This document shows, in pieces, positions 1 through 64,000 of a stretch of DNA of 64,000 nucleotides. The notes beneath the pieces were generated by a model. It had not been told where the DNA came from, did not search any database, and saw only the letters and a program-made list of their open reading frames with translations. Position numbers and translations under genes: made by a program. This DNA is from an uncultured Litoreibacter sp. (GTDB lineage: Bacteria > Pseudomonadota > Alphaproteobacteria > Rhodobacterales > Rhodobacteraceae): NCBI RefSeq assembly GCF_947487515.1, contig NZ_CANKWO010000002.1, forward strand, positions 186,001 through 250,000, read 5' to 3'. Within the stretch, counting starts at the first letter, position 1; every line of letters begins with the position of its first letter.

Positions 1-4
1 GTAT

Positions 5-412
5 TTACGCTGAGTGCCTCAAAACATTCGCACGAATTTCAGTTGTCGAAACATCGATTGTGCGTGGTAAATACACCACCTGACACAGGCTCTTCAAACT
101 ATCGAATTCACCCTGCCAGTCGTCCCCCATACCAAAAACGTCGACATTGAAGCGCCTGATATCAAGGACCTTCTGACTCCAGCATTTTTCGGGAACAACC
201 TCTTCAACAAAGCGGCACGACCGCAGAATCGAGGCGCGGTCTTCATAGGATATCACCGCCTTTTTGCCCTTACGCGCGTTGAAGTCATCGGTCGACAATC
301 CAACGATTAACCGATCACCAAAATAGCTTAACCGTTCCAGTAAACGGACATGCCCCACATGAAACATATCGAACGTCCCATACGTCAGTACGACCTTGTC
401 CTTACTCTCCAT
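5..412 (-). CDS. TagD-like cytidylyltransferase (glycerol-3-phosphate cytidylyltransferase family)
   Basis: 135 residues, a complete small nucleotidyltransferase of the HIGH superfamily. The CTP-binding HxGH motif is at residues 18-21, after YGTFD at 11-15, and the second signature, RT...STT, lies at 117-124. Family members join CTP to glycerol-3-phosphate or a related alcohol phosphate, making an activated precursor for surface polymers. The gene overlaps the end of the upstream LicD-like gene by 11 bases, so the two are co-transcribed and probably act together. Both are AT-richer than the rest of the window. Substrate (glycerol-3-P, ethanolamine-P or a sugar-P) cannot be read from sequence. 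The stop codon is at the very edge of the window. Confidence 0.85.
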   Translation of the reverse strand: MESKDKVVLTYGTFDMFHVGHVRLLERLSYFGDRLIVGLSTDDFNARKGKKAVISYEDRASILRSCRFVEEVVPEKCWSQKVLDIRRFNVDVFGMGDDWQGEFDSLKSLCQVVYLPRTIDVSTTEIRANVLRHSA

Positions 413-1295
413 TGTTCAACTCGCTCAATAATGCCGAGAACTTCTGTTTCTGGGCCACCCAAGGAAACGTGAACCGCGAATTCGGAATTCTCCAGTCGTC
501 GCCATAATTCTCCTTAAGCAACACCTCGGGATGTGCAGGCAATGGAACGCCACTAATCGGGCAGGTCTTCAAAGGCCAAACATCTGAGTACGTTAATTGT
601 TTGCGAGAATACGGAAAAATATTGTAGCGGCGGTGCGTCCCATAGGCTGGGAATAAATCCACTTCGAAGCCTTCAATATTTGGAAGTTTGATAATCGCAT
701 TCTTGCTTTCAATCAGACGGCATTCAATCCCCTCCGCAAGCAGGCAGGCCAAGAGAAGCTTGAACTCTTCGGCTGCATCCTCGTCACGGCGCACCGGCAA
801 TATTACCGCAAGATCAACATCGTCATCGTAAGGAATAAGCCCCTTATCGCGGACCAAACCCAAAAGCGTCCCAGAGTTCGCAAAGGCCTCGTACCCCAGA
901 TCATTCAGCACCGCTATTATCTTGCGGATACCTTCATAGATGGCCTCTTCCTCACAATCCGCTAGCTGCTTGTCCATAAAGCCGTGCGCGCCAAACGAAA
1001 CGCCGCCCAGATGCTCCTTAAGCTGATCTTCGAAGCTGTCATACAAGTGCATCGCTCCGGCCTTCTCCCGAGCTTCGCGCAACATAGCCATCTGTTTGTT
1101 CGCGGCTGCCGCACGACAGCGACCCACAACCGCGTTTGCGACGAATGCTTCGCGGAACTCTATAAGGCCGCGTAGCTCTGCTGGCATGTCATCCATGGCA
1201 CGCAGACGTTTTCGCGGCTGTAAATCCGAATTGTTTTCTTGCAACGCTCTAATTGCGTCACTTCTAAATTCAATTAATTCTTCGTGCTTACCCAC
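402..1295 (-). CDS. LicD/fukutin-like phosphotransferase
   Basis: The middle of the protein carries the LicD-type nucleotidyltransferase-fold signature: a Ser-Gly-Thr-Leu-Leu-Gly helix followed by the acidic metal site YDDDVDL (about residues 142-162 of the 297-residue form). LicD proteins move phosphocholine or a similar phospho-alcohol from a CDP carrier onto glycans, which fits the TagD-like gene overlapping its 3' end. The frame is open up to a TTG at 1367, which would add 24 hydrophobic residues that look like a membrane segment. I prefer the GTG at 1295 because a GGAG lies 8 bases upstream of it and none precedes the TTG. The hydrophobic stretch may just reflect AT-rich DNA, so the start is uncertain. 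Acceptor unknown. Confidence 0.75.
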   Translation of the reverse strand: MGKHEELIEFRSDAIRALQENNSDLQPRKRLRAMDDMPAELRGLIEFREAFVANAVVGRCRAAAANKQMAMLREAREKAGAMHLYDSFEDQLKEHLGGVSFGAHGFMDKQLADCEEEAIYEGIRKIIAVLNDLGYEAFANSGTLLGLVRDKGLIPYDDDVDLAVILPVRRDEDAAEEFKLLLACLLAEGIECRLIESKNAIIKLPNIEGFEVDLFPAYGTHRRYNIFPYSRKQLTYSDVWPLKTCPISGVPLPAHPEVLLKENYGDDWRIPNSRFTFPWVAQKQKFSALLSELNNGE

Positions 1296-1424
1296 ACTAA
1301 AAACTCCAACACACAAAATAACTACAAACACTTCAATCAACGAAGTATGGCGCAATTTAAACGTCAATTAAAATTAATAATTAATAAAATTTGGTTAACA
1401 TTTCGCAAGCAAAACAGTTTTCCA

Positions 1425-1455
1425 TAAAAAAAGGCGCTCCAAACGAAGCGCCTTT
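1425..1455 (-). terminator. Rho-independent terminator of rplK-rplA
   Basis: A perfect 9-bp stem pairs 1430-1438 with 1447-1455, with an 8-base loop. Read on the minus strand it ends in a run of seven T residues. It lies about 60 bases after the rplA stop and separates the ribosomal genes from the LicD-like gene. Confidence 0.9.
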
Positions 1456-1512
1456 CAGAAATTTTTAGAGCAGCGACTAAGCGCCTATATAATAGGCACT
1501 CATTCCTTCGCT

Positions 1513-2211
1513 TTAGTTGCCAGTTGCGTTGTCCACAGAGATGGTAACGCTTGGGCCCATTGTCGAAGACACAACGATCTTCTTCATGTATGTGCCCTTG
1601 GAACCCGCTGGGCGAGCTTTGCCAACTGCGTCGATAAACGCGCGAACGTTTTCAACCAGCTTGTCTTCGCCGAAAGAAGCTTTGCCGACACCTGCGTGTA
1701 CAACACCAGCTTTTTCAACTTTGAACTGAACTTCGCCGCCCTTCGCAGCTTCAACAGCCGCTTTGACGTCCATAGTAACTGTACCAACCTTCGGGTTAGG
1801 CATCAGGTTACGTGGGCCAAGAACTTTACCCAGACGACCAACGATTGGCATCATGTCTGGTGTTGCAATGCAGCGATCGAAGTCGATCTTGCCGGATTGC
1901 ACGATTTCCATCAGGTCCTCGGCACCAACGATGTCTGCGCCAGCCGCTTTGGCTTCTTCAGCTTTCGCATCACGCGCAAAAACAGCAACGCGCATGGTTT
2001 TGCCTGTGCCGTTTGGCAAAGCAACCACACCGCGGACCATTTGGTCGGCGTGACGTGGGTCAACGCCCAAGTTCATTGCGATTTCTACAGTTTCGTCGAA
2101 TTTCGCTTTCGCGTTGTTCTTTACCAGAGCAACAGCTTCTTCGACAGTGACGTTGCGCTTGCCAGCGAATTGCTCACGAGCGGCGGTAGTGCGTTTTCCG
2201 TACTTAGCCAT
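1513..2211 (-). CDS. rplA: 50S ribosomal protein L1
   Basis: 232 residues, the usual bacterial length, with the L1 signature region [18 protein letters not shown] at about 130-147. L1 binds 23S rRNA to form the L1 stalk that moves the E-site tRNA, and in many bacteria it represses its own operon by binding the leader mRNA. Its ATG shares one base with the rplK stop (TAATG at 2209-2213), and a GAGGTG ribosome-binding site lies inside the end of rplK, so translation is coupled. It is the last gene before a strong terminator; rplJ and rplL do not follow. Confidence 0.98.
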
Positions 2212-2636
2212 TACTTCACCTCGATGCCCATAGAACGGGCAGAGCCCAGAATGATCTGCATAGCCGCGTCGATGTCGTTCGCGTTCAGATCTTTCATTTT
2301 CGCTTCAGCGATCTCTTTGACCTGCTTGCTGGTCACATGGCCAACAACTTCGCGAGAAGGTGTTTTAGAGCCGGACTTCAGCTTCGCCGCTTTCTTCAGG
2401 AAGTAGGACGCAGGTGGCGTCTTGATGTCCATCGAGAACGATTTGTCTTGGTAATATGTAATCACAGTTGGGCAAGGCGCACCTGGCTCCAGATCCTGTG
2501 TCTTGGCGTTGAATGCCTTACAGAATTCCATGATGTTAATACCGCGTTGACCCAATGCTGGGCCTACGGGTGGGGATGGGTTGGCTTGACCTGCAGGAAC
2601 CTGCAGTTTCATCGTACCAGCGATCTTCTTGGCCAT
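2211..2636 (-). CDS. rplK: 50S ribosomal protein L11
   Basis: 141 residues. The N-terminal [19 protein letters not shown] stretch (about 14-32) is the hinge recognised by thiopeptides, and the C-terminal domain has the usual RNA-binding segment. L11 forms the base of the GTPase-associated stalk and is needed for activation of Rel/SpoT-type stringent factors; a spoT/rel gene lies at 38.4 kb. A clear AAGGAG lies before the ATG. It is first in a two-gene unit with rplA, downstream of nusG by 104 bases. Confidence 0.98.
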
Positions 2637-2740
2637 TGGCCTTCTCCTTTATCAACACCCTCGGGTCGCGACCGTCGGGCAAGTGGTTGTCGTGGTCCGG
2701 TTCGCAGCACGCGTGCCGCTCGCCTCCCACGTGATGCACA

Positions 2741-3274
2741 TCAGGCCGTTTTGGCGACCTGTGTGAATTCCAGTTCGACCGGCGTAGCGCGGCCAAAAAT
2801 CGAGACAGTCACCTTCAGGCGCTGGTTCTCGTCGTCTACTTCTTCGACCTGACCTGCGAAGCCCTCGAACGGGCCTTCGGTCACATTCACGTTCTCGCCG
2901 ATCTCGAACACAATGGTCGAGCGTGGCGCTTCCGCCCCCTCTTCGACGCGGCCCAAGATGGCCTGAACCTCGGCATCACGCATCGGGCTTGGCTTGCCTT
3001 GCGGGCCCAAGAAACCTGTAACGCGGTTGATCGAGCTAATCAGGTGGTAGCCGCGGTCGGACATGTCCATGCGCACCAGCACATAGCCAGGCATGAAGCG
3101 ACGCTCGGCGGTCACTTTTTTGTTGCGGCGGATTTCGATGACTTCCTCAGTCGGAACCAGAACTTCAACGATTTCGTCCTGCAGGCCATTTTCTTCAGCA
3201 GCAGCGCGAATTTGTTCCGCGATCCGCTTCTCGAAGTTGGATAGCACTGATACCGAATACCAACGTTTTGCCAT
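2741..3274 (-). CDS. nusG: transcription termination/antitermination factor NusG
   Basis: 177 residues. The N-terminal NGN domain begins KRWYSVSVLSNFEKRIAEQI (3-22) and includes the PGYVLVRM strand (about 63-70) that contacts RNA polymerase. The C-terminal KOW domain holds the VTEGPFEGFAGQVEEVD motif (about 130-146), which binds Rho or ribosomal protein S10. It lies upstream of rplK as usual. However, its normal immediate neighbour secE is 1.5 kb away, because a PLP-enzyme gene sits between them. No anti-termination insertion is present. Confidence 0.98.
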   Translation of the reverse strand: MAKRWYSVSVLSNFEKRIAEQIRAAAEENGLQDEIVEVLVPTEEVIEIRRNKKVTAERRFMPGYVLVRMDMSDRGYHLISSINRVTGFLGPQGKPSPMRDAEVQAILGRVEEGAEAPRSTIVFEIGENVNVTEGPFEGFAGQVEEVDDENQRLKVTVSIFGRATPVELEFTQVAKTA

Positions 3275-3493
3275 CTTGCCTGCGCCTCTATCTGTTCCGG
3301 CCTAGCCGGTAAGTTCCAATATTCCCAACAAGTTACACCAAAAAATTAGGTGACTCTTGCCGAAACGAAAACAGCGCGCATCTCGAATCGATACGCGCCA
3401 ACTGTCCGTGTTGAGCGCTGCATTACGCCGCTATCGCCCAAGATTCAAGGGGTTGCGCCGTGAATTAAGCCAGCCTCACCCATTCACAGCGCA

Positions 3494-3523
3494 GTTAATT
3501 GTTGGCCCGTTAATTGTTGGCCC
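3494..3523. repeat. 15-bp perfect tandem duplication across a stop codon
   Basis: The unit GTTAATTGTTGGCCC occurs at 3494-3508 and again at 3509-3523. The second copy holds the stop codon and last sense codons of the PLP-enzyme gene; the first copy lies just downstream of the stop. A slippage or replication duplication is the simplest explanation. It would leave the reading frame intact because the stop copy nearest the gene is preserved. Confidence 0.9.
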
Positions 3524-4670
3524 GTGTCAGAGCCTGCTCAAGATCATAGATCAGATCGCTCACGTCCTCGATGCCGATAGAAAGGCGCAAAAGCTGCGGG
3601 TGTACCGGAAACCCTTCGCCCGAAACGGTTTTGCGGTGCTCAATCAGGCTTTCGACCCCACCAAGGGATGTTGCGGGGTAGAACACCTCGCAATACCGCG
3701 TGACGTCGATTGCCGTTTGCTCCGACCCTTTAACGATAATTGACATCATGCCACCAAATTTGCCGTCGGTTTGCAACTTGGCCACGGCATGTCCTGGATC
3801 GGACGGCAAACCGGGGTAGAGCACCTTTTCCACATGAGGATGACCATCGAAATGGCGCGCCACCGCCATGGCATTTTGGCAGGAGCGCTCGACACGCAAA
3901 AACAATGTTCGCATACCTCGGATCAGCAGCCACGCATCGAATGAATGCAAAACGGTGCCCTGCAATTTGCGCACCATGTAGATGTCTTCCCAGAACTGGC
4001 CGGTTTCGCGCACAGAAAGAACGCCAGCGGTCACATCTGAATGACCGTTCAAATACTTGGTCGCGGAATGGAAGGAAATATCCGCCCCGAAGTCCAATGC
4101 CCGCGTCAAATTTGGCGGCGTGCCGGTGCAATCAGTCAGCAGTTTCGCCCCTGCCCCATGCGCTATCTCGGCGGCGGCGGCGATATCGGTGACTTCCCAA
4201 TTGGGATTGTTTGGCGTTTCAACCCAAACCAGTGCTGTCTCTTCGTGTCGCACAGCGGCGGCCAGCGCGTCTAAATCGCCAGCGGCGTAATAGCTAACTT
4301 GGATTCGGCCATTGGCTTGATAGTTTTGGATCTGCGCCAAGACCCCATGATACATGACCTCCGGCACCACCACATGCGCGCCTGTGGGCAAATGCTCAAT
4401 CACCGCCGTACAGGCCGACATGCCGGAAGCAAACAGCAGCGTTTCCTTTGCGCCCTCCAGTTCGGAAATCACCGCTTCCGCATGAGCCGTCGTCTGACTG
4501 CCATCACGGCGATACCAATAGGGCTTGCGCACCTCGTAATTCTCGTCACGGGCGTAGGTTGCCGCAGGCTGAATGGATGGCACAACCGCGCCGGTCTCCT
4601 CTTCGGTGAAATGCAAGGCTTGGGTGACCTTGGTTACCAATGAGGGGGTGCGGTTGCTTTTGTCAGTCAT
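3510..4670 (-). CDS. Cys/Met metabolism PLP-dependent enzyme (cystathionine lyase/gamma-synthase family)
   Basis: 386 residues from the ATG at 4670; a GTG at 4721 would add 17 poorly conserved residues. Family features: a YRRDGSQTTAHAE cofactor-binding region near residue 50, FASGMSA near 80, the Asp that pairs with the pyridine ring (LLTDCTGTPP, near 180), and the Schiff-base lysine in SATKYLNGHSD near 202. Members catalyse beta- or gamma-elimination or replacement on cystathionine, homocysteine or methionine; which reaction applies here cannot be decided by eye. It lies on the same strand between secE (111 bases upstream) and nusG (235 bases downstream), breaking a pair usually adjacent in bacteria. 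Its stop codon lies in a 15-bp tandem duplication. Confidence 0.85.
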   Translation of the reverse strand: MTDKSNRTPSLVTKVTQALHFTEEETGAVVPSIQPAATYARDENYEVRKPYWYRRDGSQTTAHAEAVISELEGAKETLLFASGMSACTAVIEHLPTGAHVVVPEVMYHGVLAQIQNYQANGRIQVSYYAAGDLDALAAAVRHEETALVWVETPNNPNWEVTDIAAAAEIAHGAGAKLLTDCTGTPPNLTRALDFGADISFHSATKYLNGHSDVTAGVLSVRETGQFWEDIYMVRKLQGTVLHSFDAWLLIRGMRTLFLRVERSCQNAMAVARHFDGHPHVEKVLYPGLPSDPGHAVAKLQTDGKFGGMMSIIVKGSEQTAIDVTRYCEVFYPATSLGGVESLIEHRKTVSGEGFPVHPQLLRLSIGIEDVSDLIYDLEQALTRANN

Positions 4671-4781
4671 TGGGTCAGCGCCTTTGCCGGATTGCGTCTT
4701 GGCGATCTGACAAGAAAACACACGGCTTCGCCAGCACTATTTCAAGCGCTCTTTGCAAACACCAAAATGACAGCTCAAAGG

Positions 4782-4976
4782 CTAGAACAGGTCAAAGATG
4801 CCGTTCAGGCCAGCGCGAATTCCAATATCCACAAAGGAAAAGAAGATCGCGGTGATCGTCGCCAAGATGAACACCATAACCGTCGTCAGCAAAACTTCGC
4901 GACGTGTCGGCCAAACGATTTTCGAAACCTCGCCGCGGACCTGCTGGATAAACTGTGCTGGATTCGTGCGTGCCAT
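4782..4976 (-). CDS. secE: preprotein translocase subunit SecE
   Basis: 64 residues from the ATG at 4976; the frame is open further upstream, but family length and the conserved start MARTNP support this one. The amphipathic helix QVRGEVSKIVWPTRREVLLTT (about 10-30) with the invariant WPT motif is followed by one membrane segment (VMVFILATITAIFFSFVDIGI, about 31-51). This is the single-TM form normal in alphaproteobacteria. SecE clamps SecY in the Sec channel. It lies between tRNA-Trp and nusG, matching ancestral order, but with intervening genes. Confidence 0.95.
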   Translation of the reverse strand: MARTNPAQFIQQVRGEVSKIVWPTRREVLLTTVMVFILATITAIFFSFVDIGIRAGLNGIFDLF

Positions 4977-5135
4977 GAATTCGGGACCTCTAGATGTGTT
5001 CACTGGGTCAGTTACGGCTCCTCGGCCCAGTTTGCAAGAGGGGGACTGAAGGAAACATATACTCACAAAAGGGTGCATTGGCGAAATACGGCAGGCTGTC
5101 CTAGCATGTGGGGGCAATCAGGAAAGCTCAATGCT

Positions 5136-5669
5136 ATGAAAACACTTGCCCTCGCCCTCCCTTTGATCGCAGTGCTGGCTTGGCCTGTGTCAGCCCAAAA
5201 CACGCCCACGTCAGAGCCGCCGATGACCCTGCCCCGCATGGCAGAGATCCTTACCGCATTGGATCCGGACGTAGAAACAGGCGGCACCGCATTCCGGCTT
5301 ACGGTCTCGGATGTGCCCGTGGTGATCGTCACCGACCCACTGGCAGACCGAATGCGCGCCTTGATACCTATACGAAGCGTCGACGGCATGACCGCCGAAG
5401 AAGTGATGCGCGTGATGCAGGCAAATTTCGACACAGCACTGGATGCGCGATATGCCGTCGCGCAAGGGCAGCTATGGGCGGTGTTCATCCACCCTTTGTC
5501 TCCACTTGAAAAGGATCAGTTGATTTCGGGTCTGGGGCAGGCCGCCAATCTGGCATTGACCTACGGCACGTTGTTCACCGGAGGTGCAATGCAGTTCGGC
5601 GGCGGGGATAGCACGCAATTGCACCGAGAGTTGATCGACAAATTGCTCAAGAAAGGAGAGGAAATTTAA
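5136..5669 (+). CDS. exported YbjN/CesT-like protein
   Basis: 177 residues from the ATG at 5136, which has AGGAAAG 9 bases upstream; a much longer upstream open frame overlaps secE and is not credible. Residues 1-22 form a signal peptide (hydrophobic core LALALPLIAVLAWPVSA, cleavage near AQN). The mature part looks like the alpha/beta fold of YbjN/type-III-chaperone-like proteins: a helix, strand pairs around DVPVVIVTD and YAVAQGQLWAVFIHPL, then a long helix. No catalytic motif is visible. It is the only plus-strand gene among minus-strand genes here and ends with a 4-base convergent overlap with the esterase gene. The fold call is from pattern only. Confidence 0.65.
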   Translation: MKTLALALPLIAVLAWPVSAQNTPTSEPPMTLPRMAEILTALDPDVETGGTAFRLTVSDVPVVIVTDPLADRMRALIPIRSVDGMTAEEVMRVMQANFDTALDARYAVAQGQLWAVFIHPLSPLEKDQLISGLGQAANLALTYGTLFTGGAMQFGGGDSTQLHRELIDKLLKKGEEI

Positions 5670-6451
5670 TCCTCTTCCCGCAATCTTGCGAATTGATCCA
5701 TGACCATCTGCATATAGGGCGTCCCGTCCGCGTGCGATCCGTCCAGTACTTCGCCAACCTGCGCAACATGGCCGTCAACCTTGGTATCAACAAGCGTCAC
5801 CGGAGCCCCGATCTGTTGCGCCCTTGCGGCCCCCAGTTGGGCGTTCCCAATATCGATAACCTGATCGTTGGGACCGTGGATCATCAAGCATGGTGGGCCG
5901 TCGACCTCTAACCGCCAAGGATGTACAATCGCAGCACTAATGGCGACGACCGCATCTGGCCGTGATACACGCCGAACCCAAGGCATGGGCGGGTAGGCCA
6001 ACGCCAAGCCGGCAATGCCCCCCGCTGAAATGCCCAAAACTCCGATCTTGCGCGATGCAATGCCGAGGCGCTCACCTTCAACCCATAGGTATTCGATCGC
6101 GTTGGAGACGTCTTCCATCGCAGCCGTAAACGCAGCGCCATAAAGGTTTGGGGACAGCTCCAAGCCAACCTTTTCGCTTCGCGTGACCTGCGCCCGAATA
6201 TGTTCTTGGTCGGCCTCGGAAAACGCATCCAGTTCGGTGCGTAGCCTGTAGCTGATAGATGCCATGGCAAAGCCCGCATCCGTCAATTTCTGCGCGAAAT
6301 GCCCCGTCTCTACATGGGCGCGATGCCCACGGCGAAAGCCACCACCATGTGCATAGATCACACAGGCATCGGCGGATAGGCTGTCAGGAAGGTAGAGGTC
6401 AAACTCCAGCTTGTGACGCGGGTCGTAAACTATGTCAGGGACACATTTCAT
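5666..6451 (-). CDS. alpha/beta hydrolase, carboxylesterase/acetyl-esterase type
   Basis: 261 residues. The oxyanion-hole motif HGGGF is at 35-39, the nucleophile elbow GISAGG at 140-145 (Ser142), and the acid and base are likely Asp196 (HGPNDQV) and His228 (VDGHVA). This is the hormone-sensitive-lipase/BD-FAE-like group: soluble esterases acting on small acyl esters or, in some members, acetylated sugars. There is no signal peptide, so it is probably cytoplasmic. It lies between tRNA-Trp (33 bases upstream) and a convergent exported-protein gene, in the accessory insert between tuf and secE. Substrate unknown. Confidence 0.8.
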   Translation of the reverse strand: MKCVPDIVYDPRHKLEFDLYLPDSLSADACVIYAHGGGFRRGHRAHVETGHFAQKLTDAGFAMASISYRLRTELDAFSEADQEHIRAQVTRSEKVGLELSPNLYGAAFTAAMEDVSNAIEYLWVEGERLGIASRKIGVLGISAGGIAGLALAYPPMPWVRRVSRPDAVVAISAAIVHPWRLEVDGPPCLMIHGPNDQVIDIGNAQLGAARAQQIGAPVTLVDTKVDGHVAQVGEVLDGSHADGTPYMQMVMDQFARLREED

Positions 6452-6484
6452 GGCGACCGACGTATCCCCAGCTAGGAAACAAAC

Positions 6485-6560
6485 TGGCAGGGGATGAGAG
6501 ACTCGAACTCACGACCCTCGGTTTTGGAGACCGATGCTCTACCAACTGAGCTAATCCCCT
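6485..6560 (-). tRNA. tRNA-Trp (anticodon CCA)
   Basis: 76 bases including an encoded 3' CCA (TGG at 6485-6487 on the plus strand). The acceptor stem AGGGGAT pairs with ATCCCCT (6554-6560 with 6489-6495). The D-loop has AGCTCAGTTGGTAGAGC, the anticodon stem-loop reads CGGTC-TCCAAAA-CCG with anticodon CCA, and the T-arm contains GAGTTCGAGTCTC. The position between tuf and secE is the widespread bacterial location for tRNA-Trp. The terminal CCA is genome-encoded. Confidence 0.98.
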
Positions 6561-6682
6561 GCGCTTATTGAAGAGGTGTTATTCAAGCATTGATCCCTTT
6601 GCAAGTCATCATCTGCTCAAAGAGGTCAGTTTTGGTGTTCTGCGCGCTTGCAGGGGCGACAGGCGCGCAGAAATGCCACGCA

Positions 6683-6844
6683 TTACTGACGCGGCAACCC
6701 TGACAGAATGGCAATCAACGCGTCCGTTTGGGTTTCGGTCAGGGTTTCCGCTTGGGTGGGATTCGTCACCCCAGAGGTCACCGCCACAGCAGGACCAGCT
6801 GCGATACCCAAAGCAAGGCCTAGTGCAATAATTACGTTTTTCAT
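6683..6844 (-). CDS. small exported peptide, 53 residues
   Basis: A short gene with ATG at 6842-6844 and an AAAGGA site 9 bases upstream. It begins with Met-Lys-Asn and a hydrophobic core VIIALGLALGIAAG, ending in a PAVA-type cleavage site near residues 18-22. The mature peptide is about 32 residues, rich in Thr, Gln and Glu (QAETLTETQTD), ending SGLPRQ. I do not recognise a family. It lies between tRNA-Trp and the acetyltransferase gene, in the insert that splits tuf from secE. Signal peptide plus ribosome-binding site make it more likely real than not. Confidence 0.6.
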   Translation of the reverse strand: MKNVIIALGLALGIAAGPAVAVTSGVTNPTQAETLTETQTDALIAILSGLPRQ

Positions 6845-7092
6845 CGTGTGTGTTCCTTTCGATGAACACTCGACACCCTTCGAGTTAGGGTCGAACCAAA
6901 ACGGTCCGGCACTGCTCTATGTGGGGCAAAGCGGCGCGATTGGAAGACACGAAGTCATCGCGGTGGCTCACAGCAGTGTGAGAGGGGGCAAACTAATATC
7001 TAATGGTCTGTTTTTCATCGGAAAAATTACCTCCCACCAGCCCGCACAACGCCTGTGCAAAATAGTCGATTTCTTCGCAATATGACGCCGCA

Positions 7093-7758
7093 TCACCCTT
7101 TTGAAGCGTTCCCAATCGCCAGCCGCAAAGCCGCCATGTCCGCCCCGCATATCTGAGCCTCCAAACGAATAATTTCCTCGATTGGCCAATCCCACCACGA
7201 CAGGCCTAGCAGGTCCTCAATCGTGGCAGGATCAAACCGCATGCGGACCAACTGCGCGGGGTTTCCCGCGTAAATGGCGTAGTCCGATACAGATCCGGAA
7301 ACGACGCTTCCTGCGCCAATAATCGCCCCCGAACCGATATGTGTTCCGGGAAGTATTCGCGCGCCCTGCCCGATCCAAACATCGTTACCAATCACAGTGT
7401 CTGGGCCAGGCTCCGGCATAGAAGGGCGCCCTTCATGCCCGCCGCCAAACGCCATAAAGGGAAAACTCGTAAATCCGTCATACCGATGATTTGCGGAAGA
7501 CGTTATGAACTGCACGCCATCCGCAATCTGGCAGAACTTCCCAATTGTCAGGCGCTCTGGTGAAAAACCATACAAGTATGGGGCAAGCCGCGCAGCCCAG
7601 TCATCTGGTGGTTCATGCGCGCTGGCATAGCTGTAGTCACCCACATTTATTCGTGGGTGATTCAGGATGGGTTTAAGGAAAACGGTGCCAGCGTGATGGG
7701 ATCCGTCTGGCAAGACCACGGGAAAGCGCTCTGTCGGCGCAGGAAAACGTTCAGACAT
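7093..7758 (-). CDS. CatB-like hexapeptide-repeat acetyltransferase
   Basis: 221 residues of the left-handed beta-helix xenobiotic acyltransferase group. Hexapeptide repeats run from about 120 to 165 (VIGNDVWIG, ILPGTHIGSGAIIGAGSVV), followed by the AIYAGNPA loop typical of CatB/Vat proteins. The likely catalytic His is His91 in SSANHRYDGF. Members acetylate chloramphenicol, streptogramins or sugars using acetyl-CoA; chromosomal copies in marine bacteria often have unknown natural substrates, so resistance should not be assumed. An AAGG lies 8 bases before the ATG. It stands alone, with 250-400 bp gaps on both sides. Confidence 0.85.
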   Translation of the reverse strand: MSERFPAPTERFPVVLPDGSHHAGTVFLKPILNHPRINVGDYSYASAHEPPDDWAARLAPYLYGFSPERLTIGKFCQIADGVQFITSSANHRYDGFTSFPFMAFGGGHEGRPSMPEPGPDTVIGNDVWIGQGARILPGTHIGSGAIIGAGSVVSGSVSDYAIYAGNPAQLVRMRFDPATIEDLLGLSWWDWPIEEIIRLEAQICGADMAALRLAIGNASKG

Positions 7759-8153
7759 TCGAAAAGCCTTATGTAGATCTGTAAAGTAACTAGGTCAGAT
7801 CGCGGCTTAGTTCATGTCACCCTCCATCGGTTGCAAAGGTAGATTAGCACGGGAGGTGGCAGGGAAAAAGGACGCCTCCCTTCAGGCGCGGCCTTCTGTT
7901 TAGTAACAGCCGATTTGCGGGGCATCGCCAGACCGCGGGGTGGCGATGCAACACTGGTTCATACCACTTTATGGTAGATGAGCACATTCGTCATTGAGAT
8001 GATGAGGTGAGGCCTCTATGTCGCCAGCCCTATCGAGCGTCTCTCACACATCTTCGATGTGTTGCCGACAACGGTCTGGCGATGCCCGGCGCGCTACGCG
8101 CTTGAATCCGGGCTAGTAGAAGTCTGGGGCTTTGTTGGGAAACTGTAATTCGG
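7759..8153. other. 395-bp gene-poor region with inverted repeats
   Basis: No convincing gene. A 33-codon plus-strand frame starting at 8018 after GAGGTGAGG is the only candidate and is unsupported. The region contains a 16-bp perfect inverted repeat (7920-7935 with 8072-8087), a second 8-bp hairpin using the same left arm (7923-7930 with 7941-7948), and a short hairpin ACACATC/GATGTGT at 8046-8062. The two partners of the left arm are mutually exclusive. It may be a structured RNA or a decayed gene. Confidence 0.5.
7920..8087. repeat. 16-bp perfect inverted repeat, 136-bp spacer
   Basis: GGGCATCGCCAGACCG at 7920-7935 is exactly complementary to 8072-8087. The core CATCGCCA of the left arm can also pair with TGGCGATG at 7941-7948, giving two competing structures. 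Confidence 0.85.
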
Positions 8154-8618
8154 TCAATCCCCGTCGCCGGCCCTTGACGTCTCATTGCACACCAATTCGA
8201 TTAACCAGCTATCGCAAAAAGATATATCGCGGTAATTCCAAGAGAATTTATCAGTCTCCGTAAAGCCTTCATCATATCCAAATTTTCTGGATGATGCGCT
8301 AGACATCAATTTGCTGAATTCTTGGCAATCGGAAACAACCGGAAAAAGGAAAGTGGTCATTCTTCCATTGGCTATCTGGTTGCGCATCTTCGAATCAACT
8401 TTCGAACTCAGCACTTCGTACAAAGTCAGAATCTGCTGATCTAATCGTTCGGTGGGAATGGATAGATCACCTTCGCAAACAAAGCGATCCTCATCCAATT
8501 CAAAAGTATTCGAATACTCGTACACACCCGCAGGCAAACTAGTGCAAACGGGTTCGCTTAGCCCCAAAAATTTCAGAAAACGCAATTTAACTTCCTTCAG
8601 AGCACACCAACACCTCAT
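8154..8618 (-). CDS. hypothetical protein (orphan)
   Basis: 154 residues with no motif I recognise. It is AT-richer than its neighbours and unusually rich in Ser, Phe, Glu and Asp, with four Cys residues spread along its length (not a zinc pattern). There is no signal peptide or membrane segment. The ATG at 8618 lacks a good ribosome-binding site. A TTG at residue 12 preceded by AAGGA is a plausible alternative start. It lies just after the tuf terminator on the same strand. Base composition and lack of family resemblance suggest a recent arrival. Confidence 0.5.
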   Translation of the reverse strand: MRCWCALKEVKLRFLKFLGLSEPVCTSLPAGVYEYSNTFELDEDRFVCEGDLSIPTERLDQQILTLYEVLSSKVDSKMRNQIANGRMTTFLFPVVSDCQEFSKLMSSASSRKFGYDEGFTETDKFSWNYRDISFCDSWLIELVCNETSRAGDGD

Positions 8619-8670
8619 ACGGCCAAATATTTGAGGAAAATGGACTCGAATGCAATGAATGCCCTAGATG

Positions 8671-8700
8671 AAAAAGGCCGCCCCTATGTGGAGCGGCCTT
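8671..8700 (-). terminator. Rho-independent terminator of tuf
   Basis: An 8-bp stem pairs AAGGCCGC (8674-8681) with GCGGCCTT (8693-8700). On the minus strand it is followed by a run of five T residues. It lies about 100 bases after the tuf stop. Confidence 0.9.
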
Positions 8701-8775
8701 CTTTATTAGCAACCGAGTGGGGTCTCTGCTCTCATCGTTCTTACGAACGACTGCCGCAGGTCACCCACGTGGTAC

Positions 8776-8791
8776 GCGGGCCTAGGCCCGC
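8776..8791. repeat. 16-bp perfect palindrome downstream of tuf
   Basis: GCGGGCCTAGGCCCGC is self-complementary and could form a 6-bp GC stem with a CTAG loop. It starts 7 bases after the tuf stop and precedes the true terminator. It may protect the mRNA 3' end. Confidence 0.7.
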
Positions 8792-8797
8792 ACCCCA

Positions 8798-9973
8798 TTA
8801 CTCAGTAATCTTAGACACAACGCCCGCGCCAACTGTGCGGCCGCCTTCGCGGATCGCGAAGCGCAGGCCTTGCTCCATCGCGATTGGTGCGATCAGCTCA
8901 ACGTCGAACTTCAGGTTATCGCCTGGCATAACCATCTCGGTGCCAGCTGGAAGCTGAACTGTGCCGGTTACGTCAGTAGTCCGGAAGTAGAACTGTGGAC
9001 GGTAGTTCGCGAAGAACGGTGTGTGACGACCGCCTTCTTCTTTGGTCAGAATATAGGCTTCTGCTTCGAACTTGGTGTGTGGAGTAACGGAGCCTGGCTT
9101 AACCAGAACCTGACCGCGCTCAACGCCGTCACGGTCGATGCCGCGCAACAGAACACCAACGTTATCGCCAGCTTCACCACGATCCAGCAGCTTGCGGAAC
9201 ATTTCAACACCAGTACAGGTGGTTTTCGCTGTGTCGCGGATACCAACGATGGACAGCTCGTCGCCCACGTTCACAACGCCACGCTCAACACGGCCAGTGA
9301 CAACTGTACCACGGCCAGAGATCGAGAATACGTCCTCGATTGGCAGCAAGAACGGCTGGTCAACAGCGCGCTCTGGTGTTGGGATGTATTCGTCAACAGC
9401 AGCCATCAACTTCTTGATCGACTCTTCACCGATTTCAGGTGTCTTGCCTTCCATAGCAGCCAGTGCGGAGCCAGGGATCACAGGAATGTCGTCGCCAGGG
9501 TAGTCGTAGGAAGACAGCAGTTCGCGGATTTCCATTTCAACCAGCTCAAGCAGCTCTTCGTCGTCTACTTGGTCAACTTTGTTCATGTAGACAACCATCT
9601 TAGGGATGCCAACTTGGCGACCCAGCAGGATGTGCTCACGAGTTTGTGGCATTGGGCCGTCAGCCGCGTTCACAACCAAGATCGCGCCGTCCATTTGCGC
9701 CGCACCAGTGATCATGTTTTTCACGTAGTCAGCGTGGCCTGGGCAGTCAACGTGCGCGTAGTGACGTGTCTCTGTTTCATACTCAACGTGCGCTGTGGAG
9801 ATCGTGATACCACGTGCTTTTTCTTCTGGCGCGCCGTCGATCTGGTCGTAGGCTTGGAAGTCGCCAAAGTACTTCGTGATTGCTGCTGTCAGCGTGGTTT
9901 TGCCGTGGTCAACGTGGCCGATTGTGCCGATGTTAACGTGCGGTTTAGAGCGTTCAAACTTTTCCTTAGCCAT
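8798..9973 (-). CDS. tuf: elongation factor Tu
   Basis: 391 residues from the ATG at 9973; an 11-residue upstream extension is not conserved. All GTPase motifs are present: G1 GHVDHGKT (19-26), G2 in the switch I segment RGITI, G3 DCPGH, G4 NKVD and G5 SAL. Domains 2 and 3 have normal length, about 10 residues shorter in domain 1 than E. coli, as is usual in alphaproteobacteria. It delivers aminoacyl-tRNA to the ribosome. A terminator follows, so it is expressed apart from the downstream genes. Many relatives carry a second tuf copy outside this window. Confidence 0.98.
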
Positions 9974-10060
9974 ATCGGTAGGCGCCTTAAAATTAGGGGG
10001 CCACAACGACCCGGTTCACTTCGCGCGCTAGTTATGCAGGATTGACAGGAAAATCAAGCG

Positions 10061-10720
10061 TCAGTTATCGGCGGCCTCGTCCTCATCTGGGACTGCGACT
10101 TCCTTGTCATTCGCGGCCGTGGCCTGCGCCTTTTCGGACAGGGCTGCCAAATCGTCTTTCGCCGCCGCGTCTTTGGCCTCTTGATCCACATCCAGCCCGA
10201 ATAAATCACCGTTGGATACCAGCCAACGCTCTACCGCTTTGGCAAATTGCGCCGCAAGGTTCTCCATCTGCTGATCTTTGGAATTGAAAAATCCGGAGCC
10301 GATAAATGTCTCGCCATCCAGTTGTTCCAAAACGAGAATTTGCTTGGATCGATCCTTCAATTGCGTCTTGGTTTCACTATCCCAGACATGTACCGTCACA
10401 CTCATGGCGGAGCGAGGGGCCAGCGCCAGCCTCCCTCCCTTGGTGGCAAGGATGTAGCCATCAAGGCTGTAGCTTATGTGATAGAGTTTATTGCCTTCAT
10501 ATCGGCGGAAGCGCTTTTCGATCGCCGCCTCCAACACCTCTTCCCATTCTTCAGCAGAAGCCTCTCGGGTCACTCCCATCTTTCGTGCCTTGTCGGTAAC
10601 CCCCACATTCAAGTCGAGCTTGAAATCACCCAAGTCAACTTGCTCCTCGGTGTCAGGATCGGCCACGGCACATGCCGACAGCACTGAGGCAACAACTAAA
10701 GCTGCAAAATAGGCGCGCAT
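10061..10720 (-). CDS. lipoprotein of unknown function
   Basis: 219 residues from the ATG at 10720. The N-terminus MRAYFAALVVASVLSAC is a lipoprotein signal with lipobox LSAC (Cys17). The body has mixed alpha/beta character, with a YSLDGYILATKGGR strand pair and a helix ending in FAKAVERWLV. The C-terminal 45 residues are Ala/Asp/Glu-rich and probably disordered. It resembles a lipoprotein family I know from roseobacters (possibly DUF6778, from memory). It diverges from the cytochrome P450 gene. Function unknown. Confidence 0.7.
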   Translation of the reverse strand: MRAYFAALVVASVLSACAVADPDTEEQVDLGDFKLDLNVGVTDKARKMGVTREASAEEWEEVLEAAIEKRFRRYEGNKLYHISYSLDGYILATKGGRLALAPRSAMSVTVHVWDSETKTQLKDRSKQILVLEQLDGETFIGSGFFNSKDQQMENLAAQFAKAVERWLVSNGDLFGLDVDQEAKDAAAKDDLAALSEKAQATAANDKEVAVPDEDEAADN

Positions 10721-10791
10721 GTGATGGTCCCCCAAAGAAAGCGTTAGAGCTGGATACCCGAGCGGAGCAACAGGCGCAATCAAACGTCGCA

Positions 10792-10825
10792 TTGTGGTGA
10801 GGCAATTGCCCCGTATAGTGAGGGC
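10792..10825 (+). promoter_or_regulatory. probable sigma-70 promoter of the P450 gene
   Basis: TTGTGG at 10792-10797 and TATAGT at 10814-10819 are separated by 16 bases. The -10 box ends six bases before the ATG at 10826, which puts transcription start at or next to the start codon. This predicts a leaderless or nearly leaderless mRNA. Confidence 0.5.
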
Positions 10826-12184
10826 ATGACAGACACTGCCCCCTCCTACCCGCCCCGCGTCAAACTCGTCACCGAAAAATGGGGCATGCTGCAATCCTTA
10901 CGTGCGGCAAGGCGCAACCTGATCGAAATTATTCCAGAGGTAGCGCTTCATCAACCAATCGTTTCTGGAAAAATGGGGAAGCCTTGGCACATGTTGATGG
11001 ACCCAGATGGCATCCGGCACGTTCTGCGTGACGGGCTGGAGGATTACCCGAAATCGGACATAACCAAAAACATTTTACGCCCCGCGATTGGGGACAGTAT
11101 GTTCGTGGCAGAGGGCGCACATTGGCGCTGGCAAAGGCGCGCGGCCGCGCCGGTTTTTTCACACCGCAACGTCGCAAACCTTGCCCCGATCATGAGCAAA
11201 GCCGCCGACCGTTCTTGTGCGCGCATTGAAGCACATGTGGGCCGCGCCACAGATATGTATGCGGAGATGGTCACCTCAACCTTTGAGGTCATCTCGGATG
11301 TAACATTCTCGGGGAACGAAAGCTTTGATCGCGCGGCCATTCACAAGGCCATCGACAGCTATATCGACAGCACCGCCAAAGTGTCCTTGTTCGACATCAT
11401 GGGCCTTCCCATGTGGATTCCGCGCCCAAGTCGCATGATGTCATCAGGCGGCATGAAGTCTATGAAATCCATGGCCGACAAGGTGATCAACAATAGAGCG
11501 CCCAAAGCAGAGGACGAAGTGCCCGATCTGCTGGATTTGCTCATGGCCGGCGAAGATCCTGAAACCAAGCGTTCCATGAACACCTCGGAATTGCGCGATA
11601 ACCTGCTGACCTTCATCGTGGCGGGGCATGAAACCACCGCGTTGACACTTGGTTGGGCATTGTTCCTGTGTGCCTTTGACGAAACTGTCCAGACGCGCGC
11701 CCGCGCAGAAGCGCAATCCGTCTTGCAAGGGCGGACCGCCACCGAAGCCGACATCGCCCAACTGCCCTACATCCAGCAAATCATCGACGAGACCCTTCGC
11801 CTTTACCCCCCAGCCGCATTCCTGTCGCGGACCGCACAAAAGCAAGACGAACTATGCGGTCGCCCCATCGCCCCCGGCGACACGGTGATGTTGCCCGTCT
11901 ATGCGCTTCACCGCTCTCGACTGTTGTGGGACGATCCCGATGCGTTTGATCCGGACCGCTTTGCCAAAGACAATAAAATCGACCGCTTCGCCTACCTGCC
12001 CTTTGGCGATGGGCCACGGGTCTGCATCGGCATGAGTTTCGCAGTGCAAGAGGCAGTGATCATCCTCGCCACGATCCTGTCGCGGTTCAAGTTTACAAGA
12101 GTAAAGGGCAAAGACCCTGAACCCGTGTTGATCTTGACCCTAAGGCCAGAAGGTGGCGTTTGGCTGAACGTGGAGAAAGCCTAG
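10826..12184 (+). CDS. cytochrome P450
   Basis: 452 residues, soluble class. The I-helix oxygen-binding motif AGHETT is at 266-271, the ExxR motif at 322-325 (ETLR), the PERF-like segment DPDRF near 375-379, and the haem-ligand loop FGDGPRVCIG with Cys400. No membrane anchor is visible. It uses two electrons and O2 to hydroxylate a substrate, and needs a ferredoxin/reductase, none of which is adjacent. It stands between a divergent lipoprotein and convergent parC. The overall length and motif spacing are more like CYP102/CYP4-type fatty-acid hydroxylases than camphor-type enzymes, but substrate is unknown. Confidence 0.93.
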   Translation: MTDTAPSYPPRVKLVTEKWGMLQSLRAARRNLIEIIPEVALHQPIVSGKMGKPWHMLMDPDGIRHVLRDGLEDYPKSDITKNILRPAIGDSMFVAEGAHWRWQRRAAAPVFSHRNVANLAPIMSKAADRSCARIEAHVGRATDMYAEMVTSTFEVISDVTFSGNESFDRAAIHKAIDSYIDSTAKVSLFDIMGLPMWIPRPSRMMSSGGMKSMKSMADKVINNRAPKAEDEVPDLLDLLMAGEDPETKRSMNTSELRDNLLTFIVAGHETTALTLGWALFLCAFDETVQTRARAEAQSVLQGRTATEADIAQLPYIQQIIDETLRLYPPAAFLSRTAQKQDELCGRPIAPGDTVMLPVYALHRSRLLWDDPDAFDPDRFAKDNKIDRFAYLPFGDGPRVCIGMSFAVQEAVIILATILSRFKFTRVKGKDPEPVLILTLRPEGGVWLNVEKA

Positions 12185-12230
12185 CGAGGGCACATTCGCT
12201 CCCGGCTTGACGCCCCCGATGCCTGCCGGT

Positions 12231-14573
12231 TTAGCTAAACTTGTAGTTCTTCGGGAAACCGTAAGGTGGGCGTTTGCCCACGCCAGCGCGCTTGCCCAGC
12301 CACTCTGACAAGTCAGGCTCGTGGCGGGTTTTGCCGCCGCCCATGCCCCATGTCAGGCCTTCATCCCATTGGAAGGTCGTCAGGTCGGACAGACCGCCGT
12401 CCAACTCAAGCGAGCCCTGCTTGCCCCTAGCCATATTGTACTTTTGCAAGCGCACACCTTTGCCGCGCCCCATTTCGGGCAGCTCTGAGGACGGGAAGAC
12501 CAAGAATTTGCCATTTTCACTGACAATCGCCACGTGGTCACCGGTCGCAGGTTTACAGATGACCGCGCGCACATTGTCTTTGACGTTAAGCACCTGTTTA
12601 CCTGTGCGGGTCTGCGCCACGATATCGTCCTCAGGTACGACAAAACCGTTGCCCTCAGACGACGCCACCAACAGCTTGCGGCCCGGGACATGAATAAACA
12701 TGTCAACGATCTCGGCCTCATTGGGCAAATCAACCATCAATCGCAATGGCTCGCCCATGCCGCGCCCGCCGGGAAGGTTGGCGGCAAGTACTGTGTAGAA
12801 GCGCCCGTTCGAGCCAAAGACCAACAGGCGGTCGGTGGTTTCCGCATGGAAGATAAAGCGGCCTTCGTCACCGTCCTTGAACTTCAATTCGCGGTTCAGG
12901 TCGATATGGCCCGTCATCGCACGCACCCACCCCATCTTGGAGCATACAATCGTCACCGGCTCGCGGTCGATCATCGCCTCCAGAGGCACCTCGGCAATTT
13001 CGGTGGCCTCAGCAAACAACGTGCGGCGCGCGCCACCTGTGCTGTCCTTGCCAAAGAGTTTGCGCACTTCGCGCAGTTGTTCGGTGATCTTTTTCCATTG
13101 CAAATCTTCGCTGTCGAGCAAGTCTTCAAGGCCCGCACGTTCCAGCATCAATTCGTCACGCTCGCGCTTCAATTCCATCTCTTCGAGACGACGCAACGAC
13201 CGCAAGCGCATATTCAAAATCGCATCGGCCTGAACTTCGGTCAAAGACACATCACCCGTGCGCGAAGACGGCCCGACATAGTCTTTCTCGTCCATTGCCC
13301 GAGGGTGAGTTTTGTCCCAATCCTCGTACATCAACGCTGTTTTTGGGTCGTCATCATAGCGGATGATGTCGATCACTCGGTCAAGGTTCAAGAAGGCAAG
13401 AATGAAGCCTTCCAGCACTTCCAAACGATGGTCAATCTTTTGCAACCGGTGCTGCGACCGGCGTTGTAAAACCTCGCGCCGGTGATCAAGGAAGGCGCGC
13501 AACACCTCCTTCAGCGAACACACCTTAGGCGTGCGCCCGTCGATCAGCACGTTCATGTTCAGTGAGAACCGTACCTCAAGGTCGGAGCTTTTGAACATCA
13601 TGCCCATCAGAACCTCTGGGTCGACATTCTTCGACTTTGGCTCCAGCACAACGCGGATGTCTTCGGCACTTTCGTCTCGAATATCGGCAAGGATCGGGAC
13701 CTTCTTGGTCTGGATCACTTCGGCGATTTTCTCGATCAGCTTGGACTTTTGCACCTGATACGGGATCTCGGTGATTACAATTTGCCACAATCCGCGACCA
13801 AGGTCTTCAACTTCCCATTTGGAACGCAACCGGAATGAGCCACGCCCTGTGCGGTAGGCCTCGAGGATGTTTTCCCGCGGCTCGACAATGGTACCGCCGG
13901 TTGGAAAATCAGGGCCAGGTACGTGGTCAAGTAATGTCTCGTCGCGGGCGTTTGGCGACTTGATCAAATGCACACAAGCACTGATCAATTCATCAACGTT
14001 ATGAGGCGGGATGTTCGTCGCCATCCCCACCGCGATCCCGCTGGAGCCGTTGGCCAACAAGTTCGGGAAGGTGGCAGGCAGCACGGCCGGCTCTTCCAAC
14101 GTACCGTCGTAATTTGGGCGGTAATCAACCGCGTCTTCATTCAGCCCTTCCAGAAGCGCCTCGGCGACGGCGGTCATGCGCGCCTCTGTATACCGCGCCG
14201 CAGCTGGGTTATCGCCGTCGATGTTCCCAAAGTTTCCTTGGCCGTCGACCAGTGGATAACGGACGTTAAAATCCTGCGCCAATCGCGCCATCGCGTCGTA
14301 GATCGCCGCGTCGCCATGCGGGTGATAGTTGCCCATCACGTCGCCGGAAATTTTAGCAGACTTCCGAAAGCCCCCGTTTGACGCCAATTTCAATTCGCGC
14401 ATTGCATATAAAATGCGGCGGTGAACCGGTTTCAGGCCGTCGCGCGCATCCGGCAGGGCGCGGTGCATAATCGTCGAAAGCGCATAGGTTAAGTAGCGCT
14501 CGCCAATTGCACGGCGAAGCGGTTCGGCCAATTCTGTTGGCTCTATTTCGGGGGTGTCGGCGTTGTCTGACAT
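12231..14573 (-). CDS. parC: DNA topoisomerase IV subunit A
   Basis: 780 residues. The winged-helix/tower domain contains the catalytic Tyr128 in AAARYTEARM, and the C-terminal beta-pinwheel lacks the GyrA-box QRRGGKG, which favours ParC over GyrA. It decatenates daughter chromosomes together with ParE (not in the window). At the quinolone site the sequence is YHPHGDAAIYDAM: Ala89 and Asp93 stand where E. coli ParC has Ser80 and Glu84. The gene is convergent with the P450 gene (46 bases between stops) and divergent from the SH3 protein gene. Confidence 0.93.
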   Translation of the reverse strand: MSDNADTPEIEPTELAEPLRRAIGERYLTYALSTIMHRALPDARDGLKPVHRRILYAMRELKLASNGGFRKSAKISGDVMGNYHPHGDAAIYDAMARLAQDFNVRYPLVDGQGNFGNIDGDNPAAARYTEARMTAVAEALLEGLNEDAVDYRPNYDGTLEEPAVLPATFPNLLANGSSGIAVGMATNIPPHNVDELISACVHLIKSPNARDETLLDHVPGPDFPTGGTIVEPRENILEAYRTGRGSFRLRSKWEVEDLGRGLWQIVITEIPYQVQKSKLIEKIAEVIQTKKVPILADIRDESAEDIRVVLEPKSKNVDPEVLMGMMFKSSDLEVRFSLNMNVLIDGRTPKVCSLKEVLRAFLDHRREVLQRRSQHRLQKIDHRLEVLEGFILAFLNLDRVIDIIRYDDDPKTALMYEDWDKTHPRAMDEKDYVGPSSRTGDVSLTEVQADAILNMRLRSLRRLEEMELKRERDELMLERAGLEDLLDSEDLQWKKITEQLREVRKLFGKDSTGGARRTLFAEATEIAEVPLEAMIDREPVTIVCSKMGWVRAMTGHIDLNRELKFKDGDEGRFIFHAETTDRLLVFGSNGRFYTVLAANLPGGRGMGEPLRLMVDLPNEAEIVDMFIHVPGRKLLVASSEGNGFVVPEDDIVAQTRTGKQVLNVKDNVRAVICKPATGDHVAIVSENGKFLVFPSSELPEMGRGKGVRLQKYNMARGKQGSLELDGGLSDLTTFQWDEGLTWGMGGGKTRHEPDLSEWLGKRAGVGKRPPYGFPKNYKFS

Positions 14574-14713
14574 AAATGCTGTGTAGCGTCACAATTCCGA
14601 AGCGTAAAGCCGCGAGATTTTTTATCCGCAGGGGAGCAATTTAGATCGTTTCCCCGTTGCCTCTTTGTGGTAGTATGCGAAAAGCATCAAAACGCCTCGG
14701 GGGGGATGAATAG

Positions 14714-15238
14714 ATGTTCAAATGGGTCGTCGGACTTTGCGCAATTATGTACTTGGCTTTGGTCACAATTGGCGAGCCAACAAAAGAAGAGCTGGCGGAA
14801 CGTAAGCTGCGTGATGAACAAATCGCGGCCCGCACTGTAAAACCAACGCCAGCGCCGCCTGTCATTCTTCAAACTTCCGCGAATGCCGCGCCGGTAGAGG
14901 CAACGCCCGCCGTTGCAGATGCGTCGGCTACCGCTGAAATCACAACGCCGTTGCTGGTCTCTGCCACGACCGGCGCCACTGCCCCTGCTGAAGCAGAACC
15001 GGTGACGACTCAAGCAATCGCACCCGCCCCCACCAACACATCCATCCGCCGCGTCACCGGAAAGCGCGTGAACCTGCGCGCAGGGCCCTCGACCACTTCG
15101 GAAATTGTAGGTCGCGCGGTCCGTGATGATAGCGCCGAGGTAGTCGAGTTGTTGCCAAGTGGTTGGGCCAAAGTCTACATTTTGGAAACCGGCATCGAGG
15201 CCTATATTTCCTCGCAGTTCCTATCAGACGCGGGCTAA
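14714..15238 (+). CDS. membrane-anchored SH3-domain protein
   Basis: 174 residues. The N-terminal hydrophobic segment (about 3-19, FKWVVGLCAIMYLALVTIG) is a membrane anchor or uncleaved signal. An Ala/Pro/Thr-rich linker (about 45-105) follows, then a bacterial SH3b domain (about 110-172) with the RVNLRAGPSTTSEIV and SGWAKVYI signature. Such domains bind peptidoglycan or proteins in the periplasm. A G-rich ribosome-binding site precedes the ATG. It is divergent from parC. No enzymatic domain is present. Confidence 0.85.
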   Translation: MFKWVVGLCAIMYLALVTIGEPTKEELAERKLRDEQIAARTVKPTPAPPVILQTSANAAPVEATPAVADASATAEITTPLLVSATTGATAPAEAEPVTTQAIAPAPTNTSIRRVTGKRVNLRAGPSTTSEIVGRAVRDDSAEVVELLPSGWAKVYILETGIEAYISSQFLSDAG

Positions 15239-15277
15239 TCGCCTGAAAAGACCATACTCTTTGAAACCGAAAGCATT

Positions 15278-16108
15278 ATGACACGCAAATCCATTTTGAT
15301 CACCGGCTGTTCCTCTGGGATCGGCTATGACACCGCTCATTCTTTACACAAACGCGGTTGGAGAGTTTTCGCGACCTGCCGAAAGCAAAGCGACTGTGAT
15401 CGGTTGATTGCCGAGGGGCTGGAAAGCTTTGTGCTCGACCAAGCCGATGCTGCCTCCATGACAGCGGCCCTTGCCGAAACCCTTAACCGTACTGGCGGCA
15501 CATTGGATGCATTGTTCAATAACGCTGCCTTTGGGGTTCCGGGTGCGGTCGAAGACTTGCCGACCGACGCCCTGCGGTCCATTTTTGAGACGAACCTGTT
15601 TGGCTACCACGAATTGACCCGCCAAGTGATCCCGATCATGCGGGCCCAAGGGCATGGGCGCATCCTGAATTGCTCTTCCGTTTTGGGGTTTGTCACGATG
15701 AAGTGGCGCGGCGCCTACAACAGCACCAAGTTCGCAATGGAAGGTCTGACCGATACATTGCGCATAGAAATGCGCGGCACAGGCATCGATGTCATTCTAA
15801 TCCAACCAGGGCCGATCACCTCTAAAATTCGCCAAAACTCCATCCCGCATTTTGAGAAATGGATCGACTGGAAATCTTCGGTGCGCAAATCTCAATATGA
15901 GGAAACGCTGGTAAAACGGCTATATGAGGATCGCGGCCCCGACACGTTCGAATTGCCCGCCTCCGCCGTGAGTGACCAAGTTTGGCGGGCCCTCACCGAC
16001 AACACCCCAAGTGCGCGCTACAAGATCACCACCCCTACGTTCCTGATGGCGGTCCTCAAACGCATTCTGCCCACCCGCCTTCTTGATTGGCTAATTGATC
16101 GCATGTGA
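15278..16108 (+). CDS. short-chain dehydrogenase/reductase (SDR)
   Basis: 276 residues, classical SDR. The cofactor motif TGCSSGIG is at 9-16, NNAAFG at 81-86, the catalytic Ser at 133/134, and YxxxK is Tyr147-Lys151. Arg36 after the second strand (FATCRK) favours NADP(H). The C-terminal extension with PTRLLDWLIDRM resembles membrane-associated lipid-type SDRs. It follows the SH3 gene by 39 bases on the same strand. Substrate unknown. Confidence 0.88.
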   Translation: MTRKSILITGCSSGIGYDTAHSLHKRGWRVFATCRKQSDCDRLIAEGLESFVLDQADAASMTAALAETLNRTGGTLDALFNNAAFGVPGAVEDLPTDALRSIFETNLFGYHELTRQVIPIMRAQGHGRILNCSSVLGFVTMKWRGAYNSTKFAMEGLTDTLRIEMRGTGIDVILIQPGPITSKIRQNSIPHFEKWIDWKSSVRKSQYEETLVKRLYEDRGPDTFELPASAVSDQVWRALTDNTPSARYKITTPTFLMAVLKRILPTRLLDWLIDRM

Positions 16109-16176
16109 TTCCTGTTCGCTTTTGGTCTATGCTGGGGTAAATGCAGCCCACCGAATTCCTCACGAGGACCAAAACT

Positions 16177-16386
16177 ATGATCAACGATCCGCTTTTCATT
16201 GTCGTCGCCCTAGCCTGCGCTGTGGTGCTGATCATTTTGCTCGCGGGCATTGGAACCTTCGCCAAGGGCGGGGACTTCAATCGAAAACACGCCAATCGCC
16301 TTATGCGGTACCGCGTCGCGGCGCAGTTTGTTGCGGTGATCCTTATTCTGGTGTTCGTCTTTGTCCGTCGCTTGGGAGGCGCATAG
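16177..16386 (+). CDS. twin-transmembrane HIG1-domain protein
   Basis: 69 residues from the ATG at 16177 (GAGG upstream); an in-frame ATG at 16141 is less likely. There are two membrane helices, about 5-25 (LFIVVALACAVVLIILLAGIG) and 46-63 (AAQFVAVILILVFVFV), joined by a basic loop FNRKHANRLMRYRV, which is the HIG1 hallmark. HIG1 proteins associate with respiratory complexes in mitochondria and alphaproteobacteria. It lies immediately upstream (4 bases) of the cobalamin adenosyltransferase gene, so the two are co-transcribed. Confidence 0.85.
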   Translation: MINDPLFIVVALACAVVLIILLAGIGTFAKGGDFNRKHANRLMRYRVAAQFVAVILILVFVFVRRLGGA

Positions 16387-16390
16387 ATTT

Positions 16391-16963
16391 ATGGTCGTCT
16401 TGAACAAAATTTACACCAGAACCGGTGACGCAGGTGAAACGGCGCTTGGCAATGGTGCTCGGGTTGCGAAGCACTCCCAAAGGGTCAACGCCTACGGGAC
16501 GGTTGACGAAACTAATGCGACAGTTGGTTTGGCACGCCACTACGCCGATGGCGAGATGGATGCGCAATTGGCAATGATCCAAAATGACCTCTTCGATCTG
16601 GGGGCGGACCTGTGCCGGCCAGATATGGAGAAGGATGCCGACGCGGAGTATCAACCTCTGCGAATTGCGGCCAATCAGGTGTCCCGTCTGGAGGCCGAGA
16701 TCGACGCAATGAACGCAGCGTTGGAGCCTTTGCGGTCCTTTATTTTGCCCGGAGGCTCGGCACTGGCCGCCCAGCTTCATCTTTGCCGCACCGTTTCACG
16801 CCGCGCAGAGCGCCTGTCCGTGGAGCTCGCGACGGTGGAATCAGTAAATCCAGACGCCATCAAATACCTAAATCGTCTGTCGGATTGGTTCTTCGTCGCC
16901 TCCCGAATCTCCAACAACGACGGGAAAGATGACGTGCTCTGGGTTCCCGGAGCAAATCGGTAG
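16391..16963 (+). CDS. cob(I)alamin adenosyltransferase, PduO/MMAB type
   Basis: 190 residues from the ATG at 16391. The N-terminal ATP-binding TRTGDAGETAL (about 8-18) and the C-terminal CRTVSRRAERLSVEL (about 132-146) are PduO-type signatures. It transfers the adenosyl group of ATP to reduced cobalamin to make adenosylcobalamin. That cofactor is needed by ethylmalonyl-CoA and methylmalonyl-CoA mutases, which fits the mcd, mcl1 and ETF genes in this window. It is downstream of the HIG1 protein gene and 168 bases before etfB. Confidence 0.92.
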   Translation: MVVLNKIYTRTGDAGETALGNGARVAKHSQRVNAYGTVDETNATVGLARHYADGEMDAQLAMIQNDLFDLGADLCRPDMEKDADAEYQPLRIAANQVSRLEAEIDAMNAALEPLRSFILPGGSALAAQLHLCRTVSRRAERLSVELATVESVNPDAIKYLNRLSDWFFVASRISNNDGKDDVLWVPGANR

Positions 16964-17131
16964 CGCAAACATCTTGCCTTTGTGAAATTTTTGGTCTTTT
17001 TTTCATCAATACGGCGCGACATATGGCGTCCGTGTCGATTTTGGCCTGTTTTCCGCGGCGTGCCTCCGGTATCTCGGAAACTGGAAATTTAGCGCGTCCA
17101 CTCCGGACGCTTATCTAGGGAGATACCGCAG

Positions 17132-17893
17132 ATGAAGGTCCTCGTACCCGTCAAACGCGTCATCGACTATAACGTGAAGGTTCGTGTAAAAGCGGACGGT
17201 AGCGGTGTCGATCTCGCGAACGTCAAAATGTCCATGAACCCGTTCGACGAAATTGCCGTCGAACAGGCTATCCGCCTCAAAGAGGCTGGCAAAGCCGAAG
17301 AGATCGTAGCGGTTTCCATTGGCGTTAAGCAAAACCAAGAAACACTGCGCACAGCGCTCGCAATGGGCGCCGATCGCGCGATCCTCATTGTCGCGGCCGA
17401 TGATGTGCATGATGACATCGAGCCATTGGCCGTCGCCAAGCTGCTCAAAGCCGTGGTTGAAGAAGAGCAACCTGGCCTTGTACTATGCGGCAAACAGGCG
17501 ATCGACAACGACATGAACGCGACAGGTCAAATGCTGTCTGCGCTTTTGGGTTGGTCCCAAGCAACATTCGCATCCGAGCTGGACATTGATGGCGACCAAG
17601 CCGTCGTGACCCGCGAAGTGGACGGCGGCTTGCAAACCATCAAAGTGAACATGCCCACGGTCGCGACTGTCGACCTGCGCTTGAACGAGCCGCGCTATGC
17701 GTCTTTGCCAAACATCATGAAAGCTAAGAAAAAGCCTTTGGATGAAAAGGCCGCTGCTGATTACGGCGTAGATGTTGCGAACCGCCTGACGGTTGTAAAA
17801 ACATCCGAGCCTGAAAGCCGCAAAGCCGGTGTAAAAGTTGCATCCGTAGACGAGCTGGTTGCGAAACTCAAAGACGAAGCGGGGGTTTTGTAA
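17132..17893 (+). CDS. etfB: electron transfer flavoprotein, beta subunit
   Basis: 253 residues beginning [16 protein letters not shown], a conserved ETF-beta start. The AMP-binding and signature region [20 protein letters not shown] lies at about 176-195. With EtfA it forms the FAD-containing heterodimer that takes electrons from acyl-CoA dehydrogenases (including methylsuccinyl-CoA dehydrogenase, encoded at 29.5 kb) and passes them to ETF:ubiquinone oxidoreductase. GGGAGA lies before the ATG. etfA starts one base after the stop. Confidence 0.97.
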
Positions 17894-17894
17894 A

Positions 17895-18821
17895 ATGGCT
17901 GTTCTTCTAATTGCTGAAACAACCGGAGCAGATTTGGCCGTAGACGCCACTGCAAAAGGTGTGACCGCTGCCAAAGCCATGGGCGATGTGACCGTTTTGG
18001 TTGCAGGTTCCGGCTGTGCCGCAGCTGCCGATGCCGCCGCCAAACTGGACGGTGTATCCAAAGTTCTGCTGGCGGATGACGCTGCATATGCGAACGACTT
18101 GGCCGAGCCTTTGGCCGATTTGATCATCTCACTGGCAGGTGACTTTGAGCAAATCGTGGCGCCTTCCACGGCCTCTGCGAAGAACGTGCTTCCGCGCGTC
18201 GCGGCCCTGTTGGATGCCATGATGATCTCGGATGTGACTGCCGTAGTGGATGGCAACACCTTTGAGCGCCCGATCTACGCGGGCAACGCGATCCAAACCG
18301 TTCAGTCAAACGATGGCAAAAAAGTTCTGACAGTCCGCACTGCGAACTTCGACGCGGCCGGTGAAGGCGGGTCTGCATCTGTCGAGGCTGCGGCTGCAGC
18401 TGCAAACCCTGGCTTGTCGTCTTGGGTTGAAGACAAGGTTGCAGAGTCTGATCGCCCAGAACTTACCTCCGCGGGCATCGTCGTATCCGGCGGTCGCGGC
18501 GTTGGCTCCGAGGACGACTTCGCATTGATCGAAAAACTGGCTGACAAGCTTGGGGCCGCCGTAGGCGCATCCCGTGCGGCTGTTGACAGTGGCTATGCAC
18601 CGAACGACTGGCAAGTTGGTCAGACCGGCAAGGTTGTGGCTCCGGATCTCTACATTGCGGTCGGTATTTCCGGCGCAATCCAGCACTTGGCTGGTATGAA
18701 AGACTCCAAAGTCATCGTCGCCATCAACAAAGACGAGGAAGCCCCGATTTTCCAAGTCGCAGACTACGGTCTGGTCGCCGACTTGTTCGACGCGGTGCCT
18801 GCCTTGATCGACGCGATCTAG
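17895..18821 (+). CDS. etfA: electron transfer flavoprotein, alpha subunit
   Basis: 308 residues from the ATG at 17895; the upstream open frame lies inside etfB. The C-terminal FAD-binding domain is intact: [12 protein letters not shown], then [37 protein letters not shown] and [12 protein letters not shown], the classic ETF-alpha signature. It makes the stable ETF heterodimer with EtfB. It ends just before a strong bidirectional terminator. Confidence 0.97.
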
Positions 18822-18839
18822 GCCTCTTCTACATCATGT

Positions 18840-18870
18840 AAAAGGGCTCGCCATTGGCGGGCCCTTTTTT
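18840..18870. terminator. bidirectional terminator after etfA
   Basis: A stem of about 11 bp with one mismatch (AAAGGGC-t-CGCC paired to GGCG-g-GCCCTTT) around an ATT loop, followed by six T residues on the plus strand. On the minus strand it also ends in TTTTA, so it can serve the convergent gene that stops at 18872. Confidence 0.9.
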
Positions 18871-18871
18871 G

Positions 18872-19678
18872 TTACAAGACGTCAAGCAAACGCTCTGCGA
18901 TCATTTGATGCGTTGAGGGGCCTATCATTTCCTTTGCGGCTGGGGCTTCCATCTCACTGTAGATCATGCCGTCCATCATCCCGCGCTCATTGGCGATATT
19001 CACCTCGACGATCTCATCGACTAGGCCGCTCAATCGTCCGACCAGCGGGGCATCCAAAAACAGCGGCTCTGGCCCAAGATCAACAGCAGAGGACAACTCC
19101 GGTTGTGGCTCGCGCAACCAAAGAAGGATACATCGCCCGTTGATCTGGCGGATCATCAGCTCCATTCGTGCGATCCAAGCCGTGCGCAGCTCCATCTCGA
19201 TTGCAGCAAAGCGTTGGGCAGATATGCCTTTCAGGGTTGTTAGCATATGCCGTGTGAAGGAAAATTCGCTGAAATCGACTTCGCGGTAGATTGACATCAA
19301 CAGTGCCGACGCTTTCAAGAACCGGTCATTCCTGCGCGCGTGAACCATGTAGTAGCGGTTCGACATATTTTGCGCGCCCATGACTTGTATAACAGTCGTT
19401 TTCGCTTTGCTGCACAGCCCCATCAATGATGGGTCATGCACAAATGCATCGACCCCCGCGTTCACCGCGCTAAAATTGGGGCAGGGCATTCCCTTCGCAT
19501 TTTCCACGATTTCTACAAACGGATGCTCAACAAACTTCCCGTAGGTTTCTGTACCCCCAATGAAGGAAATATATTCCTTCTTAAGACTGCGCCTTGGTCC
19601 TCGGAACAGCAGTTTCGACTGACCGTAACGGCATTGATTGTAATTTAATGGACTAGCGTCCGCTCTTTCATAGGCCAT
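18872..19678 (-). CDS. DUF6473-like protein
   Basis: 268 residues from the ATG at 19678, which has AGAGGTGGGG upstream; 11 more in-frame residues are possible. The LNYNQCRYGQSKLLFRGPRR segment and FIGGTETYGKFVEHPF are what I associate with DUF6473, a family seen in Rhodobacteraceae. The GGTETYG/SAVNAGVDAF/VQVMGAQNMSNRYY order resembles an SGNH-like or sulfotransferase-adjacent fold, but I see no clear catalytic triad. It is divergent from the hydroxyacyl-CoA dehydrogenase gene. Function unknown. Confidence 0.7.
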   Translation of the reverse strand: MAYERADASPLNYNQCRYGQSKLLFRGPRRSLKKEYISFIGGTETYGKFVEHPFVEIVENAKGMPCPNFSAVNAGVDAFVHDPSLMGLCSKAKTTVIQVMGAQNMSNRYYMVHARRNDRFLKASALLMSIYREVDFSEFSFTRHMLTTLKGISAQRFAAIEMELRTAWIARMELMIRQINGRCILLWLREPQPELSSAVDLGPEPLFLDAPLVGRLSGLVDEIVEVNIANERGMMDGMIYSEMEAPAAKEMIGPSTHQMIAERLLDVL

Positions 19679-19733
19679 TGCCCCACCTCTTTTCGACTCA
19701 CCCAACCTCACATTCGCAGTGACCCGTTGCCAA

Positions 19734-19770
19734 AAAGCTAAAGTGTTAATTTCTTAAAACTTTTAGCTTT
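19734..19770. promoter_or_regulatory. AT-rich inverted repeat in a divergent promoter region
   Basis: AAAGCTAAA (19734-19742) is perfectly complementary to TTTAGCTTT (19762-19770) with 19 bases between. It lies 55 bases upstream of the DUF6473 start and about 70 bases upstream of hbd. It could be an operator for one or both genes. Confidence 0.4.
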
Positions 19771-19838
19771 CCCACGCCCCCTTGCGCCCCGTGTGAACAG
19801 AGGCCTATCTTGTCGCGAACCGGATGGAGAATGCGGAA

Positions 19839-20714
19839 ATGGAAATCTCAAAAGTTGGTGTCATCGGCGCAGGCCAAATGGGAAATGGCATTGCACATGT
19901 GTTTGCATTGTCTGGCTATAAAGTTTTGATCAACGACATTTCGCAAGACAATTTGGATGCAGCGATTGAGGTCATAAAAGGCAATTTAGATCGTCAGGTC
20001 AGCCGAGAAAAGATCTCTGCCGAAGATCGCGCTGCCGCTATGGCCAACATCACGACCACACTTGTGTTGTCGGACTTGGGGCCATCCGATTTGATTATCG
20101 AGGCCGCAACTGAACGTGAAACAGTTAAAACCGCGATCTTTGAAGAGTTGATACCGCATCTACGCCCCCATACAATTTTGACGTCGAACACATCGTCGAT
20201 TTCGATCACACGGCTGGCTTCACGCACGGACCGTCCTGAAAAATTCATGGGGTTCCACTTCATGAACCCTGTACCGATCATGCAATTGGTAGAGCTGATC
20301 CGCGGCATTGCGACCGATACGGAAACTTTCGAGGCCTGTTTGGCAGTGGTTGAAAAGCTGGGGAAAACAGCAGCCCGCGCCGAGGATTTTCCCGCCTTCA
20401 TCGTAAACCGCATCCTGATGCCAATGATCAACGAGGCCGTCTATACGCTTTATGAAGGGGTCGGTTCGGTCACATCCATCGATCAGTCGCTCAAATTGGG
20501 TGCAAATCACCCGATGGGGCCGCTGGAGCTTGCCGATTTCATTGGTCTCGACACCTGTCTTGCGATCATGAATGTGCTGCATGACGGGTTGGCGGACACC
20601 AAGTACCGTCCCTGCCCTTTGCTCACAAAATATGTCGAAGCCGGTTGGCTCGGTCGCAAGACGCAACGCGGGTTCTACGATTACCGCCAAGATCCCCCCG
20701 TGCCGACGCGATAG
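19839..20714 (+). CDS. hbd: 3-hydroxybutyryl-CoA dehydrogenase
   Basis: 291 residues from the ATG at 19839; GGAG lies 9 bases upstream, whereas the in-frame ATG at 19824 has none. The NAD-binding motif is GVIGAGQMG (7-15). The catalytic region GFHFMNPVP near 134-142 supplies His, and an Asn follows in LELADFIGLDTC. Members interconvert acetoacetyl-CoA and 3-hydroxybutyryl-CoA, feeding PHB and, through crotonyl-CoA, the ethylmalonyl-CoA pathway. It is close to etfBA, from which it is separated by the convergent DUF6473 gene. Stereospecificity (S) is assumed from family. Confidence 0.9.
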   Translation: MEISKVGVIGAGQMGNGIAHVFALSGYKVLINDISQDNLDAAIEVIKGNLDRQVSREKISAEDRAAAMANITTTLVLSDLGPSDLIIEAATERETVKTAIFEELIPHLRPHTILTSNTSSISITRLASRTDRPEKFMGFHFMNPVPIMQLVELIRGIATDTETFEACLAVVEKLGKTAARAEDFPAFIVNRILMPMINEAVYTLYEGVGSVTSIDQSLKLGANHPMGPLELADFIGLDTCLAIMNVLHDGLADTKYRPCPLLTKYVEAGWLGRKTQRGFYDYRQDPPVPTR

Positions 20715-20717
20715 GCC

Positions 20718-21629
20718 TTACTTCTTGGCCAGCGCCTTCAGTGCGAGTGTTTTCTCCCGAAGCCAAGCGACAAAGCCGCGTGGATTGCTGACCCATTCCT
20801 TGATCTCCTCTGGATCAATTGGGGTCCCCACAACTGGGGCTTGGGGCTTGTAAAGCGCGTGACGCACTTCGTAGATCAGTAACCCTTGGCGCAGGGTTGC
20901 GGACAATCTGTTGGCAATTTGATAGGCGCGCGAGTTCTGACCTTGAAAATAGATCGGCACGACTTTGGCGCCGGACCGGTGGATCATCTTGGCGGTAAAC
21001 GGGTTCCATTCGGCCTCGATTGCGGGCCCAAACGCAGTCTCTGACGTGGCGACGACACCTGACGGGAACAACACGATGGCTCCGCCGTCTTTCAGATGCT
21101 CCATCGCTTTGCGCCGCATTTCCAGGTTCTTTTGAAGGGCGTCATCCTCATGTGGAAATGGCACCGGAATCATGAACATGTCGATCGCGTTCACACCCGT
21201 CAGCAAAGAGCGGGTCAGAATTTTGTAATCGGTGCGCACTCGGCCGATAAGTTCGGCCAAAACCATACCATCCACCAGCCCATGCGGGTGGTTGGCGACA
21301 AAAATAACCGGACCATCTTTTGGGATGTTGTCGATCTGATCTTGCGGAGTTTGCAGCTCGATGCCCATCACATCCAATGCATCACGCCAAAACCCTTGGC
21401 CAAACTTGACCCCGCCTCGCTCGAACTTACGGATCAAAAACAGAAGGTGCAGCTTTCCGGTGAACAGCTCCATCACTCGGATGGCATTGGCTTTCCACGG
21501 ATTGGTAAACGTGTTCGCGTAGGACAGGTTGCGCTTGTCGTAGGCCACATATTCAGGATGGTCGAAGGGCAAGTCCTCCGTCCGAGGTGCCTCATCAGGC
21601 GCACCGCTGATATCTTGATCAGAGCTCAA
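20718..21629 (-). CDS. lysophospholipid acyltransferase-like protein
   Basis: 303 residues. The acyltransferase active-site block is ANHPHGLVDG, with the substrate-binding block FPSGVVATSE about 75 residues later, where PlsC proteins have FPEGTRS. The spacing between the His and Asp differs from the classical HX4D, so it belongs to a divergent subfamily. Members acylate lysophosphatidate or other lipids at the inner membrane. The start overlaps the HPr gene by four bases (ATGA), making it the last gene of the chvI-chvG-hprK-rapZ-EIIA-HPr operon. Confidence 0.75.
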   Translation of the reverse strand: MSSDQDISGAPDEAPRTEDLPFDHPEYVAYDKRNLSYANTFTNPWKANAIRVMELFTGKLHLLFLIRKFERGGVKFGQGFWRDALDVMGIELQTPQDQIDNIPKDGPVIFVANHPHGLVDGMVLAELIGRVRTDYKILTRSLLTGVNAIDMFMIPVPFPHEDDALQKNLEMRRKAMEHLKDGGAIVLFPSGVVATSETAFGPAIEAEWNPFTAKMIHRSGAKVVPIYFQGQNSRAYQIANRLSATLRQGLLIYEVRHALYKPQAPVVGTPIDPEEIKEWVSNPRGFVAWLREKTLALKALAKK

Positions 21630-21898
21630 TTTCCTTCGCCAAACTTATCGGCAATCAAGGCTGACAAAGCGTCCAGAACCCCTTGTGCATCAGCACCTTC
21701 GGTTCGCACCTCAATTGAGGTCCCGCGCGACGCCGCCAACATCAGCAGCCCCATAATGCTATCACCGGAGACATCCATGCCGTCTTTGCAAACGGTCACA
21801 CGGGCATCAAAGCCTTCTACAACTTCAACGAATTTGGCGCTTGCGCGCGCATGAAGGCCCTTCTCATTGATGATATCAAGTGTGCGTTCAATCATCAT
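21626..21898 (-). CDS. ptsH: phosphocarrier protein HPr
   Basis: 90 residues. The phospho-acceptor His is in KGLHARASAKF (His16), and the regulatory serine segment is DVSGDSIMGLLML (about 44-56), the site phosphorylated by HPr kinase. Such alphaproteobacterial HPr proteins usually do not drive sugar uptake but carry a regulatory phosphate. It overlaps the EIIA gene by 4 bases upstream and the acyltransferase gene by 4 bases downstream. Enzyme I is not in the window. Confidence 0.95.
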   Translation of the reverse strand: MMIERTLDIINEKGLHARASAKFVEVVEGFDARVTVCKDGMDVSGDSIMGLLMLAASRGTSIEVRTEGADAQGVLDALSALIADKFGEGN

Positions 21899-22287
21899 TC
21901 TACCGACCCGTCAAAACTGTTAATATACTTACGCCCTGCGTCCATCGCGAGCGCCACCGCAGTGTCGACGCTGGTGGTGCGCGATTTCGCGAGCTTGATC
22001 AGCATGGGCAAGTTCGCCCCATACAAAATACGTCTATTTTCGGGGCTACACGCCAACAAGGACAAATTGGAAGGCGAGCCGCCAAACATATCTGTAACAA
22101 CAACAACCCCATCCCCGTCATCCACAGAGTCTGCGGCTTGGCAGATTTCGGATTGCTTGTCGGAGCGGTCGTGGTTCTCTTCGATGGTAATTGCGCGAAT
22201 GCCGGTTTGTTTGCCGACGACATGCTCAACGGCTGACAAGTATTCCCTTGCCAGCCCGCCATGTGCGACGATGACTATTCCGATCAC
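21895..22287 (-). CDS. PTS EIIA component, mannose family
   Basis: 130 residues beginning MIGIVIVAHGGLAREYL; His9 in AHGG is the phosphorylation site of EIIA-Man proteins. The DGDGVVVVTDMFGGSPSNL motif (about 61-79) is the other conserved block. No EIIB, EIIC or EIID genes accompany it, so it probably acts as a regulatory phosphate sink rather than a transporter part. It overlaps HPr by four bases and follows rapZ. Confidence 0.92.
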   Translation of the reverse strand: MIGIVIVAHGGLAREYLSAVEHVVGKQTGIRAITIEENHDRSDKQSEICQAADSVDDGDGVVVVTDMFGGSPSNLSLLACSPENRRILYGANLPMLIKLAKSRTTSVDTAVALAMDAGRKYINSFDGSVE

Positions 22288-22302
22288 CCGACAAACATCC
22301 CG

Positions 22303-23193
22303 TTACATTTCCCCAACACCGGACTTGGTCCGGCGTTCTAATTCTCGATGCCTTATAGACACCTGCCAACCCTTATTTGCAAGGCCCTTAGCCATCATTT
22401 CCGCAACGGCAACGGATCGGTGCTTTCCACCCGTGCATCCCAGACCGATTGTGAGGTAAGATTTCCCTTCATCATGGAATGCGGGCAGCAACATCAATGT
22501 GAGATCCATGATTTTAGTGAAAAAGGGCGACAATCGTTCGTCTTGCGCAACATAGGCCACCACGTTTTCCTCTTGGCCCGTCAAGTCTCTTAAGTTCGGG
22601 TCCCAATGAGGGTTTCGCAGGAAGCGGCAGTCAAATGCCATGTCCACCCCATGTGGAACTCCGCGCTTGTAGGAGAAAGAATTCACCAATACGGACAAGC
22701 CCTTGTCATCAGGAGTGCCGAAAAGTTTGCCAAGCTCATCACGCAATTCATGAGGGGACAGATCAGACGTGTCGATAACCACATCACTTCGCGATTGAAT
22801 AGCCCCCAGAAGCTCGCGTTCGCGTTGCAGCCCGTCCATCAAACCCTCGTTCGGGGCCATCGGATGCGGGCGCCGGCTCTCAGAATACCTGCGTACAAGA
22901 ACGTCTTCGCGCGCATTCAGATAAAGCAAACTCACTTCCGAGCTGACTTGCCCAGGCAGGGCTTCCACAAGCTGCATCAAAGCCCTAGTCGTGAAATCAC
23001 GGTTCCGGACATCAACGCCCAAAGCGATGGACCGCGACAAAGGAGCCCCGCTCAGCAATCGCGGGATCATGGACAATGGCAAATTGTCGATCGCCTCATA
23101 CCCCATATCCTCCAACGCGTTGATCGCGGTACTGCGTCCGGCACCCGAAGGGCCAGTCACAATCACAATCTGATGCGGGGGTTTTTGGTTCAT
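22303..23193 (-). CDS. rapZ: RapZ/YvcJ-family nucleotide-binding protein
   Basis: 296 residues. The N-terminal Walker A segment GPSGAGRST is at 14-22; the position normally held by lysine is Arg20. The Walker B-like block is near ALGVDVRNRD, and the C-terminal domain contains IGLGCTGGKHRSV (about 250-262), the hallmark of RapZ. E. coli RapZ directs RNase E to the GlmZ RNA to control glmS; role in this lineage is less clear. It overlaps hprK by 4 bases in the PTS-like operon. Confidence 0.92.
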   Translation of the reverse strand: MNQKPPHQIVIVTGPSGAGRSTAINALEDMGYEAIDNLPLSMIPRLLSGAPLSRSIALGVDVRNRDFTTRALMQLVEALPGQVSSEVSLLYLNAREDVLVRRYSESRRPHPMAPNEGLMDGLQRERELLGAIQSRSDVVIDTSDLSPHELRDELGKLFGTPDDKGLSVLVNSFSYKRGVPHGVDMAFDCRFLRNPHWDPNLRDLTGQEENVVAYVAQDERLSPFFTKIMDLTLMLLPAFHDEGKSYLTIGLGCTGGKHRSVAVAEMMAKGLANKGWQVSIRHRELERRTKSGVGEM

Positions 23194-23639
23194 GTGTTTA
23201 TTGAACCGTGAAAACCAAACTTTAGAAAGTGCAAAAGCGCCGCTGCCAAGTTTGTTTGATCACTCTTTTGTATCAACGGCAGCGGGGTTCCTGCGAAATC
23301 GACGTATCGTCGAACTGGCAGTCGTTCCTGTGACGCACCCTCCAGATCAACCACGCCCACCAATCGGGCCTCATCCGCGCAAGGGGCCGACAGCAGTCCA
23401 ATTCCGCGAGCTTCTATCGCTTGCGGCAAGTTTGGAGGTCGGCGAACCGCCACATATTCACCACAGATTGAGATGTCACAGCGATCGTCAGCAACTAACT
23501 CCGCTCCCAAGGCCATCAATTCCAGTGCCAAGGTGGATTTCCCTATCCCCGCACGGCCCACAAGCAAAAGACCGTTGCCCACTAGGGACACGCAGGTCGC
23601 ATGCAATTGGCACGGGAGGGGAGGACATTGAAACGCCAT
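23190..23639 (-). CDS. hprK: short HPr kinase/phosphorylase
   Basis: 149 residues, only the catalytic C-terminal domain; Firmicute HprK is about 310. The P-loop GRAGIGKST is at 28-36, followed by ADDRCDI (51-57), and the signature EARGIGLL at 77-84. It phosphorylates the regulatory Ser of HPr. Absence of the N-terminal domain is normal for alphaproteobacteria. It lies between chvG (54 bases) and rapZ (4-base overlap). Confidence 0.93.
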   Translation of the reverse strand: MAFQCPPLPCQLHATCVSLVGNGLLLVGRAGIGKSTLALELMALGAELVADDRCDISICGEYVAVRRPPNLPQAIEARGIGLLSAPCADEARLVGVVDLEGASQERLPVRRYVDFAGTPLPLIQKSDQTNLAAALLHFLKFGFHGSINT

Positions 23640-23693
23640 AGCTGAAACTAGAACGGATCCGAAGTGACGCCCAGACGATTCTAAGAAAAACTG

Positions 23694-25412
23694 CTAGGTT
23701 GGAAGACCCACCACGAAGCGCGCGCCAAGGGGCTCGGAGGTGACGTCAGCGTCGGTAGGGCGAATGTTCTCAGCCCAGATCACTCCACCATGTGCTTCGA
23801 TGATCTGCTTGGAAATAGCCAAACCAAGGCCAGAGTGGTTACCGAACTGTCGTTCAGGGCGTTCGGAGTAGAACCGGTTAAAGACTTTGTTCAACGCCTG
23901 CTCTGGAATTCCGGGGCCAGTGTCTTCAACGACGACCAGAACACGGTTATCGCGACGGCGCGCCCAAATGCGAACGGCATCCCCGTCTTCGCAAAAAGAT
24001 GTGGCGTTGGTAATAAGGTTTACAAACACCTGCGCCAAACGCGCTTCAAGTCCGTGAATGACAATCGATTCATCCGGTACATCTTTGATGAATTCGACAC
24101 CGTTTTCAGCGGCCTGCTGACCTAGGTATTCAGACAGGTTATTGATCATGCGCATAAGGTCGAACGGCTCTTCGTCCTCTTTCACCAATTCGCTGTCCAG
24201 TCTGGACGCATTGGAAATGTCGCTCACCAGACGGTCCAACCGGCGCACGTCATGTTCGATCACATCCAGAAGGCGGCCGCGCTGTTCATCGGTCTTGGCG
24301 ACGTGAAGCGTTCCGACTGCAGAGCGCAACGATGCAAGCGGGTTCTTAATTTCATGCGCCACATCTGCCGCAAATTGCTCATTGGCATCGATGCGTTCAT
24401 AGAGCGCTGATACCATGCCACGCATCGCACCAGACAAGCGGCCAATCTCATCAGGTCGTGCGGTGAGGTCAGGAATTCTCACGCGGCTTGGGCTCACCTT
24501 ACGGGCGTTCTTATCTTGCCCCAACTCCGCTGCTGCCGCGAGATCGGACAAAGGGTTCGCGATGGTTGAGGCCAGAACTAGGCTCAACCCAATGGATACG
24601 AGGATTGCAATCACAAACATCTGCAACACCTGCTCGCGCTCACTCCGCACCAGTTGATCAATCTGCCCTGCAACCGTAGACAAAGCGATCACACCAACGA
24701 CAGCTCCGTTACGTTCTATCGGAGTAGCGACCGAGAAAATGCTGCCGCCTGCGCCATCTTGGCCCGTCCGGTTTAACGTGGATCCGGAAATGGCTTCGGC
24801 CAGCAGGTTGCGCGCTTCTTCTTCGCCGGAAATACTTGGTTCGCGGGATGTTGATGCCCCGAACGCACCTGAGATGGATTCCCAAACACTGTTCAAGAAT
24901 CCTGTAATCACGGTCCCGTTTCGATCATTCGCCAGCCCTTCGGTTCCCGACAGTTCCGGACGGTCGGCCCCAAGGGTGCTGGCAAGCAAGTCTTCCTCCG
25001 GAGAGAAAACATAAACTTCTACCCCCGGCGCAATATCTAAGGCGCTTAGGGTCGCTGCGGGATTGGCCAGTTCAGCTTCATCGCCGGAAATCGCCAATTG
25101 CGCCTCGAAAACATCTGCGATGAGTTGCGCCTCAGAGACCAAAGCCACTTCGCGCTGCGCCACAAGACTGTCGCGAAAGGGGTTTAGAAACAAAACACCT
25201 GCAACCAATAGCACCAAGGCCAACAGGTTGAAGGTGATGATTTTGCGTGCCAAGGGGGACCGGTTCAGCGAAATCAGATTTCGCTTCTCCCGTTTGGTCT
25301 TGAGCTCCTGCTCGACGCTGTCTCCAGACCGCGTCCAGTCTTCGCCCATTACCAATTCCGCGTTATTCGCTGGCCTAGAATTTGCCACAGAAAACCTCGA
25401 CACCAATGACAT
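23694..25412 (-). CDS. chvG: sensor histidine kinase ChvG
   Basis: 572 residues. TM1 is about 58-77, the periplasmic sensor 78-262 and TM2 about 263-284, followed by a HAMP domain, a DHp domain with phospho-acceptor His353 in AADVAHEIKNPLAS, and an ATPase domain with N, G1 (VVEDTGPGIP) and G2 (GNHSGLGLAISK) boxes. ChvG senses low pH and envelope stress in plant-associated relatives and controls metabolism and surface genes. It starts two bases after the chvI stop. Length and domain order match ExoS/ChvG. Confidence 0.95.
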   Translation of the reverse strand: MSLVSRFSVANSRPANNAELVMGEDWTRSGDSVEQELKTKREKRNLISLNRSPLARKIITFNLLALVLLVAGVLFLNPFRDSLVAQREVALVSEAQLIADVFEAQLAISGDEAELANPAATLSALDIAPGVEVYVFSPEEDLLASTLGADRPELSGTEGLANDRNGTVITGFLNSVWESISGAFGASTSREPSISGEEEARNLLAEAISGSTLNRTGQDGAGGSIFSVATPIERNGAVVGVIALSTVAGQIDQLVRSEREQVLQMFVIAILVSIGLSLVLASTIANPLSDLAAAAELGQDKNARKVSPSRVRIPDLTARPDEIGRLSGAMRGMVSALYERIDANEQFAADVAHEIKNPLASLRSAVGTLHVAKTDEQRGRLLDVIEHDVRRLDRLVSDISNASRLDSELVKEDEEPFDLMRMINNLSEYLGQQAAENGVEFIKDVPDESIVIHGLEARLAQVFVNLITNATSFCEDGDAVRIWARRRDNRVLVVVEDTGPGIPEQALNKVFNRFYSERPERQFGNHSGLGLAISKQIIEAHGGVIWAENIRPTDADVTSEPLGARFVVGLPT

Positions 25413-25414
25413 AG

Positions 25415-26116
25415 TTACTCTTCGTTATATCTGTAACCGATGCCGTAGAGGGTCTCAATCGCAGAGAACTCATCATCCGCCGTGCGCATCTTTTTGCGCA
25501 GCCGCTTGATGTGGCTATCAATCGTGCGGTCATCAACATAGACCTGATCGTCATAGGCGACGTCCATCAACTGATCGCGTGATTTCACGAAGCCGGGTCG
25601 TTGCGCCAGCGCCTGCAAAAGCAAGAATTCGGTCACTGTCAGTGAAACATCGTTGCCTTTCCATGTCACCGTATGGCGCAATGGATCCATTGTCAGATCG
25701 CCGCGCACCATAGTTTGTGCCACTTCGCCTTCGCCGGCATCATCCTTGGCAATAGCTTCCTTGCGGCGCAGGATCGTGCGAATACGCTCAACCAGCAACC
25801 GTTGTGAAAACGGTTTGCGCACGTAGTCGTCCGCCCCCATCCGCAGGCCCAGAACTTCGTCAATCTCATCATCTTTAGAGGTGAGGAAGATCACAGGAAC
25901 TTCGGACTTTTGCCGCAGACGCTGCAACAGGTCCATACCATCCATGCGCGGCATCTTGATATCAAGAACCGCCATATCCGGCATCTTACGGGAAAACGCA
26001 TCCAGGGCGCTTTGACCGTCATTATATGTTTCAACCTCGAAGCCTTCGGCCTCAAGGGTCATTTGAACGGACGTCAGAATGTTCCTGTCGTCGTCCACCA
26101 ACGCAATTTTGGACAT
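25415..26116 (-). CDS. chvI: response regulator ChvI
   Basis: 233 residues from the ATG at 26116; an upstream 49-residue open extension is not conserved. The receiver domain has acidic residues at 8-10, the phospho-acceptor Asp52 (LDIKMP) and a Lys near residue 102. The C-terminal OmpR-type winged helix ends in [15 protein letters not shown], the recognition helix. It pairs with ChvG downstream. It is divergent from pckA, which the same system is known to influence in Agrobacterium and Sinorhizobium. Confidence 0.96.
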
Positions 26117-26424
26117 TGGGGATCCCTTTGTGCTGCTCGTTGCTCTTATTTTTTCACTACCATCTGCGTTTGGAGCCGCAGAATCAACGAAATAGTGGCG
26201 AATCAGGGCACCGTCCCCTTCATTTGAGCATTTGCGGCCTAATGTTTGACTAATTTGCCGCACCTGACGCCCATGATAACGCTATCACACGGCCCTCCGC
26301 CGGTTTCCTCAGAAAAGTGACGTGCTATATGGAAGGAGGTCGCCCCGCCGGGGTGATCGCCGCGGCCACAACGGCCCGTCGGCACCAAGATATGCGGACA
26401 ATGTCGCGCAACAGGAGCAAGCCC
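26117..26424. promoter_or_regulatory. chvI-pckA divergent intergenic region
   Basis: 308 bases without a gene. The only clear element is the LacI-type operator at 26274-26287. The AGGAG ribosome-binding site of pckA is at 26413-26417, 7 bases before the ATG. A frame in phase with pckA is open back to 26317, but the family begins at 26425. I see no confident -35/-10 pair. Confidence 0.6.
26274..26287. promoter_or_regulatory. LacI/GalR-type operator upstream of pckA
   Basis: TGATAACGCTATCA is a 14-bp near-palindrome (TGATA...TATCA) with the central CG that LacI-GalR repressors intercalate at. In Sinorhizobium the LacI-type regulator PckR controls pckA, so a PckR-like protein is the natural candidate here. 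It lies about 140 bases before the pckA ATG. No LacI-type gene is in the window. Confidence 0.55.
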
Positions 26425-28023
26425 ATGAGTTTAGGACGCGTAAATCCAGCACACACGTTGGACACACAAGGTATCACCGGCCTTGGGGGCGTCTACTATA
26501 ACTATCTGGAGCCATCTCTGGTCGAAGAGGCCTTGAAGCGGGACGAAGGTACATTGGGAAAAGGTGGCTCTTTCCTTGTCACAACCGGCAAGCACACGGG
26601 GCGCTCGCCAAAGGACAAATTTGTCGTCCGCACCCCATCTGTAGAAGATACAATCTGGTGGGAAAACAACGCCCCCATGGAGGCCGACGCCTTTGATGTT
26701 CTGCACGCGGATATGCTCGCGCATATGAAAGGTGGCGACTACTTTGTGCAGGATTTGTTTGGCGGGGCTGACCCAGAGCACCGCCTTGATGTCCGCGTCG
26801 TCACAGAGCTGGCGTGGCACGGTTTGTTCATTCGCCATCTGTTGCGCCGCCCAGAAGCGCAAGAGTTGGAAACCTTTGTTCCAGAGTTCACGATCATCAA
26901 TTGCCCAAGCTTTCAGGCAGATCCGTCGCGCCACGGGTGCCGGTCGGAAACTGTCATCGCGATGAACTTTGACAAGAAGCTTATCTTGATCGGTGGCACG
27001 GCCTATGCGGGCGAAAACAAGAAGTCGGTCTTCTCGTTGCTGAACTACTTGCTTCCAGAGAAAAACATCATGCCGATGCACTGCTCAGCCAACCACGCGC
27101 ATGGCAATCCCGATGATGCGGCTGTGTTCTTTGGATTGTCCGGCACCGGCAAAACGACGCTATCCGCGGACCCGTCTCGCACTTTGATCGGCGACGACGA
27201 GCACGGTTGGTCAGATCGTGGAATCTTCAACTTTGAAGGTGGCTGCTACGCCAAGACCATTTCGCTCTCTGCAGAGGCAGAGCCGGAAATCTACGCGACC
27301 ACTGAAAAATTTGGCACCGTCATCGAAAACATGGTGTTCGACAAAGACACCAAAGAGCTGGACTTTGAGGATGACAGCCTGACCGCCAACATGCGTTGCG
27401 CCTACCCGTTGCCTTATATCTCAAACGCATCGGACACGGCCCTTGGGGGGAACCCGAAGAACATCATCATGCTGACATGTGATGCCTTTGGTGTGTTGCC
27501 TCCGATCTCGCGGCTGACGCCGGCGCAGGCCATGTACCACTTCCTGTCAGGCTTCACATCGAAGGTCGCAGGCACCGAGCGCGGCGTGACCGAGCCGGAG
27601 CCTACGTTCTCCACCTGCTTTGGCGCCCCCTTCATGCCGCGTCGCCCTGAGGTTTACGGCAACCTGCTTCGCGAAAAGATCGCGACACATGGCGCGTCAT
27701 GCTGGTTGGTAAACACCGGCTGGACTGGTGGCGCATATGGCACCGGTTCACGCATGCCTATTCGCGCTACGCGGGCGTTGTTGACGGCGGCCTTGAACGG
27801 GTCTCTCAACGCGGGCGAATTCCGCAAGGATCCAAATTTCGGCTTCGAGGTTCCGGTAGCCTGTGGCGGCGTGGCCGATGTGCTGCTTGATCCGCGCCGC
27901 ACTTGGGAAAACCCAGAAAGCTACGACAAGCAAGCCGCAAAGCTGGTGGAAATGTTCGCAGAGAACTTTGGCCAATATCTTCCGTTCATCGATACCGACG
28001 TGAAAGACGCCGCAATCGGATGA
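26425..28023 (+). CDS. pckA: phosphoenolpyruvate carboxykinase (ATP)
   Basis: 532 residues from the ATG at 26425. The kinase-1a P-loop [11 protein letters not shown] is near 238-248 and the metal/oxaloacetate region is IGDDEHGW nearby, both specific for the ATP-dependent enzyme. [13 protein letters not shown] lies near residue 60. It converts oxaloacetate plus ATP to PEP, the entry to gluconeogenesis for growth on acetate or other C4-feeding substrates. The 3' end overlaps the next gene (ATGA). A LacI-type operator is upstream, and chvI/chvG are divergent. Confidence 0.97.
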
Positions 28024-28589
28024 TCAACGTCTCTGTGAGGGCCATCATCACCGCTGGCCTTATCAGCTTTGGCACCATCGCGCAGGCGCAGCACCTAGAT
28101 AGTGTTGCGCCTAAGGCCTTCTTTGATGAGGAAAAGATCAAAGACATCAGCTACGGGCTGGTCTGCCCCTCGGGCAAAACGGTCAAGTTGCCAGCCCCAG
28201 ACACACATTTGGGTTTCATCACGCAACGCGACAAATCACAACGTATCGAACACACCACCCAAATCGTCCCACTGTCCAAGGGCATTGGTTTTGGCGTGGA
28301 TGTGAAACTGCCATGGGGCGCAAAACTGCGCGACGTGGAGATCGCCGTGATCCACCCCCCATACCCCGGAACCGATGTAACACAAGAGCATTGGAACACA
28401 GAGCTGAAGCCGCGCGGCTCCAATCTCAACTTCTTCTTGTTCGAGTTCCCCCATGAGATGATTGCAGGGGACTGGACGCTACAAGCAAGCCATCAAGGTC
28501 GCATCATCTATTCAGTGACCTTTAAAGCCGTGGACCCATCGCGCGTTCACAACCTGTCTGGGCTGTGTTCCGGCAAACTACTGTCCTAG
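28020..28589 (+). CDS. exported DUF3859-like protein
   Basis: 189 residues from the ATG at 28020, whose ATGA overlaps the pckA stop; the longer frame runs antisense-phase through pckA. Residues 1-23 are a signal peptide ending AQAQH. The central part is beta-rich ([20 protein letters not shown]), and the end matches the DUF3859 pattern: an aromatic [14 protein letters not shown] segment and [13 protein letters not shown]. It is probably periplasmic. Translation coupling to pckA suggests shared control. It ends with a 4-base convergent overlap with the TauE gene. Function unknown. Confidence 0.7.
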
Positions 28590-29353
28590 CCCAATAGCGC
28601 GCGCCGAATAAGGTTTAACCCCGCGATCAACAACACGCATGACGTCAGATTGCGGAAGGTGTTTTGGTCAATGCGGCCCTGCACCTGAAACCCGAGCCAC
28701 ATGCCAGCAACCGCTGGAAGCACCAAAAGCGCCGAGAACGGGAGCGTCTCCTTGCTCAAAACGCCAGACTGAAGATGCGCCGCCATCAGCAGCACGGCGC
28801 CCAACCCAAACACAATTCCCTGAACGCGCAACTGTTCTTGCTTGGGGGTGTTGATCGCGTTCAGGTACAAAACCGTTGGGGGCCCCCAAATGCCCGACAT
28901 CCCGCCGGAAAATCCCGCAATTGTACCTACAACCACATCCGTTTTTGGGCTGCGCTTCGTCGTATTGGGACGCCAGCCAGTCAGCTGCAACCCAGAGAAC
29001 GCAGCGACCGACACGCCGATGGCCAAATACAGGTAATGCACGGGGATCACGCTGACCAACTGGGCGCTAAGAACCAAGAATGCGCCGCCAACGACCAAGA
29101 ACAGCTTGAAGTGCACTAAAGAAGCCCAAGCTGCCCGCCCCCCCTGACGCAACGCCTGCAATCCGTTGGTGATCAACGTCGGGACAATCAACCCAGCCAG
29201 CGCCAATTCAGGCGACAGAAAATTGCTGAGGCCAGAAATGAAAATCATCGGCATCGCAAATCCGATAACCCCCTTCACAAAGCCCGATAGCAAGCCCACC
29301 AGCAAGGCCAAAGCCAATAAATCGAGTGTCATGAGGGATGTGAAACTCTCCAT
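28586..29353 (-). CDS. TauE/SafE-family sulfite or organosulfonate exporter
   Basis: 255 residues, almost all hydrophobic, with about eight membrane helices. The family repeats GLLSGFVKGVIGFAMPM (about 19-35) and VGTIAGFSGGMSGIWGPPTV (about 140-159) are present. Relatives export sulfite or sulfoacetate in sulfonate degradation, which roseobacters commonly carry out. No sulfonate gene is adjacent, so substrate is open. It is convergent with the DUF3859-like gene and divergent from mcd. Confidence 0.85.
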   Translation of the reverse strand: MESFTSLMTLDLLALALLVGLLSGFVKGVIGFAMPMIFISGLSNFLSPELALAGLIVPTLITNGLQALRQGGRAAWASLVHFKLFLVVGGAFLVLSAQLVSVIPVHYLYLAIGVSVAAFSGLQLTGWRPNTTKRSPKTDVVVGTIAGFSGGMSGIWGPPTVLYLNAINTPKQEQLRVQGIVFGLGAVLLMAAHLQSGVLSKETLPFSALLVLPAVAGMWLGFQVQGRIDQNTFRNLTSCVLLIAGLNLIRRALLG

Positions 29354-29501
29354 GTGCCATTGCTAGCCCTTCCTCAGCCCCTACGCAGCAAGAAAAGCAG
29401 TGCGACACTTTTGTTCACAGCAACCCGCAGTTTCGCATTAAAGTTGCGCTGCACCTGCAAAGTGATTATTCCAAAGGGATGCTCTATAAAGGATTCGAGA
29501 C

Positions 29502-31193
29502 ATGGCTCATGATGGACAGGATATGACCCTTGCAACGCCCGGTGATGCGGTTCTGCCGGATCTTTTGACCCTGACTGCAGCGACCCTAACGCCGCTGGAG
29601 GAGTTGCTGGCCAAGGCCAAGGAAACGCTGCGTGGCAAACTCACCGACAACGGGCGCATTTCTGGTGCATTACTTGAGGAAAACCAAACCGCAGCCCATG
29701 GTTTGGCTTGGTTGGCGACCTATGTTCAATCCCTGACCCAGATGCAAAAATGGGCGGAAAACCTGACAGCCGCAGGCAAGTTCACCGAGGTTGAACAGCT
29801 TATCCATCAGATCGCATTCGGCGAATATCTCTGGCAGCTTTATGGTGGCATCCCGATGTCGCAGGGCGAAATTCTGCGCATGCAAGATATCGGCCTGAGC
29901 CAAGAGGATCAGCGCGGCATGATGGTCCCCGCAGTCATGACGCTGACACAGGGTGGCAACACCCAAGCCGCGCGCACGCGTCTCGTTGAACTGATGCAAG
30001 AACGCTCTGCCGAGATTATCACCGGTGCCTCCGGCCTTGATGACGAGCTGGAAATGATCCGCGAGCAATTCCGCCGTTTCTCCATCGATAAGGTTGAGCC
30101 ATACGCCCACGACTGGCATCTCAACGACGAGTTGATCCCGATGGAAATCATCGAAGAATTGGCTGAAATGGGCGTCTTCGGCCTGACCATTCCCGAAGAA
30201 TTTGGCGGCTTTGGTTTGTCCAAGGCATCAATGGTCGTTGTGTCCGAAGAGCTGTCACGCGGCTATATCGGTGTCGGAAGCCTTGGCACACGTTCCGAAA
30301 TTGCTGCCGAGTTGATCCTTTGTGGCGGGACGGACGAGCAAAAGCAAAAATGGTTGCCCAAACTGGCCTCTGCCGAGACCTTGCCGACGGCGGTGTTTAC
30401 CGAACCGAACACCGGATCCGATCTGGGGTCTTTGCGTACACGGGCGGTTAAAACCGGTGACGACTATAAAGTCACCGGAAACAAGACATGGATCACCCAT
30501 GCCGCGCGCACCCATTTTATGACCCTACTGGCGCGCACCGATCCGGAAACGACCAACTACAAAGGTCTGTCGATGTTCATCGCCGAGAAAACCCCAGGCA
30601 CGGACGACGCTCCTTTCCCCACCCAAGGCATGAGCGGTGGCGAAATCGAGGTTCTCGGCTACCGCGGGATGAAGGAATATGAATTGGCCTTCGACAACTT
30701 CCACGTCAAAGGTGAAAACCTGTTGGGTGGCAATGAGGGTCAGGGTTTCAAACAGTTGATGCAAACCTTCGAAAGCGCGCGCATCCAGACCGCCGCCCGT
30801 GCCATTGGCGTGGCACAATCGGCCATCGATGTGGCCATGCAATACGCCGAAGAGCGAAAGCAATTCGGGAAATCCTTGATCAATTTCCCTCGCGTATCGG
30901 GGAAAATTGCCATGATGGCAGTGGAGACCATGGTTGCGCGCCAACTCACGTATTTTTCGGCCAATGAGAAAGACAATGACCGGCGGTGTGACTTAGAGGC
31001 TGGCATGGCCAAGTTGCTTGGCGCCCGCGTGGCATGGGCCAGTGCGGACAACGCCTTGCAAATTCATGGCGGCAATGGTTTCGCCTTGGAATACAAGATC
31101 AGCCGTATTCTGTGTGACGCACGTATCCTCAATATCTTTGAGGGGGCCGCTGAAATTCAAGCCCAAGTTATCGCACGGCGCCTGCTTGATTAA
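29502..31193 (+). CDS. mcd: (2S)-methylsuccinyl-CoA dehydrogenase
   Basis: 563 residues: an acyl-CoA dehydrogenase domain from about 175 onward plus an N-terminal extension of about 170 residues, which is characteristic of Mcd and absent from ordinary short-chain enzymes. Conserved blocks include FTEPNTGSDLGS, GNKTWITHAA and the C-terminal ARILNIFEGAAEIQAQVIARR. It oxidises (2S)-methylsuccinyl-CoA to mesaconyl-CoA, a step unique to the ethylmalonyl-CoA pathway, and gives electrons to ETF. AAAGGA precedes the ATG. No co-transcribed pathway genes are adjacent; mcl1 is 25 kb away. Confidence 0.92.
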   Translation: MAHDGQDMTLATPGDAVLPDLLTLTAATLTPLEELLAKAKETLRGKLTDNGRISGALLEENQTAAHGLAWLATYVQSLTQMQKWAENLTAAGKFTEVEQLIHQIAFGEYLWQLYGGIPMSQGEILRMQDIGLSQEDQRGMMVPAVMTLTQGGNTQAARTRLVELMQERSAEIITGASGLDDELEMIREQFRRFSIDKVEPYAHDWHLNDELIPMEIIEELAEMGVFGLTIPEEFGGFGLSKASMVVVSEELSRGYIGVGSLGTRSEIAAELILCGGTDEQKQKWLPKLASAETLPTAVFTEPNTGSDLGSLRTRAVKTGDDYKVTGNKTWITHAARTHFMTLLARTDPETTNYKGLSMFIAEKTPGTDDAPFPTQGMSGGEIEVLGYRGMKEYELAFDNFHVKGENLLGGNEGQGFKQLMQTFESARIQTAARAIGVAQSAIDVAMQYAEERKQFGKSLINFPRVSGKIAMMAVETMVARQLTYFSANEKDNDRRCDLEAGMAKLLGARVAWASADNALQIHGGNGFALEYKISRILCDARILNIFEGAAEIQAQVIARRLLD

Positions 31194-31240
31194 GTAAAGG
31201 TGACTAAACATTCGGGGTGCGACCTGTTAGGGTCCACCCC

Positions 31241-31627
31241 ATGAAACTCTACCCTCTTATCGCCTTGGCAATGCTGGCCGCATGCAAGGATGAAACCATT
31301 TCGGGCTATTCCACCGAAGGGGCCAGCTGGGCCCTGCAGTCCATCGACGGCGTCCCCTTTAAGGCCAACGCCACGATCTCTTTTCCCGAAACCGGAAAAA
31401 TTGCTGGCGAGGCCCCTTGCAATAGTTACTTCGGCGCGCAGACCGTGCCCTATCCGTGGTTCAACGCTGAAAAGATCGGCAGCACGAGGCGGGCCTGCGC
31501 AGACCTCAAATCCGAGACGCAGTTTTTCGAAGCCCTGAGCGATATGACCCTGTCTGAAAGCGTCGGAGACACCCTGATCCTGTCGAATGACAAAGGCCGC
31601 GAAATGCTGTTCAAGGTCGTGAACTAG
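31241..31627 (+). CDS. META/HslJ-domain lipoprotein
   Basis: 128 residues from the ATG at 31241 (a GTG at 31217 is upstream in frame). The N-terminus [15 protein letters not shown] is a lipoprotein signal with Cys15. The META pattern follows: [46 protein letters not shown] and the C-terminal [16 protein letters not shown]. HslJ relatives are linked to novobiocin or heat tolerance, but function is unproven. It overlaps recO convergently by 17 bases. Confidence 0.85.
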
Positions 31628-32348
31628 CGCCCCCAAGAACGTCAACCAAACGCGCCCTTGCAGGTGGCAGTGGTTTGTTCCCCAATTGCGGGGCCATCCA
31701 AGTGGTCAAAAAATGTCCGGTCGTTGCCAAAGCATCCGGCACCCCGTCCAATGTACCATCGCCCACTCCGCGCAGACATGCAGGCAATGCAAGCAAACGC
31801 GACGCCCATTCCCCCGCCCCCTGACGCGACACCGCGCGGCCGGTACGGGGGGAAACATAGATCAGCTCCTGCATTGATCCAGTCACAGCACAGGATGATA
31901 AATCCAGCCCAAACCCCATGTCCTCAAGCAACGCCAACTCCCATTGAACATAGGCTAAGGGCCACGCGTCGCTCACACCAAGCAGGTCAAACACCAGCAA
32001 GCTTCGCTCGTAGAGGTCGGGATGCGGGTCACGCTCGGCCAACGCGAATTGCAACAAGCCGCAAAGTGCATTCAGCCCAGCCAGCGCCTTGCGGTCCCCC
32101 ATGACTGCGGCGGCCCGAGATTTAATCGGCTCGACGGTATAGGCCCCCAAATGCCCCTCAAGACGGGCGCGCCACGAGACATCCAGCTGGGCTCCAGGTT
32201 GTAGGATCGGAGACAGCTTGCGACCTGCCCCGCCGCGCACGACACCTGCATGGCGGCCATAGTCGGGGGTAAAGACATCAATGATGGCCGCGTTCTCGCC
32301 ATGGCGGCGCGCCGATAGCAAAACCCCTTGGCTGCGCCAGTCCATCAT
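31611..32348 (-). CDS. recO: DNA repair protein RecO
   Basis: 245 residues. The N-terminal OB fold begins [20 protein letters not shown] (3-22), with [10 protein letters not shown] at about 36-45 typical of RecO. The helical C-terminal domain contains [28 protein letters not shown] with a single Cys of the usually four-Cys zinc site retained, a common state in alphaproteobacteria. RecO loads RecA onto SSB-coated DNA with RecR. It follows era and the DUF1491 gene. Confidence 0.93.
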
Positions 32349-32358
32349 TCGCCCCTTG

Positions 32359-32691
32359 TTAACTTAACCCGTCTTGATCCAGTAGATGTCGCCCAGCTTT
32401 GTCTTCAACTTCGATCACCCAAAGGTCGGCATCAAAATTGCGTTGCTTGGCAATCGCTTCATCGACCTCGTGCTCTGCACCCTCCCGTAACACAACCCAA
32501 GCCCGCTCGCCGCTCATCAGATCAAACGAGCGCTGATAGACCACCGCTTGCCCGTCCAGCGTATTCACCTTCACCATAACCACGCCAGCCGTTGCATCGC
32601 CCTTGGCCGTCACGAACACCGGAATATCCGCCAGCCGCAAACGGGTCAGATAGGCTGAAACCCAGAAGTCTGTGGTCAGACGGTTAGTCAT
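32359..32691 (-). CDS. DUF1491-family protein
   Basis: 110 residues, a small alpha/beta protein beginning [20 protein letters not shown]. Its conserved [12 protein letters not shown], a repeat of Arg/Trp strands, and [14 protein letters not shown] at the C-terminus match DUF1491. It is confined to alphaproteobacteria, is regularly found between era and recO, and has unknown function. It overlaps the end of era by 8 bases and precedes recO by 10 bases. Confidence 0.85.
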
Positions 32692-33598
32692 TGCCGTCTT
32701 TGAAGTTCAGCCCCATTTCAGAGTACCGTTCGCTGTCTTCCAGCCAACCCGGACGAACTTTGACCTGCAAAAACAGGTGAACCTTGCGCCCCAAGAACTC
32801 GACGAGTTCTTCGCGGGCAGCCTTACCAACGGCTTTGATCGTCTCACCTTTGTTGCCCAAAACGATCCCTTTGTGCCCGTCGCGGACAACGTAGATCAGT
32901 TGCTCAATGCGGGCGGAGCCATCGTCTTTCTCTTCCCATTTTTCGGTCTCGACGGTCATCTGATACGGCAGCTCTTGATGCAAACGCAGCGTCAGTTTTT
33001 CTCGGGTGATCTCAGCCGCAATGTTGCGCATTGGGGCATCTGCCAGCTGGTCTTCCGGATACAGCCAAGGGCCTTCTGGCACTTCGCCTGCAAGCCAGCC
33101 GCGCAATGCATCAGTGCCATGACCTTTTTCAGCAGAGATCATAAAGGTCTCTTGAAACGCAAAACGTTCGTTCAACTCTTTGGTCAATCCCAGCAAAGCA
33201 TCCGTTTTCACGCGGTCGATTTTATTGATCGCCAAAATCACCGGCGCGCCGTCTGTACGCTCCGCCAAGCCATCCAGAATGGCGCTTACACCCTCAGTCA
33301 CCCCGCGATGCGCCTCGACAAGCAGCACCACAATGTCCGCGTCAGACGCACCTGACCAAGCGGCCGCGACCATGGCGCGATCCAAACGGCGGCGCGGGCG
33401 AAACAAACCAGGCGTATCAACGAACACCAGCTGCGCCTGACCTTCCATCGCGACACCCCGAATTCGGGCGCGGGTGGTTTGCACCTTATGGGTCACGATC
33501 GACACTTTCGCGCCAACCATACGGTTCAGCAGGGTGGATTTACCTGCGTTCGGCTCCCCAATCAGCGCGATGAACCCCGCGCGGGTTGCTTCAGTCAT
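32684..33598 (-). CDS. era: GTPase Era
   Basis: 304 residues from the ATG at 33598 (an upstream open frame is antisense-phase within rnc). G1 GEPNAGKST is at 14-22, G3 DTPGLF near 62-67 and G4 NKIDRV near 122-127. The C-terminal KH domain carries [22 protein letters not shown]. Era binds the 3' end of 16S rRNA and is needed for 30S assembly. Its ATG overlaps the rnc TGA (ATGA). Confidence 0.97.
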
Positions 33599-34275
33599 TT
33601 GTCTAGCCTTTCCAAAAGCGCCTTGGCCGCAGCCTGTTCCGCTTGCCTCTTGGCCCCTGCCTTCGCTTGCGCCTGCTCTCCAGAGGTCAGCGTCACCGCG
33701 ATGGTGAATTCCGGCGCGTGGTCGGGGCCTTCGCGCTTGATAATTTCGTAGCTCGGGGCCTGTTCGCCACGAGCTTGTACAAATTCCTGTAGGGCGGTTT
33801 TCGGGTCGCGGGCGTCGTCTTCGACCTCGTGCACGCGCGCCCCCCAAAGCCGCAAAATCAGATCGCGGGCTTTAGCGAAACCTCCGTCGCGGTAAACAGC
33901 AGCGATTAACGCCTCCATGCCGTCACCCAGCAGCGCCTCTTTGCGGCGCCCCCCCGAGACCATTTCCGATTTGCCCAATTTCAGCACGGCGCCCAGCTCT
34001 ATGTCGCGCGCAACCGCCGCGCAGGTTTCTTTGCGCACCAAAGCATTGTAGCGCGGGGCCAACACACCCTCGGTCGCACCCGTGTCAGCGTCGAGCAAAG
34101 CCTCAGCCATCACCAAACCAAGAACACGGTCTCCCAAAAATTCCAACCGCTGGTTGTCAGGCCGTGTCGCGGATGAGATCGAGCCATGCGTCAAAGCACG
34201 CACTAGAAGTTCTGGTTCAGTGAACCTGTATCCAATGCGGTCGCAAAATTTCGAAAGCTCACCCGACAGTTTCAT
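33595..34275 (-). CDS. rnc: ribonuclease III
   Basis: 226 residues from the ATG at 34275, whose ATGA overlaps the lepB2 stop; a start 5 codons upstream would overlap by 19 bases and is less likely. The RNase III signature [18 protein letters not shown] is near 37-54, with catalytic Asp and Glu; the second acidic cluster is in [17 protein letters not shown]. The C-terminal double-stranded-RNA-binding domain ends [15 protein letters not shown]. It processes rRNA and other dsRNA. Confidence 0.97.
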
Positions 34276-35012
34276 CGCAACCACGTCCAACTCCGCTCTT
34301 GAACACCTGCAAAATTAAACATCACAAGTTCGGCGCGCCCAATCACGTTGTTGACCGGAACAAATCCTACGCCACCCGCGACCTGTGGATAGCGACTATC
34401 AATAGAATTGTCGCGGTTGTCGCCAAGGAGGAAAATATGCCCCTCAGGTACGCTAAAAATGTCCGTACTATCAGAACGCGCCACGTCCGAGATGTTTAAC
34501 ACATCATAGGACACACCATTCTCCAATGTTTCAGAGAACCGTTGTTTTACACAATCCTCGCCCAAAGCAACATTACCATTTCCGCAGGCTGGGTACCCCC
34601 CCGTCACATTAGGGACAAAGGGCTCAACAAAGTCTTCTACCTGTGTTTGATCCAGTGCAACGCCATTTATTATCACCTCTCCATCAACCATCTGGACCTC
34701 ATCGCCAGAAAGCCCGATCACGCGGGATACATAATGGACATCGTTGACTGGATGTTTAAACACCACGACATCGCCTCGTGACAAGCTGTCTCCGATTACC
34801 CCGAGTTCTTCGGAACATCCCCCGAAAAAGCACCTTAGTTGCGGGAACCCATAGATCGCTCGATTGGCAATCATGTAATCACCGCTGCGCAAAGATGGTT
34901 GCATAGACCCCGATGGAATCCAAAACGGCCTAAAACACAAAACGAGTGCAGCAACACAGATTCCGATTGGCCCGAAAAGGTACAACAACCAGCGATATTG
35001 GGGTTCCAACAT
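34272..35012 (-). CDS. second signal peptidase I-like protein, catalytic Lys replaced by Ser
   Basis: 246 residues. Its single N-terminal membrane segment is about 9-28, then box B IPSGSM with Ser36 (nucleophile position), box [12 protein letters not shown], box [12 protein letters not shown]. In box D, where the tandem lepB has DYIKRLVG, this protein reads HYVSRVIG: Ser96 (codon TCC at 34725-34727) stands at the general-base lysine. It may therefore lack peptidase activity or be a partner of LepB. It is AT-richer than its neighbours. It starts 6 bases after the first lepB stop and overlaps rnc by 4 bases, so it is in the lepB-rnc-era operon. Confidence 0.9.
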
Positions 35013-35018
35013 TTAGAT

Positions 35019-35813
35019 CTACTCAATCGCTTTGAAGAAGCGATCGCTGCGCCAAGTCCAGAAATACAGCATGCGTGATCCCGCAGATGAGAACACGACG
35101 CGATCGGCACGCCCCAACAGATTGGCGAACGGCACCATGCCAACCCCGTCACCAGCCTGCGTAAAGCGGCTGTCGATAGAGTTATCGCGGTTGTCACCCA
35201 TGAAGAAGAAATGGCCCTCGGGCACATTAAAGACAGGGGTGTTATCTCCACCCAAGCCATTGCGAATGTTCAAAATTCTATGCTCCACGCCGCCTTCCAG
35301 CGTCTCAATGAAGCGTTCTTTTTCGCAGTCGCCGCCAAGGCCGACCGCGCCATTACTACATGCAGGGAAACTACCGACGGAGCCCTGCGCTTCATAGGTT
35401 TCCACGAATGGCTCTACCGGCACTTGCTTTTGCGCTTTGCCGTTCAAAAACAGCACACCATTCTTCACCTGCACTTTGTCGCCCGGCAGGCCCACAAGGC
35501 GTTTGATGTAGTCCTGCCCGCTTACAGGGTGGCGAAACACGACGACATCACCGCGTTCCGGCTCGCTGCCAAACAGGCGGTCTGGGATCGGGCAAACGCC
35601 AAAGGGACAGCTGTATTTTGAGTAGCCATAGGCCATCTTGTTAACGAACAAGAAGTCCCCAACGAGCAGTGTATCTTTCATCGACCCCGACGGAATCCAA
35701 AACGGCTGGAAGAACAGAGTGCGAAATACGGCGGCAATTGCCAAAGCGTAAACCACCGTCTTTACGGTTTCCATGATGCCTTCGGGCTCTTTGTCACTGC
35801 TGGGTGCCATCAA
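35019..35813 (-). CDS. lepB: signal peptidase I
   Basis: 264 residues. The membrane segment is about 17-36, followed by box B with catalytic Ser44 (IPSGSM), box C (GDVVVFRHP, about 88-96), box D DYIKRLVGLPGD with catalytic Lys104, and box [12 protein letters not shown] near the C-terminus. It removes signal peptides from Sec and Tat substrates at the periplasmic face. Two consecutive ATG codons make the exact start ambiguous by one residue. A degenerate tandem copy follows after 6 bases, then rnc and era. acpS lies upstream on the same strand. Confidence 0.97.
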   Translation of the reverse strand: MMAPSSDKEPEGIMETVKTVVYALAIAAVFRTLFFQPFWIPSGSMKDTLLVGDFLFVNKMAYGYSKYSCPFGVCPIPDRLFGSEPERGDVVVFRHPVSGQDYIKRLVGLPGDKVQVKNGVLFLNGKAQKQVPVEPFVETYEAQGSVGSFPACSNGAVGLGGDCEKERFIETLEGGVEHRILNIRNGLGGDNTPVFNVPEGHFFFMGDNRDNSIDSRFTQAGDGVGMVPFANLLGRADRVVFSSAGSRMLYFWTWRSDRFFKAIE

Positions 35814-35865
35814 TATTCTCTTATTTTAAAGGTTGTTTGCTACATGCGACTGCAAGGGGTTGGAG

Positions 35866-36279
35866 TCAAGTCACAGCGGGGTCAATTGGACGCGCCTCGA
35901 TGACGACAAACGCCTGCGCCCAAGGGTGGTCATCGGTCAAAGTGACATGAATTATCGCCTCATGGCCCGCAGGTGTCATGTCGCTCAAACGCTCTGCGGC
36001 CCAGCCCGAGACTTCCATCACCGGCTGCCCCGTGCGCAAGTTGCTCACGGCCATGTCCTTCCACGCAATCCCCATGCGAAGCCCTGTCCCCAACGCCTTG
36101 GAGCACGCTTCCTTTGCGGCCCAGCGCTTGGCATATGTCCCCGCCACATCCTTACGGTTCTCGGCCTTGCGCTGTTCCAGATCAGTGAATACCCGATTTC
36201 GGAATCGATCCCCGAAACGATCCAATGTGCCTTGGATGCGTTCGATATTCGCCAAGTCCGTGCCGATGCCCAGTATCAT
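35866..36279 (-). CDS. acpS: holo-[acyl-carrier-protein] synthase
   Basis: 137 residues. [15 protein letters not shown] contains the metal-binding Asp8, and [14 protein letters not shown] (about 58-71) supplies the conserved Glu and Lys. It transfers 4'-phosphopantetheine from CoA to acyl carrier protein. It overlaps the LysE-type exporter gene by 4 bases upstream and precedes lepB by 52 bases in the same orientation, a common alphaproteobacterial order (pdxJ-acpS-lepB-rnc-era). Confidence 0.96.
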
Positions 36280-36899
36280 GAAAGCCTCGCAGTCAATATT
36301 TTCAGACCCGCCAGCCCGAACATCACCCCAAAGCTGATTTCAAACCAACGGCGCAGTTTTTGGTATCCTCGGATAAAGGCACCTGTAGAGAACAAAAATG
36401 CATACCCGAAGAACACGGCATTCGATACGGCAAACAAGGCTGTGAAGGTTTCCCAAACCGCACGCGGGTCTGATCCTGGCGGTACCGCAATCGCGAAAAT
36501 CGCGCCCCACCCAAACACCGCTTTCGGGTTTGTGAGGTGAAGCAGCAGCCCTTTTAGAAACACAGACCGCAGCCCACCGCGCTTAGCTTGCACATCCGTC
36601 AGTGGTTTGCTCGACATGCCCGAGCGCAAGGCCTTGAACCCCAAATACATCAAATAGGCTGCCCCCACATAGCGTAAAATCTCCACCAGCCACGCGTTCG
36701 CAAGCATCAAAGCGCTCATCCCTAAGGCGGCGGCAACGCCCCAAGAGGCCGACCCGCAAACGATGCCAGCCGCAACCGCCAATCCCGCTGTCCGGCCCCG
36801 CTCCATCGAGGTGCCCGCAATCGCCAAAGTCGCAGGCCCGGGGGACGCGCCGCCAACCGCCCATGCCAGCAAAAGCAACCCGAACTCTATACCGGTCAC
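36276..36899 (-). CDS. LysE/RhtB-family amino-acid exporter
   Basis: 207 residues with about six membrane helices. The family start [20 protein letters not shown] (about 10-29) contains the conserved SPGP motif, and [13 protein letters not shown] (about 103-115) is the second conserved block. Relatives export Lys, Arg, Thr or homoserine lactones. It sits between pdxJ and acpS with 4-base overlaps at both ends, so it is a genuine operon member although its role there is unclear. Confidence 0.9.
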
Positions 36900-37639
36900 G
36901 CCCGCGCCTCGTCCATCAAGCGGCGCATCTCTTGGATCGCGGGGACCAGCCCCGTGAAAATGGCCTCTCCGATGATGAAATGTCCTATGTTGAGCTCTAC
37001 GATTTCCGGCAGTGCGGCGACGGGCTGTACACTATCAAAGGTGAACCCGTGGCCCGCATGAACCTCCAACCCGAGTGAATGGGCCAATGCTGCCATGTCG
37101 CGCAGCTTGGCGAATTCGGCGTCGCGTAGGTCCAAGTGGCCTTCCGCGTGGGCGTCGCAATAGCTGCCTGCATGCAGCTCGATGATATCCGCGCCAATGC
37201 GGGCGGCGGCGCGCACCTGACGTTCATCCGCACCGATAAACAGCGACACGCGCGTGCCGGCGTCTTTGAAGGGAGCGATATATTCAGCCAAGCGATTGTC
37301 GTCTGTTGCCACGTCCAACCCGCCCTCGGTTGTCCGTTCTTCGCGCCGCTCGGGGACAAGGCACACTGCATGCGGGTTTGTTGCCAGAGCAATCGCCTGC
37401 ATCTCGTCTGTTGCGGCCATCTCGAAGTTCAGGGGCACCGAAATGGCCTCCTTGATCGCGGCCATATCGGCGTCGCGAACATGGCGCCGATCCTCCCGCA
37501 GATGCGCCGTTATCCCATCTGCGCCCGCCTCTTGCGCGAGCAGTGCCGCACGAACAGGATCAGGGTTGTCTCCGCCGCGGGCATTTCGAACCGTTGCAAC
37601 ATGGTCGATATTGACGCCAAGGCGTAGCTTGTTGGTCAT
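36896..37639 (-). CDS. pdxJ: pyridoxine 5'-phosphate synthase
   Basis: 247 residues. [18 protein letters not shown] (5-22) includes the conserved His and Arg residues of the phosphate site. Glu of the catalytic triad is in [14 protein letters not shown] and [10 protein letters not shown]. The [14 protein letters not shown] segment is near 193-206. It condenses 1-deoxyxylulose-5-P with 3-amino-2-oxopropyl phosphate, the last step of DXP-dependent vitamin B6 synthesis. PLP enzymes at 3.5 and 49 kb depend on its product. It is first in the pdxJ-LysE-acpS run. Confidence 0.97.
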
Positions 37640-37706
37640 CTGATGGATCCTTTAGGTAGCTGGTTGCTTAGGATCATAGGAGAACGCGCGGCAACCTCAA
37701 CAACGC

Positions 37707-38354
37707 TTATTGCGCGCTCTTATCCTCGGCCTTTTTGGCGGCCTTGCGTGCGCGGATTTCTTCCAACTTGGCTTTGATCCGCCCCTTACGGCGGTTTTGA
37801 TAGGCCGCAATCAGCGGCGCACTGATGTAGTAAATCACAGTCGCCGTAATGACACCGGGGATGAGCCCGCCGATCATATAGGGAAAGAACACCTCGTCGT
37901 AGAACCCAGACAGGCGATCCCATTGCGCGACATCGTCGGTAAACATAGCAAAAAAGTTGTCTTTGAGATCACGCCAAGCCCCTGCAAAGCGGCGACCAAT
38001 GTTCATATGCGGCTCAAACTCGGTCCCCAGCAAGAAGTGACCTGTTTTTAGCGAAATGACCCCAATCGGCAAATAGGTCAACGGGTTGCCAAAAAACGTT
38101 GCCATAAGCGCCGCGAGCATGTTGCCCCGCATCACCTTCGCCCCAAAAGCGGCGATAAAGAAGTGAAAGCCATAAAACGGAGTGAACGTCGTAAACACGC
38201 CAGCGAAAATGCCGCGCGCGATCCGGCGCGGGTCATCCGGCAGACGACGAACACGGTGTTTGACATAGTCAAACGCCCGCCCCCATCCCCCTTGGGGCCA
38301 CAGCAGGTGTAGCGCCCAAAGCGCCCAGCTTTTTGGTGTCCTGCGTTTGAACAC
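37707..38354 (-). CDS. DUF2062 membrane protein
   Basis: 215 residues. DUF2062 hallmarks: the amphipathic DDPRRIARGIFAGVFTTFTPFYG (about 36-58), a first membrane helix through FFIAAFGAKVMRGN, TFFGNPLTYLPI (about 87-98) and a last membrane helix around GGLIPGVITATVIYYISAPLI. The C-terminus is strongly basic (QNRRKGRIKAKLEEIRARKAAKKAED). Function unknown. It is downstream of spoT by 44 bases, possibly co-transcribed. Confidence 0.85.
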   Translation of the reverse strand: MFKRRTPKSWALWALHLLWPQGGWGRAFDYVKHRVRRLPDDPRRIARGIFAGVFTTFTPFYGFHFFIAAFGAKVMRGNMLAALMATFFGNPLTYLPIGVISLKTGHFLLGTEFEPHMNIGRRFAGAWRDLKDNFFAMFTDDVAQWDRLSGFYDEVFFPYMIGGLIPGVITATVIYYISAPLIAAYQNRRKGRIKAKLEEIRARKAAKKAEDKSAQ

Positions 38355-38398
38355 GTTTTGTTATTCACCTCTCTGCTCCGACATGCGGAGCCTGTCTT

Positions 38399-40522
38399 TT
38401 AGGGCTTGCGGTTCAAATCCATGTGCCGCTCCAGCGCCGCGACATCACTGTCGGCCTCCATCGCGGTCATAACTCCGTGTAAGTGTTCTGCATCGCGCAC
38501 ATCTACGTCCACCAGCAGTTGAAAGTAGTCCGGTTTGCGGTCGATGAAATGCATATCTGAGATATTCGCGTTCTGCTCGCCGATCAATGTGCAAATGCGC
38601 CCCAACACACCAAAGCTGTTCACAATGGTCAAAGCCAGTGTAACTGTGTTGCTCGCGGCGTGACGGCCTGCATGCCAGTGAATGTCCAGCCAGCGATCCG
38701 GCTGCTCTTCAAACTCGACCAAGGCATCGCAGGCAATGGCGTGAACAAACACCCCTTGACCTTTGTACTTGATACCTACGATGCGTTCACCTGGCACAGC
38801 CTGACAGCAGGCGGCGCGCTTCACTTGAACGCCTTCGGGCAAGCCGACAACAGGGCGCTTGGCGTCGACCGTCTCCATGCCAGAGTTTTCCGCCAACTCT
38901 GGGTACAAAGCCATGACAACTTCGCGTGCTGACAGTTCTGTCGAGCCGACATATTCCAACAATTGAGACGCGTCGGTGAGGCTGAGCTCCTTGGCGGCGG
39001 TTTCCAAGGCCTTGTCTGAGGACTTCTTGCCAATATGCTCGAACGCCACTCGCGTCAGTTCGCGGCCCAACTTGATGTAGCGATCTCGGTGCTCTTCGCG
39101 CAGCGACTTGCGGATTGCCGATTTTGCCCGCCCCGTCACGGCAATATCGATCCATGTAGGCTGCGGTTTTTGCCCCTCAGCGGTGATAATCTCTACGGAT
39201 TGCCCGTTCCGCAAGCGCGTCCACAAAGGGACACGTAGCCCATCCACCTTGGCGCCGACGCAGCTGTGCCCGATCCGCGTGTGGATCGAATAGGCATAGT
39301 CCAACGGGGTCGCACCGCGCGGCAGCTTGATCACATCCCCCTTGGGGGTGAAGCAAAACACCTGATCAGAATACATTTCAAGCTTCACATGCTCGAGGAA
39401 GTCGTCGTGGTCCTCTGCCTGCTCGAACCGTTCGGTCATGGTGGAAATCCATGTGGCCGGATCAACAGCAAACGGGTTTTCGACACGCTCACCGTCGCGG
39501 TAGGCCCAGTGAGCTGCAACGCCTGCTTCGGCGACGTCATGCATCTGGCGGGTTCGGATTTGGATTTCCACCCGCTTGCCGTCTCGCCCGGAAACCGTCG
39601 CATGGATCGACCGGTAACCATTGGTTTTCGGTTGGCTAATGTAGTCTTTGAAGCGCCCTGGAACAGCGCTCCAACGGCGATGCATCACCCCCAAGGCGCG
39701 GTAACAGTCATCTTCGGAGTTGGTAATAATCCGAAATCCATAGATATCCGACAGCTTGGAGAAGCTCTGCTTCTTCTCCTCCATCTTGCGCCAGATGGAA
39801 AACGGCTTCTTGGCTCGCCCGTAAACTTCGCCAACAATGTCGGCATTGGCCAGCTCGGTGCGGATGTCCTCGGTGATTTTGGGGACAACGTTTCCGGTTT
39901 CTTTTTGCAACGTAATGAACCGGCGAATGATCGATGCGCGCGCTTCGGGGTTCAAAACCCGAAAGGCCAAATCTTCCAGCTCTTCGCGCATCCAATGCAT
40001 CCCCATGCGGCCAGCCAAAGGGGCGTAGATATCCATTGTTTCGCGGGATTTCTGGACCTGTTTCTCGGGGCGCATATGCTTGATCGTGCGCATATTGTGA
40101 AGCCGGTCCGCCAGTTTCACCAAAATGACGCGCAGGTCCTTCGACATCGCCATAAACAGCTTGCGGAAGTTTTCGGCCTGCTTTGTTTCGGTGGAGCTTA
40201 GCTCAAGATTGGTCAGCTTGGTAACACCGTTCACCAACTCGGCAATTTCGGAACCAAAGCGGCGCTCCACTTCTGCGAATGTGGAACCGGTGTCCTCAAT
40301 TGTGTCGTGCAAAAGTGCCGTCACAAGGGTCGCGTCGTCTAGGTGTTGCTCAGTAAGCAGGGCGGCGACTTCGACTGGGTGGGTAAAGTAGGGCTCGCCC
40401 GAATGCCGCGTTTGCCCTTCGTGCATCTGGGCACCATAGGCATAGGCGTCCCGCAACAAGGCTTCATTCGTTTTGGGATTGTAGGCGCGGACCAATGCGA
40501 TCAGGTCGCTGTCAGAAATCAT
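38399..40522 (-). CDS. spoT: bifunctional (p)ppGpp synthetase/hydrolase (Rsh)
   Basis: 707 residues. The HD hydrolase domain (about 30-190) keeps H72-D73 and the ED pair of LLHDTIEDTG, so it can degrade (p)ppGpp. The synthetase domain (about 240-370) has the RFKDYISQPKTNGYRSIH motif. TGS, helical and C-terminal ACT domains (TLALTIVNSFGVLGRICTLI, about 635-654) follow. Alphaproteobacteria have this single long Rel/Spo enzyme. It follows rpoZ by 31 bases. Confidence 0.96.
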   Translation of the reverse strand: MISDSDLIALVRAYNPKTNEALLRDAYAYGAQMHEGQTRHSGEPYFTHPVEVAALLTEQHLDDATLVTALLHDTIEDTGSTFAEVERRFGSEIAELVNGVTKLTNLELSSTETKQAENFRKLFMAMSKDLRVILVKLADRLHNMRTIKHMRPEKQVQKSRETMDIYAPLAGRMGMHWMREELEDLAFRVLNPEARASIIRRFITLQKETGNVVPKITEDIRTELANADIVGEVYGRAKKPFSIWRKMEEKKQSFSKLSDIYGFRIITNSEDDCYRALGVMHRRWSAVPGRFKDYISQPKTNGYRSIHATVSGRDGKRVEIQIRTRQMHDVAEAGVAAHWAYRDGERVENPFAVDPATWISTMTERFEQAEDHDDFLEHVKLEMYSDQVFCFTPKGDVIKLPRGATPLDYAYSIHTRIGHSCVGAKVDGLRVPLWTRLRNGQSVEIITAEGQKPQPTWIDIAVTGRAKSAIRKSLREEHRDRYIKLGRELTRVAFEHIGKKSSDKALETAAKELSLTDASQLLEYVGSTELSAREVVMALYPELAENSGMETVDAKRPVVGLPEGVQVKRAACCQAVPGERIVGIKYKGQGVFVHAIACDALVEFEEQPDRWLDIHWHAGRHAASNTVTLALTIVNSFGVLGRICTLIGEQNANISDMHFIDRKPDYFQLLVDVDVRDAEHLHGVMTAMEADSDVAALERHMDLNRKP

Positions 40523-40553
40523 CCGTGTGGTCCGTCGCCATTCTTGAAGGCCT

Positions 40554-40907
40554 TTACTTTGGCCCTTGTGCTTCCATCAAAGCGCGCAGCAGCTTTTCCT
40601 CAGACATATCGTCTTCGGCAGGCTTGTCCTGCTCGACACCCATAAGAAGCGCCATCGCGTCTTCTTCCGGCTCATCAACTTCAATCTGGGTTTGGTTGCT
40701 TTCGATCATGCGCTCACGCAGTTCGTCGGCAGTCTGGGTCTCATCCGCAATCTCACGCAGGGAAACGACAGGGTTTTTGTCGTTGTCGCGGTCCACAGTG
40801 ATGGCCCCACCAGAAGCAATCTCACGGGCGCGATGGGACGCCAACATAACCAGCTCAAAGCGGTTAGGAACTTTGTCTACGCAATCTTCAACCGTCACGC
40901 GGGCCAT
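40554..40907 (-). CDS. rpoZ: RNA polymerase omega subunit
   Basis: 117 residues. [21 protein letters not shown] (conserved start) is followed by [10 protein letters not shown] (about 25-34), and an acidic C-terminal tail typical of alphaproteobacteria. Omega helps assemble RNA polymerase and forms part of a ppGpp-binding site, which matches the adjoining spoT gene. folK is upstream on the same strand with 88 bases between. Confidence 0.96.
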
Positions 40908-40995
40908 GGGGGACTCCAGTCATTCACAGGGGATGTCAGACCGCACAATTAGGACCGATAAAGCCTGAATACAACCTTAAAACCTGCCAAAATCG

Positions 40996-41586
40996 TCACT
41001 CCAGAGGGCAAACATCGCGTTTTTCTGCTTCAGAGAGAGCCGAAAGCAAGATTGGTAGCCCCTTTCCGGTCATTGGATGCACCCAATCCGGCGCTACCTC
41101 TGCCAAAGGAATCAACACAAAGGCGCGATCTTGAAGTCTGGGGTGTGGCAGTAAAAGCTGGTCCGGCGCCACTGTCTTTTGGCGTTCAAGGGGCAGGTCC
41201 ATCCACTGCTTCAAAGTGGCTTCATCTGGAAGAATTTTCCCAGCAAAATCCAGTAAATCAAGGTCCAAAGTCCGCGACGCCCATCGAGTTGTCCGCTGTC
41301 GTTCAAACTCTGCTTCGATGGCATGTAGATGCGTCAAAAGCGCCGATGCAGACAGACTCGTCTGCACTGTGATCACACCGTTCACATAGTCTGGGCCACT
41401 TCCCTTTGGGAAGGCCGGACTGCGAAAAAAACGGCTTTGTGCCAGCAACTTAACCGAATCATTAGAAATGGCATCTATTGCTTTAGAGAGCGTCACGAAC
41501 GGGGTGCCAAAGCTTGACGTTGCGTTACTTCCTAAGGCAACATGGGCTATTATCAGCTCTTTGTGACCCACCGTGGGTTGCGGCAT
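40996..41586 (-). CDS. folK: HPPK (2-amino-4-hydroxy-6-hydroxymethyldihydropteridine pyrophosphokinase)
   Basis: 196 residues. HVALGSNATSSFGTP (about 15-29) matches the HPPK start, YVNGVITVQTSL (about 66-77) the pterin strand, and RWASRTLDLDLLDF (about 100-113) the invariant RTLDLDLL-type metal site. It adds pyrophosphate to the pterin on the way to folate. A 12-residue extension precedes the conserved start and an internal one is possible. It is divergent from the NYN gene. Confidence 0.93.
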   Translation of the reverse strand: MPQPTVGHKELIIAHVALGSNATSSFGTPFVTLSKAIDAISNDSVKLLAQSRFFRSPAFPKGSGPDYVNGVITVQTSLSASALLTHLHAIEAEFERQRTTRWASRTLDLDLLDFAGKILPDEATLKQWMDLPLERQKTVAPDQLLLPHPRLQDRAFVLIPLAEVAPDWVHPMTGKGLPILLSALSEAEKRDVCPLE

Positions 41587-41679
41587 AAGCTTTTTTCCTT
41601 ATGTTTATTGAAGCGCGTTTGCCTACGCCCTTCACTCGGGGACTATTAATTGGGCTGAGCGTTTATGGAAGGACATTTA

Positions 41680-42258
41680 ATGTTTTATAAAGACGAACGG
41701 TTGGCACTGTTTATAGACGGGTCGAATCTATACGCCGCTGCCAAGTCTTTGGGGTTCGACATTGACTACAAACTCCTGAGACACGAATTCATGCGCCGTG
41801 GAAAGATGCTTCGTGCATTTTACTACACAGCATTACTTGAAAATGATGACTATTCCCCAATACGGCCACTTGTCGACTGGCTGCATTACAACGGGTTCAC
41901 AATGGTCACCAAACCCGCCAAGGAATACACCGACCGCGAAGGCCGGCGTAAGGTCAAAGGCAACATGGATATCGAACTTACCGTCGATGCCATGGAGTTG
42001 GCGCCTCATGTGGATCACATCGTGATCTTCTCTGGCGACGGCGACTTCCGCCCCTTGGTCGAAGCGGTACAACGCAAAGGGGTGCGTGTATCGGTAGTCT
42101 CTACGATCCGCTCCAACCCGCCGATGATCTCTGATGAATTACGCCGTCAGGCTGATAACTTCATCGAATTGGACGAGTTGCGTGATGTGATCGGTCGCCC
42201 GCCTCGCGAAGGTGATATGAGTTTCACCCGAGAGCGGGAACACGAAACAACTGAATAA
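41680..42258 (+). CDS. NYN-domain (LabA/DUF88-like) nuclease
   Basis: 192 residues from the ATG at 41680, with GGAAGGA 6 bases upstream. The NYN PIN-like fold is clear: RLALFIDGSNLYAAAKSLG with a catalytic Asp near 14, DIELTVDAMEL near 110, and the VIFSGDGDFRPLVEAVQRKGVRVSVVS strand-loop with two more Asp near 127-130. These three acidic clusters form a metal-dependent RNase site. No partner gene is attached; a terminator follows. Probably an RNA-processing or decay enzyme. Confidence 0.9.
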   Translation: MFYKDERLALFIDGSNLYAAAKSLGFDIDYKLLRHEFMRRGKMLRAFYYTALLENDDYSPIRPLVDWLHYNGFTMVTKPAKEYTDREGRRKVKGNMDIELTVDAMELAPHVDHIVIFSGDGDFRPLVEAVQRKGVRVSVVSTIRSNPPMISDELRRQADNFIELDELRDVIGRPPREGDMSFTREREHETTE

Positions 42259-42264
42259 TATGTC

Positions 42265-42294
42265 AAACGCCGGAGCAACACTCCGGCGTTTTTC
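42265..42294. terminator. bidirectional terminator between NYN and GNAT genes
   Basis: A perfect 9-bp stem ACGCCGGAG (42267-42275) / CTCCGGCGT (42281-42289) with a 5-base loop, followed by a TTTTT run on the plus strand. The minus-strand side also ends in three T. It serves both convergent genes. Confidence 0.93.
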
Positions 42295-42297
42295 ATT

Positions 42298-42747
42298 TCA
42301 ACCGTCTACATCCAGATCATACGTCACCCAGCCCGTCCGCAAGGCGACTTGATCATACAGCCCTCGTGCGCGGTAGTTGTTGTCGGCTGTAATCCACCGA
42401 ACCACCCCCCAACCGCGTTTGCGACCCTCTGCCTTAACCGCTGCGATCAACGCATCACCGGCTTTCAGCCCACGTGCGTTTGGGCTGACAAATAGATCGT
42501 CCAAAAAGCCGCCCACACCTGCCGCCAATGGTCGCGCGAACTGGCGGAAATGCGCAAAGCCAACCAATACGCCATCTGCAACGGCTACAAATCCGTTGAC
42601 CTCATGGGCTGGCTCCATCATCCAGCCCCAAACCACCGCCCGCATGTCAGAAGTCTGCTCTACGTCGTAGAACGTGGCATAGGCGCTATAGAGCTGCTCC
42701 CATTCCGCACGGTCGCTTTCTTCAATCGCTCTAATCACAATCGTCAT
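42298..42747 (-). CDS. GNAT-family N-acetyltransferase
   Basis: 149 residues. The GNAT acetyl-CoA-binding motif A is FLDDLFVSPNARGLKAGDALI (about 80-100), with the Arg-Gly-x-Gly-type loop altered to ARGLKAGDA. VRWITADNNYRARGLYDQVAL (about 116-136) is motif B. It acetylates an unknown amine. It is convergent with the NYN gene across a shared terminator and divergent from ispH by 93 bases. Confidence 0.85.
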   Translation of the reverse strand: MTIVIRAIEESDRAEWEQLYSAYATFYDVEQTSDMRAVVWGWMMEPAHEVNGFVAVADGVLVGFAHFRQFARPLAAGVGGFLDDLFVSPNARGLKAGDALIAAVKAEGRKRGWGVVRWITADNNYRARGLYDQVALRTGWVTYDLDVDG

Positions 42748-42840
42748 GGTTCACCTTAATCTTTCAACTGGAGACAGATTGCACACTGGACCCCAGCCCG
42801 CCCAGCCCCTAAATCTGACAAGAAGCAGGAGTGCCACCAG

Positions 42841-43791
42841 ATGAGCAAAACACCACTGACCCTCTACCTTGCAGCCCCGCGCGGCTTTTGCGCCGGAGTG
42901 GATCGCGCGATCAAGATTGTGGAAATGGCGTTGGAAAAATGGGGCGCTCCCGTCTATGTGCGCCACGAAATCGTGCACAACAAATATGTGGTCGACAGGC
43001 TGCGGGACAAAGGGGCAGTCTTCGTTGAAGAGTTGGAGGAATGCCCAGACGACAGGCCGGTTATTTTCTCGGCTCACGGCGTCCCCAAATCCGTCCCCGC
43101 CGCAGCCGCCCAACGCGAAATGGTCTATGTCGACGCCACTTGCCCGCTGGTCTCCAAAGTGCATATCGAAGCCGAACGTCATCACGCAAACGGCCTGCAG
43201 ATGGTGATGATCGGCCATGACGGCCACCCAGAGACAGTCGGAACCATGGGGCAGTTGCCAAAGGGCGAGGTCATATTGGTCGAAACCGCAGCGGATGTCG
43301 CCACCATCACCCCGCGTGACCCAAGCAAGCTGGCCTTCATCACTCAAACCACCTTATCCGTGGACGATACCGCCGATGTGGTCGCCGCCCTCAACGCGCG
43401 TTTCCCCGCGATCATCGGGCCGCATAAGGAAGACATCTGCTACGCCACAACCAACCGCCAAGAGGCGGTGAAGGCCATGGCCAGCAAAACCAAGGCAATG
43501 CTGGTCATTGGCGCGCCAAACTCGTCCAACTCCAAACGGCTGGTCGAGGTTGGGGCAAAGGCCGGTTGCAGCTATGCACAATTGGTGCAGCGCGCCACCG
43601 ACATTGACTGGCGCGCTTTGGACGGGATTGACAGCATCGGCATCACAGCTGGGGCTTCTGCGCCTGAAATCTTGATCAATGAGGTGATTGACGCCTTCAA
43701 ATCCCGCTACGACGTCACCGAAGAAATCGTGGAGACCGCGGTAGAGAACGTGGAATTCAAGGTGCCCCGCGTGCTGCGCGTACCCGCCTGA
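42841..43791 (+). CDS. ispH: 4-hydroxy-3-methylbut-2-enyl diphosphate reductase
   Basis: 316 residues. The three cluster-ligating cysteines are in [10 protein letters not shown] (Cys17), ATCPLV (Cys101) and [10 protein letters not shown] (Cys200), and the substrate residues SAHG, TQTT and NSSNS are present. It is the last enzyme of the non-mevalonate pathway, yielding IPP and DMAPP. A DUF1272 gene follows 10 bases later on the same strand, then a methyltransferase, rnhA and a TRIC gene. Confidence 0.97.
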
Positions 43792-43801
43792 GGAGGTTTC
43801 G

Positions 43802-44116
43802 ATGCTAGCACTACGACCGAATTGCGAACTATGCGACAAAGATTTGCCCCCCGCAGCCGAGGACGCGCGCATCTGCAGTTACGAATGCACCTATTGTGCG
43901 CATTGCGTGGAGTCAGTGCTTCACAACGTTTGCCCGACTTGCGGCGGCGGCTTCTCCCCGCGTCCGATCCGGCCACAAACTGCGTTCCGGCCAGACTTGA
44001 AGCTGGGCTTGGGACATCAGCCCGCAGACCAAACGCGACGCCACACAAAGTTCACCAAGGAAGACATCGAGGCGCATGTCGCGCGGATCCGAGACATCCC
44101 ACCCAACAAACGTTGA
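43802..44116 (+). CDS. DUF1272-family zinc-ribbon protein
   Basis: 104 residues. The N-terminal region is Cys-rich: CELCDKDLP, CSYECTYCAHCVESVLHNVCPTC (Cys residues at about 8, 11, 25, 29, 32, 35, 43, 46), which is the DUF1272 pattern and presumably binds zinc. The C-terminal half is basic and not conserved. It is probably in one transcript with ispH. Function unknown. Confidence 0.85.
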   Translation: MLALRPNCELCDKDLPPAAEDARICSYECTYCAHCVESVLHNVCPTCGGGFSPRPIRPQTAFRPDLKLGLGHQPADQTRRHTKFTKEDIEAHVARIRDIPPNKR

Positions 44117-44143
44117 CCCGTAGAACATTTCGTAAGGAACGAC

Positions 44144-44734
44144 ATGAGCGACAAAGAAACTCTTGCAGCCTATGCCGCCAAGGCCGAATCCTATGCAAGC
44201 CTTGTCTCGCGCAAGACACCTGACGGTGACCTGCAAGCCTTCCTCGACGCTATGCCTGAAGGGGGACGCGTCCTCGATCTGGGCTGCGGCCCTGGCAATT
44301 CTGCACGGATGATGCGGGATGCGGGGCTGGAGGTAGACGCCTCCGATGCGTCTCCTGAAATGGTAGCCATCGCCAAAGAACGCTACGCAATAGATGCACG
44401 ATTAGAGCGGTTTGACGATTTGACCGCGCAAAACCTATACGATGGTATTTGGGCCAATTTCTCCTTACTGCATGCTCCGCGTGCTGACATGCCTCGTCAT
44501 CTTTCGGCAATTCATACGGCGCTGAAAACCGGCGGCTTGCTGCACCTTGGCCTCAAGACAGGCGACATCGAAGAGCGTGACGAAGCAGGTCGCTTCTATG
44601 TCTATTATTCGGAGGATGAGCTTCGACGCCTGCTCCAAGAAGCAAACTTCAAATTCAATTCCATTCGTCACGGCGAAATGGTTGGCCTCGTGCGTGGGCC
44701 GGAACCCTTTATGATTGTGACCGCCAATGCCTGA
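44144..44734 (+). CDS. class I SAM-dependent methyltransferase
   Basis: 196 residues. Motif [11 protein letters not shown] is at 43-52, the Asp-acid loop [11 protein letters not shown] follows, and the post-II region [12 protein letters not shown] (about 105-116). The small size and domain match Methyltransf_25/11 enzymes with unknown substrates. Its end overlaps rnhA by 8 bases. A GTAAGGA-like site precedes the ATG. Confidence 0.88.
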
Positions 44735-45176
44735 TTTATTTGCCTACACAGATGGTGCCTGTTCCGGAAACCCCGGCCCGGGCGGCTGGGGAGCAATCTT
44801 GATCGCCCGCGAAGACGGCGCCGTCGTGAAAGAGCGAGAGCTGAAAGGTGGCGAGGCCGACACCACCAACAACCGCATGGAAATGCTGGCCGCGATCAAT
44901 GTGCTTGAAACGCTCAGCCGCTCCTCCAAGTTGACGGTTGTGACCGATAGTTCTTACGTCAAGGACGGGATCACCAAGTGGATTCACGGCTGGAAGGCCA
45001 AGGGCTGGAAAAAGAAGGGCGGCGAGATCAAGAACATCGACCTTTGGAAGCGCTTGGACGCCGCTCAAGCGCGTCATCACGTCACTTGGGAATGGGTCAA
45101 GGGGCACGCAGGACACCCCGAGAATGAACGTGCGGATGAGCTTGCCCGTGCAGGCATGGCCCCCTTCAAAAAATGA
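44727..45176 (+). CDS. rnhA: ribonuclease HI
   Basis: 149 residues. The four-acid active site is complete: Asp9 ([15 protein letters not shown]), Glu52 (NNRMEML), Asp74 (VTDSSYV) and Asp137 (ERADELA). It degrades the RNA strand of RNA-DNA hybrids. It overlaps the methyltransferase gene by 8 bases and the TRIC gene by 4 bases. Confidence 0.98.
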
Positions 45177-45793
45177 ACGCGCTTGCCTTTCTCGACTACG
45201 CTTCGGTGTTTGTGTTCGCGCTCACCGGTGCGCTGGTGGCCAGTCGGGCGCAGCTGGATATCGTGGGGTTTGTGTTCATTGCCTGCCTGACGGCCGTGGG
45301 CGGGGGGACGGTGCGCGACGTGATACTGGACCGTCCGGTGTTTTGGGTCGATAGCCCTAGCTTTATTGTCGTCGCATCCATTGCGGCCTTTATCGTTTTC
45401 TTTACGGCTCATCTGTTGGAATCCCGACATCGCGCAATCCCGTGGATCGATGCATTTGCCTTAGCTGTCGCCGTCCCCGCCGGAGTTGCCGCGGCTGTGG
45501 CAGTAGGGGCCGTTTGGCCTGTCATCGTGATTATGGGCGTGGCGACGGGTTGCTTTGGCGGATTAATGCGCGATGTGGTGTGCAATGAAGTGCCGCTGGT
45601 TCTGAAACAAGGGGAGCTCTACGTGACTTGCGCCTTTGCCGGAGCAGGTGCCGCAGGGGTGCTTTTACACCTCGGGCAGCCGTTGCCGATAGCCTTGGCT
45701 GGCTGCGCCTTTGTCACCTTGGCGTTGCGTATCGGGTCTATTGCCTTCGGGTGGCGTTTGCCGGTCTACAAAAGCCGCCCTCCAAGGGCCTAG
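45173..45793 (+). CDS. TRIC-family (UPF0126/YadS-type) cation channel protein
   Basis: 206 residues with about seven membrane helices in two homologous halves. The glycine-rich helix-kink motifs GGGTVRDV (about 43-50) and GGLMRDV (about 127-133) are the TRIC signatures. Bacterial TRIC trimers conduct potassium; some annotate as YicG. It overlaps rnhA by 4 bases and is convergent with fmt by 4 bases. Confidence 0.9.
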
Positions 45794-46698
45794 GTGAACC
45801 GCGCAGGAGGCGTCCAACCTTGCGTCACGATGGCGGCCTCCGCAGCCTTTTTGCCCGCACGTTGCAAGGTCAGGATAGAGACCGCCCCGTCGCCCGTGCC
45901 AACAATAAGGCGACCGTTTGAAAGCTTTACCTCGCCCGCGGAAAGGGCGTCATCAACCACTTCGGCACGTAGACATTTCACGCGCTCACCATTCGCTTCG
46001 CTCCACGCCCCCGGGAAGGGTGACAACCCGTTGATCAAGCGCGCAACATCGCAAGCCCCTTGAGCCCAGTCAATTCGCGCCTCTGCTTTGTCAATTTTTG
46101 ATGCATAGGTCACGCCCTCATCTGCTTGGGCCTGCGCCGTCAATGACGGCAGCGATGCAAGGGCCTCCACGATTAGCTTTGCGCCCATAGTGCTAAGGCG
46201 GTCATGCAATCCGCCGGTGGTCTCGGTGGCTTCGATGGTCAGGGTCTGTCGCAACAAAACAGGGCCAGTATCAAGACCGGCCTCCATCTGCATTATGCAA
46301 ACACCCGTCTCGGTATCACCTGCCATAATCGCGCGGTGGATCGGCGCCGCCCCGCGCCAACGCGGCAGCAGCGACGCGTGAATGTTCAAACACCCATGCT
46401 GCGGGGCATCCAAAATCACCTGCGGTAAAATTAGCCCATAGGCCACAACCACGGCAATGTCCGCGTTAAGGCTTGCGAAATCGTCCTGCTCGGCTGCGCC
46501 TTTCAAGGATACGGGATGCCGCACCGGAATCCCCAAGGCCTCTGCGCGCGCTTGTACCGGTGAGGGGCGGTCCTTCTTGCCACGTCCCGCAGGACGCGGA
46601 GGTTGCGAGTAAACAGCCACGACATCGTGCCCCGCCTCAACACAGGCCTCCAGCACCGGAACCGAAAAATCCGGCGTTCCCATGAAAACAATTCTCAA
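45790..46698 (-). CDS. fmt: methionyl-tRNA formyltransferase
   Basis: 302 residues. It begins [18 protein letters not shown] and carries the folate-binding region [22 protein letters not shown] (about 110-131), with the formyl-transfer Asn-His-Asp set in [10 protein letters not shown] and the downstream Asp. It formylates Met-tRNA for initiation. Three deformylase-like genes are upstream in the same orientation (46.7-48.2 kb); fmt overlaps the third by 4 bases. Formylation and deformylation thus share one operon. Confidence 0.97.
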
Positions 46699-47189
46699 CG
46701 CACCAGTTTCCTTGCTTTTTTCACCAACATTTCCCGCTTTGTGCGGCTTAGGTGGTCGAAATACATCTTGCCCTTAAGATGATCGATCTGATGCTGTACC
46801 GACGTGGCCCAAATCCCTACGAAATCACGTTCTTCAAGGGCACCAGCTTCATTCAAGAACCGCACCGTTACTGCGCGCGGGCGCTCAACAACTGCCGACA
46901 CGCCTGGCAAATTCGGGGACGCTTCTTCATGCTCACGCAGCTGCACACTGGCATGCAGCACCTCTGGGTTGGCCATGCACACTGCCTGCCCGCGTTCATC
47001 CGAGGCATCCACGACCGCCAGCCGTTGCATCACACCGATCTGCACAGCGGCAAGCCCGACACCGGGCATAGCGTCCATGGTCTCCACCATATCCGCCCAA
47101 ATTTGGCGCACCTCATCGGTGATTTCGGTCACATCCTCTGCCACCGTGCGCAGCCGTTTGTCCGGCCAAGGCACATATGCACGCTTCAT
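46695..47189 (-). CDS. peptide deformylase-like protein, active site lost
   Basis: 164 residues. The first deformylase motif is kept ([10 protein letters not shown], 43-52), but the second (EGCLS) is replaced by a stretch centred on [11 protein letters not shown] with no cysteine, and the third HExxDH reads HQIDH (133-137), with Gln134 in place of the catalytic Glu. Metal binding and deformylation should be lost or severely altered. It is the last of three tandem copies, overlaps fmt by 4 bases and the previous def by 4 bases. The intact frame and spacing show it is maintained, so it may be a binding or regulatory paralogue. Confidence 0.88.
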
Positions 47190-47641
47190 GGTTTTTCCTC
47201 ATGGTCCAAGATCAAAACCCCATCCAGATGATCTATTTCGTGTTGAATGCAGGCAGCATCGAACCCGTCAAATGCGCCGCGCCTTTGCTCGGCGGTCTCA
47301 TCCACCCACATCACTTCTATGCGCGCAGGTCGGGTCACCCAAACAGGGTGATCCGCAATCGACAGGCACCCTTCCTCTCGGCGCGACATTTCATCAGAGC
47401 GTGACAAAATCTCGGGGTTCATCATTACCAACGGGCTGCGTTCGCCGTCTTTCCAGCTGCAATCCATCACAAACAATCGCAGCAGTTGCCCCACTTGCGG
47501 CGCCGCCAATCCCCGCCCAGAGGCGTGATACATCGTGTCCAACATATCTGCAGCCAACCCCGCGGTCTGCGCCACATCCAACACCGGTTTGCACAATTGA
47601 CGGAGCGCCGGATCGGGATGGTGCACAATTGGCAAAATCAT
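47186..47641 (-). CDS. def: peptide deformylase, second copy
   Basis: 151 residues, with all three deformylase motifs: GRGLAAPQVG (43-52), EEGCLSIAD (about 86-94) and IQHEIDHLDG (about 128-137). It removes the N-formyl group from nascent proteins using an Fe(II)-type metal. It is slightly shorter than the first copy, with no C-terminal basic helix. It starts at the last base of the upstream copy and overlaps the degenerate copy by 4 bases. Confidence 0.92.
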   Translation of the reverse strand: MILPIVHHPDPALRQLCKPVLDVAQTAGLAADMLDTMYHASGRGLAAPQVGQLLRLFVMDCSWKDGERSPLVMMNPEILSRSDEMSRREEGCLSIADHPVWVTRPARIEVMWVDETAEQRRGAFDGFDAACIQHEIDHLDGVLILDHEEKP

Positions 47642-48159
47642 CAGCTACGCGCCAATTCGCGCTTAAGCTTCACCATTTTTCGGGTAATCATCTGGCGCTT
47701 TAGCGGGCGCAGGTAGTCGATGAACAATTTGCCCTCAAGGTGATCTATCTCGTGCTGGACGCAGGTGGCCCACAGCCCATCGAAGGTTTCTTCTTGTGCT
47801 GCCCCCTCACGGTCCATCCACCGCACGGTGACCTCTTTGGGGCGGGTAACATCGGCATATTGGTCGGGAATGGACAAGCACCCCTCTTCATATGTGTTCT
47901 CTTCGTCCGAGGAGGCAATCACCTCGGGGTTGAACATCACCAGCGGGCGCGGGGTGTCCCCGTCGTTCTTTTCGCAATCCAACACGATCAACCGGTCCAT
48001 GACCCCGATTTGCGGCGCCGCAAGGCCAATACCTGGTGCGTCATACATGGTCTCTAGCATGTCGTCCGCCAAAGATCGCAAGGCGTCGGACAGGTCGACA
48101 ACAGGAGCACAGAGCTTTTTCAAGCGCGGGTCGGGATGGATCAAAATCGAGCGTTTCAT
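47641..48159 (-). CDS. def: peptide deformylase, first copy
   Basis: 172 residues, the canonical length. Motif 1 GIGLAAPQIG, motif 2 YEEGCLSIPDQ and motif 3 CVQHEIDHLEGKLFIDYL are complete, and the C-terminal basic helix (RPLKRQMITRKMVKLKREL) matches standard type-1B Def. It is probably the housekeeping enzyme. It is first of the def-def-def(like)-fmt run. Confidence 0.97.
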   Translation of the reverse strand: MKRSILIHPDPRLKKLCAPVVDLSDALRSLADDMLETMYDAPGIGLAAPQIGVMDRLIVLDCEKNDGDTPRPLVMFNPEVIASSDEENTYEEGCLSIPDQYADVTRPKEVTVRWMDREGAAQEETFDGLWATCVQHEIDHLEGKLFIDYLRPLKRQMITRKMVKLKRELARS

Positions 48160-48267
48160 GCCGCCCAGATAACCCGTCTATGCCTATGAAACAAGGGCAT
48201 CCGACCACCACCTTGACGCATGCCCCTAGGCCATTTATTTTACCCGTCGGGGGCTTACACACATGGG

Positions 48268-48918
48268 ATGACGACCGTGCGCAGAGCCAAAGAACTTACC
48301 ATTTCACGCTGGATAAACGCCGCTATCGGTGTCGCAGGCCTATCTATCGCATTTGGCGGGCGTAGCATCGCGCAGCAGTTCGACATTGCCCCCTATCCAC
48401 TTTGGGGCATTGGCGCGGCTGTTTTCCTAACCGCTTTGCTGTTTCAAAGCTTTCTGTTTCAACCACCCAGCCCCGTCACCACTGCCAAGCAACTGGCGGA
48501 TCGGCAGCATCAAAGGCTCTACCATGTGACGCTCGCGGCATTGGGGACTTGGGTGTATGTGTTGGGGGCCACTTTGGTGTGGATACAACCCTATTCGTTG
48601 TTTTTGGCCTTCGGAGGAAGCCTGATGGTACTAGGCGGCTTGGCGGGCGTCAGGGGCGGCCTTCCTCTACTTCGGGCCGCGCGCTTTTCGCAAAACGACC
48701 CCAGTCTTACCAACTTGCACGCGACAGCTAGCCAAAGCATCTCCTACCGCAACGCCTATCTCTTTGGCCTTCAGGCGGCCGTCGTATTGGCGCTCTTGGC
48801 TTCGTGGAACGTCATAGAGCTTCACGCCAGCACCCTTGGGTTCGCCATTACAGCCACTATGGTTTTGGCGCAGGTCACGACCTTGGCATGGCGCGAATGG
48901 GCCAACGGCGCGGGTTAA
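48268..48918 (+). CDS. multi-pass membrane protein, unknown
   Basis: 216 residues from the ATG at 48268; the frame is open from 48220 but lacks support there. Four to six membrane helices are visible: about 15-32, 39-56 (WGIGAAVFLTALLFQSFLF), 86-105, 108-130 (SLFLAFGGSLMVLGGLAGV), 165-180 and 185-205. The loop QLADRQHQRLYH between the second and third is basic. No family is recognised. It is followed, 101 bases later, by the MalY-type gene on the same strand. Confidence 0.7.
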   Translation: MTTVRRAKELTISRWINAAIGVAGLSIAFGGRSIAQQFDIAPYPLWGIGAAVFLTALLFQSFLFQPPSPVTTAKQLADRQHQRLYHVTLAALGTWVYVLGATLVWIQPYSLFLAFGGSLMVLGGLAGVRGGLPLLRAARFSQNDPSLTNLHATASQSISYRNAYLFGLQAAVVLALLASWNVIELHASTLGFAITATMVLAQVTTLAWREWANGAG

Positions 48919-49019
48919 ATCTGCAAATTCACCAGCAAGCCCGCTTGGGCCGAATTCTCCCTTGCAGCCTGTCGGGAAACCCGCAACCTTGCGGGCATAG
49001 ATCAACGGAGAGCAGATCA

Positions 49020-50189
49020 ATGAGTTTCGACACCCCTATCGACCGCCGAGGCACCCATTGCGTGAAATGGGACGCTATGGAAACCCTTTATGGAGTCTCG
49101 CCCGAAGACGGTATTGCGATGTGGGTGGCCGATATGGAATTCCAGCCCCCTCAATGTGTCCAAGACGCGATCAAGAAGATGCATGACCACGGCGTCTACG
49201 GCTACTTTGGGGGCGAGGCGCCCTACCGCGCGGCAATCCAGTGGTGGATGGAAAACCGTCACGGCTGGACATTGAACCCTGATCACATCTTCACAACCCA
49301 TGGGTTGGTAAATGGCACTGCTATGTGCGTGGATGCCTTCACTTCTGCGGGCGATGGCGTGGTCCTGTTTACACCCGTCTACCACGCCTTCTCAAAGATC
49401 ATCAAAGCCGCTGGCCGCACCGTGGTGGAATGCGAGCTGGTCAATAATGATGGCCGCTACGAGATGGATTTTGATGCATATGACGCCCAAATGACGGGCA
49501 AGGAAACGATGCTTGTCTTTTGCTCGCCGCACAATCCCAGCGGGCGCGTCTGGAGCACGGCAGAGCTGCAAGCCGTCGCGGCCTTCGCCAAGCGTCACGA
49601 TCTCATTCTAGTGTCTGATGAAATTCACCACGATCTTGTGTTTCCGGATGCCAAGCACACGCCGATGGCAAATATCGCAGGCATTGAGGACCGGCTGGTG
49701 ATGATGACCGCCACGACCAAAACCTTCAACATCGCGGGGTCTCACTCGGGCAATGTCATCATTGCAAATGACGATCTTCGCGCCCGTTTCGCGTCCCGCA
49801 TGGCCGCCTTAGGTCTCAGCCCGAACAGCTTTGGCTTGTTCATGGCAACCGCGGCATATTCCCCCGAAGGCGCCGCGTGGGTGGATGAGCTTGTGGCCTA
49901 TCTTGATACCAACCGTAAGATCTTTGACGATGGTATCAACGCCATCCCAGGCCTGAAATCCATGCCAATGGAGTCCACCTATTTGGCTTGGGTCGACTTC
50001 TCGGGCACGGGAATGACGCGCGAGGAATTTACCAGCCGCACGCAAGATGCAGCCAAAATCGTCGCCAACCACGGCCCAACCTTTGGCAAGGGGGGGGATG
50101 ATTTTCTGCGCTTCAACTTTGCGGCACCGCGCGCGGTAATCGAAGACGCCGTGGCGCGAATGCAGGCCGCTTTCTCCGACCTGCAATAA
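49020..50189 (+). CDS. MalY/PatB-type cystathionine beta-lyase (aminotransferase class I fold)
   Basis: 389 residues from the ATG at 49020. It starts MSFDTPIDRRGTHCVKWD, has PMWVADMEFQ-like substrate-binding segment IAMWVADMEFQPP (32-44), the YxYxG-like YGYFGGEAPY, the PHNPSG loop and the SDEIHHDLV segment, with Schiff-base Lys in TATTKTFNIAG. PatB/MalY enzymes cleave cystathionine or other Cys S-conjugates, giving thiol, pyruvate and ammonia. With the 3.5-kb PLP enzyme, this adds a second sulfur amino-acid lyase. It is not in an operon with it. Confidence 0.9.
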   Translation: MSFDTPIDRRGTHCVKWDAMETLYGVSPEDGIAMWVADMEFQPPQCVQDAIKKMHDHGVYGYFGGEAPYRAAIQWWMENRHGWTLNPDHIFTTHGLVNGTAMCVDAFTSAGDGVVLFTPVYHAFSKIIKAAGRTVVECELVNNDGRYEMDFDAYDAQMTGKETMLVFCSPHNPSGRVWSTAELQAVAAFAKRHDLILVSDEIHHDLVFPDAKHTPMANIAGIEDRLVMMTATTKTFNIAGSHSGNVIIANDDLRARFASRMAALGLSPNSFGLFMATAAYSPEGAAWVDELVAYLDTNRKIFDDGINAIPGLKSMPMESTYLAWVDFSGTGMTREEFTSRTQDAAKIVANHGPTFGKGGDDFLRFNFAAPRAVIEDAVARMQAAFSDLQ

Positions 50190-50198
50190 CTACTCGAA

Positions 50199-52706
50199 CT
50201 ACTCGCGGGCGCGTAACACCCGCGCTGGCCGCGTTACCAATGGGCGCCATGCAAACATGAGCCCTGTCAGCAACGTGGCCAGAATGCCCCCGGCAATGAT
50301 TGTCACGGCTGAACCGATAGCGACATGGAACTCGGTCTCCATCACGAAGACCATAACACCCCATCCCGCCGCGATGCCTGCCAGCAAAGCAATGCCACCC
50401 GCCGTCATCCCCAACAAAACCGAACGCAGGGCAAAATTCGCCAAAACCGCCGAACGCGATGCGCCCAAGGTCTTGAGGACTGCCCCCTCGTAGACGCGGG
50501 CCTTTTCACCTGCCGCAGCCGTGCCGATCAGCACTATGCCACCGGTGATCAATGTGGCCAAAGCTCCGTATGTGATTGCCGCCGCGATACCTTCAAGAAC
50601 CTCACTGACGCGGTTGATTGCGTCCCGAACACGGATTGCCGTGATATTTGGGTAGGCCTTCGCCATGTCGCGCAAAATCGCGGCCTCATCCGCCTCTTCG
50701 GCATAGATTGTGGCAATATGCGTATGCGGCGCACCGCGCAGAGCGGTCGCATTCATCGTCAAGACGAACCCGATCCCCCCCGTAGAGAAATCGACCTCGC
50801 GAAAGCTGGTAATCGCAGCCGTGATATCGCGACCCAAGACATTGACTGTCAGCTCATCCCCCAATTTCAGGCCCAGCTCTTCTGCTTCTTCGGCCGCAAA
50901 ACTAATCTGCGGGATACCTTCGTATCCCTCGCCCCACCACTTGCCTTCTGTAATCTTGGTTCCGGCCGGCAAGCCGTCGGCATAGGTAACCCCACGGTCG
51001 CCCCGGACGACCCAATGATCCCCTGCCACATCCAGTGCCCGCTGGCCGTTGATCTGCGTTATCACCCCCCGCAACATAGGCGCGGTTTCGATCTTTGACA
51101 CGCTTGGACGTGCCTCCAATGACGCCATGAGCGGATCCAGTTGATCCGGCTGCACGTCCACAATGAAATAGCTGGGCGCGACATCGGGCAGGTCACCGGA
51201 GATCGCGTTTCGCAGGTTCCATTCGATTTGCCCGACTGCCGCCAGAACCGAAAGTCCAAGCCCCAAGGAGACCACAACCGCTTGCGCCTCTCGTCCGGGG
51301 CCACCAACAGCACCAAGCGCGAAGCGCAACGTCCTAAGGCCACGCAAACGCCGCGCGCACCAACGCGCAAGTTGCTGGATACCCGAGGCCGCCAGCACCA
51401 GTACCACGAAGGCCGCCAAAATTCCGCCCGCAGCCCAAAGGGTCAACATCACCAACCCAGACAGCCACGCAGCCGCACCAATCAACGCGGTCAGGATAAG
51501 CCCGCAGGCCACTATCCAGATTGGCCGAGGCCAACCGTGCACACCACTTTTGGCCTCCCGAAACAACGCCGCCGCGCGGATATGTTCCGACTGCCCCAAC
51601 GGCCATAGGGTGAATAGCGCCGCAGCCAAACCGCCGTAAAGTGCGGCTTCTGCCAAGGGGCGCATGCGCACCGCAAGGTCAACCGGCACGGGCAAGCTGG
51701 CCTCGATCAGCGGACCAAACACCAAAGGGAGCACCCCACCCAAAAACAAGCCCATCAATATGCCCAGAGCCGCTAAGGCCCCCACTTGCAACAGATAGAC
51801 GCGAAACACCAAACTCCCTGTGGCACCAAGGCTGCGCAGAGTTGCGATTACTTCGGTTTTTCCCGCCAGATAGGCCCGCACCGCCGCTGAGACACCAACG
51901 CCGCCAACCGCCAACCCTGTCAGCCCGACCAAAACCAAGAATGCTGACAAGCGCTCTACAAATCTAGAAATGCCCGGCGCCCCGTTGCGGCGGTCGCGCC
52001 AACGAAAGCCCGTTCCATCCAGCCGTTTTTCAGCCTCTAGCTTGGTTGCCTCCAAGTTCAAGTCTTCTGGCGTGCGAATGCGGTACTCTGTCTCGAACAA
52101 TGCGCCGGGGCTTAACAAACCCGATCCTTGCAAAGCCGAAGTCGCAACCAGCGTAGGAGGCCCCAAGGTAAACCCGCCCCCTGACGTGTCCGGCATTCTG
52201 TCGAGCGTTGCCATAACCACAAATTCGGCGGCCCCAAGCTTGGCAACATCCCCAACTTCCAGCCCCAAACGCGCCAAAAGCACCGGATCAATCGCAGCCC
52301 CAGGCAATCCATTTTGCCCCGCAAGCACCTCGGACAGTGGCATGTCTGGCGTCAAATGCACCTTTCCGTACAGGGGATAGGCATCATCGGCACCCTTCAC
52401 TTGTGTCAAAGCGCGATCTTCTCCGGCCACAAGCATGGAGCGAAAATCAACCAGTTCCGACACCTCGCCAAGACCTTCAAAGAAGGCGCGTTCTTCTGGT
52501 TCGGCAAACCGGTAAGTGAGTTGAACTTCGACGTCCCCGCCAAGGATCACCGCCCCTTGCTCGGTCAGCCCAGCTTCGATGGCCCCTCGAACGGTGCCGA
52601 TTGCGGCAATCGCCGCGACCCCCAAAGCTAAACACGCCAGAAAGACCCAAAAGCCGCGCAGGCCTCCGCGCAACTCACGACGCGCAATCCGCCACGCAAG
52701 GCTCAT
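50199..52706 (-). CDS. ABC transporter permease, YbbP/FtsX type
   Basis: 835 residues with two FtsX-like permease domains. About ten membrane helices: one near residue 20, three in 260-360, more in 390-440 and about 690-830. Large periplasmic domains lie between. The DxxNPRR-type contact patches are diverged. The partner ATPase is encoded by the gene immediately upstream, overlapping by 4 bases. YbbA/YbbP systems belong to the MacB/LolCDE-like mechanotransmission class and are often divergent from tesA, as here. Substrate unknown. Confidence 0.88.
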   Translation of the reverse strand: MSLAWRIARRELRGGLRGFWVFLACLALGVAAIAAIGTVRGAIEAGLTEQGAVILGGDVEVQLTYRFAEPEERAFFEGLGEVSELVDFRSMLVAGEDRALTQVKGADDAYPLYGKVHLTPDMPLSEVLAGQNGLPGAAIDPVLLARLGLEVGDVAKLGAAEFVVMATLDRMPDTSGGGFTLGPPTLVATSALQGSGLLSPGALFETEYRIRTPEDLNLEATKLEAEKRLDGTGFRWRDRRNGAPGISRFVERLSAFLVLVGLTGLAVGGVGVSAAVRAYLAGKTEVIATLRSLGATGSLVFRVYLLQVGALAALGILMGLFLGGVLPLVFGPLIEASLPVPVDLAVRMRPLAEAALYGGLAAALFTLWPLGQSEHIRAAALFREAKSGVHGWPRPIWIVACGLILTALIGAAAWLSGLVMLTLWAAGGILAAFVVLVLAASGIQQLARWCARRLRGLRTLRFALGAVGGPGREAQAVVVSLGLGLSVLAAVGQIEWNLRNAISGDLPDVAPSYFIVDVQPDQLDPLMASLEARPSVSKIETAPMLRGVITQINGQRALDVAGDHWVVRGDRGVTYADGLPAGTKITEGKWWGEGYEGIPQISFAAEEAEELGLKLGDELTVNVLGRDITAAITSFREVDFSTGGIGFVLTMNATALRGAPHTHIATIYAEEADEAAILRDMAKAYPNITAIRVRDAINRVSEVLEGIAAAITYGALATLITGGIVLIGTAAAGEKARVYEGAVLKTLGASRSAVLANFALRSVLLGMTAGGIALLAGIAAGWGVMVFVMETEFHVAIGSAVTIIAGGILATLLTGLMFAWRPLVTRPARVLRARE

Positions 52707-53398
52707 TGGGCAGCCATCGACAGGCTGTCGCTCACCACTACGCCATCGCGCAGCTGCACCACGCGGTCACATCGCGCCGCCAATTCGGCGGAATGGGTCA
52801 CAAGGATCAATGTGGCCCCAAAGCGGTCGCGCAAATCAAACAGCAAATCCATCACCAATTCACCCGTGGCGGCATCCAAATTTCCCGTTGGTTCGTCCGC
52901 CAACAAAATCTTCGGTCGGGCCACCACCGCACGCGCCAAAGCCACGCGTTGTTGTTCTCCGCCAGACATCTGGGACGGGTAGTGATCGCCACGCGCCCCA
53001 AGCCCCACGGCCTCCAACTCGACCGAAGCGCGCTCGAACGCATCTGCCTCACCGGCCAGCTCCAGCGGCAAAGCGACGTTTTCCAAGGCGGTCATTGTCG
53101 GAATAAGGTGGAAGGATTGGAACACCACCCCCATATTGTCCCTACGAAAGCGTGCCAACCCATCTTCACCCATCGGCGTGAGGTCTTGGTTCAGCGCACA
53201 GACAAGACCGGATGAGGCGCGCTCCAGCCCGCCCATCACCATCAGGAGAGATGACTTGCCCGACCCAGAAGCGCCCGTTAGCCCAAGTGTTTCCCCTTGG
53301 CCCACATCAAACGAAATGCCCTTAAGTATCTCGACCACCCCCGCGTTACCGTCCAACGACAGGGTCAGGTCTTTTAAACGCATTACAGGCTCGGTCAT
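52703..53398 (-). CDS. ABC transporter ATP-binding protein (YbbA/LolD type)
   Basis: 231 residues from the ATG at 53398; the open frame upstream runs into tesA's promoter side and is not credible. Walker A GASGSGKSS is near 42-50, Q-loop FQSFHL near 93-98, signature SGGEQQRVALARA near 142-154, Walker B ILLADEPTGNLD near 162-173, and the H-loop ThrHisSer near 200. It drives the YbbP-like permease encoded next. Confidence 0.95.
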   Translation of the reverse strand: MTEPVMRLKDLTLSLDGNAGVVEILKGISFDVGQGETLGLTGASGSGKSSLLMVMGGLERASSGLVCALNQDLTPMGEDGLARFRRDNMGVVFQSFHLIPTMTALENVALPLELAGEADAFERASVELEAVGLGARGDHYPSQMSGGEQQRVALARAVVARPKILLADEPTGNLDAATGELVMDLLFDLRDRFGATLILVTHSAELAARCDRVVQLRDGVVVSDSLSMAAQ

Positions 53399-53450
53399 GG
53401 CGTGGTCCTTGGGCATGGTGCAATCTATTCTAGATAGTACTCTGAGGAGC

Positions 53451-54080
53451 ATGCGCAACCTTGCATTGATGTTAGTTGTTGCCTCCCCTGCGGCGGCGGA
53501 ACCGGTGACCATCGCAGCCCTAGGTGATAGCCTGACCCAAGGGTATGGGTTGGCCCCCGAAGAAGGCTTCGTCCCGCAGCTTCAAAACTGGCTCACCGCT
53601 CAAGGAGCAGAGGTCGTTTTGCTCAATGCTGGCGTTTCCGGCGACACCACTGCGGGCGGCTTGTCGCGCATCGACTGGACGCTCACCCCGGATGTGGACG
53701 GGGTGATTGTCGCGCTCGGCGGCAATGATGTGCTGCGCGGCTTGCCACCCGAGCAGGCCAAGGCAAACCTTGACGGCATTTTGGGCAAAATTGGCGAGCG
53801 CGACCTGCCTGCTTTGCTGGTAGGTATTGATGCGCCTTCCAATTTCGGCACCGAGTATGAGGCAGCTTTCGAGGCCATATACCCTGAGCTTGCAGTCACA
53901 CATGACGCATTACTCTTTCCCAATATTCTGGAGGGCCTAATGCGTCTTGAGGATCGTGCGTCAGTGATGCGGGATCACATGCAACGCGATGGCATTCACC
54001 CCGATGGCTCTGGCGTGCAGTTCATTGTCGAGGCCATAGGTCCGAAAGTTCTAGAACTGATAGAGCACAGCCAACCATGA
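53451..54080 (+). CDS. tesA: SGNH hydrolase, TesA/arylesterase type
   Basis: 209 residues from the ATG at 53451. GAGGAG lies only a few bases upstream, so an ATG at 53415 (12 residues earlier) cannot be excluded. A short signal peptide (RNLALMLVVASPAAA) sends it to the periplasm. Block I is GDSLTQGYGL, block III GGNDVLRGL, and block V DGIHPDGSG supplies the Asp-His. Relatives hydrolyse acyl thioesters and aryl esters. It diverges from the YbbA/YbbP operon, the same arrangement as in E. coli. Confidence 0.9.
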   Translation: MRNLALMLVVASPAAAEPVTIAALGDSLTQGYGLAPEEGFVPQLQNWLTAQGAEVVLLNAGVSGDTTAGGLSRIDWTLTPDVDGVIVALGGNDVLRGLPPEQAKANLDGILGKIGERDLPALLVGIDAPSNFGTEYEAAFEAIYPELAVTHDALLFPNILEGLMRLEDRASVMRDHMQRDGIHPDGSGVQFIVEAIGPKVLELIEHSQP

Positions 54081-54179
54081 CCCCTATATCGCCGCAGCGC
54101 AGCACTTGCGAATGCTTGCGCAATAACATATCACAAACTGCGAACCAAACGTAACTTCATTACTTGAGAGTAACCGCAC

Positions 54180-55136
54180 ATGAGTTTCCGACTGCAACCC
54201 GCCTCTCCTGCCCGTCCAAACCGCTGCCAACTTTTCGGCCCAGGCTCACGCACTGCGTTGTTTGAAAAAATGGCCGCCTCCGCCGCTGACGTCATCAACC
54301 TTGATCTCGAAGATTCCGTGGCCCCAACGGATAAGGACGTGGCCCGTGCAAATGTCATTCAGGCCACTCATGACGTGGATTGGGGCACCAAGTATCTGTC
54401 CGTTCGCATCAACGGGTTGGACACCCCTTACTGGTACCGAGATGTCGTTGATTTACTTGAGCAATCTTCCGAACGCCTTGACCAGATCATGATCCCGAAG
54501 GTCGGATGTGCCGCAGATATCTACGCTGTAGACGCTTTGGTCACTGCGATTGAGGCCGCAAAGGGACGTCAGAAAAAGATCAGTTTCGAAGTCATCATCG
54601 AAAGCGCCGCGGGCATTGCTCACGCCGAGGAAATCGCCGCGTCCTCTCCAAGGTTGCAGGCCATGTCGTTGGGCGCTGCCGATTTCGCGGCCTCTATGGG
54701 GATGCAAACCACCGGCATCGGAGGCACCCAAGACAATTACTACATGCTGCAGGGCGGCAACCAGCACTGGTCTGACCCATGGCATTGGGCGCAAGCCAAG
54801 ATCGTGGCCGCCGCGCGGACCCACGGCGTGCTGCCAGTTGACGGCCCGTTCGGGGACTTCTCGGATGATGAGGGCTTCCGCGCTCAAGCCCGCCGCTCTG
54901 CGGTACTGGGCATGGTGGGGAAATGGGCGATCCACCCCAAACAAATTGCATTGTCCAATGAGGTGTTCACCCCCTCCGAAGAACAAGTCAACGAAGCCCG
55001 CGAGATCCTCGCTGCGATGGAAACGGCCAAGGCCAATGGCGAAGGCGCCACGGTGTATAAAGGCCGGTTGGTAGACATTGCCTCCATCAAACAAGCTGAG
55101 GTCATCGTGACTCAATTCGAGATGATCAACAGCTAA
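54180..55136 (+). CDS. mcl1: L-malyl-CoA/beta-methylmalyl-CoA lyase
   Basis: 318 residues of the HpcH/HpaI/CitE class. Its start MSFRLQPASPARPNRCQLFG and the residues DLEDSVAP (metal-binding Glu/Asp, near 48-55) and FEVIIESAAGIAHAEEI (near 139-155) are those of Rhodobacter Mcl1. It cleaves erythro-beta-methylmalyl-CoA to propionyl-CoA and glyoxylate, and malyl-CoA to acetyl-CoA and glyoxylate, the end of the ethylmalonyl-CoA pathway. It stands alone on its strand between tesA and the AraC remnants. Confidence 0.95.
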   Translation: MSFRLQPASPARPNRCQLFGPGSRTALFEKMAASAADVINLDLEDSVAPTDKDVARANVIQATHDVDWGTKYLSVRINGLDTPYWYRDVVDLLEQSSERLDQIMIPKVGCAADIYAVDALVTAIEAAKGRQKKISFEVIIESAAGIAHAEEIAASSPRLQAMSLGAADFAASMGMQTTGIGGTQDNYYMLQGGNQHWSDPWHWAQAKIVAAARTHGVLPVDGPFGDFSDDEGFRAQARRSAVLGMVGKWAIHPKQIALSNEVFTPSEEQVNEAREILAAMETAKANGEGATVYKGRLVDIASIKQAEVIVTQFEMINS

Positions 55137-55143
55137 AAGAGAC

Positions 55144-55171
55144 GGGCCGCTGTCTTCCGGACGAGCGGCCC
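55144..55171. other. GC-rich hairpin after mcl1
   Basis: GGGCCGCT (55144-55151) pairs with AGCGGCCC (55164-55171) across a 12-base loop, starting 8 bases after the mcl1 stop. There is no T run on either side, so it may stabilise the 3' end or be a weak terminator. Confidence 0.5.
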
Positions 55172-55179
55172 GCTGCGGT

Positions 55180-56026
55180 CTACTTCAAGGGCAGACAAAC
55201 CTCGGTTAGCAGGTCTTCGGCTGCGGTATCAGATGGGTCATTCAGATAGATTTCCATCGCAGGGGCGTCCCGAGGCTCTTCCCCACTTTGCGGAAGCCAC
55301 TCGCCATAAAGATAGTCATATCCGGCCTTCAATCCCGAATATGAACCTTTGAACGTCATCACCGCAACTTTGCCTGGCGTGATTGTCAAATCTTCCATGT
55401 CCTCGGGCATCACAAAATCATCACCGACCAAAATACCCGCGTGGCTGCGCAATTTTGCTTCAGCAACCGCATTCGGGTCATCGTAGTATACCCCCGCCAT
55501 GCCTCGTGCAGCTGGCCAAAGCCCGCGGGATGAAAACATCGCGGACAATGCCTCAAACTTCTTGCCTATTTCCATATATGCGCCGGTATGGCCAAGTGCT
55601 GCCAAGTGCGGCCAAGCGTCCAGCTGGTCGTGTTTTTATATCTACAGGATACATTGTGTAACTTCCTTTTTCGTTTTCCAAACGAGGCGGGATCACCGCC
55701 ACGCGCGATCGAAACGCAGCTGGAGTTAAGCCATGCCCTTCGCGAAACACCCGTGAGAAGCTCGACACATTGTCATACCCCACACGCTTGGCGATCTGAT
55801 TCACTGTCCAGTCCTTTTGAACCAACCAGCAGGCCGCTCGGTACATACGCACCCTGCGCACGGCCGCAGCACAGGTCTCTCCGGTCATCCCGTGAAAGAC
55901 GCGATGCCAGTGAAATCTGCTCATCGCAGCCACATCTGCCAACACATCCAATGACAGGTCCTCAGCAGGATTGTCGTAGATGTAATCCATGACGCGCAGC
56001 AGGCGGGCCTCGTAGGGGTTCTTCAT
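55180..56026 (-). pseudogene. AraC-type regulator with GyrI-like domain, split by a frameshift
   Basis: The 5' part (56026 down to about 55610) encodes two AraC helix-turn-helix motifs (DVLADVAAMSRFHWHRVFH and VNQIAKRVGYDNVSSFSRVF) and the linker YPVDIKTRPAGRLAALG. The 3' part (about 55605 to 55180) continues in another frame as LAALGHTGAYMEIGKKFEAL, a GyrI/AraC effector-binding domain, up to CLPLK. Removing one copy of a 10-bp tandem duplication at 55591-55610 restores a single 279-residue protein. The truncated products still contain intact domains. Either a real recent inactivation or a sequencing/assembly error. It is downstream of, and convergent with, mcl1. Confidence 0.85.
55591..55610. 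repeat. 10-bp tandem duplication causing a frameshift
   Basis: GCCAAGTGCT at 55591-55600 and GCCAAGTGCG at 55601-55610 are adjacent (nine of ten bases identical), and a related third unit GCCAAGCGTC follows at 55611-55620. Deleting ten bases makes the AraC-GyrI reading frame continuous. Confidence 0.85.
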
Positions 56027-56143
56027 TCTTAACTCCGTTCCGTCACGCTGGAAGGTCTACCTTAGGGCAAATTCACAAATCTTGCTGAGTTGCATCTGCC
56101 GCAAAGCATGGTCATATAGCCACCAAGCAACTTGGAGTCCCAA

Positions 56144-57106
56144 ATGACCAACTACCTTGAGTTCGAAAAGCCCCTTGCTGAAATTGAAGGCAAAGCCGAA
56201 GAGCTACGCGCCATGGCCCGCGAAAACGAGGAAATGGACATTGAAAAGGAAGCCGAAGCGCTGGATCAAAAGGCCGCAGACCTATTGCAAGACATGTACA
56301 AGGACCTAACCCCTTGGCGCAAATGTCTGGTTGCCCGTCATCCCGACCGCCCGCATTGCAAAGACTACATTGAGGCCCTGTTCGACGAATACACGCCGCT
56401 GGCCGGTGACCGGAACTTCGCAGATGACCACGCGGTCATGGGGGGCTTGGCCCGCCTTGGAGATCGCTCGGTGGTCGTGATCGGTCAGGAAAAAGGCCAC
56501 GACACCAAATCCCGCATCGAGCGAAATTTCGGCATGGCCCGCCCAGAAGGATACCGCAAGGCGATCCGCCTTATGGACCTCGCGCACCGCTTTGGCTTGC
56601 CGGTGATAACCCTTGTGGACACTCCAGGCGCCTACCCGGGCAAAGGCGCGGAGGAGCGTGGACAATCGGAAGCCATCGCGCGCTCGACCCAGAAATGCTT
56701 GGAGATCGGGGTGCCATTGGTCTCTGTTATTATCGGTGAAGGCGGGTCCGGCGGGGCGGTGGCCTTTGCCACTGCTAACCGTGTCGCCATGCTGGAGCAT
56801 TCAATCTACTCGGTCATCACTCCCGAAGGTTGTGCCGCAATCTTGTGGAAAAACGCCGAGAAAATGCGCGAAGCCGCCGAAGCCCTGCGCCTGACCGCTC
56901 AGGATCTGAACCAACTGGGTGTTTGTGACCGCATCATCCCAGAGCCGGTTGGCGGGGCGCAACGGGACGCCAAGGCCGCGATCGAGGAAGTGGGGAAAGC
57001 ACTCGGTGAAATGATCGACGAGCTGTCTAAAATGGACAGCGCCGCGCTGATCAAAGACCGCCGGAGCAAATACCTAGGGCTGGGTTCAAAAGGACTGGCC
57101 GCTTAG
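56144..57106 (+). CDS. accA: acetyl-CoA carboxylase carboxyltransferase, alpha subunit
   Basis: 320 residues from the ATG at 56144, with GGAG upstream. [21 protein letters not shown] is the conserved start; the crotonase-like core carries [22 protein letters not shown] and [12 protein letters not shown], and [15 protein letters not shown] near 215-229. It transfers CO2 from biotin to acetyl-CoA with AccD, the first step of fatty acid synthesis. It is convergent with the PPOX gene. Confidence 0.97.
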
Positions 57107-57116
57107 GCCAATCTGC

Positions 57117-57719
57117 CTACCACATTGTATCCTTGGCACGCGCGCCCCATGCCGCGTCATAGGTCTTGCCATCAAATCCGGCTTTGAGCTCCGCAAGCAT
57201 GTCGCCAACGGACGGCAGCTCAACGTCTGCCGGCCTTCCTCGCCACAAGTTCGCGCGCATCAAGGCGCGGGCGCATTGGGAATACACCTCATTGATTTTG
57301 ATCACGATGACGGATCGCGGCAGGCGCCCCTTATCGCTGAATCGAGAACGGAACTGTTCGTCAAATGTAACCTTCGCGTCGCCGTTGACGCGAACGACAT
57401 TATTTGACCCTGCCACCATAAACATCAAGGCAATGCGCGGATCACGAACGATGTTGCGCAGGCTGTCGATACGGTTGTTCCCGCGCCAGTCCGGCATCGC
57501 CAGAGTGAACTCATCCAACTCCTGCACAACAGGGCCATCGTCACCACGCGGCGAGCCATCGACGCCTTCCGGCCCCACGGTCGAAATCACGCAGAACTGG
57601 GATGCCTCGATCCACTTGCGGTAAGCAGGCGTCAAACGGTCCGCAACCTTCACCAAAGATGCCTCCGCAGGGGCGCCGTAAACTGCGTCTAGCTGGGCAA
57701 CATCAGTGACAAATTCCAT
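57117..57719 (-). CDS. pyridoxamine 5'-phosphate oxidase-family FMN-binding protein
   Basis: 200 residues with the split-barrel flavin fold. FCVISTVGPEGVDGSPRGD (about 42-60) and the strand FTLAMPDWRGNNRIDSLRNIVRDPRIALMF (about 72-101) match the MSMEG_1061-like subgroup, not PdxH. It may reduce or bind an F420/FMN-type substrate. It lies 1 base after the plsC stop on the minus strand. Confidence 0.85.
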   Translation of the reverse strand: MEFVTDVAQLDAVYGAPAEASLVKVADRLTPAYRKWIEASQFCVISTVGPEGVDGSPRGDDGPVVQELDEFTLAMPDWRGNNRIDSLRNIVRDPRIALMFMVAGSNNVVRVNGDAKVTFDEQFRSRFSDKGRLPRSVIVIKINEVYSQCARALMRANLWRGRPADVELPSVGDMLAELKAGFDGKTYDAAWGARAKDTMW

Positions 57720-58457
57720 CTATGTATCCTTGGGGGTAAATCCGGCCTCTACCAGCAAACGATCAGATGCAGCTTCGACCTCGGCCTCAAGCTGTGCGAT
57801 GAAGGCCTCTTTGGTCAAACCGGCAGCAATCGGATCCAGAAACTCCACGACGGCCACACCTGGTTTTCGGTAGATCCCACGGCGCGGCCAGAAGACGCCT
57901 GCGTTGGTGGCGACCGGATGGCAGGTTTGCCCCAACTGCTCATAGAGGACCGCCGAGCCGATTTTATAGGGCTTCTTCACACCTGGCGCCAAACGTGTGC
58001 CTTGCGAATAGATCACCAATTGGCCGGGCATTTTGTCGCCCTTTTCAACATCCGCCAACATCTTGGAGATTGCCGCACCACGCTTGCCTCGGTTAACCGG
58101 AATGCACCCGATACGGTAAGCGTATTGCCCCAGAATTGGCGCATACAGCAAGATCGCCTTCATAATGAATTTGCCCCGCGGGATCGCGTTGTAGATCATC
58201 AATATATCAAGAAACGACTGGTGTTTCGCGGCGACGAGAACTTCATCCACGGGCGGCGTCCCACGCACTTCGCAGCGCAAATTGATCATCCAGCCCGCAG
58301 TCCAGATCACGTAGCGACAATAGGCGTGGCACGCGGCCACAGCACCGTTGGCGCTGAACATTGCCCAAGGCAAATACACAATCGCCAAAACCGGCATTGC
58401 GGCATACATCGACACATTAAACACCAATGAGCGCACCCATTGCACAGCGTATTTCAT
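57720..58457 (-). CDS. plsC: 1-acyl-sn-glycerol-3-phosphate acyltransferase
   Basis: 245 residues from the ATG at 58457; upstream open extension overlaps ftsX. The membrane segment is about 9-34. HX4D is KHQSFLD (near 79-85), the second conserved block is GCIPVNRGKRGAAI, and the third reads YSQGTRLAPG where the family has FPEGTRS. It makes phosphatidic acid at the inner membrane. It follows ftsX by 2 bases. Confidence 0.93.
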   Translation of the reverse strand: MKYAVQWVRSLVFNVSMYAAMPVLAIVYLPWAMFSANGAVAACHAYCRYVIWTAGWMINLRCEVRGTPPVDEVLVAAKHQSFLDILMIYNAIPRGKFIMKAILLYAPILGQYAYRIGCIPVNRGKRGAAISKMLADVEKGDKMPGQLVIYSQGTRLAPGVKKPYKIGSAVLYEQLGQTCHPVATNAGVFWPRRGIYRKPGVAVVEFLDPIAAGLTKEAFIAQLEAEVEAASDRLLVEAGFTPKDT

Positions 58458-58459
58458 GG

Positions 58460-59383
58460 TCACTTTACCTCGCTCAAAACCCGCAACGCGGCGCTTCGCG
58501 TTGCCCAGAAGGCCACCAAAGCCGCCAGCAACGGAATGGTCAACGGCCAAAGCCAATGCCAGCCTTGAAATCCAAGGCCCGTTAGAAAGGCTCCCTCGTC
58601 CGCCGCGTCAGGCAACAATGCAATCGCGATAGTGGCCAACACCGTCCCAACCGCCGCGCCCAAAGTCGCGCGAATCGTAAACCTGCGTACAAATGCACGG
58701 GCGATATAGACATCTCGCGCCCCCACCAGCCGCGTCACACGGATCACCTGCGCGTTCGCCGCAAGCGCTGCGCGGGCCGCCAACGTGATCATGGCCCCCG
58801 TTGAAAATGCGATCAGAGCAATCGCGATCCACCCCAAACCACGCAGCCGGTTTGCCGCGCTGACAAGTGGACGCCGCCAGCGTGTGTGGTCATCCAAAAA
58901 GGCACCCGGTGCCTCGCCAGCCAAACGCAAACGCAATCCGGCGGCATCATAGCCTTTCTCATCCTCGACAACCTCAATCAGGCGCGGAATCGGCAGGTCC
59001 TCCAAAGGTAAGTCGGGACCGAACCATGGCTCAAGCAGCAACATTTGCTCTTCTTCGGACATGATCCGTGACCGGATAACGCCCGGGGTGGTGCGCAACA
59101 CCTCTTGCGCGGCCAATGTCTGCGCTTCGATCTCTTCGATCGGAGCAGATATCCGAACGGTCGAGGTTTGTGCCAACTCGCTGGCCCATCGTTCGGCCAA
59201 CCGCCCTGTGGCCAAGGACAATGCCAAGGCAAAAACCGCCAGAAACGCCATCGCAGCTGCGGTGAACGTAGTAAGCGTAGCGGTAAATCCAGTGGGGGGA
59301 ACCACACGATCGGCAGCGCGATCCCCACCTGCAAGTTCACCAAGGGAGGCAAGGGCGTCCTTCACTGCGGTCACGATGCTCAC
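58460..59383 (-). CDS. ftsX: cell-division ABC transporter permease FtsX
   Basis: 307 residues. One membrane helix near 33-60 (TFTAAAMAFLAVFALALSLATG), a large periplasmic ECD (about 65-175), and three C-terminal helices (about 186-215, 230-265, 275-300) form the FtsX layout. The family's ARAFVRRFTIRATLGAAVGTVLA segment is present. With FtsE it regulates peptidoglycan hydrolases at the septum. It overlaps ftsE by 4 bases. Confidence 0.93.
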   Translation of the reverse strand: MSIVTAVKDALASLGELAGGDRAADRVVPPTGFTATLTTFTAAAMAFLAVFALALSLATGRLAERWASELAQTSTVRISAPIEEIEAQTLAAQEVLRTTPGVIRSRIMSEEEQMLLLEPWFGPDLPLEDLPIPRLIEVVEDEKGYDAAGLRLRLAGEAPGAFLDDHTRWRRPLVSAANRLRGLGWIAIALIAFSTGAMITLAARAALAANAQVIRVTRLVGARDVYIARAFVRRFTIRATLGAAVGTVLATIAIALLPDAADEGAFLTGLGFQGWHWLWPLTIPLLAALVAFWATRSAALRVLSEVK

Positions 59384-60057
59384 AAATCCGCCCCCGCCAG
59401 TTGTAACCGCTTGTCTTTTATACGCAAAACGCGGGCAGAGACTTGCGCCTTGGTGGAGCGGATCAGGTTCAAATCATGCGTTGCAACCAACACCGATTTG
59501 CCCATTTTGTTCAGCTCGATCAGCAAAGACATCAGCCGCTGAGACATCTCCCAATCGACATTTCCCGTGGGTTCATCCGCCAAAATCACATCCGGCCCCA
59601 TGATGACCGCACGCGCTAAGGCCGCACGCTGCCGCTCCCCTCCGGAGAGTTCCGGCGGCAATTGGTTTTGCTGCTTGGTCAAGCCCACCCAATTGATCAA
59701 ATCCGCAAGGTTTTGACGCTCGCCAGCCACGTCGCGCCCCGAGACAGTCAATGGTAACGCGATGTTTTCGGCAACAGACAGGTGATCGAGGAATTGGCAC
59801 TCTTGGTGAACCACCCCAATGCGGCGGCGGTTTAGGGCGATCTGGTCACGGCCAAGGGTCGCGACGTCTTGATCGAACACCTGCACCAACCCTTTGGACG
59901 CGGCCAATTCCATGTAACACAGCTTCAAAAAGGTCGACTTCCCTGCCCCAGACGGCCCCGTCAAAAAGTGAAACGAGCCAGCCTGCAGCCGTAGCGATAT
60001 ATCCGTCAGCAGATCACCACCACCATAGCTGTAGGCTACATTTTCCAATTCAATCAC
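59380..60057 (-). CDS. ftsE: cell-division ATP-binding protein FtsE
   Basis: 225 residues from the GTG at 60057, with GGAG 8 bases upstream. Upstream in-frame codons have no support. Walker A GPSGAGKST is near 34-42, Q-loop VHQECQFLDH near 83-92, signature SGGERQRAALARA near 139-151, Walker B ILADEPTGNVD near 160-170. ATPase partner of FtsX. GTG starts are uncommon in this window. Confidence 0.95.
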   Translation of the reverse strand: MIELENVAYSYGGGDLLTDISLRLQAGSFHFLTGPSGAGKSTFLKLCYMELAASKGLVQVFDQDVATLGRDQIALNRRRIGVVHQECQFLDHLSVAENIALPLTVSGRDVAGERQNLADLINWVGLTKQQNQLPPELSGGERQRAALARAVIMGPDVILADEPTGNVDWEMSQRLMSLLIELNKMGKSVLVATHDLNLIRSTKAQVSARVLRIKDKRLQLAGADL

Positions 60058-60216
60058 AAGGGAAGCTCCAAATTCGATTGCGCAACAATTACGCCATAGC
60101 TGGCAACAGTTGCAATCAATTGGAAACAACAATGCTTGGAATACGCCTGACCACAGGCTAAGACTTGGTTAGATTTGTGCTGGGCCAAGGCTTTAGCGCA
60201 GGAAAACGGAGATATC

Positions 60217-61137
60217 ATGCGGCTGGTTTGCCCAAATTGCGATGCAGAATATGAAGTTGACGATAGCCTCGTGCCGGCCGAAGGTCGGGACGTGCAGTGC
60301 TCCAATTGCACCACAACTTGGTTTCAAGCCGCAGCAAACGCCCCACAGGACCCTGTCGAAGCAGAACAAACGACAGAGCCCGAGCCTGACCCCAAGCCAG
60401 AGTCAGAGCAGGAGCCAGAGCCGGAACCGCAGTCCGAACCAGCCCCACAGGCACCTGCAGACGCCCCTGAAGCTGAAGCCGAAGAACCGGAAACCGAACC
60501 GGAGTTGCCCGCCGCAGCCATTGCTGCCCTATCTGCGCGCAAGCCCACGGTAAGTGCCGAAGCACTCGACGTGATTCACGAAGAAGTCGCTCTTGAAACT
60601 GCCGCCCGCAAAGCCGAGATGGGCGGTGTCGAGACACAACCCGATTTGGGGTTGGATGATACAGAATCCGAGGCACGCGCGTCTGCCGCGCGGGATCGCA
60701 TGGCACGACGCCGCGGCTTGGAACCGGATACGACCACGATTGAAGACGAAGACGTCGCCTTGGAGCCTGCGCCGCAACGTGATGATTTTCAAAACAAGAA
60801 AGAGTTGCTGCCCGACATTGAAGAGATCAACTCTACCTTGTCGCCCGAAGCCGCTGAGGCAGAAGCAGAAGCCGCGCGCCGCGCGGAGCAGGGCAACGAG
60901 ACGCTCCCCACACGTGGCAGCAGCGGATTTCGCCTTGGTTTTGGCCTGATGTTGCTTCTGGCCGTGGGGCTGATGCTGCTCTACGTCTACGCACCACAGC
61001 TTGCGCAACGCGTGCCCGCGCTAACCGGAGCGTTAGAAAGCTATGTGTCAGGCGTCGACAGTTTGCGCATTTGGCTGGATACCGCCACGCAAGGGCTTGT
61101 CGACAAAATGGGCGATTCAGCAAACGCCGAGCCTTAA
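60217..61137 (+). CDS. zinc-ribbon (MJ0042-type) membrane protein with acidic linker
   Basis: 306 residues from the ATG at 60217 (GGAGA upstream). A zinc ribbon starts the protein: Cys5, Cys8, Cys28, Cys31 around CPNCDAEYEVDDSLVP. Residues 45-110 are almost only Pro, Glu, Gln, Ser and Ala, then a long acidic region, and one membrane helix near 238-260 (LGFGLMLLLAVGLMLLYVYA). It is probably an inner-membrane protein with a cytosolic zinc domain. It is divergent from ftsE. Function unknown. Confidence 0.85.
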   Translation: MRLVCPNCDAEYEVDDSLVPAEGRDVQCSNCTTTWFQAAANAPQDPVEAEQTTEPEPDPKPESEQEPEPEPQSEPAPQAPADAPEAEAEEPETEPELPAAAIAALSARKPTVSAEALDVIHEEVALETAARKAEMGGVETQPDLGLDDTESEARASAARDRMARRRGLEPDTTTIEDEDVALEPAPQRDDFQNKKELLPDIEEINSTLSPEAAEAEAEAARRAEQGNETLPTRGSSGFRLGFGLMLLLAVGLMLLYVYAPQLAQRVPALTGALESYVSGVDSLRIWLDTATQGLVDKMGDSANAEP

Positions 61138-61139
61138 GG

Positions 61140-63734
61140 CTAAAACTGGTCCAGCAGACGTTTCAGGTAATTGCGCTCAATTTCTGGGCGGGCTTGCTCG
61201 CCGGATCTGCGACGAATTTCATCTAGCAATTCGCGGGATCTTCGTTGACGGCTTTCCTCCTGCATCATCTGCTCATCGGAGCCAATCACCCCGTTCGACC
61301 CTTGCTCACGACCCAGCGGGTCACGATTTTGTCGCGACGCCTGATTGCGGTTTTGCCCTTGTTGCGGGTCCCCGTTTTGACGGTCCTGCGCCATCGCTTC
61401 ACTAAGGCTTCGCATTCCTTCGCGCAAAGCTTCCATTGCGTCGGATTGCGCGCCAAGCGCTTCGGCTGTTTCTTCATTGCGCAGGGCATCTTCTGCGCGC
61501 TCCATGGCCTCGCCTGCGCGACCAAGTGCCTCGCGGGCGGCATCGCCCTCAGCAGAGCCTTGCCCCGGTAGGTTGCGCTTCTGACGCTCCAACTCGTCCC
61601 GCAGGGCTTGTTGGCGATCAGCAAGTGACCTTTCCTCGCCGGTTCCGCCTTGCTGTTGACCTTGGGGTTGTTGACGACCCTGCCCTTGCTGGCCGTCTTG
61701 CTCGCCCTGCGCGCCACCTTGACCCTCGTGGCTCTCCCCGCGCCCTTGGCCGCCATTGCGCCCCTCGTTGCCTTCGTTCTCACCGGCTTGCGCATTCGGA
61801 TTGAACTGCTCTTGCAGGTCGCGAAACGCTTCGTCACTTAGGCCTTGCTGATCACGCAACGACTCTTGCAAACCTTCCATGGCTTGTTGCCCTGGGCTTT
61901 GCTGGCTTTCAGAGCCCTGCCCTTCGGCCACCTGCATGTTCTTCATCATTTCCATCAACTGATCCAGCAGGGCCTGTGCTTCGGCCATTTGGCCCTCTTC
62001 CATCAACCGCTGAATTTCATCCAGCATTTGTTGAAGCTGATCTTCGGTGATTGTTTGTGTCTTGCCTTGCGCTTGCTGCTGCTCGCCGCCCTCTTGGCCC
62101 TCTTGCGCCAGTTGCTCCATATACTGCTGCATGGCGTCGTTGAGCTCTTGCATCAGCTCAGCGATCTCTTCGCTGGTGGCGCCTTCCTTCATCGCATCCG
62201 ACAGCCGATCTTGCGCACGCTGTAGGCGCTCAAGCGCGTTGGATAGCCGCCCGTCCTCCAGCAAAATCGCGGCCCGCCAAAGCATGTCTGCGATTTCTTC
62301 CTGCTTCTCATCAGAGATGCCAAACTCTGTGGCCAGTTCCAGCCGCGTGATCGCCATTCTGACCGTCAGATAGGCGACTTCGCTGGAAAAGAAACCTTCG
62401 GGGTCATAGGTCACCGTGCGCAAAACCTGACTTATGCGCGGCGCATTCTCGCGGGACCAAAGCAGATCGCGACGTTGCTCGACCAGAGCCTTGGCAATGG
62501 GCTGAAAGAACCGCCGAGTAGGTAACTCTGCCGACATCGGGGCTGGTTGGCTTTGTTGCTCGGACACATCCGTGACCGAAAGATCGATCACAACGGGCAA
62601 TCCGGCCCATGGGTGCTCTGACAAGTTTTCGATCAGCGTCTCCGAAAACGCTGCCCGCCCGCCAGAGATGGGCATTGGCAAATCCAGCACGACATCCTCG
62701 CGAGGCTCGGGGGCCACAACCAACCCATAGCGCCGATCCACAGCCGCCAAATCCAGCGACAACGTCGCCGTTCCTCCCATTACCCCGTAGTCATCCGAGG
62801 CGGAGAACGGCAATTCCATTTCGCCGTTCAACTTGCGCGAAACTTCGCCCTCTACGTGAACCGTCGGAGGGGCATCGGCCAGCGCCGTCACCTGCCACTC
62901 TGCGACATCATCGCCGCCGATCTGGATTGTCCCGTCATTATTTATGACACGGTTGAACGCCGTTTCAGGCTGCTCTCCTTCGGGGTGCGCTTCGCCCGAA
63001 ACCGTTTCTGTGAACGTCAAACTTCCGACTTGGCCGTAAAGTCGCACCGTTAGGTCGCTGCCTTTTGGAACAGTCAGTTCTGTCACTTTGACATCGTTCA
63101 AATACAAGCTCGGCTTACCGGTGTAGGCCGGTGGCTCGATCCAGATTTCCCATGCAGGGCCTGCGGCGACGGCTTGGCCCATTACGCCAGTTGTCAGATC
63201 GTCCAGTGAGCCGCTTCGCCAAAGACTGCCGAACCCCGCCGTCATGACAAACAAAAGCAACGCCACATAGCGAAGGGCGTATGGGTCGTGCTTTGACACC
63301 TGCAAATTCGGAGAAACGGCGGCAGCCTCATCAAGGCGGGCCTGCATGCGCGCCTTATGGGCCTGCCAGATCGCTAAGGACGAAGCATCCCCAGCCCCCA
63401 GCGCCTGCGTGTCCATTGCGGCGGTTACAGGTCGCCCCACCATTGTTTGGTCAATACGTGTCAGCGCGTCCTGCCAACGCGGCCGCTGAAACCGACGCCA
63501 CGCAAACAGCATCGCCCAGCCCAACCCGATGAAAAATGCAGCAGCCACCCCCCAAAGAACCGCAGGGGAGGAACCGGCCCCCGCCGCCAGCAACGCCACC
63601 GAAATGCCCGCGAATAAAACCGCCCAAAGCGGCCAGAAAGCATGTGTGATCCGCTCTGCCCAAAGCCCCGCCAGCGTCAGCCGCGCAGGCCAGATCAAAG
63701 CGGAAAGGTTCAGGTCAGTGTCAGGCTTGGTCAT
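61140..63734 (-). CDS. DUF4175 (TIGR02302) large membrane protein
   Basis: 864 residues. Membrane helices lie near 27-48, 52-75 and 150-168. A beta-rich periplasmic region follows (170-430), including LPTRRFFQPIAKALVEQRRDLLWSREN. A helical stretch of Gln, Glu, Met repeats (about 530-640) and a very Gln/Gly/Asn-rich low-complexity region (about 640-810) end with RRSRELLDEIRRRSGEQARPE. This domain order is that of the alphaproteobacterial DUF4175 family, of unknown function. It is convergent with the zinc-ribbon gene (3 bases) and downstream of lysA on the same strand. Confidence 0.9.
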   Translation of the reverse strand: MTKPDTDLNLSALIWPARLTLAGLWAERITHAFWPLWAVLFAGISVALLAAGAGSSPAVLWGVAAAFFIGLGWAMLFAWRRFQRPRWQDALTRIDQTMVGRPVTAAMDTQALGAGDASSLAIWQAHKARMQARLDEAAAVSPNLQVSKHDPYALRYVALLLFVMTAGFGSLWRSGSLDDLTTGVMGQAVAAGPAWEIWIEPPAYTGKPSLYLNDVKVTELTVPKGSDLTVRLYGQVGSLTFTETVSGEAHPEGEQPETAFNRVINNDGTIQIGGDDVAEWQVTALADAPPTVHVEGEVSRKLNGEMELPFSASDDYGVMGGTATLSLDLAAVDRRYGLVVAPEPREDVVLDLPMPISGGRAAFSETLIENLSEHPWAGLPVVIDLSVTDVSEQQSQPAPMSAELPTRRFFQPIAKALVEQRRDLLWSRENAPRISQVLRTVTYDPEGFFSSEVAYLTVRMAITRLELATEFGISDEKQEEIADMLWRAAILLEDGRLSNALERLQRAQDRLSDAMKEGATSEEIAELMQELNDAMQQYMEQLAQEGQEGGEQQQAQGKTQTITEDQLQQMLDEIQRLMEEGQMAEAQALLDQLMEMMKNMQVAEGQGSESQQSPGQQAMEGLQESLRDQQGLSDEAFRDLQEQFNPNAQAGENEGNEGRNGGQGRGESHEGQGGAQGEQDGQQGQGRQQPQGQQQGGTGEERSLADRQQALRDELERQKRNLPGQGSAEGDAAREALGRAGEAMERAEDALRNEETAEALGAQSDAMEALREGMRSLSEAMAQDRQNGDPQQGQNRNQASRQNRDPLGREQGSNGVIGSDEQMMQEESRQRRSRELLDEIRRRSGEQARPEIERNYLKRLLDQF

Positions 63735-63767
63735 CCAGTCATCCCAAAGGGTTAACGCACCATAGCG

Positions 63768-64000
63768 TTATAGCCACGTGGGGATGGTATCGCGATTTAT
63801 CATTTCGTCAAAGGTCGGACGTTCCCGAATGACGGCGAATTGATCCTCATGCACCAAAACCTCGGGGATTAGCGGTCTGGAGTTGTACTCAGACGCCATC
63901 ACAGCCCCATACGCCCCCGCAGAGCGGAAAGCGACAAGGTCGCCAGCCCCCACAGGTGGCATGATACGTTGCTTGGCAAAAGTATCACCGCTTTCACAAA
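63768..64000 (-). CDS. lysA: diaminopimelate decarboxylase, C-terminal part
   Basis: The gene enters from the right edge; only the last 77 residues are in the window. CESGDTFAKQRIMPPVGAGD is the family's catalytic-site segment (with the Cys and acidic residue that act at the dimer interface), and GAYGAVMASEYNSRP gives the conserved Tyr that contacts PLP. It makes lysine from meso-diaminopimelate. It lies 33 bases upstream of the DUF4175 gene on the minus strand. Confidence 0.9.
   Translation of the reverse strand, partial: CESGDTFAKQRIMPPVGAGDLVAFRSAGAYGAVMASEYNSRPLIPEVLVHEDQFAVIRERPTFDEMINRDTIPTWL

Follow-up and report, generated by a model that had tools for sequence, protein, structure and literature searches.

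The window, by which we mean the whole 64,000-nucleotide stretch of Litoreibacter DNA analysed here, carries on its minus strand the genes acpS, lepB1, lepB2, rnc and era in that order, with recO further on. The two lepB genes had been described in an initial annotation as tandem signal peptidase I copies, and the coordinates, strands and residues given there were confirmed, including the codon TCC at 34725-34727 (minus strand). The serine and lysine of LepB1 were likewise correctly identified, while their numbers, 44 and 104, count from a TTG at 35813; from the ATG at 35810 they are Ser43 and Lys103. The features are as follows.

35866..36279, minus strand: acpS, upstream of lepB1
35019..35810 (from ATG), minus strand: lepB1, 263 aa, signal peptidase I of the housekeeping type, with Ser43, Lys103 (AAA) and box E
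34272..35012, minus strand: lepB2, 246 aa, paralogue of signal peptidase I that lacks the catalytic lysine
34935..35003, minus strand: predicted N-terminal helix of LepB2, residues 4-26, from the secondary structure of the model
34905..34907, minus strand: lepB2 codon TCT, Ser36, nucleophile position kept (E. coli Ser90), from the alignment
34725..34727, minus strand: lepB2 codon TCC, Ser96, where the catalytic lysine would stand (E. coli Lys145), from the alignment
33595..34275, minus strand: rnc (RNase III), with a 4-base overlap between its ATG and the lepB2 stop
32684..33598, minus strand: era, the gene after rnc

Six bases separate the stop of lepB1 from the start of lepB2, and the overlap of 4 bases between lepB2 and rnc is given by an rnc start at the ATG at 34275. 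Nothing disrupts the 246 aa reading frame of lepB2, its box E or its overlap with rnc, in agreement with the earlier statement that the gene is retained in the operon. A search of the genome (99.83% complete) for a third signal peptidase gene gave these two matches only.

Sequence and predicted fold of LepB2

Both LepB1 and LepB2 match the signal peptidase I families Pfam PF10502 and NCBIfam TIGR02227, LepB2 with 138.7 bits (cut-off 22.9) and 133.7 bits (cut-off 47), respectively, and the structure model of LepB2 has a good signal peptidase I fold. The predicted helix at residues 4-26 would serve as a single membrane anchor. In the alignment of LepB2 with that of E. coli, whose residue numbers follow PMC4049620, Ser36 falls on the nucleophile Ser90 and Ser96 on the catalytic Lys145, and box E is whole; the catalytic serine of a signal peptidase I is present and the catalytic lysine is absent. 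That Ser36 (IPSGSM) and box E are kept had been noted before, and the TCT codon and the alignment agree on it. Compared with canonical LepB (E. coli, PDB 1t7d and 1b12) and with LepB1, the window LepB2 shares the fold, the IPSGSM box, box C, box E and the Arg following the lysine place, whereas it lacks the general-base lysine, reads GLSGD where the canonical motif is GLPGD, and has a shorter C-terminus than LepB1.

No base of the codon TCC agrees with AAA or AAG, and the lysine is missing from the same column in 17 further LepB2 rows of the tree set described below (G015 in the genus and 16 elsewhere), hence a read error behind TCC was ruled out. The LepB1 lysine is conserved in 43/43 rows of the tree set, and the loss in the window is thus beyond chance; across 197 LepB1-like rows, a set that includes some repeats and rows from outside the family, the lysine column rounds to 1.00.

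As Ser96 stands for the lysine, we predict that the window LepB2 is dead and should not hydrolyse signal peptides. The initial annotation proposed a pseudoenzyme, and as regards the loss of catalysis this is well supported by the alignment and the model, with the lysine replaced, no new lysine and the fold kept.

The second lepB copy within Litoreibacter

A second lepB copy is present in 11/21 genomes of the genus, and all 11 adjoin lepB1 and precede rnc. Eight of them keep the lysine, the window copy has Ser and that of G015 has Arg in its place, the copy of G006 is a chimera, and ten genomes are without lepB2. The lysine is accordingly kept in 8/10 unconverted copies of the genus. Whether serine is conserved at this position, a question raised by the initial annotation, can be answered in the negative, as most of the genus keeps lysine and other genera show A, G, Q, S, E and M. 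The G015 copy has, besides its Arg (HFIRR), Asp for the nucleophile (PTGDM), and its box E reads GDNRDITADSR. The lepB2 of G006 (L174), identical to that of L. meonggei L065, resembles lepB1 over its last ~540 nt, lysine included, but not in its 5' part; such a sequence could have arisen between the tandem copies by gene conversion or by unequal crossing-over.

The eight lysine-keepers form one clade (support 100) in a tree built from six neighbouring proteins, and the window and G015 fall outside it in different groups. From this tree and the gene states it follows that outside the lysine-keeper clade lepB2 is absent (10 genomes), dead (2) or converted (1). No near relative of the window genome carries lepB2. 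The gene tree separates the window and G015 copies as well, and both are on long branches; the two losses of lysine in the genus may be one.

The position of lepB2 invites the idea that it is a mere spacer, its translation driving rnc through the overlap and its residues being irrelevant. In the window and the nine other unconverted genus members rnc may indeed start inside the end of lepB2 (4 or 13 bases), but G006 has a 7-base gap before rnc, and relatives without lepB2 run lepB1 directly into rnc, with 3-55 bases between them in the 8/10 such genus genomes that are readable there. Further, dN/dS values of 0.10-0.20 in dead copies of the G149 genus, presented below, show that residues matter there, and we regard the spacer idea as extremely improbable.

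The LepB2 lineage and the loss of its lysine

To cover the family, taken as Rhodobacteraceae in a broad sense, we used a LepB2 profile search of 394 genomes from 393 genera. Besides the window, 59 genomes with at least two matches were re-examined, picked by eye, and 40 regions were examined from 35 of these 59 and from four single-match genomes. Tandem copies of the LepB2 lineage were verified in at least 31 of the 394 genomes, window included, 18 with the lysine and 13 without; the lysine column of G310 (L220) is a gap and was scored as lysine-less, with Gly by eye. A restriction of LepB2 to the genus of the window was dropped once tandem copies were found in other genera. In 30/31 verified genomes rnc follows lepB2, and in G178 the contig ends first. 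The window copy belongs to this lineage, both by its place, with lepB1 on one side and rnc on the other, and by its position inside the LepB2 clade.

Lengths were computed for 29 copies and amount to 314-378 aa in 24 of them and to 222-241 aa in the other 5. The difference arises from an N-terminal DUF805 domain (PF05656), which most copies carry in fusion with the signal peptidase part. This domain was matched in 26/38 LepB2 proteins scanned, and is hence common and not universal, while PF10502 was matched in 38/38. The DUF805-fused LepB2 proteins of other family genera resemble the window copy in clade, in their place between lepB1 and rnc and in frequent loss of the lysine, but the window copy matches PF10502 alone and has no DUF805 domain. 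As regards DUF805-signal peptidase fusions beyond the family, none of the outside matches listed for a class sample of 385 genomes started before model position 104. A model of one fusion protein (L136), built from a 4-row alignment, has a pLDDT of 38, too low to be informative. Among the open-access papers listed in literature searches, judged by titles and the beginnings of abstracts, none seemed to describe a tandem or DUF805-linked LepB in Rhodobacteraceae.

In a tree of 92 rows LepB1 (43 rows) and LepB2 (45 rows) lie on two sides, with SH-aLRT supports of 92 and 93. The support for LepB2 is 95.8 without three long rows and 95.9 with the trait columns masked. It should be noted that these are quick trees without bootstraps. 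The 45 LepB2 rows leave out tandems of ordinary duplicates (L081/L189 and L192), Caulobacter-type copies (L121, L122 and L125), repeats or near-repeats (L059, L063 and L116) and the chimera (L065/L174); second matches of G226 and G175 on other contigs are uncounted, and G112 (L221) is within the 45 rows and outside the 31 genomes.

All 43 LepB1 rows have the lysine, and they keep the nucleophile serine too, none being among the listed exceptions. In LepB2 the lysine is found in 27/45 rows and the nucleophile in 38/45, whereas Arg104 beside the lysine, Met44 following the nucleophile, Asp52, Gly87, Glu169 and Pro197 (LepB1 numbers) are kept in 45/45. As the lysine is retained, the 27 rows that have it likely cut. 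The 18 rows without it carry A, G, Q, S, R, E or M and require at least eight changes on the tree.

The loss of the lysine goes along with other changes. The box E serine corresponding to E. coli Ser278 is lost in 11/18 lysine-less rows vs 0/27 lysine-keepers (Fisher 3e-6, a value that ignores kinship), the nucleophile serine in 7/18 vs 0/27, and Pro109 in 10/18 vs 3/27. In a kinship-aware test, with three independent pairs on supported branches, Ser278 and the nucleophile showed the same direction or no difference, and Pro109, also with three pairs, now and then the opposite direction; none of these comparisons can reach significance. Ser278 of E. coli is said to steady Lys145 (PMC4049620). 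The window LepB2 retains the Ser278 equivalent though its proline is changed (GLSGD), and from this its lysine loss would seem younger.

An active LepB2 was also considered, that is, a substrate-selective second signal peptidase using another base, for instance His93. The retained nucleophile Ser36 and box E, together with the lysine in 27/45 LepB2 rows, would fit such an enzyme, and some S26 peptidases have histidine in the lysine position. The initial annotation had named a lysine or histidine from elsewhere, modelled into the active site, as evidence against its reading, and the sequence offers no evident candidate. The only lysines of the window LepB2 are Lys86 and Lys156, neither of them newly placed; of its histidines (87, 93 and 192), His93 is shared with the eight lysine-keeping copies of the genus and hence is no replacement. 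A migrated catalytic base is thus unsupported. Judging from the model, His93 moreover sits on a strand at a distance of three residues and probably points away, and the nucleophile is also missing in 7 of the 18 lysine-less rows. We consider an active enzyme of this kind very unlikely.

Selection, decay and a possible role

Further we investigated selection on dead copies. In the genus of G149, represented by five species, LepB2 is without both Ser and Lys in 5/5. The dN/dS of lepB2 (NG86, all ten pairs) is 0.100-0.126 in nine pairs and 0.203 in the closest pair, compared with 0.021-0.073 for lepB1 and 0.015-0.077 for rnc. The two parts of the gene behave alike (DUF805 0.066-0.243, signal peptidase 0.094-0.162). 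These values indicate clear purifying selection on a LepB2 without the catalytic pair, weaker than on its neighbours, and the LepB2 of this genus is a maintained pseudoenzyme. From the selection on these dead copies it is likely that the LepB2 lineage has some role other than cutting; the chaperone-like partner or regulator of LepB suggested in the initial annotation may be such a role. In the genus of G186 both genomes (2/2) are lysine-less (Gln and Ala) with the serine kept, as in the window; four further lysine-less genera, with one genome each, lie outside the dN/dS comparison.

Some LepB2 copies decay, as seen from broken remnants and from the patchy lineage. In L103 (3747-4399) a frameshifted DUF805-signal peptidase copy, its box D piece also lysine-less (DFVGR), lies between lepB1 and rnc, and in L222 (G083, 1173-1476) an 81-codon C-terminal remnant of lepB2 is found at the same place. 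The window copy might accordingly be a duplicate in early decay, having lost catalysis first with the frame still open, and with deletion or conversion to follow as in sister species. The absence of lepB2 from 10/21 genus members, with the short lepB1-rnc gap in the eight readable ones, the overwritten end of the G006 copy, the remnants just described and the long end branch of the window copy all point this way, and so does its low GC3, 0.502 vs 0.652 for lepB1 and rnc (0.63-0.69 in seven neighbouring genes). A larger GC3 drop over the last 210 codons was seen in one (L208) of 42 other loci, while lysine-less copies taken together show no clear reduction in GC3 (Mann-Whitney p 0.07). On the other hand, the window copy holds 40/57 positions that are near-invariant in LepB1, compared with 41-45 in the eight lysine-keeping copies of the genus, its TCC is three base changes from a lysine codon, its frame, box E and rnc overlap are intact, and dead copies in the G149 genus are under purifying selection. 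Early decay is a possible explanation that we hold only tentatively.

We favour, with a probability of somewhat under 0.6, the reading that the lepB2 product is a membrane-anchored homologue of signal peptidase I which goes back to an old lepB duplication, no longer cuts and is probably a non-cutting partner. The duplication would have taken place within the family, the copy staying beside lepB1 and before rnc; most members of the lineage carry the N-terminal DUF805 membrane domain, and the general-base lysine was lost many times. LepB2 would be made from one mRNA with LepB1 and placed in the inner membrane with its signal peptidase domain in the periplasm, where it may bind signal peptides at their C-region, or bind LepB1, and do so without cutting. 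It could thereby hold, sort or hand over precursors, or tune LepB1, comparable to the role proposed for SipA. We further speculate, with considerable doubt, that LepB2 is the accessory non-cutting subunit of a two-part signal peptidase, mostly DUF805-fused, encoded with LepB1 and binding precursors or LepB1, and that its own catalysis was dispensable and was lost at least eight times on the tree.

The initial annotation drew a parallel to Staphylococcus aureus, where by its account an inactive SpsA adjoins the active SpsB. The parallel would hold in kind, as an inactive homologue (LepB2, by prediction) occurs in a cell with an active-type enzyme (LepB1). In detail, SpsA is described as dispensable and as lacking two catalytic residues (PMC12445088), whereas the window LepB2 lacks one. 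SipA of Streptococcus pyogenes (PDB 4n31 and 4k8w) lacks the catalytic pair and retains the peptide cleft; pilus polymerisation depends on it, and it has been proposed to bind a pilus assembly component (PMC4049620). By the same source the serine is also replaced in SipA (Asp48, Gly85) and the gene belongs to a pilus cluster, whereas in the window LepB2 only the lysine is replaced, the serine is kept, and the gene sits in an alphaproteobacterial lepB-rnc-era operon with acpS, lepB1, rnc, era and recO as neighbours; no sortase pilus cluster genes neighbour lepB2 at this locus. By analogy the window LepB2 may work like SipA or SpsA.

Inactive signal peptidase I homologues are described for Gram-positive bacteria (PMC4049620 and PMC12445088). 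Here one old lineage of a Gram-negative family has lysine-keeping and lysine-less members side by side and repeated loss, and in one genus (that of G149) purifying selection acts on a LepB2 with neither catalytic residue. This makes testable the role of a non-cutting signal peptidase and the idea of LepB as part of a complex in these bacteria, and the DUF805 fusion gives a starting point for work on a membrane domain whose function is unknown.

Some further loci were observed in the course of the analysis. In L091 most of the sequence from lepB1 to rnc (3777-4449) is masked (N). In L221 (G112 C3, 862-1948) a lysine-less LepB2-like gene lies away from the lepB1 locus. Tandem copies resembling ordinary LepB duplicates with the lysine are found in two other family genera (L189 of G241 and L192 of G201) and in the Caulobacter-type records L121, L122 and L125.
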